NCBI GenBank assembly: GCA_009741485.1
Contig: CM019218.1
Location: forward strand, 33,418,387 to 33,482,386
Origin: Malurus cyaneus samueli
Lineage: Eukaryota > Chordata > Aves > Passeriformes > Maluridae
Direction: 5' to 3'
Length of the DNA: 64,000 nt
A model generated the notes under the pieces. It was not told the origin of the DNA. It worked only from the letters and a program-made list of their open reading frames with translations, and did no database searches. The translations under genes and the position numbers were made by a program. This document shows, in pieces, positions 1 through 64,000 of the stretch (position 1 is the first letter of the stretch; every line of letters begins with the position of its first letter).

Positions 1-3000
1 TCTGACAGATAAAGTCTGAATAACTAAAATAGTGATAGAATAGTAATTATAATATATAAGAGGACATAGTGTAGTTGCTGTATTCCCAATGCAATGCAAT
101 CTGAAGGGAGTTGTAGGTAGAAGTATATCAATGAGGAAATTACAATTTTAACTAAGTAGAGCCTTCCTAATTCAGGGGCGAGCAGTTAGTTTTGTTAATT
201 TTAAATTTTCAAAGTGAGAAAGTCAGTGCCATGGTACATGGTGATATTTAAAATAAACGCATTTTCTTTATTTAGTTCAATTTACATTTTCATGGCAATA
301 CTGAATAGTGTACTAGTCAATACTGTGTAGCATATTGATAAATATAATGCAAATTGAGTGGTAAAAGCCATCTTGACAGGTTTTCTTGACATTTATTTTG
401 CCTAAAAAGTTGGGAAAGTGACAGATTTTTGTGTGCAGATGATGAGGTATGTGGATTAGTAAGGTAAATTAGTGGGGTTCTGCTGTACTCTATTCCTTCA
501 GCCATAATGCTGGACATTGCAATGAAAGCAAAGAGCAGGGGAGACCAACAGAGTGCCTGCTGCTGTTGGAAAGGTGAGCTAAACATTTTAAGTAGTTTTA
601 TATATTTTTTTAAATTTCTCAGTGTTCTTGTCATGTTCTGTATGTTTGGCTGCTTATAATGTTTTTTGAACTGACCTTTTATTTCAAAGAGAAAACAATT
701 CCCAAGATTCTCTCTATATACACACCAATGGTAGCATTTTCAGAGAAACTAAGCCATAACAGAAAATTCAATATTTTTGGTGTAATTCTTTTGTAAAAAC
801 TGCCTCTCGCCTTTTGTTTTTCATTGCAGTGCCCTACAACGTAATTGAAGTAATTCTTCTATTCAAATTGTTCAGAAGTTTTTGACAGTGTAATCTGTAT
901 TTGTAGAGTGCAATGCTGGTGGGGAGAAAGACAGTAGTTTCGTTTGTATGTTAGAGTTAGAAGTAGTTCTTACTTAGAGAGTAGCCATACTGTTGGACTT
1001 TCTTACTAAGAGAATTTATTCATATTTTCATTAAATGTGCTATGTGCTTCTCCTTAGGGCTATCCTTCTAAGCTCCATTAACTTTCTTGAGCATATACTG
1101 CAGATAATGCAGGATAATATAAAACCATGTTCTCCAAAACCACAGTATTGTCTTCGTAAAAACATGCTCCATAGTTAAGTTTGGCTTGTTGACCATTAGC
1201 TTTTATAACCGTTGTTTTGCTTTCCCCCTTTAACTGCCTCTATCTCAAACAAGTTTTCTGGCTTTTACCCCTCTGGTTCTTGCCCCATCTTGCTGCTGGG
1301 GTGTGGGTGGGTGGCTGTGTGGGGCTTGGTTGGTGCCTGGGGTTAAGCCATGACAGGCTGTTGTGAGTTCTTTGTTATAGACAGGTTTGGAGAGAGGATT
1401 TATTGTTATCAGTTTAGTTTTTTTCTGAGGAGTCAAGGTGTCTCCTTAGATGTCTTACCTGAAAGAATGGTCGAGGCAGAGAACTTAGGATGAGAAATCC
1501 TTTCTTGAAGATGATCTAAACTAATTCAATGCCCTTTTTCTGTATGAAAGGTCCCCCAGAGTTACCTGTCATGCCTGTAATTTCCTAAGACATCTCAGTG
1601 TTGTTTTTAGAGATGTTGTTCATCTTTGTACTACCCATCTTTATGTCAGACTCGGTGGTGATTTAGCACCATTAAAATCATGCTTCCAGGGAGTCCATTC
1701 AGCTGTAGCTGCTTCTATCTAAATACTGTTTTGAAAAATGCAGAATTAATATAAAAAGCTTCTCAGAAAGTAATATTTAAAGAGAAAAGTGTTTTCAACG
1801 CTTGTCGTGCTTACTGTAATTTCCATTGCATTTTGGAGTGTCACATGTGGACTATCTGTATAAAGAACTGAGTAGCCAGCATTGTCTGCCCATTTCACTT
1901 TTTCGTTCCTCCATAGGATTTGCATTAGCATGATTTTTCACCCTTGGATTAGGTTATCTACACTAAGCTTTAGTTTTCAGCAGCCAGATGACAGTAAAAA
2001 AATACTTCAAGTAGATATAGTGTAATTTATCCACCAAGGTAGAATCTAAGTAATTGCTTCTGTAGGTGTTAATGAGATCTTTATTCATACATTTTTATCT
2101 CCCTCAGAGTCCCTCTCACAAAAAGCGTAAGCTTTTGAAGCCAGTAAGCAACAGCAGTTTTCATGTGAACTACTGCTGCAGGATGCACTGATTTTTACAT
2201 AACTGAGGGACACAAATAATTAAGAAGGAAAACATATTTCCTGTGAATCATTAGTTAGGTTTTACTCATATATATTAACTTGGAGGCCTAGCCAATGGTG
2301 TATTGTTTGCATTGTGCATTCCATCTGACCCAAACTTTCAATATCAAGGATGGCATGGAGTTAAAGAGCAGTGAAGTTCCGTGAGTTTTTAAAACTGGGC
2401 ATAAATTGCTGTAAACATATGTTTTGTGTCTGTAAAAACTAGTATCAGATTTCTTCCTCATTCTTCCTGGTTTCCCTGGTACTTCTGTCAATGCCTTTTT
2501 TGCTTTTTGACTATAACCTTTTCACACTCTGCAGCTGAAATAGCCTTTTATAGCCTCTCTCTAGAACTATGGAATTTCCTCATCCAACAATATCAGAACT
2601 CCTTTTCAGAAAAGAGTTAAATCATACATGTGCAGGATATTGTAGTTGTAGCTGACTTTGTTCTCTTCCCCTCTCTTTGCTACAAAGGGAATGCAGTGTT
2701 CTAAGATCATTTTTGCACATCCACTGTCTAGGTAGTAATCTGTTGTAAAGTTAATGAAAAAGGGTAAAAATGTTTATAAATGTAATACAAAAACTGTTAG
2801 AAAAGGACTAATCATTACCTGGACTGTAACTTTAAATTTTCCTTACAGGAAAATATCACCCCTCTTAATAAAGAAGGGTAAGAGTTCATTTCAGGAAATT
2901 ACAGGAAGGAGTATTTTGAGGGACAATTTTATGTAATGAAAATGTGTTCAAACTTTATTAGTCTGCCCCAGTGTCTGAACATACTGTCAAGAGGAAACGC

Positions 3001-6000
3001 CTTTATTGCTCATCTTAAGGATTCAGGGGTTTTACATTCTCTTGGGTTATTCAGTAAATAGAGACTGTTTCCCACTTGTTCCAGATATTAGCCTTTAAAT
3101 TAATTTGTTATAATTGCAGTTTTCTTGTTGGAGTGTCATTTTACTACAGTGGTCTATGTGAATCTTCAAAACTGAAAGAAAAACGTATTAACATAAAGCA
3201 TAAAGCAAAAACAAACCTTTGCACAGTTTTCCATGCTACTGTAGAATAAAACATTTTTAACTGCTAATTTTGACATGGATTTATTTTAACAAAATTGCCC
3301 TGTCTTTTAGCTGTCTGAATGCCTTTGCTTGTGAGGAGCTGACTTCAAAGAGAGACGGATATATTTGTTGTATACAGTAATAAGATATTTGTAAAATGTA
3401 TAAACATGTTGAAAAGAGTAATGAAGAACTGTAGTTTTTTAAGTTGTATGATCTGACACTATTACCTGGTAGAAGTCAGAAACAAATATTTATTGCATTT
3501 GGTAGGTTTACGAAAAATGGATGAAAGGTAATAACAAGTATGCATCATATAACTCCTGTAGATAAAGTCTTTGGAAGTGTGTTCAGTCTATTAACATATA
3601 CTTCAGTATTTACAATTAATAGTTTTGATTTGAGTTTTTATTTGTTAGAGTTTTTTTCTGTAGGTGGATTTGTGTTCAGATCTAGAGTTATTATTAGAAT
3701 GAAATTGTTCTGAACACCCAAATGCAGTATCTAAAAAATAAAGCATCAGTCTGTTCTAAATTGTGAAAAACATAAACAAATGAACAAACTCTTCTGCAAC
3801 CATGCTGTGTTCTCAGTGCTTTGAACCCTGGCTCCTTGGCTGTTTGGAACGTATTTTACCAATTATACTTTTGTGAAAGCTTAAGCAGTGAAATGTGTGT
3901 AGCTGGAAATGGGTTGAAGAACATGGAAACTCAGATAATAATATGTATGTATGGGCTTCTGAAACAAAATTTTACATGTTGGGGACAATACTAGGATGCA
4001 GGTATTTGGGGTAGGTGTAAAATTAAATTATGGAATGGAAGTTGATAAGGAGCCACTACTTGGTGGGAGGAGTCTTGTCTGGTGATGGAAAAGATCAAAA
4101 GAGAGAAAATTGAGCATGGGAAGGAGAACAAAAACTGCTGGGGATGATGTAGGCTGTTAAATGAAGGAAGGATGAAACACGGGCAAGCAAATAAATTGTC
4201 GGAGAGAGGAAACCAATAATTGAATTAATAGTGTAGATAAGAATTGATTACTGCAAAGCAGAGTAATTAGAATTTAATTGTGGGGATATTGTAATCATCA
4301 AGCAAATATGTTTAGCAAGGTGCAAATTTAGAATATTTATGAGATTCATAGTCTGCTGTTTATTGCTTTTTGAGGGTGTAGCACCTACCATTTTGTTTGC
4401 TATTCTTTTAGAGACAGCTGAAATAAGTACTAGCATCTTTTTATTTTTTAATTGAAAGAAAGGATAAATGAATCTTTTTGATTGCAAACCTAACTTCATA
4501 CAGCCATCAATTTCTCTGTTTCTGTTTACATGGTGAAAATGGAAAGTGAAGGTGTCAGCTGTGTTACAGAAATAGAAAACCTTGAGGGACAAAATCCGAA
4601 GGACATTTGCATTCTTAACATCATCAGTATTGCAGCCAATGCTTAGGCAGTTGTCATCACTCCTGTTTTAAAGTAAACCTTAACCACAACTGGTTTTTGA
4701 AGTACTATTAGATTTAATACAAAGAAAGCAAAACAAAAAAAAAAAAGAAGCAACTAGTCTTTCCTGTTAAAAATATTAACCTTTGAAAAGACTTTTAGTT
4801 CATAACTCTTTAAAAATCCATAAATTCAACCATCATGTATTAAACACAGGCCTGAGTTTTGTGGCCTTTTCTTTATGTGGATTGCAAATTATAAATAACT
4901 CAACCGTACTTGATTTACATCAAGATAGTATAACCTGTATACAAGCTGAGGTGACAAAACTGTAAAAAGGAGTAACAGAGTTAAAAAACTATTGATGAGA
5001 AGGTGACATTTAGATAAAACCTTTTTATCTGAAAAATCAGTGTTTTTCTACTCAGTATACAGGTCTCACTGACTGACAGCCTAAAGAATTGTTCAGATTA
5101 ACAGCCCGTCCCCCCAGTCTGATGATTCGGACTCAGGAAAGATAATTGAAGGAGAAAATTTCTTTTGCCCCATTTGGTATGTAGTTTGGAATATGGGATT
5201 CCTTGTTGAGGGTATTCTGACTATTGGGTTGAAATGTGTTCATGGAAGACTGTTTTGTTTGTGGAATTGTTGAATTTTTGATAAGACTTTTTAGGTCAAG
5301 GGGAGAGCTACCCTATGACTGATTTCCACACCTTTCTCCTCCTCTTCCCAGTGACTAGATTTTAGATCATTCTTGAGTGGTTATTTTAACAAAATGAAGA
5401 GCTTTATCGGAGTTCTCACCATCAGAGGTCTTTTTAGCACTACCTTAATTTCAAGTGTCTATACTCTCCTGGTTTTAGAACAGCTGGAAAATGTAGCACT
5501 GTTTTTTCTGACATGCATTGTATTAAAGACTTCACAAAACTTCCTCTGAATATTAACAAAAGTATTCAAATCCAAAGGCAACACCAAATTATCCACCAAA
5601 ATTTTCTGAGATGTTATTCATACTCTTTTCTGGTGACCTATCAGTAACAAAAATTGTCTTTGACTTGTGCTAAAGCAGAAGATACACTGGCTGCTGTGCA
5701 GTCTGACCCATAGAAAAATGCAGTGAAAGCAGTTGTGAATGCAAATGTCTAGATTTTTTATTGTCTAGGGAAGCAGTTACAAATCTGTTCACATCAAACA
5801 ATTCACATATTATTCTATTCAGGTGTTTCCGTACAAATCAAGTGCTGCTTGTCTTCTTCAGTGCCCTCAGGTTCTGAGGATTTTCCAGCAAATGAGGTTT
5901 TATCTTCAATTTTCACTTTAGGGTGACAGGTGGTGTCCTAGAAATGTGGTTTAAGAAACTGAATTCTTTTAAAAAAACAAACACAGATCCCCCCCAAACA

Positions 6001-7434
6001 AAGACAGAAACAAACAAACAAAACCAATCCTACACAGAATGCTTCACAGAAATGTGTTGGTCAGTAACAAAGCACAATATTATATCATATCCATTTTGAA
6101 AGGTTTGTAAGTCTATTGTGTTTCAGTTAAATAAAGGGACAGAAGCTATAAATTTTTTGTATACTCATATTTTCATTTGGCTTTTTACTTGAGAAAATTT
6201 GGGAATGGTTAGGCATTTCAATTGCATGTTGTTTCTTTCTATTAATATTCTGGATTATCTAGGTTGCTGAGGAAGTCTAGAGAATACTTCCATCTTATTC
6301 TGCCTTACCTCCTGTCATCTTGGCAGAAGAGTTCAGATTTTTAATCTCTGTGTTTGGAAGAGAACATTGCATTTATGGTACTGAAATAGTGAGGCTATAT
6401 CCATTAAATGCTTTTTATGATGGAGAAAAGGAGTGAGGTAATTTTAATAACTAAAGGAGCAATCGTGAAACCACACTGTTGTAAACAAAATGGTCACTGC
6501 AAATCTTTTGTTTTCTTTGAAGACCATTTGGACCCCCAAACAGTTTAAAGATGGATTACTTATAAATATTTCTCAATCTTCTTTTCAAGTAAATGCTATT
6601 ATAGCAAATATTGATATAATTTTAAGAAATGTGATTCAGAAGAGGTTCACGGATAGTACTGACTAAAACTGGTACAGTTTTTTTTGTTTGCCCCAGTGCC
6701 CCTGATGATTTAGAATTTGTGTTAATACCTACTGAATAATCTCTTGATTGCACGAATCATTATAAATAAGAGTCTTTATACTGAAAGTTGTTCAAGAATA
6801 GTTACAGAACATTGCATTCAAAATAAAATTTGGATTAAATTAAATTAAAAATTTAAATGACTTGAAGCACTTCAGTCAACTCCAGAAAATTGTGAAATTG
6901 ATCTGGTTTTGGTTTTAGTTAAAGAGCAGTAAGATACACTGTTTCTTTAGCGGTTTCATGACACACCTCTTTTGACTGACTCTTTAAAGCAAAGTCCAAG
7001 GACCACTAGGATACGTTTATGAGTACAGCATGAAATGGCAGCGGATTTCATGGAAAATAGTTAAATAGTACAAAAAAGTTGCAGGGAGCTATTTGAGTTC
7101 TTAGTGCACTGTATCATGCACATAATAAATAATTGGCTAATATATATTAGCTCTTCTAAACAGGCCTCTCTTCTGTACCTGACTATAACATTGAAAGCCC
7201 TGTGCTGCAGGGTAATGGTCCGTGTCATTTTGTTAAGTGCACTGTTCAGCCACTCTCATCCTGTTGAGAAGCATTTTGTTGCTGGCATTTACCTTATGCT
7301 ATCTCTTCTCAGTAATGTCCTCTCTCAGTCCTGGACAGTACATTACAGAGGGATTTGATTAGTTGAGGATTGCATGCATGCACCTAAACAAGGAATATAA
7401 TGCTTCTTTTTCCTTGTGAAATATTTTCATTTTC

Positions 7435-7475
7435 CTCAGAGCTCTTTTCCAGCCTAAATGATTCTATGATTATAC
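7435..7475 (+). repeat. Possible CR1 3' tail
   Basis: TTCCAGCCTAAATGATTCTA followed by TGATTA resembles the terminal octamer region of CR1. Only the tail is recognisable. Confidence 0.5.
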
Positions 7476-7835
7476 AATGGAGGAAGAAAAGCCTGTGTCA
7501 ATAAGTTTCTGACTGTATAATAGTACTCTAAAGATTTTTCACATTGATATATTTCAGAGTACTCTTTTTAGAAGTTGTCTCATTCAGTGAATACACCATT
7601 AGCTTGGAACCTAATTGTTTGGAACAAGGAAGGGACAAAAAGTTACTTTTCCTCCTCAGCAATTGCGCGATGTATTGGACACCTCTGCACCAGTGCTTAC
7701 ATAGCAAAGACTTGTGAGTGCTAAAATTTGACATTAGAAGTTTCCAATCATAAAATTAATTTTTTTTTTTAGATTAGTTTCTTGATTGTTTGTCTAACAA
7801 AGGCAGAAAGTAATGAGAATAAGCACTGAACACAG

Positions 7836-8035
7836 GATAATACAATGATTTGTGTTGGAAGGGACATTAAAGATCACCTGGTTCCCACTGCCTTGCTCAT
7901 GGCCATATCCAACCTGGGCTTGAAGGCTTCCAGAGATGGGGCATCTATAGCCTCTCTGAACAACCTGTTTGAGTGCTTCACCGCCCTCTGAGTAAACAAT
8001 TTCTTCCTGGAAGAGCTAAATTATGTCCAATTTTA
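7836..8035 (-). repeat. CR1 LINE fragment, minus-oriented
   Basis: The stretch reads like the reverse complement of an avian CR1 3' end. It has TTGGAAGGGACATTAAAGAT, then GGGCTTGAAGGCTTCCAGAG, AACAACCTGTTTGAGTGCTT and TTTCTTCCTGGAAGAG. It is diverged and truncated. Confidence 0.85.
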
Positions 8036-8334
8036 CTATCTGTCTCTGTGTCAATTATACTAATTTAGGTTCTGTCTTCTGCCACTCCAAATCACCAATT
8101 TTCATTAAACTTGTGGGAACTGAAAGTCTTTGAGAGCTGTCCTATTTGTTTGGAATTAAAAGTTATTGTGGTGGAAAGACAGATGGTTTGGTCCAGTAAA
8201 ATTTGTTTCCTGGTGAAAATAAAAGCAAATGAGAATCAAACAGGAAGCTGGTTTCCAGTTCTTTCTGAGCTATGGTCTCAATTCTCTGCTGAGTTACAGA
8301 AAAATATTTTGTATAGTTTTAAAGAAGGAAAATG

Positions 8335-8430
8335 TGTTATTTTATTGTTGTGGTTTAACCTCAGCTGGCAACCTCAGTACCACAGAGCCTCTTGCTCATT
8401 TCCCCTGCCCCCATGGGATAGGGAAGAGAA
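8335..8430 (+). mobile_element. Probable avian retroviral LTR fragment
   Basis: TTGTGGTTTAACCTCAGCTG, then GGCAACCTCAGTACCACAGA and CCCATGGGATAGGGAAGAGA resemble an interspersed repeat family common in birds that I associate with endogenous-retrovirus LTRs. The exact family cannot be named by eye. There is no internal retroviral coding region nearby. Confidence 0.5.
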
Positions 8431-11400
8431 TTGGAAAAAAGGTACACTTATGTACATTAGCTTGCTTCAGACTTTTTGCTTTCCATCCATTGTTGAAATA
8501 AGCCTACTGCTGAAATAATCTACTTCTGGATGCAACTCTCATATATGGTATTATCATTGTAAATGTTAAATAAGATATGTACAAAACATAAAAAAATGAA
8601 CGTCTCTATTCTCCAGTCTGCTAAGTGCAAAACAACTGTAGAATTTTTACTTCAGAGATAAATTAAACAATATTCTGCTCTCTGGGGAAATGCTCTGCCA
8701 GAGCATAGCTAGCTCATATAAATAGTCTTCCTCTTACAGTAATCTCTGCTTCAGCTCCTGGAATATGAGGAAGAAGAAAGATTGCACAGGGCAAAGCGAA
8801 CATACACATGGCAGACTTATCCTGTGTGATTTTTCAGTGCAGTAGGTTCAGGTTTACAGACGTGAGTAGGTTGCTGCCTTCTTCAGCCCACCAGACTTTT
8901 TGTCTGCTCAATTGCTAAATCAGCTTTGCAATGATTGTAATCTTTAGCTAGTGCATCACATTGGCTGAGTAAATACTCCAGATTGAAAACTGAGCAGCTC
9001 AGGAGCTGTTTTGTATATCAAGTACTGCTGTCTTAGAGACGGTTGCTCTTTATAGCACATGCAGTAGGAGATACATTTTCCTTTGTCATCACCACATGTC
9101 TGTTATAACTCACAGTAGCAAAATTTAAATGCATTGTTAATTGTTAACTCACCTTGTTACTCAGCTTCTGCTGAAACTAGGTAGCATAGAATCAGACAGC
9201 TGCAATCAGTTTTTGGAAATCATATTTATTTAGGTACATCAGTGTCCAAGTAATGTGTCATGCTGACAGCTAATAGAAGATGGGTTGATGAAGAGTTCTA
9301 AGTGAAAGTACTCAATTATTAGTGCCTGATATGGATTTTAAAATAGAGCTGAAAGTGTGGGTTTGAAGAGCTGTATATGCAGTGAAAATCAGTTGAGATC
9401 TATAATATATTGTAATGGCAATTGCATTTCAACTGTTTGACCTCTCCTTATCCAGGTGATCCCTGAAATTTTCATTTATTTAAAACTGGTCCTAACACAT
9501 GCTAGGCATTAGCATTAGACTACAAAGCCTGTATCCTCAAAAAGGAGGGAATTGGAATGTGAATTGTTGAAGCTATGAAAAGAGGTTTCAAAAAATTGGA
9601 ACTGTGTATTGTTCCAATCATGGAAATATATTTCTGGTGGAATTAGAACTGGGAAAGTGACTTTTTCAGGGGAACAGATAAGAAAGGAGAAATCTATCTT
9701 TAGCAAAGTAAAATAGGGGTAACATAGGTGGCTACTTCTCTAACCATCCCCAATGGCTTTTGCAGTCTACTCTTGAGGCGGCACTGCTGGTTTCTCAGTG
9801 CAAAGCCTAAGCACTTAAGAGTACTCAGTTATTGCCTGATTGATAGGGAGCACCATGGTTTGTGCGAGATAAAATGTAAAAAATCACTATTGATTTATTT
9901 TTTCATGTTTATTATCTAGTTTCCATGATGGCAGCAGTAAGTTAACTTTTTGCTCTGAGAAACATTTCCAACATTGCCTGGAGCAATAAACCCAGAGCAT
10001 TTGTCTGGAGACACTGAACTGAGCTAAAGAGACTGATTTGCCTCCTCCACAGCCACCCCAACATTCGTAGGTTTGTAAGCATAGTGTCTCCCAGGAATCT
10101 GAAAGCTGTGTTCTTAGTGGAAATAGTTCACTTTGCTAGGAACTGCTAATTTTGGGCATGTAGTTTATCCGAGACATTGTCAAGTGTTCCCAGGGCAGGG
10201 ACCCCTCCAAAGAAAATTGATTAAAGTGATTAAACTGATTAAAAATATCTTCATGAGTAGAAAAAGTTGTTATAGTCATTGGATCTTCTTTGTTCATCTG
10301 CAGGTATCTTCAAAACATTTTTAAAAAACTTAAAATTGAAGGATTTAGTGAGGTAATCAAAACAGAGATGATCTTGACTTCCAAGATCACTGCCTGAGCT
10401 AATTATATTAGAAAAACTTTTTAATGTAAACTTAACTAAACAAGTTTCAATTTTGTAGAAGATTTGCAAAGTGTGTTTGGGAAGTCTCCAGAAACAAATT
10501 AAGATGATCAGTAATGGCAGAGAGGGATTTTTATTTGAAAATATGCAGTTGCTATTTTTTCCTGTAATATTCCTCTTTTGCAACATGAGATGTAGTGAGA
10601 TGCATGAAGAGTTCTGAAACAGTTTCAGAAGTTATGCAAATACTCAGAAGTCTGTAAGTTCTATTCTGAATTGGGCAAACTCGATTTGACCTACAGAACA
10701 TCAGTCATGTCAATAGAGACATTGGTAGAATTATTTTATTGTTGTTGTGTGGCATTGTAGTACCACAATTGAATAGTAACCAGCTGCATTACTGAAAGGT
10801 ATTTTATTTTATCTTAAAATATAACAGTTACATAGGCTTTTAATTCAGATTATGGAAACTATAATGCAATAGATAGCAGAAGGCTTTAGATATTCTTGCT
10901 GGAATAAAGAATTCAGAATTCACTTCAAGGAAAGCTCACAGACAGAAACAATGTTCTTTCTTTTTTCCTTCCCATCCAGGTGATTCTCAAATAATTGAAA
11001 TCATGTTAGGGCAAATAAGAATGGCAGTGACTTTAACATTCAAAAGCATTTGAATTGGTATACAATGAATTTCCTCATATGGACTTTGCTCCCCCAGGAC
11101 ACAACTGAAATAGGTCAGATTTTTAGTTTTTGTAAATGGAATGGGCTAATTTAGTTTTCATACGACATTTTTTAGTCTTTTTCTCTTGCTTTGTCCAGCA
11201 ACTGAAGCATTTCTGTCCTAGTTATCAATTAGAAATTGAAGTTGTGATGCTAGAAATAAAAGCATTTCATCCTAATTTTCATATTTTCCATTATTCTCAG
11301 AAGAGCGGAGATATTTAACTTAGTAAAACTGAATATAGTCCTTCCTTTTTAACATTCATGCCAGAGGCTGAAGACAGCAAACATTTAGTTTCTTCTTCTG

Positions 11401-12864
11401 AAACTGTATGCTCTTGAGATTTATGGAATTTGTATTTTCAACTGTTTGAAGTTAAGCTCTCAATGCCCTTCTGAAGAAGTACAATTCATTAAACTACATG
11501 TTTTTTTTTAAATTTGTCTGTATTTTGATGCGATATTGTTCTTAGTTGGATGGTTTACCTACCTGAAGAACTGCTAAGAAGGAAATTTGAGTGCTTTTTT
11601 TAAAAAAAAAAAAAATTTCTGAAATTTAGCAGCTCCAGTGCGTTTTGAGCTATTGTTTTTCTAATTGCATGGTGCTGTGAAATTTCTGCAACTACAGTGC
11701 TAGGTTTCATTTCAGAGTAATGCTCAGTGTGGAATATGATATAAGATTAAAGATAATAAGGCAGACAGACAATTGAGTCTGTTGTGCCTGAACAGGAAAT
11801 GTGTTCTGAGCACCATTTAAGGTGTGTGATGACGTGCAAAACCTAAGGTTTATGGAATATAATTTGAGAACCTTTTCATCTTAAGAACATCCTAGAAGAT
11901 ATTCTCTGCCTTAACTAACAGTGGTTCAGCTCTCACTGTACTACTCTAGCAGACATTGATGATATGGGCTGTTGAATCCTTTTTTGAAGACGTTGCTGCC
12001 TAATCATACTGGATTCAGTTGGTAGATTTATTGACCCCTGATTTATTTAAATGGTAGCCTGGTATTAGCATCTGTTGGTGGATAAAAAAAATAATGCATA
12101 TACAAAAATATATAAGTAAATGCAGATGGAAGTATTTTACCTTAAAAAGGTAATAATTTTGTATTGTGGTTATCTTTGTGTTTCAATGTATTGCATATAA
12201 TTTTTTCAAATCTTTAGTCATGGGTCTTGGGCAAGCAGATAGATCACCAATATCTCTCTAAGTACAAGTCAGAGGTGAGGCAGATAATTCAAGCTTCTTA
12301 TGTTCATTGTTAGAGGAAACAAAAAGAATTATTGATTGGGAAGATAAGACTGCATAAAGGAAAGCAAATTTAGCAGTCCTGGTAGTTTTTTTGTATATAG
12401 AATGATTAGTTAAGGGGGTAGGATCGGATTTTAGACAAAGTGATAACATCACAGTTTGATATATTTTGTCAAAATTAAATATCTATTAATTCAGACAGTG
12501 ATCAATTATACAATTATTTCTGTAATAATTTTATTGGAAGAAAAGGATGGGAAACATATTCTCTGATAATAAAACATCAATTGAATTATGATCATAAAAT
12601 ACCTAGGGTATCAGGGAAGAAATGCTGGTTTTCGAAAACTGGAAAAGAAGTATTTTAAATTGGTGTCTCTAGTGCAGCCTTTGTGATTTATTGGTCAGCC
12701 AATAAGCACCCACTTGTATTTCCACAGAGAACTTGTAGAAATATGGTAAACTGAAATAAAGGTCTCAAATGAGATATGTTGTGGCTCCATACTCACTTTT
12801 TAGATGCCAAGTTGAGTAGTCAGAGGGTTTCTTTCTGACAATGAGAATCTTTTCTGTTCTCTGA

Positions 12865-34756
<21,892 letters not shown>

Positions 34757-35058
34757 GAACTGGGCCTTGACAGGTATAAAGTCTCCTCCTAAATCTGATG
34801 CATGTTGTGTCTGTGTACTGTGTATTTAAAAAAATAATCAAAAAAAGTAAATTAAAAATGTGTTGAATCTGCACATTTTAAAGAAAGTAACCATTGTAAA
34901 CTATTCATGAGGAAGCATTTTGTGTAAATAAGTGGCCAGGCTTTGCCTTAGAGCAGGCAGCAAGCAGATCCACAAGGAAGGAAGTAGAGGCCAGGGTAAG
35001 AATGACAGGGTAGTCAAAAAGGTGCAATGGATTTAGAGTTAAAAAAGTATCTTGAAGG

Positions 35059-35084
35059 TGAATACCGTTTTAAAACGGTATTCA
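35059..35084. repeat. Perfect 26-bp palindrome in the TTBK2 3' UTR
   Basis: The left arm TGAATACCGTTTT is followed directly by its exact reverse complement AAAACGGTATTCA, with no spacer. The central TTTTAAAA would form the loop in RNA. It includes two CpG dinucleotides, unusual for the surrounding AT-rich DNA. Confidence 0.95.
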
Positions 35085-36685
35085 TCTCAATGTTCTTAGT
35101 TTCCCTAGTTAGAAGATTTGGCCCAATTATTTAAGGCTTTACATATTCAAGGAGTATGTAAGAAAATGTGAAACAGTTATTCTCAAAATGACATCACCAC
35201 TCGGGAGGTAATTACTGCTCAAACATTTCTTCACAGTTTTAAAAAAGCACACAGTTTAGAAGATTATATTTCTACCTAAAAAATTTCTTCCATTTTGAGC
35301 TGCACTCACTTCTGAGTCGCTGAGTGCTCGTTTTGTCCCCTATCATGGCACAAATTTTTTTACCTAAGAAAGTATCATAGACCTTACCCCTTCTTCACAC
35401 TGATGACATGAAAAAAATTAATATTAACATTTGACAAGATGGTTTTGTACCTATGTTATTTAGAAATTTGTATAGACTAATTAGGATCCAAGAAACTAAT
35501 TCTCAGTTCTATATCATACAATTTTTTGGGAGCCCAAGTGGGGTTCTTCAAACCATATTTGGTAGGATTTGGAAAAGCATTCCTTCCTAGGAAATGAGTA
35601 GGTGTATGCACTTCACTGAATGTTGCAGATTTACAGTAAAATGCAATGTGAGTTAGAAAATAGGGACTTTCTTTAGCTCCTTAATTCAACTGAAAAAGAA
35701 CCTTTGTTATTGCCGACTTTGTTTTTCCGTTAGTTATGTATCATTTAAACCATAGATCTTACCATGTAGAGATGATTACCAATCAAGATTGGGGTTTTTG
35801 GTCATTTGTTTTCTAAAATCATGAAAGATGAAAGAGAGAGGAGGAGATTGTCTACTTTGTGAACTTGATAGGTTAGAGGTGACAGAGGTATTCTTAACAT
35901 CCTTAAAAAATCTGGGCAAGAATATTAATCATCAAAGCAAAACATACTAAAAGAAATCAGAGATTTTTTTTTTTTTTTTGCATTAGATCCTTGTCATTCT
36001 TTTCCCAAATGTGTTTTTGATAGCCAAGCTTTCTTGACTCTCAGTGAAGTCCACAGCTTGTAATTCCTTCAGCTTTTTTAGGTAGTTACTTAATAACGTC
36101 TTGTGCTCTGCAGGAGCTCTGTCGGGAATGAGAAGGTACAGCGCCTTTTGCTATATTCAGAAAAGAGTAGTGGGTCAGAACAGGGATGCACAAGAACGCA
36201 AAACTGAGAATGATGCAGCCAGCTCCCCCTAATGATTCCTGCTGTGGGGACTCTGGATGCGTAGGAGACTTGTCAGTTACTGATCTGCTTGCTGTAGTCA
36301 TATGCCTCTCCAGCCAGCATCTGTGCTTTTTTATTTAACTTCTGCCAAATGAATACCTTTGGATTAAAAAGGGAATATTTTGTCTCTGAGCTAACACATT
36401 CTAATGCTGCATTAAAGCTGCCCTAGAGCTGCACTGAATTTCACTTGCTTTGTCAGACTATGTTGGTTTTTCTTTCTTTTCTTACTATGAATATGTATAT
36501 TGTTTCCCATATGTAATGTAGCACAGTATGGAACCTTAATTTCATTCAGGTTTCAAGCACTACAGATGAATGCAATAGGTAGAGTATACCTGCTTTTTCT
36601 GAAGAAACTGTACCATTGGAAAGTCCTATTCCTTTGTATTATATTGTATAATAGGTGCTATACCAATAATTGCATGTCCTCATGG

Positions 36686-36740
36686 TAAATTATATAATAT
36701 AAATATTTATATATACATATATGTATATGCTTATATAAAT
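36686..36740. repeat. AT-rich imperfect microsatellite
   Basis: TATA and ATAT runs mixed with TACATATATG. It lies in the presumed TTBK2 3' UTR. Confidence 0.75.
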
Positions 36741-38958
36741 TCATTCTTTCTCATTTTTCATTTGTAATTTATGGACCACAAATAATACAGTTCCCTTTCT
36801 GTAAGTTCCTGTATACTTACCTCTTCTATTCCCCAACCCCGCTAAAAAATCTGGAATGCACAAATTCTAATAGCCTTTATACCTTGGTACAAAATTGAAG
36901 GACTGCTGATTTCTCAACCAGCCAGTGTTTTGTCTTGCAGCTTGTTTTTTTCTTCTTAATTTCTAATTTCATGTGCACATTTGCATATGGAACAAGAACA
37001 AAGACTCAAAGGTATTTTTATTTTTTATTACAAATAGGTCTTGTGATTACTTGTTTTTATTTTATAATGTGAGTTCTTAATTGTGAATACTTGTCATATA
37101 GGAACACTGACAGTCTATGAATACCTAATGGATGAATGTGACAACAACAAATTCCATCTTTTCTTTACTGTTTTCTACATGTTTCCTGAAGGTATACCAT
37201 AAAATAATTTGGTCACATTGTGATGTTTTTGTCCTGGGCACTTGCTGGAATTATTTGTCAAGGTGGTGTGGCAGCCCATGATTATATTTCCTTATTTCTG
37301 AAAAGCATTTATTATGGTCTTGTAAGTTTATTCCTACATTACGTTGTCAGTTTTAAAAAGTACCAACTTTATGCATCCTTGCCTGAAAGTGCTGAAGTTG
37401 AGGTGTTTATATTTTCTCTCTATGTATCAGGATCCAGAAACAGGTAATCGCTTTACAGGTGAGAAAGAATGTAACACCTATTTTATGTTGTCTTCAAAGT
37501 ACAGGCTTATCCATTGTTAGACATTACTATGTAAAATAAACCAATGCTGTAGAAATTCACTTGTACTTGAACTACTTGCCAATGTAAAAATAGTAAACTA
37601 TGCCAAAAAAAAGAAAAAGAGAAATCAGTAATGATTGATGATCCAGACTTCTTTTGGTGCAGAAAAAGGTAAAAGGACTGTATACCCCTAGTTGCTTTTT
37701 TGCTGTGGGTTCAACAAGGTCTAAGGAGAAAATCATGAAGATAAGAATGGAAGAGCAATTGTGAATATCTTTATCTTGTGCTACCTGCTCTTCTTGAGTT
37801 TTTGATTGCTTGATACCCTTCCCCCAAAAGTTTACAGAACTGCTTACTGTAGTCTAACATAGCAATCAGTTAATGTTATTAAGTAATGGTCAGCTGATCA
37901 ACTCATACATAAATATTAGCTTAATATTTCTAGAGGGCCTATATAATAATTAAGGACTCTGTAAGCTTCAGTATTTGAATATGGAACTGGCTCTGCAGAA
38001 AAACACCAATTGACGTATGTATGGCCATTGTACAGAGTGTGTGTGAATGGTTTATGGCAGTTTTCCTGCAACACATTTTCAGGGATGGAGAAAATTCTTC
38101 TCCATTATACAAAATGGCTACAGTTACTCTGCATAGCACACAGCAGCTTATATAGGAATATTAGCTGGGAAATAATAAAATTCAAGGAGCTGTTGCTTTG
38201 CCTTCTTCAAGCCTCCATTTCTTTGGAGGGCAGTGCAATGGAACCATGACATGTAGCAGGTGCAGATGCTGCACGCTCATTTTCTCTTTATGATGTATTC
38301 TGTGTTGTGGTCAGCACTTTGGAGTTTTTAGAGAAGCTGAGGCATGAAGCCTTTAAACTAAAATAGAACTTGAAATCACTGAACATGTCACAGAGACTTT
38401 TGTGCTGCATTATTGCATGGTAAAATCAATCTAAGTTTCAGTCTCAAAAATCAATATTAATTAACCTTTTTATTAATTACAGATGACAATTACTACTTAG
38501 GTAAAACCCTACTAGAATAATAGAAAGTGTGATACAGTAGAGCAACGTTGGCCAGTTGTATGATGCTAAGCACCTATCTACTACTTGAGCAGGATCGATA
38601 AGCATAGAAAATTTCACTGCTCAAAGGCAAGAGCAATATGAGGTCTTAACTGCTAGTTATATGTAATTATACAGGAGGCAAGCCCCTGCAGAGTGACACA
38701 AGGCATTCATCACAGCCACCAGCCACATCCTGTCTTGGGAAATCTGGACATATTCTTAACTTGAAATCTGCATGTTTGAGATCAAGCTTTCTTGCATACC
38801 TCACTAAACAGTCTTGATACATAAGGGAGAATTTGGTCTTATATATTTAAAAATAGCTTGAAATATTTTTCATCTGAAAAAGACTTGCAGGAGCTCTATC
38901 ATCTACAATTTGTAATATTATGGTATTAACTATAGCTGGGAAAACACATGATTTTGAT

Positions 38959-39085
38959 TTTATATATATATATATATAAATACACATTTGTACATAAGTG
39001 TATCTACATATACACTTATATAGATACTGTATATTATATAGGAATATATATATACATACATACATATGTGTGTATATACATACAG
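38959..39085. repeat. Long compound TA/TACA microsatellite
   Basis: A (TA)n run is followed by TACA-rich and TATATA-rich repeats up to TACATACATATG and TGTATATACATACAG. It lies in the presumed TTBK2 3' UTR. The two short open frames over it are low-complexity artefacts. Confidence 0.9.
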
Positions 39086-39839
39086 ATAAGAAGAGTCTCA
39101 GCTAGTCCGTCCTGTTTACTCATTTGCCAGAGTGAGCCAAGGCCTGTTCTGCCTTGATTTACTCTGGTCTCATCTTCATCTACTGCAATTTTCCTATGCC
39201 CTAATTCTGATTCTGTGTCTTTTTCATATTACAAGGCCTGATCCTGTAGTCCTACTTGAGCTAAACTCCCATAAGTCCTTATTGCAGTAACATTTATGCG
39301 ATGGTTGACTGTAATGCTTCTAATTTTTTTTTCTTTTCCTCTTTGATGAGAATGTAGATAAAGCCAGACTTAGAGTACAGTCATTTTCCTGTAAACAGAA
39401 TTTTTCTGTAATGAATTGAACATTTTTATGGAACACTAAGAGGCATGAATTCTAGTAAGAAGAATGTGATTATTCCAATTTCTTAAAAGGATCTAATGGA
39501 AAACCACAGATATGTGCCTCCAATTTTTATAAATATGTTAAATGACAGAGTAGCCTTCTGAAAAGGAATAGGAGAATAAAAGAGAGCTCAAAGTCAAACT
39601 TTCTCATTATAGGCCTATAATATATTATTTCTTTCGTTCAGGACTGATTCTGTGAGGTGACAAGAGCCGTATCTGTCTTGTCATTTTCAGTGAGTCAGGG
39701 TCTGCTTAGGTTGACACCATGATTCCCTGTGGTGTGTTCTGTGTATGCTTTTCCACTTTTGGGAGTGGTCAGAGAACTGTTGGCTGGATAAATAAAAGCC
39801 TTGATTGTTTATCCATGATTCCTTTCTTCAACTGGTAAA

Positions 39840-39935
39840 CACTTAGGGTGCTCGTTGGATGGTGAACATGGCAGTACTAGATTAGCAGTTGAACTTGGAT
39901 CTTGGGGGTGTTTTCCAACCTTGATGATTCTATGA
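39840..39935 (+). repeat. CR1 3' end fragment in the TTBK2 3' UTR
   Basis: The sequence has GCAGTTGAACTTGGATCTTG, then TTTTCCAACCTTGATGATTC and TATGATTCC. This is the typical end of a plus-oriented CR1 with its terminal octamer repeat. Confidence 0.8.
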
Positions 39936-40380
39936 TTCCTGTTCCTGAAATTCATAGAACAGGGTATAATATTTTTATTCTATTTATTTTAGCTAATCAA
40001 GTAGGCAGTGAACTGAAAGGGTTTGTTTGCTGTTTTGCTTTTGGCTCAAATGTCTTTGGCTGTAATTAGTACAATTTTTGTAGGAATGCTAGTAAAAGGA
40101 ATTGAGGTTCAGTGTTTTGACTAAATGCAATACACAGGCACAGATCATACATTTTTTAGCTAATCAAATTGCATAAACATGCACCTCACATAAGAATACC
40201 TCACCTGTCTGCTTGAAGCCAGTCTTCCTTTCCAGCATATAATATTTGTGAAAGAGAAATTATATAGTCAACCTGGATTATCTAATGATTGTCAGGAATT
40301 ATCTTAAGATGTTGTCAAATGCCAAAAAGCTTTTATCATTCATTTTTATGTGGTTTAAATAATCAGGCTTTTAAACATTC

Positions 40381-40400
40381 TTTTTTTTTTGGGGGGGGGG
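40381..40400. repeat. T10-G10 homopolymer pair
   Basis: Ten Ts are followed directly by ten Gs. The length is error-prone in sequencing and could be polymorphic. Confidence 0.9.
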
Positions 40401-41868
40401 AGTGGTTTGTTTGGTTCAGTTTTTAAGGAAAAATGCAAAGGAGTCAATTGTTTCAAAGGCTGATGTATTAACTTGGCAATGACTCAACATCTGGGTTTGA
40501 ACAGGTAGGCTGATTTTACTCTCCATTGATGGTAACATATTCTCTCTCAACAGTAATAATGGCAAACCTAAATGTTAGCCTATATCAGTCTTTCATTTTG
40601 CTTCTGTTTCTTCTCTACATGAAGATCTTGGATCCTTGGGAGTTCTTGCTGTTCTTGTGCAGATGAAACTTCATTAAAATCAGTACAGGGTCCTGTTTTG
40701 TTAAGGCTTTTCCCCCTGATTAGGAACTGAAAGGATAAACTCACTCGATAAATATAAAATTTGCAGTTGCTGTATTTTAATTTGGAAAAGTCTTATTTTT
40801 TATTGTTACGTTTATGACATGACATGCCTTTGGATCTCGCCTTTTCTGTCAGAATTACTGTTGAGAACCATCTTTGGCCAAGAGTACAATGTGGTTTCTT
40901 TAAAAACAATACCACAAGTGGGATTCTCATGTGAGGTCCTAATCATCCACAAGTGTCTGTGGGAATTCAGCTGGAATTAATTTGATGTTTGTTTTGAGAT
41001 CACTTGATCTTTGACCTTTTATGTAAAAGACCTATGGTAACATCAGAGCAGCTTGCTCCAAAAGATGCAGTATAATTAGTTTGGTCTGCCTGGCTTCAAA
41101 TCCTTTTAAACCCATATCTGCTGTGTGGCAGGCAAGGTCATAAAGGTTTGACACAAAGTGAGATAGGATTTTTTTGGCAATTTCACATCTTCATCCTCTG
41201 ACTGGAGATCTGGATTTGTTGCCAAGCAGCCTCGTCTGCATCCTCTTTACTTGCAGTGGCTAGAAAGCAAGATTGGAAATTCTTCCCCAACTTTTAACTT
41301 CTGTTCGTTCTATAGAGTCAGCCCAGACTCAAGTTGCTTGTGCTTACAGATGCCAATTTTTAAATGCTGTCATATGAAACTAGTAAATTAAAGAAATCAC
41401 CAGGAATGCCTTCAGAAAAGTACCGACTTTTTGAAGTGGTCAGCCAATGGCTGCTAATCTAAAATCTCTGGGCAGTACCACAAAGATTTAAATCTGTATA
41501 TTAATAAAGAACACAATTATGTCACCCCTTAAGAAATCAAGTACTCAATAGTAGTTTGCTGCATGATTAATTTAAGTGGAAAGTAGTTCCAAGATCATTT
41601 TTTACCGATGAGGAAGAAAAATGTTGAGTCCTTCAAATTCTCTTGCTCAGTTATTGCAGTTCTCTTCCCCTCCTCGGAAATCTTTAAAGCCATTCTTTTA
41701 AGTTTGCTCAGGCACCCACGAACATAAAGAGTTAATGCCCTTGTAATGGTCATTTGTACATAAAGTTGTAATTATTTATTTTCTCATTTGTACCATATCA
41801 AGGCTTTGTACAATGTTTAAGTTTTGTTTTCAAATTATTTTGTATTTTATTTTTATAAACTGGTTCTA

Positions 41869-41874
41869 AATAAA
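41869..41874 (+). terminator. TTBK2: Candidate distal polyadenylation signal of TTBK2
   Basis: The hexamer AATAAA sits within TTCTAAATAAAATATTC and is preceded by a long U-rich stretch. It is the last strong signal before the sequence character changes and before the convergent minus-strand gene. Confidence 0.55.
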
Positions 41875-41890
41875 ATATTCATTCAGCATG

Positions 41891-44800
41891 CAAAACTTCA
41901 ATTCTTGATTGTGTTTGTATAATGATTCATTAACTTAGAAAGCTTCAGCTAATATATTTTTCAGTGTTTTTTCCTATTGTAACCCTGTAATTTAAATGGA
42001 GAAAATGCTTTGGGAGTGATTATTTTTTTCTCTGTTACAAGAATGTAAAAAGTAAAGCAAAAAGCGTGTGTTGGTACTATTGCAACATGAATCAGATGTT
42101 CATACTCAAATTGAAATTATTGGATTGGAAGTTTGATTTAGTAGGTTTATGTGTTGTATATTAATAACAACAGAAAAACCCAAATGGGCTTCCTCAGAAA
42201 CCTGACTTTCTATTTTCTCTTACACCTTCTGCCTGTATTCATCTAAACAATAAATGATTGGCACAGCCAGATCAGGTCAATTTAAGTAACAATATGGTGG
42301 TCCTGAAAAGCCAGCTGCTGATGGCTTTTTTCTTTCCAAAATTGCGGTTTTTTTGGTCAGAGGCCACTATAATTGACCTCTTTTGGGGATAATCAGCTAT
42401 CTGGATGTAGTCACTGAGCTTTTACAGCCTCTTGAGGAGATTTGTCTCCCTTGTACAACAAAGTTAAGCAGCAGATAGCAGAGAAATGAGTGAATGGAAG
42501 CTGTTGCTGGATCTGAGTCCTATGGGGAAATGCTACCGGTTGCTTAGTTTTGTCCAAGACCCTTTTATTTATCTTTCTACTAAAACTAGGCATAAACAGA
42601 GTGTAAGAGTGTAATATCACCACATTTTATATTTGTGGTTTGTGTGCCTGAATATCTTAGTCCTATGCTACTGGAAAATACTGCTTGCACTTGGCACAGC
42701 AGGACAAGTTTTTTAGAGAAATCCAGAAGAAATGGAGAACATTTCCTGGCTCTCTTTCTCAGGAGTACCACTGTTATGCCTTGCATTAAGGCAAATTAAA
42801 AGCCAGCTCTGCCTTTGTTCAAATCGTTGGCAGTATTTTCATTAAGCTTCATGACCAGGTCATTACCTCTTGTCATTTATACAAATAGCCTAGCTAGCTT
42901 CATAGAAAAGGAAACGAATTGAGAATTCATTTACTCAGTAACAGTCCAAGAAAATGATGTTTCACCTCCTGTTAAGAGCAGCCAGAAACTAATGGCATGG
43001 CATCTGGATGGTGCATGTGATTTCAGTGCTCCCAACAGAATCATCATTTGATCACAGAAAGGGTGGTAAAGAAATAGCAACCAACTGTATTAATTGGAAG
43101 AATGGAATAACAATTTTGCACTACTCTGTAGTGATGAGAGGTAGCTCAGTTTCTTTCCTTGTTTAAAACATGTAAATCTAGACCATATCACAAGTGGAAG
43201 AGTGATTTGGATCTGGCTCCAGTACATGTTGTCAGTACAACTGAAACACATGGAAAAAAGCAAGATTGGAACAAACATACTATGGCAGATTGATGTTGAG
43301 GTCTGGTTGTTGTCTGACCTCTGCAGTGTCTTGTAGCATTGCCTGGCTTATTCTCATTCATACAGCAGATCCAATCTGCCCATTCAGCTCACAGGATCTT
43401 GCTGCACTTCTCTACTCGCACTCTAGCTGCCTCTCATTTAAATCAGAACTGGAACATGAGAAAGCAGATACAGGTCAACTCTCCCAAAAAATGCTCCAGT
43501 ATGCGAAATTCAATAATTAGCAGCTGCAAAAATTGAAACATTGAAGACAGCTAAGAACTGCCTGTTGCAACCTGGACAAGCTTAAACTGCTGCCCAGGAG
43601 GACCAGTAGATCCCATTTGCTAATCTACCTGGAATGTCGTGGTAGCATGAATTAGCTTCATTGTCCATGAAAACAAGAGAGCTCATCTGTACTGATGGGG
43701 GAGAAATAATGCTTCCAACAGGTTAATTTGAAAAGCTTGTAACAACATAAACTCAAAAATCTGATTTAGAAGGATCCTTTCCCATTTTTAAAACCAGCCA
43801 TTTATTGATACCTGTCACCTATACCAACTTCTTTTTTTATGATAAACCTGGAAATGAGAACTTTTCTCTTCTTCAAGGCATTAGTCCAAATTAACGTTGG
43901 GCTGTATGTGCATACATTTTATTTTTCTGTGATATTTGCATATTTTACTCCATCTGATACTGAAGGGAAATGCTAACAACTGATTACCTTGTGTTCACAT
44001 TTTAGTTGGCAGCCGTGTTTGGTTTTTGAAGTGTAGGTGTGTGAAATCAGTACACCAAAATGGTGTAAGGGAAGAAGTGAAGTACTTAAATGTACATTTT
44101 CATATGGTAGTGTTCAGTCAAAGCTGACTGCAAAAATGGCATATCTTATGCTATGATTACATATTCTTATGCTTCTGGGAGAGGGACAATTTTATTGTGA
44201 TTCTCTATGTTATTTGTATTTGCTAAATTCTGGCAGCAGGAATGCTTGTGCGAGCCGACTGTAACACTAGAGGCAGCTAGTCATTACTATAGGCCAAATT
44301 TTTGTGTAGAACTTTTTAAATGTTGGTGATAAATGCTTAAGACAACCTGTACGATTTTTCAAGTCATTGGACAAAATTTCAGATGAGAGTGTTTTTGTTT
44401 CCCGTCTGGTACGGATGACAAGACCTTGTACCTCTGCTACTTCTGAATTGTGCAAAGTGGCTCTAATATACGACCCTGAAAACACATCTTAAAATAGTGC
44501 CAATGACAATAGTTTCACCCTATCTAAATGTGAAATGGAGATTTTTCTTTGTAGCATTAAAATGATTTTTGCTTGCTTCAGAGTTGACACCAGGTTACAT
44601 TTTGCTACAGCTCTTCCTCATCTTTCTTCTTCCTTGGGTATACAATTACGAGAAAGGAAATGAAGATGAAAGCCTCCTGAACTATGCAGGAGCATTTGTC
44701 TGGAATGAAGTGAGCCCCTGCCTCCTGTAATTTAAGAGCAAATCTAACTTCCATTTCATGTAAAACAATACAAAGCTTTTTGTTCTATTTCAAATACTGT

Positions 44801-45243
44801 GGCATTGATTCCAGAAGGCTTGCAAAATCAGATAAAGATACAGCCTCATACAACCTGTATGTCAGAGGCACCGCTCACTTTTGCTGTATCTCTCTGTTTT
44901 AACAATGTGACAAAAAAGAGACTACCCTGCTAAATGCAGCAAAACAAAAAGTCTCCGAAGAATTCTGAGGAGGTCATTTGTGAATGAATGCCTCAGTCCT
45001 AAACCATTCCTAGAATAAGCAAGTATCTCAAACTCCTCCTGTGATGCCTTGCACAGCTGAGACTTAAGAAAACAGCAAGCAAGCAAGCAAACATCCTCAA
45101 CATTATATCTATTGGAAAAGAGAAGTATTTAAAAAACCAGCTACTTCTGGGGTTTGTTTATTCCAAGAACTAAGCAACTTGTGTAAGACAGCTCATAGTG
45201 GTCAGTAACCATAATGTTACTTTTTCACCCCTCTCTCATGCCT
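41891..45243. other. Intergenic stretch between TTBK2 and the minus-strand Myb/SANT-like gene
   Basis: I see no coding exon, RNA gene or recognisable transposon here. Part of it may be 3' UTR of the minus-strand gene if a more distant polyadenylation site is used (for example TTTATT near 44195, AATAAA on the minus strand). Confidence 0.6.
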
Positions 45244-45249
45244 TTTATT
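45244..45249 (-). terminator. Candidate polyadenylation signal of the Myb/SANT-like gene
   Basis: TTTATT on the plus strand reads AATAAA on the minus strand, about 290 bases beyond the stop codon. Another AATAAA lies closer to 45155. Which one is used cannot be told from sequence. Confidence 0.35.
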
Positions 45250-45535
45250 TTTCAAAAGGTGACATTAAACAAAGGATGATACAGACAAAAGTCTTAGTCA
45301 AAATGAACATTTGGGTTTTTAAGAGAGTAAGACGATAAAGAAAAGAGAATTATTAGCCAACTGCAATAGAGTTAACTGGAGACTGGTAATTAGTGTTTAA
45401 TGCCACCTATAGCAAAATGTTTCCCACTGGGAAAAACACAGGAGGCAAGTCCACTTTACTCCTTCAAAGTCATAGGCTGGAGTGGAACATACAACAGCAC
45501 CCAACAATACAGTCACTTTACGTATATTCAAGTTT

Positions 45536-46194
45536 TTACACATCTGCAAAGCAGAAGTAGTAGCAGCCATTTGGATGTTCTTTCTTAATGGTTCTCAGGG
45601 GGGCCCTAGGAAACTCTGAAGGACCTGGTTCTTGGGACATGGAGCTGGAGCTGCAGCTGCTGCTTCTGCTGCTGCTTCCAGCCACCTGCGCTCTACCTCT
45701 GTCCTTAGCAGGGGAGAGCTGGGGGGATCCTGGGCTCAGGTACCCAGCAGTGGTCTGAGTAGATGCAGTGGCATGTGTGGTGGGGCCAGTGTTGTTTTTC
45801 ACATAGACGTTTTTGATAGCAACAAGCGTATGTGCCATGATGCTGATGCTGTTACTCAGATCTTGCATGCCTTGCTGCAGCAGCCGAAGATTGTGGTTGA
45901 CACTGTCAAAGCCAGACTGGATCACCTGTATTTGGGCCTGCTGAATCTGCAGAAGGTCCTCTTCAGTCATTTCATTTTGGTCTGCCTGCGACCTGCCTTT
46001 TGTTTTGGCTTTTACTTTCCCAGAGGAACCACCGCCTGATGTCCCCAGAAAAGGCAATTGTTCTTGACTAGGTGGAACCACTACCATGTCCTCAGAGCTT
46101 TCTTCTGGCTCCACCACCTTCACTACTATTTCTTCTTTGAGGTTCATCTTCTCAAGACTGGATTGATGAGATGGGCCAGGATTGCCATTAAACC
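45536..46194 (-). CDS. Exon 2 of the Myb/SANT-like gene, coiled coil and Ser-rich tail
   Basis: The acceptor is CTCTTTCTAG after a long pyrimidine tract, and the stop TAA is at 45538-45536. In order it encodes an acidic segment (KEEIVVKVVEPEESSEDMVV), a Gly/Ser/Lys-rich segment, a helical heptad-like segment at about 45967-45809 (EEDLLQIQQAQIQVIQ, LLQQGMQDLSNSISIMAHTL), an SPGSPQLSPAKDRGRAQ stretch, a Ser run and the end HPNGCYYFCFADV. A second acceptor (TTTCTCACAG, exon start about 46242) is in the same phase. Codon use and length argue for a real coding exon. Confidence 0.7.
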
Positions 46195-47453
46195 CTAGAA
46201 AGAGGGGGGGTGGAGGGGGCGGGGAGAGAAGCAAAGTAGAGCCTGTGAGAAACTTCATAATCTCAGTAGTCAGTGAAACACTTTTTCATCCACTAAGCAC
46301 TAACCTTGAAACAAGACTCTCAAACTCAGACTTTATCTTTGATGCTTTTAGAATACAAATTACCTCGACAGGTGGGAAGAAAACCATAAATATGCATTCA
46401 CCAGTTAACCATGTATCTGCATACTACAGAACCAAGCTTTAGAATCCCAAAGACAAAGTTCACTGCAAGCTCATTTCATGCTCTTATCGTGCGTGCAGTA
46501 ACCAGTAGGAGCATTGCTGAAACACCGTGATTGCAAGAATCCCTTGGTATTGAAGGAGATCATTTCAACGTGCAAGGACAATGTTTCCACCACGTACAAA
46601 GTTATGTGCTCACAGCACTTTGTCCTGGCTGGATCTGCGTGCTGCCACGGCTTTTTGCATTTGTAGGAATAATTACTGCAATAGTAAATATCGCTGGCCG
46701 GGTCTAACGCTTCGTGGAGGGGCAGTATCGAGACGGGGTTTTTACTCTCGGGAGCTGTTTTGAGGCACTTTTATGACCTACAGCACGAAGCCTCACAGTT
46801 CTGTGTGCGTGCATCTAAGTTTTGCGCCTCCAAGGATTCGAGCCAGCCCCGTCCAGCGGGGCCGGTGCCCGCGGCCCCTGCGCTCTCCTCTCGGAGCGGG
46901 CGGACAGCGCCGATCCCCCGCACACCGGGGCTCCCGCGGCTGCGGCGGGGGACACCGGGCGGAGGGTCCGGGGCGGCGCCGCGGGGGTCGCTCCCGCACC
47001 TCACCATGTCCCCTACGACGGCGCCGGGCAGCTCCAGCGTGTCGATGCCGCCCACGATGGGCACGGCCTCGGCGGGCAGCAGGGAGCCGTAGGCGCGGCG
47101 CTGACGGCGGGCGGGCGGCGCGGCGGCGGGCGGCAGCTCCTCGGGGGCCAGCAGGAGGCCGAGGGCGGGGGGCGCCGGGGGCCCGCAGCCCTGCGAGAGG
47201 CGGCACAGCTTGCTGCGGTCGCGGCGCTTCAGGTCCCGCCAGCGCTTCTTCAGTCTCCACTCGCGGGGGCAGGCGGCCACCGGGTTCACCTTGTGCCGGA
47301 TCAGCTCCCACACCTTCCGCTTCTGGCCGGGCGGAGGCGCGGCGGGTCCCGCGCGAACAGCAGCTGCTCGTGTTTCAGCACCTGCTCGATCAGCACCTCC
47401 GTCTCCGCCTCGTTGAAATTCGCCTTGCGCCGTTTGGGCGAGTCCTCGGCCAT
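45536..47453 (-). CDS. Myb/SANT-like DNA-binding domain protein, two exons, reading frame disturbed
   Basis: This gene runs head to head with CDAN1. Exon 1 encodes a Myb/SANT-like (NAIF1, MSANTD and MYPOP type) trihelix DNA-binding domain. It begins MAEDSPKRRKANFNEAETEV, continues LIEQVLKHEQLLF, then in another frame gives RKVWELIRHKVNPVAACP and LKKRWRDLKRRDRSKL. Exon 2 encodes an acidic stretch, a probable coiled coil and a Ser-rich tail. The architecture (N-terminal Myb/SANT, C-terminal oligomerisation helix) is that of transposon-derived nuclear DNA-binding proteins, so a transcriptional role is inferred. Oddities: a frameshift near 47336-47350 inside the domain, and exon 1 ends in phase 0 of the second frame while exon 2 needs phase 1. 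Either the assembly has small indels in this GC-rich DNA, a small exon is missed, or the gene is decaying. The start has a good context (A at -3, G at +4). Confidence 0.7.
46195..47004 (-). other. Intron of the Myb/SANT-like gene
   Basis: This is an 810-base GT-AG interval. Its half nearest exon 1 lies in the CpG island and is GC-rich. Its half nearest exon 2 is ordinary AT-rich DNA. It holds no extra exon that I can support. Confidence 0.6.
47005..47453 (-). CDS. Exon 1 of the Myb/SANT-like gene
   Basis: The ATG is at 47453-47451 on the minus strand, and the donor ATG|GTGAGG puts the exon end at 47005. The first ~35 codons match the start of a Myb/SANT domain (KRRKANFNEAETEVLIEQVL). Without a frame change the frame ends at a TGA at 47303-47301, after 50 codons. 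With a shift of one base around 47336-47350 the domain continues (VWELIRHKVNPVAACPREW, KKRWRDLKRR). After that come a Pro/Ala-rich linker and GGIDTLELPGAVVGDM. GC content is very high. Confidence 0.7.
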
Positions 47454-47789
47454 CCTCCGCCGCGGGCGTCGGCGGGCGGGCGGGGGGCGAGGAGCCGCGG
47501 GGAGGGGGGCGGAACGCCGCTGCCTTCCCTCCACCCGGCCCGCGGGTGCCGCCGCCGCTAGGCGAGCCCGAGCTCTGCCGGGGAAGGAAATACCGCGCAT
47601 GAGAGAGGAAAAGACGCGCACGGACCGGCGCAGGCGCCCGTGCCCCGCGTGTTGACATGGGAGGGGGCGCGGCCCCGCCGCCTCCCGGCGGGAATCCCCC
47701 GCTCGGCGCCGCCCCCCGCGGGAACAGGGGACACGCCGGGCCCGCCCCGCGCGGGGTTGTGCGCGTGCTCGGCGGGAGCGGGGCCGGGA
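47454..47789. promoter_or_regulatory. Shared 5' region of CDAN1 and the Myb/SANT-like gene
   Basis: These 336 bases separate the two start codons. There is no TATA box at a plausible place. GC-box-like elements (GGGGGCGG near 47502, CCCGCCCCGC near 47740) and NRF1-like half sites (CGCGCATG near 47593, GCGCAGGCGC near 47627) are present. This is the usual make-up of divergent housekeeping promoters. The motif calls are by eye. Confidence 0.65.
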
Positions 47790-47880
47790 ATGGCGGCGGT
47801 TTTGGAGCTGCTGCTGCAGGAGGAGGTGCCGGTCAGCGCCGTGGTGCGGTGGCTCCGGCACGGCCCCCACCGCTCGGCTG
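47790..47880 (+). CDS. CDAN1: CDAN1 exon 1
   Basis: This exon has 91 bases from ATG to the donor G|GTAACG. It encodes [20 protein letters not shown] and [10 protein letters not shown]. The first 22 residues align with human without gaps. It leaves one base for the next exon, which does not fit the phase of exon 2. Confidence 0.85.
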
Positions 47881-50800
47881 GTAACGCGCGCTGCGTCGTC
47901 CGCTCCCCTCCCTCCCTCCCGCAGCGCCCTGGCTCCGGGCCGGGCCCGCAGCCGCGCCACTCCCCAGCGCCCTCCGCGCCGCGGGCCGGGGCCGTGCGGG
48001 AAATTTGTTCCGCCCCGCGCTGCCGTGAGGGCCGCAGCCCGCTGGGTCAGCCCGGGGCCCTGCCAGGTGCCGTTCCGCCGCCGTGGGCTGGGGCCGAGCC
48101 CGTGGAACGGCCGGGGCACCCCCCGCGCGGCGGGCTCCGGGCAGAGCGGCGGGAAGGCGAGGCCGCCGCGGGGAGCTCGCCGGGAGTGCGCCCGGCGGGC
48201 GTGCGAATCCCTGAAAGGCGCAGGGATGAGCCCGCTGGAGCTCTGTGCCCCGGCGCCGGGCGGTCTCGGCGGCGGTGGCGCCGGGCGGTCCCGGGAGGGA
48301 GCGAGGGGGCCCGGAGGCCGGGCTGCCGTGTGCCAGCCGGGGCCGGGGGGGCCCGGAGGCCGGGCTGCTGTCCTGGGGGAGCGCGGGGACACCAGGATGA
48401 CGCTTCCCGCCTCTGGTCGGGAAGGCAGCGCTGAGAGAAGGACGAAGCTGTCAAGCGCCCAGGGCTCGGTGGTGGCTCTGTGCAGCCTGGATGCTCGGCC
48501 CGCCTGGACCTTTCCCGCGGGCTGGGAGAGGGTGCCTGTTGGCTGAGTTTTGTAACAGACGATTTGGGTTCCTGTGGAAATAAAAACATTTGTAGCTGTA
48601 GGTTGACTAGTAGTGCTTATATTTCACAGATGGCGTAAACAGTTTGTATTTAAAATCTCTTCTCCCTGAGTCCCTCGCAGAGTGTTACCTGGTATTAAAA
48701 TCAAAACTCACTACGTGAGTTAGTCATGTATTGCTGTCATCCTAAACGAGTGGGAAGAATGGACCAGCACTTCATGTGTGGTATTTCTTCAACTGTGACT
48801 TGCAAAAGCAGACCTGCAGAGGTTATGAAGTTTGAGATCCTGGCAACTCAGCTAGCACTGTGTGGGTGAGGGGTGTGGAGGTAAAAAAGTTTGCCCTAGC
48901 AAGGGAATTTCTCACTGCCTTTTGCTGTTGGGAACAGCGCAGTTGCTTCAGCTCGAGAAAGCAAGCTGGCAGTTGTTGACAGGTTGCTGTTACCCAGATG
49001 TGGAGGAACCAAACCTCAGTTAACTTGGACAGAGAAAGATGAGTGAAAGCTGATTGTACTCTGAAAAGTTGGAGAACCTACCTGGCCTAATGCGTGGCAT
49101 AGACTGTAACAATCTTTGTGCCCCTATGTTAATCCAGGGTGCACCCAAGGGAATGCTAGACTACATCTTGCTCTAGCTCTCCTGGCAGTTTTGGGCTGGA
49201 GATGGTCTCCTGACACCTCACAGCGGTTGTGTTCTGTCCTGTTCTTTTTCACTGATTGTTGGCTGCTAGGCTTGTTATCCAGGCTGTGTCAGGATCTCAG
49301 TTCTTCCCCAAGAAACTGAATTGATCTCATGCTTCCAAATATGAATTCTGTTATAGGTGTTGAAGATTGTGATTGAGTCCAGTCACAGGCATGTTTTTGC
49401 TGCCTTGTTCATGCAGAAAACCACTTTCAGAAGTAGTGTTTGCTTTCTTGACTTTTCGTCTAGTAGGGTTGTGAATGTAACTTTACAGGAGTATGTATGC
49501 AATGCTTCTAATATTAGTAAGGAAAACATTGCTGCCTTTGAGAACTTCTTCTGTTGTTGTAAGTGTTGTTGAATCCCATTGAGAGGAAACAGAAACCTGG
49601 TGCAATTAGAAACAAAAGAATTTTTAGCCAGGGTGACTGAACTGAGCTTGTAACATGCAGTAGTTTCTGTCCCTATTTACACTTTTAAGATCACCACCAT
49701 CTGTCTAGATTTTAAATGTGTTGAGTAAGTGGTGGGTTTAAGTTTCTTAAGTATAAACTTTACATACCTGAAAGTTGCACAGTCCCTGTTTAGGCTTCTG
49801 TGAGGTCTCAGGGAGGAAAATTATTTAATTGAAGTGGAAGAGTAGCTTTGGTCTTGTATTTGGCAGTGCAAGACTCCAAGGGCTTAAACAGTTGTTGTTA
49901 CAGCACCCCTCTGTGGGAGCAGGTGGCATTCACAGACAGACCGGGTACAGAGACATGACAGATTTTAGATTTTTCTATTAGAATTAGATACTTTCAATAC
50001 TGATGTTTTTGAAATGTCAAACTTAGGGGTGCCAGTTGCTTCAAGTCCTCCCTGACCACAGCTTCAATGAATGTTACCGTTTCCGTGGAGCAGTTCCACT
50101 GTTTTCCAGTCAGAGACCAAAGTGAATCACTCCATCTGAAAAATTGTGCCAGAATGGCTTGTGTACAGGCTGATTTTCAGATCTGTGACCAACACTGTGT
50201 TTGCTTGAATTTCAGTGACCTACTTTCACAAGTCATGTTGGTTTTTATTGTGTGTTGAAATCCCACAGTTACCACTTATAACTGTGTCTGCGTATATGGA
50301 CGGAAAGAACCGGTAGCATCTTTATATTAATTTTTTGTCTGCTTCTCTTGTAGGAGAACCACATCCATGACAAGCTGGTGTCTCTTAGTTTGCTTCAGAA
50401 AGATTTTGTGCCTTTTCTGCTAAATTTTTTAAGGGAACAGACCAGCCAGATCCTGACTAATGGACCTCCTACTCCTGCTAAGACTCCTAATTCCAAGGCC
50501 CACGGGAGCCAAAGGACAGGATCTGAAAGGAGGGCAGGCCATGCAACCAGCAGCCGAGTGCAGCTCTTTTCCCAAAGGACTTCAGTGACCACTTGCAGCA
50601 CAGACACCAGCTTCTCTCCTGCTGCAGCGTCCAGCGGTTCCTCTTCCTTTTCCGGGTCGAACCTGTCTAGCCCTTGTGGTGATCTCCCCAGCATGGTGTC
50701 CAGCAGCAGCCCCAGCTTTGGGCAGAGCCCTGTGCTCCACCATGGGGAGAAGAGGTCATCCCAGAAGGCCAGCCTGGGGAGCTTCCTGACGGCCACGCCT

Positions 50801-53800
50801 GACACCCTGCCCGTGAGGCGAGGCCGCAGGAAAGGCAGCAGCGTGGTCGGTGCCTCTGGCCGGCAGGTAGCTCGGGATCTGGGGCGCTCCCTTGCTGAAG
50901 AGGAGGATGGAAAGAGTGACAGTGGATCCTGGAATGGAGGGAGAAGGAAGCGGAGTGAAGTGCCTCTTGTTTCTGCCAGATCCCCACCCAGCCAGCTAAA
51001 CCTTAACAACCTGGAGGAGTTTCCACCCATGGGTGCTGCCTCTGGCTGGACAAAGTAAGAGTGACTGCCTCGCTGTCTGATTGGGATTGTGCTGCAGATT
51101 GCTGTTCCTTGACCTGCTGTTGTGTGTGTCCAGATGCATCAGAGGCTGTAATACACAATACCTGCCTTCTGGGCAACTTGGTCTGCTTTGTCCTGGTCAC
51201 CATGCAGGGAGGGGAATATTGCTTTGACGTGGAGTCAGGTTTCCACTCCCTGTGCTCACCCGAGACACCTCTTCAGCCTCTCGCTTGTGCTGCTGCCTGC
51301 TGCTTGCCACTGCACAGTCCAGCTGATACAGAGCTGAGCACATCTTTGTCCGTGCATGTTCTAACAAGTCAGCATTATCTTGGCTCTTGACATTTCTCAT
51401 TTGACAGAATAGCAGTCGGTAAGGAAGAGCAGTCCTGGAAGGCTCTTCAGCTTTGCTGATGCTAGCAAAAAAGTTTTTGGGTTGACCTTCTGTGACTTCT
51501 GGTAGTAGTTGTCACAGTGCAGCTTCATTTGTGCTGTGTAATTATGGACAAAATAGTTAGCTGTATTCTTCTTGGTCTGCAGCCAGCCCTGGTCTCCTTG
51601 GTGACTTGGGCTAAGCTTCTGGGCAGCTGTTTGTGTTGTGGTTGCCTCAGTCCTTTTATCTTTCTCTTTTACTCCTTAAAATCCACATTACCAATTATAA
51701 GGCCTTTAAGTCTTCGTGGCCTGTTTGCTCCATGTTAATTGCTGGTCTCTGAAAGTGGGACTTTCTAGTTGGACATGCAAAATTCCAGCTGAAAATTATT
51801 ACATGTGTGAGTCTGTACAGCAGATCCAAATGCTGGGTCTGGATGATACTTGGACCAAGGGAGATAAGGTGTGTTTCCAACACAGACAGCAAGTCTCTCT
51901 TCCTCAATTGTGTTAATGCTCAACTAGGAAAAAGAAGGAGGAAAGAGGTCTTGGAGTCTTTGGAAGTCATTGTTACAGTGATTTTGAGAACACCCCAGCA
52001 GTTAATATGTAGCAACCAGCTTTATGTTTCTGTATTCAATTTCCAGTTTTTTCATGTTTTTTGCTGCTTTATCAAGCTTCTTCCTGAAGGACAAAGTATT
52101 TTATGTGGGAAGGATGGATTTCCCTGAGCTTAAAGGGCCGAAGGTAACTTGGGAGCCTGGACTCTTACTGATAGACAATTGCAACTGGATTGATTTTTGT
52201 TTGATTGGTTTTTTTTTTCTCCTGGTCATTTAGAAACTAATTCACCAGCAGTTTCATACTAAAAAGGGGCATATCCTGCCCTTTCAAATTAGAAATGTTT
52301 GGAAGGGTTGTGTAGCACTGTTTGCTGTTAGATGACTCGATGTTTTACAAGTAATTTTGCAGCAGGGTCAGCGGGCTGTTTTTAGCAGTCAATTGCTCCA
52401 TGACTTTTTTTGTCATTGACAGAATAAAACTGATAACTATTGGTACAGTTTAGAAATTCAATATCTCCACTTGATATCCATTTTATTTTAGTATTAGGTT
52501 CCTCTGGAAGTGTTGCATGCATACCTGTCTTGAGATCCGTTTTTTTTTTTTTTTTTTTTGGTTAATGTTTAGCTTGATTTTAGTGGAATCACTTCTCATT
52601 TTTTCAGCAAAAGCAAACCATCGAGGCGAATCAACCCAACTCCTGTGAGTGCTGAGCGGCCCCTCTCGAAACCAAAGACTTGCTTCACTTCCACGCCTGT
52701 CAGCCAGTCTCCAGCTGCCCGACTGTCAGCTGGCTCCAGCCCCGAGGCCTTCACTGCTGTCCAGGAAGGAAACCTCTCATCTGTGATAAGCAACAGCCTT
52801 CAGGAGGAGAGGGAGATGCTGAAGAAAGAACGGTACGGTCTGACCAGGGGGGTGGTTCTTGATTCTCTTGTGCCCTGATTCTGGCCAGGACAGGGTTAAT
52901 GACTCAGAGGTTATTCTGTACCACTTCACATCATTTTTTAGGGGATGAGGAAGGGCTGTCCTAGAGTGGCAAAGGCAGTGGTCAGGTGTTCTCTGTGTCA
53001 GGGGTTTCTGTGTGAATCATTTGTCTCTTTCCTGTGCTTTCTGTCTTTAGTATTGTTGCTGTTACTGTTCCTTTTCATATGTCATTACTGTTTCTAGTAA
53101 AAGTTTGCAGTCAGAGAAGACAGAACATGGCTAGCTTGGGATTCTGTTTTAAAGGTTACTACTGCAGTTATCTGTTGAATATTGCTGTGAGATGAGGTGA
53201 ATTCTAGTTTCTAATTTTGTCTCTGCTATTCAGCTAGTGTGTGACTTTTGTTGTTTGTAAAATGGTATCACCATTAGTGAATATTGATACTTAGAAAACA
53301 AAGCGCAGTAGTACAGAAACAATTTTTTGTAACTGCTGACAGAGCTGTTGCTGTTCTTTGTAGGTTTTGTTCTTGGGGAAACTCCTCAGGCCACATGGGT
53401 GTAGTTCTTTTCCTGCTAAGCTTTGCTGTTCAGTAGGACAGAACTGGCTAAAACACCTCCAGCAGAGCCTAATGAATTACTGTTTGTACTGAACCTGCAG
53501 CAGAACTGCTCAGAATTCAAACCTGCCTCTCTGCACTTAAGTCTAACACGCATTCCAGTCTGAATGCTACCTTAAATGTCCCAATAATCTGTATAAACCG
53601 AAGTCAATGAAATAGCAGTATGTGGTGGGCTGGATCTTGCCCATGAAATGATATTCTCATCTGACCCAGCTTGAAGGCTGGCAGTGGCTGTTGTGTCCTC
53701 AGTAGTGGTGGTGAAGTACAGAAGTAATAAAGGCTCCAGCCAGATAGGTCCCTTTGAGCAAGGGCAAAAGGTGATTTTCCTGCTGAGATAGATGACAACA

Positions 53801-56800
53801 CTGAGGTAGAACTGAAGCAGAGTCTGACTGCATTATTGGAACCTTGCCTTGGTGGGCTTACAAAGTACTTACTGAATAATTTTCTTGAGTTCTGTGAGTC
53901 GGTTGATTATGTCCATTGCAGGGGAGCTGTTGGTAATCTTTCTGCTTTCATTTTGGGACCAATTGTTCTTCAACACAGCAGTTCCACTAGAAACAGGCCA
54001 ATAGAAAAAGTTCTTTGCTGTAGGTAAAAATGCTTCTGACTTCCCCATAGCCCTTAAAGTCCTTACCACACTTTTAAGAGTGTGGCAAGATGCAGTGTGA
54101 TGTTCCAAGTGTAGATGTTCCACTGGAATCTTTAACAATCATTTGATATTTCCAGCTTGTTTCCTGTTTCTCATGTGTCTTCCATATGCTGCTCTGGTGT
54201 TGCATTTTGGGTGACCTCTCTAGGTATAGTTTTGTACAATATCTGTGTAATTAACCAAGTTATTATTGTTGACTTGGAATCCAACAATCAAATTAGTTTG
54301 TTCCTTCTGTTTTTTAACTGGCCAACTTTAACAAGCTTTAACTTATGGGATTTCATCAGTTATTGCATTGCCAATCCACTTAGTGGTATTGGGTCTTTAC
54401 AGGGTGTTGTTAACTTGCATCTATGTCCAAAGGTGTGTATGTGAGCCTGTTTTCATAGATTTTTTTAAAAATGTCTAGATGTCAGAAATCGTACGTGCAA
54501 AAAAAAGTTTTAGAACCTGGTCTATAACAGATTCCACGTCCTTTACAAGTGTCGGCTCAGATGAGAAGCAATATCATAAGGTAGTTGCTTAATTTGGTTA
54601 AAGTGTTACACTATTTTTAACAGAGTTGCAATTTGACTGCATTTCTTTAGAGTCTTTTGGTTGCTAACCCGAAGATCTCTTCTCACTAAGATGAGTTTAA
54701 TTACTGCCAGCTAAAATGTGCTTTAGACAGTGTAAATGAGAGGGTTAGTTATTGCAGGACTTCTTTCACGCTACACTTGAAGAGAAAGACCTCTTCTGGC
54801 TGCATGGCTGGTGTCGATCGTCTTCAGTCACATGGTTTTATTGCTGCTCTTGCATTTCAGATGCAAATTGCTGCACCAGGCATCTTCTCCTGCAGGGATA
54901 TCTTTTGATCCTGGTACTCCAACTAAGCCTAGCTATGCTCGCAGTGCTAGCCTTCCTGCTGAAAGCCATCTGGTGACCTGTGCGAATCCCACGAAGGTTT
55001 CCTGCAAGAAGCAGTTGGAGTGTCTGGCACAGCTCTATTCATCGTGTATAGCAGGTGAGGACACAGAGCATGTGAGACTGACCTTGCTTTGAGCTTTGAA
55101 CTTGCTTGTGTGTTGTGAGAGGGAGATAGATGAGAAGTGGAAGTTGTGGCATAGCTATAGCAACATCTGGAAAAACAAACTAAGCCAACACAGTTATTAA
55201 AGTAAATGAATATTAGGTAAAAGTTTAGGGAAGGAGGTGAGCCTGGTGCAGTACTCTGAACTGCAGTAGACTGAAGTTGTATGGTCCAGTCTGAAACCAG
55301 GCTATTGCCTAACACATCTTTACCCTGTGATTGTGTTGTGGGGAGAGAGTTCTTGCCGACTACCACAGAACAGGGATCTGTCTTTTTACCTTTGTGTATT
55401 GAAGCAGGACAGTATTGAATAATCTGCCTTTATCATCTCATTTACTCTCATTTACTCATTCCAGAAAACCTGGTACCAAATATTTTTCTGGAGCTGTTTT
55501 TTGTCCTGCAACTGTTAACATCTAAAGGCACTTCTACTGCAGAAGATGGGGATAGCGACCCTGAAATCAATGAAAGTAATAGAGGTAAGCAGTAATAATG
55601 AAGAGAAAGAGTATTGCTTCCATGAAGTGACAATGTGTTAGAGAATAGCTTGGACAGGTATTCTTAAGTTACATAAAATTGCCTTATTACCCCTGTGGGA
55701 CTCATCTGAGATGCTGACAAGAGTCGTGCATGTGTGGGAAGTGTTTCCACAATATGATAGAGTTGTTAGATACTGTTTGATTCTAGTTTTCTGCTTTTTT
55801 TGGTGAGATTTGCTGTAGCTGTTGGCCAACACTGACTTTTAGAGAGAAGGACAGATGTTGCTTCTCCATTGATCCTGCATCTCAAATGTGCTGTGGACCT
55901 ACTGTGTGTTTCTTAAGCTTAAGGCTGGGGTCTGAGTGCACAGGATCCAGCCATATTGTTGCATTTGGTTTTGGCAGAATTTAGCTTTTGATGCAATCAG
56001 TACTTTGATATGGATATTACAACCAAAAGAGTGGCTTTAGGATGAGACCCACCCTGCATGCCTCAATTTGATTGACCTTTGTTTTGCTACTCATTGATTC
56101 TTAGGACTGAGATTAAGAGTACGACATCTCCAGCTGTGGGAACACCAGCCTATGACTAGTTGTAGTTGTGGTTTTTTTTTTATTATTTTTTTTTTTTGTC
56201 TTGGATTTGCTTACTGTTGGTCAGAACATTGAGAAGGAATCTTTCCCATACATCATTAAACAATTCAATTGCCTTTAGTATAGCAAGGATAGGGAATGGA
56301 AACTTCTAAAAATTGAATAGCATCTGGAAGATTATTTTTGGTTATGTCAGTTCCTACTTTCCTTAAAAGATAATTGTTGGTCTTTTAGTTTATAAATGAT
56401 GGTAGGTGCTGTTGTCTCATGTTTCTTTTTTTTCCCTTAGATATATCAGGGAGACAGCATTTCCAAAGTGTGCACAACTGTGTTTATTTTGCTGTTTGTG
56501 TCTTGGATTATCAATATGAGTGAGTTGAATTCTTTTTTTGGCTGCTTGTGTCTGCAATTGTGTGTGGGATTAAACAAGTGGGCTTGAGTTTTAGAGCTTT
56601 ACCAGTTACAGGCACTGAGTTTTTAATTTACCCTCAAAACATAAAATTTGGTGGGGATTTGGATGTCTGTGAGTTGCCTTGCACTGATCTGTCCACTGAA
56701 CTTTGTTGTAATTGTGCTAGAATGGGAAAGTCATGAAATGAGAATGATAACAAATACAGATAGCAGTAGGATTTCATGCTGGGTACCTATGGTTTAGAAC

Positions 56801-59800
56801 TCTTTACTTGGCTGCCTCATAAAACATGAGCATAAGAATTTCTTCAGGTTTGATCATGTGTTGTTTATGTTTGTCTGTCTGGGTTTTCTCCCTGTTGTCT
56901 TGGCAGAATTATTTCCCATTTAGAAAAGGGGATGCTGAAGCTTTTGGCCGAAAATGAACGGATTGCCTCTTTTTCTCCCACCTTGCACAAGAGACTCAGG
57001 GAGGCTTATGAAAACAGCACAGCCAAGGTAAAAATCAGCAGACCCCAAGTGACATTGCTTCAAGCCTTTGTGGTGGTGTTGTTCTATTTGCAATAGCTTT
57101 GATGTTAAATCTCATTCCTTCTACTTCAACTTGTTGTGTTGTCTCTAGAAACTGTCTAAAAGCTACTTTTTTTTCTTTACAGTGGGTGAGTGAGTTGCTG
57201 GGTCCAGTGATTGTTAGCTGTGAATCACTGCTGCCTAACCTTGTGTTAAGCTCCAGGCTCTGACCTCCACCAGAGGCTTTGATAGGGTCAAATTTGCTTT
57301 TGAAGTTTTCATCTAATAAACACGGATCCCAGGAGAATGGTTGGTTAGGTGAAATATCAGAAGGTAGTTTCAAAGACATGAATTTCTTTCATAGATACAG
57401 ACTCCTTTTAGGCAAACAACATTTCAGAGGAGGCAATGCAGATTGTGAAAAATGGTTCTCTCCTGTGATCAGCTGGGTTAGGGAACTAAAGCTGGATGGT
57501 AGGAATGTATTTAAAAATGGAAACGACCCTTGGCAAAGGAAGGACAGTATACTGACTCTGGCTTTAAAATTGTTAAAGCTGTAAATAAAGGTCTTGTTAC
57601 TTGAAGAGAGGCTTTTTGAATTGGAGAAAAAGTAAAGATATTGAAATTGCCAGCCAGGATTCTGGATTTTCTCGAGCCCTGTATTGAAGGTACACTTGGA
57701 TTGTTCATGGATCTTTCCACACTGTATCAATACTGGTTGCAATCTGTTCAGCAGAGATTGAAGGAGATGAGATCCTTCTCTCATAATGTTGAGTTTGGTC
57801 TGCCTCTGTAGACCAATGTAGATGGCAAAACCGTTTGTGTTTGCTAGTAGTTAGCACTTGGGAAGTAAAGAAGAACTGGGCTAGTGATATTTTGTTTCCT
57901 CATCACGAACTTTTCCTGCTCTTTTTTGGGTCTCAGATTGTTTAGAGACATATATTAGCCTAATTGGTGCCTTTATATTTTTAACAGGTGTCCCTCCTGC
58001 TGCCATGCTCTGTACAGTCTGTTTCTTTTCAGCCAGAAACTGATAATCGATCTAACTTTCCCAGTGACAGAGCATTTCACATATTTAAGAAACAAAGGTA
58101 AGTTTCTTCTGCTGTTACTGGATGGTTCACAGGGTATAACCTTTACGTGACTGTGAGCAAAGGGTTTTAAGAATGTCTCATGTATGCTGCACGCTGTAGG
58201 AAAAATCTTGAGATTTCCACTCTAATTAAAAGAAAAAAGTCTTTGTCCATATTGACTGCAGGAGCTAAATCATTAATGTCTTTAGAGAAGAATAGCCTAA
58301 TTCCTCAGGAGTTATTGAGACTTCTGATAATGCCAGTATGTATGTCACCCTTCTGGATTGCTTCTGCTTATAAATCTGGTGTGCTTTTACTCTGCCACCT
58401 CCCTTCATGCTTGAAGCAGCAGGGTGAGGGCAGAATGTCAAGTTGTCTTGGTCCTTTTTATTCCTCATAGGTGTTATTTCATGTGGCTTATTCTTTCCTG
58501 CCTCTCAGTCTTCACTATGTCTGTCTGGTAATAGCTGTTTCGGTCATTCTGTCAGAATGGGCATAAAAAGCTTAAGTACTTGCTGTCAAAGACATGAAAA
58601 ATGGAAACTGACTGAAGTACTGCTAACATTTATTTTGCAAATGTATCTGAGGATACATCCTGCCTGCTTAGAGGCAGGAGTTGTTTAATCTGAGATAGAA
58701 TCTTGCTGGGGAGCTTTGGAGCAATTGAATATTCAGTTGTTGCTTCAAATCTTGAAGAGTGGGAATTCATTCCCTTAAATATCTTGATTCACAGGGATAT
58801 ATTTTATGAACTTCTGCGTGAATGGGAGGATAACCATGAGAAAACTGGCTGGGACTTTGAAAGAGTTCTGGGCAGCAAGATCAGGTAGGAGCCTTATGCA
58901 ACTTCAGCTGACTCTTTAATGTAGCTGAATTGCTGGTGTAGCATGCTGCACTCAGCATCCCAAATTCCATGTTCTCCCTGGCTTTCTGCACTTGTCTGTA
59001 GGGGGCTGTTTGCTACTTGGAAGGGAGACCACCCATATATACTTGCTTCTAAATTTTAAGGTAGCGACTGTTATCTTAAAGAGACAAGCTGTAAGTGGCA
59101 AAGGTTTAATGTGAACAGTCTTGATGTTGCTCTTTGCATTCTGTAGTCACAGAAAGAGCCACTCTCAAAACCAGTGTACTGTGGTGTGAACATTGTTATT
59201 GTATATACTCGTGTGGGCCTGTCTTGTTTCCGATGTCTGACTCCTAAATGTGGAGAAGTTTGTTATGTGTTCAGAAGCTCTTCTAATTATTTCAGGGGTT
59301 CTAGTGCATTGGCTCTGAAAACAACTCTGTCCCTTTCTGTGGAAAGCAGACTGTTTTATTCATTTATTGCATTATCAAAACAGAGTAGATATAAAGAAAC
59401 TATTATAGCATTGAAAGCAGTTGCCTTGTGGGTTTCCATGTTAGTCTCAACCACCAGCCTACTCAAATTAGATATGTGTAGGTGGCTTTTCACCATGGGA
59501 GCAAAATAAGGCTGAGGCTTAAACTGAGACATTTTCCTTCTCTTGGGGTATCAGGAGCAGCACTATTGCTGTTTCCTTACTTCCATATGTGTGAACGCTC
59601 AACTTACTGTTCTGAGAAGGAAAGGGTGGGAGCTGAGTGAGTTTCTTTTTTTCTAAATAACAACATTATTGGGAAAGAAAGAGATTCTTTCTATCTTTAG
59701 AGCTGTGTTTGCTCTGCAGGTGCTCAGGGAGAATTTTTGTTTCCATGTCAGCAGCAGATGGGGCTCGGTGCTTGGGAAACTGGATTATAAAGATGTTGCT

Positions 59801-62800
59801 TTTTTTCAACAGCCTTCTTAAAAGTAGTTTTGATATAGTTTGAGGTTAGAACACTGTTTTTTGTACCACAGAGTTCCAGTCAGAATTTTGTAATGTTTTC
59901 CTTCACAGGGCCATGATGGCTCACCTGTCTGCAACCTTTAACCACAGCCGTTTTGCCAGGCTCTTTCAGAAACAGCTTATCCAGGTAAATGACTTGGGTT
60001 GTTTAATGACCATATACATCAAAGCTAATTTGTTCCTTCCTTAGCCTGAGAAAACAAACTGTTTCTCATAAGCTTCTTTCAGGTTCTCCTATTGAAATTT
60101 TTTTGGGAGAGACAAATTTTCAGGATGAGAATTTCTATCTTTTTTTGGAAATAATCAATGATAAATTACTGATGAATTCTGCTTAAATCAGGAATAAGGC
60201 ACACTGAACACATCATGAGCTGTAAGCATTCATTCTTCATTACTTCAACCTTCTAATTTTAGCACAGTTACAGTTTCTGGAAATTTTAAGGATGTATTTT
60301 GACATTTGTCAGATGTAGAGGTTCCCAGTTAATGTTTATTAGCAGCATGAGTGAAAAAAATCTCTGGTTCTTCTGTATAACACTGCAATGGGGTATCTTT
60401 GGTACAGTATTGCTGTTGTAATTTAGAGGGGAGTTTTTTTGCCAATTTCAAGCATCGTCTGACTTTGTTTTTATTAAAAAGAACTAGATGCTTCTGATTA
60501 AAATAGAAGTACTCACTGTGTTCTTTGTAAGTGCCTGGCTCTTTGGTGGGTTTCATTTGGAGGGCAAAACAGACACAGAACCTCACCTTGAGTATTGGTC
60601 CACACAAATTGCCAGGAAGTTGCAAACTGTTAGAATCTTGTAAATTCCTGTAGCATCAAGTCTGAGTTGGCATCTCTCTGCAAACCTGTCTGATTGTATG
60701 GGCATGTTCCCAGAAATTGTGGGGAAAAGGTAAGATGAACTTTGTTGCATCAATAGGATTTAATTAGACTTAGATGCTGTATTTCTTCTTTATATCTGTG
60801 CCTTCTTAATGAAGACTGCAGGATTTCACAAGGGTAGCCAAAGATCTGGACTGATAACTGGGTGTCTTCAATAGATCTGATGTGTCTGACTGGAAAGTGA
60901 TTTGCAGAATCTTGTGTACATTATGATACTCTTGCAGAAATGAATCGAGACTGAGGATTTGTGTCCAGGCTTGTTAATTTAAAGGTAGAGGAGTAAACAA
61001 GATGTTCTCTTGGGAAGGCAAGGATGCTCTGTTTGAATAAATGGACTTAGCACTTGCTCATTTGAAATACATTCTTAAATGTTGCTTTTTGTTATGATCT
61101 CTCATTAAAACTGTCATGACTTAGATGTCGGGGTATGCAGTCAACTTTTGCCATTGCTCAGAATTTGCTAGGTTATGTCTGGAGTGCTGTGCCCAGTCTT
61201 GGGCTCACAAGGAAAGAAGGATACAGACCTACTAGAGCAAGTCTAGCACAGGGCCGTGTAAATGATCAAGAAACCAGAGCATTTTTTGTATGAGAAGAAG
61301 CTGAGAGAGCTGGGAGTATTCAGCATGGAGAAGAGAAGGCTGCAGGTTATCTGACCACTTTGTTACCTATCCCTGCTAGGAGGGAATGAAGAACAGAGAG
61401 CCAGATTTTTCTCTGTCAGTAGTGTTCACTGACAGGTCATGAGGCTGACCCTGGCTGAACAAGAGGATTGGGTTAGATGATCCAAGAGGCTCCTCCTAAA
61501 CAGTTCTGCAGTTCTGTAATTCTTTGAGTCTTGAGTAGTATCTGTATGTTTGAGGCAGTGGGCATAAATTCTTAAATTTTATTTAACTTTGTGAGCGTTC
61601 CAGGAAAACCTGATCTGGGAATGCATAGTGCAGCAAAATGGGCCTTGGAGACTGAGCTAAAGGTTCTTCTGAGTATTTCTTGAAGATCATGAGAGGTGTT
61701 CTCTCCACACATCCACATGTAGCCTACTAGATATACCCTAGTTAGATGTGTAGGATTGGAATTGAGTCTCACAAGACCTCTAGGCTGTTTATGGCCAAGG
61801 TGGATAGCATATTCTGGCATGGGGAAGAGTTGTTCTATATGTGGGCATCTGGAAAAATCGTGCTTGTATTACTCCAAAAACAGTCTTCTGAGGAAGGGAT
61901 AATAAATATGCTGGGTGAGAGATGAAGTGAAATGATGCCTTGTTAAAAATATTCCACCTCCCTATTCTTTCTGTCTCCCAAAGATGTGCAAAGGTCCTAT
62001 CGGTGGTGGTGCAAGCTGGGGAGACACTTCAGACCAAGATGTCCTTAATATGCTGGGTTCTGATAATCTGAGTCGTCTGAAGAGGCTACAGGAAAGATTT
62101 GTTGTTCCTCAGAGCATCAGAGGGCCTTGTCCACCCCCTTCATTCCCAGGATGCCAACAATTCTTCAGGGACTTCATCCTCAGTGCAGGAAGGTGAGTAG
62201 CCTGTGCTTGCTGTTCCCTCTGTAAAATGTGTGGGCAATGGAAGCAGCAGCGTGTTTCTCTTGCAGCATGGAGTTATCCAGAAGGATTGGGACTAGACTG
62301 TAGGGTAATAAGTTTTTTCTGTAAACCCATAATGCTTTCTTGTCGCTGTCAGCATTTCCCAGTGCCAAGGCATGCAGTGCTGCCTAGCAGGGACACTGGA
62401 CTGGACAAGTGCTTCTTGTGTGATGGTGCATGAGGCCAAGGATTGCAGGATGAAGCCAGGTTCATGGTTTGGTTTAATGAGTTTTTCACAATTCACAACA
62501 TGGGGAAATAGTGATCTGTGGGAGATTTTAATCTTAAATTCAAGTATTTTGTAGATTCCTCCTTTGGCAGAACAGTTTTACTATCCTTTGCTGAGACATA
62601 GAATCTCTGAAAAAGTACAGATGAAGGAAATGAAGGAAACTAAGCTGATCAGCCAGTCTTAGTCTTCTCTCTTGCTTTCTTGTCTGTCAGTCTGTTACAC
62701 TGGATGTCTGCTGATACTTCATACGAGTCATGAGACAAGCTTTACATTTTGCAGTGTGTTAGTTGAGGTTTCACTGCTGTTTTCAGCCCAGTCTGACTCA

Positions 62801-63838
62801 TCATCATCTTTTGCTGAAGTTACCAGTTCAATCAGCACCTGATGGATAGTCTGTGCCTGAAGATACTTGAACTGAATGGCCTTACTCTGGTGGAGCATGA
62901 GCACAGTGATGGGGAAGCAGATATGGATGAACAGGTATTGTATTGTGCAAACACATCTGTCAGGAATTTTTCTGAGCTGTTCCAGCAGTCAAACAATTAC
63001 TGGCTTGATTGTGAGTGGCTTGGAGCTTCCACCACTGTATTTATAGGACAAGAGCTTCATTTGGTTTTGTCCTGACTCTGCAAATTGTTTATTTATCTGA
63101 GCCCTTTGCCACTTACTTGCATGCTTCAGGTTGGGAAAGTCTCCTCTTCAGGTTGTTACTGTCTTGTTCTAGATCAATGGAATAACCAAGTCCAGTTGTT
63201 GCACCCAGTTGCAGTAAGTTCCTTGTTGCTTTTCCGTATAGAAAGATTTTAGTTACAATGGATTCGTAGTCATCCCTGTTCATAGGTGTTCAGGTGTTTT
63301 GTTATTCAACTATCCCCATCAGAGGTGTCACAGTTTATAGTCTGTTTGCAAAGTAGCAGCCAGAGGTTCACAGAGACTTGCAGAGTGGTAGTGGTATAAA
63401 GGAGGCTGTGTGAGATTAGCTCTGCCTCTCATTGACTCTAAAATTCTTAATATGAAGGTGTGATTGAGCAGCTGCTTGTTTTAGAAAGCTCTTGAATAAT
63501 TTCTTTTTGTGAAGAAGTGAAGCAATGGAGACAGAAGCAATTTAAAATGCTTGGTAAATAGGTATTTTGGAAACTTACCTCTATTAAAACCAGGATGAAG
63601 CTATGTGGACCTTTTACATGAAGAGAGTGGAAGTTTAGTGTGGGCATGTGCTTTGTAGGGTAGCATTGCCTCAGATTGCTTTTCTTGACTTTAGGATGAA
63701 AAGAAACGTTTCACCGTGGCCCTGTTGAGTCTACGACTCCTGGCCAAGTTCCTGGGCTTCCTTGTTTTCCTGCCCTATCGCACTGCAGAGCAGCCAACGA
63801 GAGACTTGCAAGATTCTGCACTGGCCCTAAGGAACCAG
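47790..63838 (+). CDS. CDAN1: CDAN1, codanin-1 (5' portion of gene, 13 coding exons)
   Basis: Codanin-1 binds the histone chaperone ASF1 in the cytoplasm and limits histone delivery to chromatin; it also pairs with CDIN1. Human mutations cause congenital dyserythropoietic anaemia type I (family knowledge). Seen here: a start with good context (G at -3 and +4), [20 protein letters not shown] matching human, [14 protein letters not shown], a Ser-rich disordered region, the ASF1-binding RRINPTP box, then conserved helical blocks. Exons 2-13 connect in frame. About 758 codons are present; the human protein has 1227, so the C-terminal part lies beyond 64000. The Ser-rich region in exon 2 is longer than in human. 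Exon 1 ends in phase 1 while exon 2 starts in phase 0, which is unexplained. Confidence 0.97.
47881..50353 (+). other. CDAN1 intron 1
   Basis: The first ~650 bases belong to the CpG island and include an imperfect direct repeat of GGGGCCCGGAGGCCGGGCTG at about 48306 and 48350. The rest is AT-rich and featureless. I looked for a small exon of 3n+2 bases that would repair the exon 1 to 2 phase and could not support one. Confidence 0.7.
50354..51054 (+). CDS. CDAN1: CDAN1 exon 2, conserved [12 protein letters not shown] helix and Ser-rich region
   Basis: This exon is 701 bases long and ends in phase 2, with acceptor CTCTTGTAG and donor AA|GTAAGA. It encodes [34 protein letters not shown] and [17 protein letters not shown] long Ser/Gly/Arg-rich region follows, and the exon ends with [18 protein letters not shown]. 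The [12 protein letters not shown] and NLEEFPP blocks are conserved with human. The region between them is longer and mostly unalignable. Confidence 0.96.
51055..52607 (+). other. CDAN1 intron 2
   Basis: This is a GT-AG intron. A run of 20 Ts (52540-52559) ends 48 bases before the exon 3 acceptor dinucleotide. Nothing else is recognisable. Confidence 0.85.
52540..52559. repeat. T20 homopolymer near the CDAN1 exon 3 acceptor
   Basis: Twenty consecutive Ts lie about 50 bases upstream of the acceptor AG at 52606-52607. It is probably length-variable. Confidence 0.9.
52608..52832 (+). CDS. CDAN1: CDAN1 exon 3, ASF1-binding B-box
   Basis: This exon is 225 bases, phase 2 in and 2 out, with acceptor TTTTCAG and donor CG|GTACGG. 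It encodes [33 protein letters not shown] and ends with [19 protein letters not shown] (52624-52644) corresponds to the human B-domain-like motif that contacts ASF1. Confidence 0.97.
54861..55054 (+). CDS. CDAN1: CDAN1 exon 4
   Basis: This exon is 194 bases and ends in phase 1, with acceptor GCATTTCAG and donor G|GTGAGG. It encodes [20 protein letters not shown] and later [17 protein letters not shown]. The [11 protein letters not shown] end matches the human ALVYSSCIAE block. The first half is variable. Confidence 0.95.
55465..55584 (+). CDS. CDAN1: CDAN1 exon 5
   Basis: This exon is 120 bases, phase 1 to 1, with acceptor CATTCCAG and donor G|GTAAGC. It encodes [20 protein letters not shown] then an acidic [15 protein letters not shown]. 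It matches the human NLVPNLFLELFFV segment. Confidence 0.96.
56441..56519 (+). CDS. CDAN1: CDAN1 exon 6
   Basis: This exon is 79 bases and ends in phase 2, with acceptor TCCCTTAG and donor GA|GTGAGT. It encodes [20 protein letters not shown] and LDYQY. It aligns with human FQSIHDCVFFAVQVLE. Confidence 0.95.
56907..57027 (+). CDS. CDAN1: CDAN1 exon 7
   Basis: This exon is 121 bases and ends in phase 0, with acceptor CTTGGCAG and donor AAG|GTAAAA. It encodes [20 protein letters not shown] and [15 protein letters not shown]. It aligns with the human [14 protein letters not shown] block. Confidence 0.96.
57988..58097 (+). CDS. CDAN1: CDAN1 exon 8
   Basis: This exon is 110 bases and ends in phase 2, with acceptor TTAACAG and donor AG|GTAAGT. 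It encodes [20 protein letters not shown] then [15 protein letters not shown]. It is strongly conserved with human. Confidence 0.97.
58795..58884 (+). CDS. CDAN1: CDAN1 exon 9
   Basis: This exon is 90 bases, phase 2 to 2, with acceptor GATTCACAG and donor AG|GTAGGA. It encodes [20 protein letters not shown] and FERVLGSKI. It is strongly conserved with human. Confidence 0.97.
59909..59984 (+). CDS. CDAN1: CDAN1 exon 10
   Basis: This exon is 76 bases and ends in phase 0, with acceptor CCTTCACAG and donor CAG|GTAAAT. It encodes [20 protein letters not shown] and KQLIQ. Confidence 0.96.
61135..61530 (+). repeat. CR1 LINE fragment, plus-oriented, in a CDAN1 intron
   Basis: Recognisable CR1 blocks include TGGAGTGCTGTGCCCAGTCT, AAGCTGAGAGAGCTGGGAGT, CAGCATGGAGAAGAGAAGGC and GGTTAGATGATCCAAGAGGC. 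It ends in a degraded TTCTGTAATTCTTTG tail. It covers several hundred bases and has internal deletions. Confidence 0.85.
61984..62192 (+). CDS. CDAN1: CDAN1 exon 11
   Basis: This exon is 209 bases and ends in phase 2, with acceptor TCCCAAAG and donor AG|GTGAGT. It encodes [39 protein letters not shown] and [20 protein letters not shown]. It matches human at LSMLGADKLGRL and the PCPPPTFPGCQGFFRDFIL block. Confidence 0.97.
62820..62934 (+). CDS. CDAN1: CDAN1 exon 12
   Basis: This exon is 115 bases and ends in phase 0, with acceptor TTGCTGAAG and donor CAG|GTATTG. The acceptor was chosen because only this AG keeps frame and gives [20 protein letters not shown], matching human [21 protein letters not shown] closer CAG eight bases downstream would break the frame. 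The exon ends with an acidic [12 protein letters not shown]. Confidence 0.94.
63695..63838 (+). CDS. CDAN1: CDAN1 exon 13
   Basis: This exon is 144 bases, phase 0 to 0, with acceptor ACTTTAG and donor CAG|GTAAGA. It encodes [40 protein letters not shown] and SALALRNQ. It matches the human block around [13 protein letters not shown]. It is the last exon in the window; the gene continues to the right. Confidence 0.97.
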
Positions 63839-64000
63839 GTAAGAAACTGAACATGGACTTTTGCTTGACAGGTGGTTTTTCTAGTCCAAGGAGGATTATG
63901 AGTAGTCATGCACTTTTAAAGTGAGCCACGGGTGATGTTACATGGTTCTGTGTCCCTGCTGCATGTTCTGGGGTTGGGAAAAAAGGAGAAAAGAATTTAT
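63839..64000 (+). other. Start of CDAN1 intron 13 (window edge)
   Basis: A donor GTAAGA begins the intron. The window ends before the next exon. Confidence 0.85.

Follow-up and report, generated by a model that had tools for sequence, protein, structure and literature searches.

Organization of the locus

The window, a stretch of 64,000 nucleotides from contig CM019218.1 of Malurus cyaneus samueli, contains a Myb/SANT-like gene of two exons on its minus strand, with TTBK2 on one side and CDAN1 on the other. This gene beside CDAN1 is real, old and strongly conserved, and it has no name. Its location between TTBK2 and CDAN1, proposed in a preliminary description of the sequence, was borne out by a match to the Pfam family PF13873 and by exon matches of the two neighbours. 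The features of the locus are listed below.

34304..34756, plus strand: last coding exon of TTBK2, the convergent neighbour
45244..45249, minus strand: AATAAA, the nearest such motif 3′ of the stop codon (ATTAAA at 45401 and AGTAAA at 45460 lie closer to the stop)
45536..46194, minus strand: exon 2 including the stop codon, with an intact 218-codon frame (from frame and alignment)
45791..45964, minus strand: heptad helix of 58 residues (P0001 residues 229-286), probable coiled coil
46195..47004, minus strand: intron, GT...AG, 810 bases (from the sequence, with phase compared with relatives)
About 46680-48600, no strand: CpG-island windows across both start codons, with one gap near 48320-48380
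47005..47453, minus strand: exon 1 from ATG to splice donor, with the Myb/SANT-like domain; frame broken in the assembly
47203..47429, minus strand: PF13873 (Myb_DNA-bind_5, Pfam), split between two frames (profile positions 1-29 and 33-77)
47790..47882, plus strand: first coding exon of CDAN1, the divergent neighbour

On the minus strand, the start ATG lies at 47453, the GT donor at 47004, the AG acceptor at 46195 and the stop codon at 45536. The frame of exon 1 begins with MAEDS, and the predicted product is roughly 370 residues long. A read-through protein of the window matched the Haemorhous protein P0001 with an E value of 2e-226, which rules out chance. Exon 2 is open over 218 codons, and its alignment to P0001 has no indel. 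The two minus-strand exons had been described earlier as carrying the domain (exon 1) and the heptad helix (exon 2). This arrangement holds, but exon 1 is not a single open frame, a point that the earlier description had overlooked. The sites of the proposed junction from 47005 to 46194 are also correct, but the two frames are not joined in the sequence as assembled.

The neighbours were located with provisional sequences of the human TTBK2 and CDAN1 proteins as guides. TTBK2 exons were matched at 12868-34753 (plus strand), and CDAN1 exons from 47790 (plus strand) onwards, continuing into the flanking contig. The Myb/SANT-like gene is convergent with TTBK2, the two stop codons being about 10.8 kb apart, and divergent from CDAN1, with 336 bases between the start codons, inside the CpG-island windows. 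On the TTBK2 side, an open stretch of 54 codons (44566-44727, plus strand) resembles a membrane-helix exon; a Pfam search with it gave no match. With this stretch in between, the gene is not a proven direct neighbour of TTBK2. On the CDAN1 side, two database proteins (P0049 and P0053) are read-throughs that carry CDAN1 exon 1 in antisense upstream of MAEDS and continue in frame into exon 1. Over 26 residues, the antisense peptides of P0053 and of the window differ at one, and the P0053 stretch before MAEDS is also present in the pigeon relative P0003. The antisense CDAN1 exon in P0049 and P0053 therefore indicates the same head-to-head order in two further contigs, which are bird-like by similarity.

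Domain, linker and helix

PF13873 was found in the window in two pieces, profile positions 1-29 (23.7 bits) and 33-77 (35.2 bits), both above the Pfam cut-off of 21.7 bits. Each piece lies in its own frame, and the window copy is split rather than one continuous domain. P0001 scored 71.8 bits for the same family. An alignment of 19 rows led by the read-through protein of the window showed two invariant stretches: SPKRRKANF, close to the start, and the greater part of LKKRWRDLKRRDR, at the third helix. The domain was at least 75% identical to that of the finch in six relatives, from another bird through to the lungfish; between finch and lungfish, identity was 75% for the domain and 60% for the helix. 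Identity to the finch domain was 35-51% in five further proteins of the Myb class, of which three were provisional human sequences. A domain tree and these identities indicate a domain little altered from lungfish to birds, with salamanders on a longer branch.

The segment of P0001 that corresponds to the helix has hydrophobic residues at 76% of its heptad a and d positions, a value reached by three of 5000 shuffles. Judged from its sequence, it is probably a coiled coil. The linker contains conserved LKEE and IKKE motifs, which we take to be SUMO-consensus-like.

Relatives and age of the gene

With the read-through protein of the window as query, the 7986 candidates that shared most words with it were scored, and 64 proteins were found at E ≤ 0.001. 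All search matches are clusters, each named by its representative. Bird rows showed 78-95% identity over 98-100% of the query. Over the whole query, Haemorhous LOC132329010 was 95% identical and the turtle Dermochelys LOC119857027 85%. Identity was 68-78% in squamates, 64-67% in caecilians and 48-53% in salamanders; the lungfish showed 47% over 81% of the query, and an alligator row of partial length showed 84% over 52%. A profile built from 12 relatives, used to score 7996 candidates sharing most words, gave 54 matches with three new rows, namely P0065, which belongs to the group, and the paralogs P0066 and P0067. With the lungfish Myb domain as query, 88 candidates yielded 51 matches, all of them known members of the group. 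Both exons of the window are similar over their full length to the P0001 group and the intron is at the same place; the phase of the donor in the window differs.

The relatives in salamanders and lungfish imply an old lungfish-tetrapod gene that is not specific to birds. Of the two origins offered earlier, retention of an ancestral gene therefore fits, while a lineage-specific gene does not, if the lineage meant is birds. No mammal, frog, ray-finned fish or shark was present among the organism-named matches of the three protein searches (64, 54 and 51 matches), which included no mammalian positive control. The gene thus appears to be missing from mammals, although this is not proven. In the source databases the relatives are called "uncharacterized" or "hypothetical", or bear names taken from MYPOP, TSNARE1 and NAIF1. 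No paper on the gene was found in the literature searches made, and the suggestion that it might be undescribed still holds.

Five of the relatives (P0013, P0016, P0017, P0022 and P0050) come from contigs of 1451-2298 bases and have both exons in one frame, P0022 with part of exon 1 only. The intron of the window has 810 bases and unspliced relatives diverge into other sequence past the donor, which makes it probable that the five derive from spliced RNA. No transcript of the species itself came up.

The two paralogs, P0066 of Latimeria and P0067 of Protopterus, are Myb/SANT-like relatives about 540 residues long, with a domain 45-51% identical; they were removed from the 33 rows before conservation was counted. 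The lungfish has both a gene of the P0001 group and the paralog P0067. In Haliaeetus, the gene model P0021 joins the Myb/SANT-like gene to a piece of PF00853, presumably Runt, and is probably a false fusion.

State of exon 1 in the assembly

In the window, the MAEDS frame halts after 50 amino acids and the second half of the domain sits in a different frame. A frameshift-aware alignment with three bird relatives placed a break inside the Myb domain near 47354, followed by a scrambled stretch, and one missing codon near 47253; the remaining gaps fall in the variable linker. At the donor (47005/47004), the window has phase 0, whereas all 12 relatives compared, which read on into the intron, have phase 1 (hand-picked exon-1 proteins, P0038 and P0064 being left out). 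The unnamed NCBI and UniRef relatives are the same gene by sequence, but exon 1 is open in them, including the database proteins from other birds, and broken in the window.

The breaks probably reflect consensus or assembly error in a GC-rich exon rather than true loss. GC content is 74% in exon 1, 72% in the indel cluster and 50% in exon 2. The indels of exon 1 lie together in about 110 bases plus the donor, and assembly error is suggested because small indels cluster in an exon of 74% GC. The only other exon equally rich in GC (99 bases, GC 0.73) is intact, however, and GC-linked error is therefore not proven as the cause. The alternative is that the gene is a recent pseudogene in this bird, true frameshifts in exon 1 truncating the protein inside the Myb domain. 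It is the less likely account but one of appreciable weight: the frame break, the missing codon and the shift of donor phase are all in the assembly, within a stretch strongly conserved in relatives, and a query for exon 1, read in an incorrect frame, matched the assembly only once, without revealing a second, intact copy. The absence of indels from exon 2 and the clustering in exon 1 speak against decay, as does the state of the neighbours: TTBK2 and CDAN1 gave 22 matches in the window, 5304 bases in all, that were unbroken within the matched stretches (residues between matches are outside this count). Three stops among these matches all lie at match ends, and we read them as intron overhang.

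Relation to known Myb/SANT-like proteins and to Harbinger elements

NAIF1 and MYPOP carry an N-terminal Myb/SANT-like domain. Among three human Myb-class domains, compared as provisional sequences, that of TSNARE1 was nearest (49% identity over 78 residues), followed by MYPOP (36.7% over 79 residues) and NAIF1 (34.6% over 81 residues), the last two being similar in the domain only. The DNA-binding domain of Drosophila Zeste (5cqq) showed 22% identity, for which common descent is not claimed. These values, the TSNARE1, NAIF1 and MYPOP names that relatives carry in databases, and a domain tree in which the three are not reliably separated from the P0001 group would be compatible with a diverged ortholog of one of these three mammalian genes, moved or renamed, in which case mammals would have it. 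We regard this as very unlikely, given the six relatives from bird to lungfish that keep their domain so close to that of the finch. Unlike TSNARE1, P0001 has no t-SNARE Pfam match up to an E value of 10, and its helix, compared with the provisional human sequences, did not match NAIF1 or MYPOP and reached only E 0.015 with TSNARE1.

According to two papers (PMC9179366, PMC9710019), the second gene of Harbinger elements encodes a Myb-like protein with two roles, binding the DNA of the element and bringing the transposase into the nucleus; a known vertebrate pair is NAIF1 with HARBI1. As described there, the Harbinger protein resembles the product of the gene studied here in domain class and size. 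By its class, the gene could plausibly derive from a Harbinger-type transposon. That the protein still belongs to a mobile element of this type instead of being a host gene is, despite this likeness to the second gene of such elements, extremely improbable. The gene takes the same position beside CDAN1 in the two other bird-like contigs, and its domain differs little from lungfish to birds. In addition, a provisional HARBI1 sequence found no transposase-like match in the 64-kb window (best E 1.1).

Proposed function

The explanation that we favour, and hold to be reasonably probable, is an old lungfish-tetrapod host gene that sauropsids and several amphibians have retained and mammals have apparently lost, its product likely being an oligomeric DNA-binding regulator of the nucleus. 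In such a protein, the N-terminal trihelix Myb/SANT domain would bind DNA, the single long C-terminal helix would join subunits, and the linker with its LKEE and IKKE motifs would recruit partners. The divergent position to CDAN1 across one CpG island suggests that the two genes may also share promoter control. A further-reaching proposal, which we consider unlikely and put forward as speculation, is that an undescribed transcription regulator, already present in the lungfish-tetrapod ancestor or earlier, shared the CDAN1 promoter and disappeared along with this arrangement in the line leading to mammals. The control of CDAN1 would then differ between mammals and sauropsids, and the gene might be decaying in some birds.

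A probable DNA-binding protein that has no name, with a domain stable from lungfish to birds and an apparent absence in mammals, is a gap in the vertebrate gene catalogue. The names borrowed from three human genes, to which orthology is not clear, mislead annotation. CDAN1 is a blood-disease gene in humans, and the divergent position of its neighbour offers a direct test of co-regulation outside mammals. As a separate observation on CDAN1, L002:3117-3206 and L002:3435-3479 both match one piece of the protein (VDQQLLYTCCPYLGE), which may be either an exon duplication or an assembly duplication.
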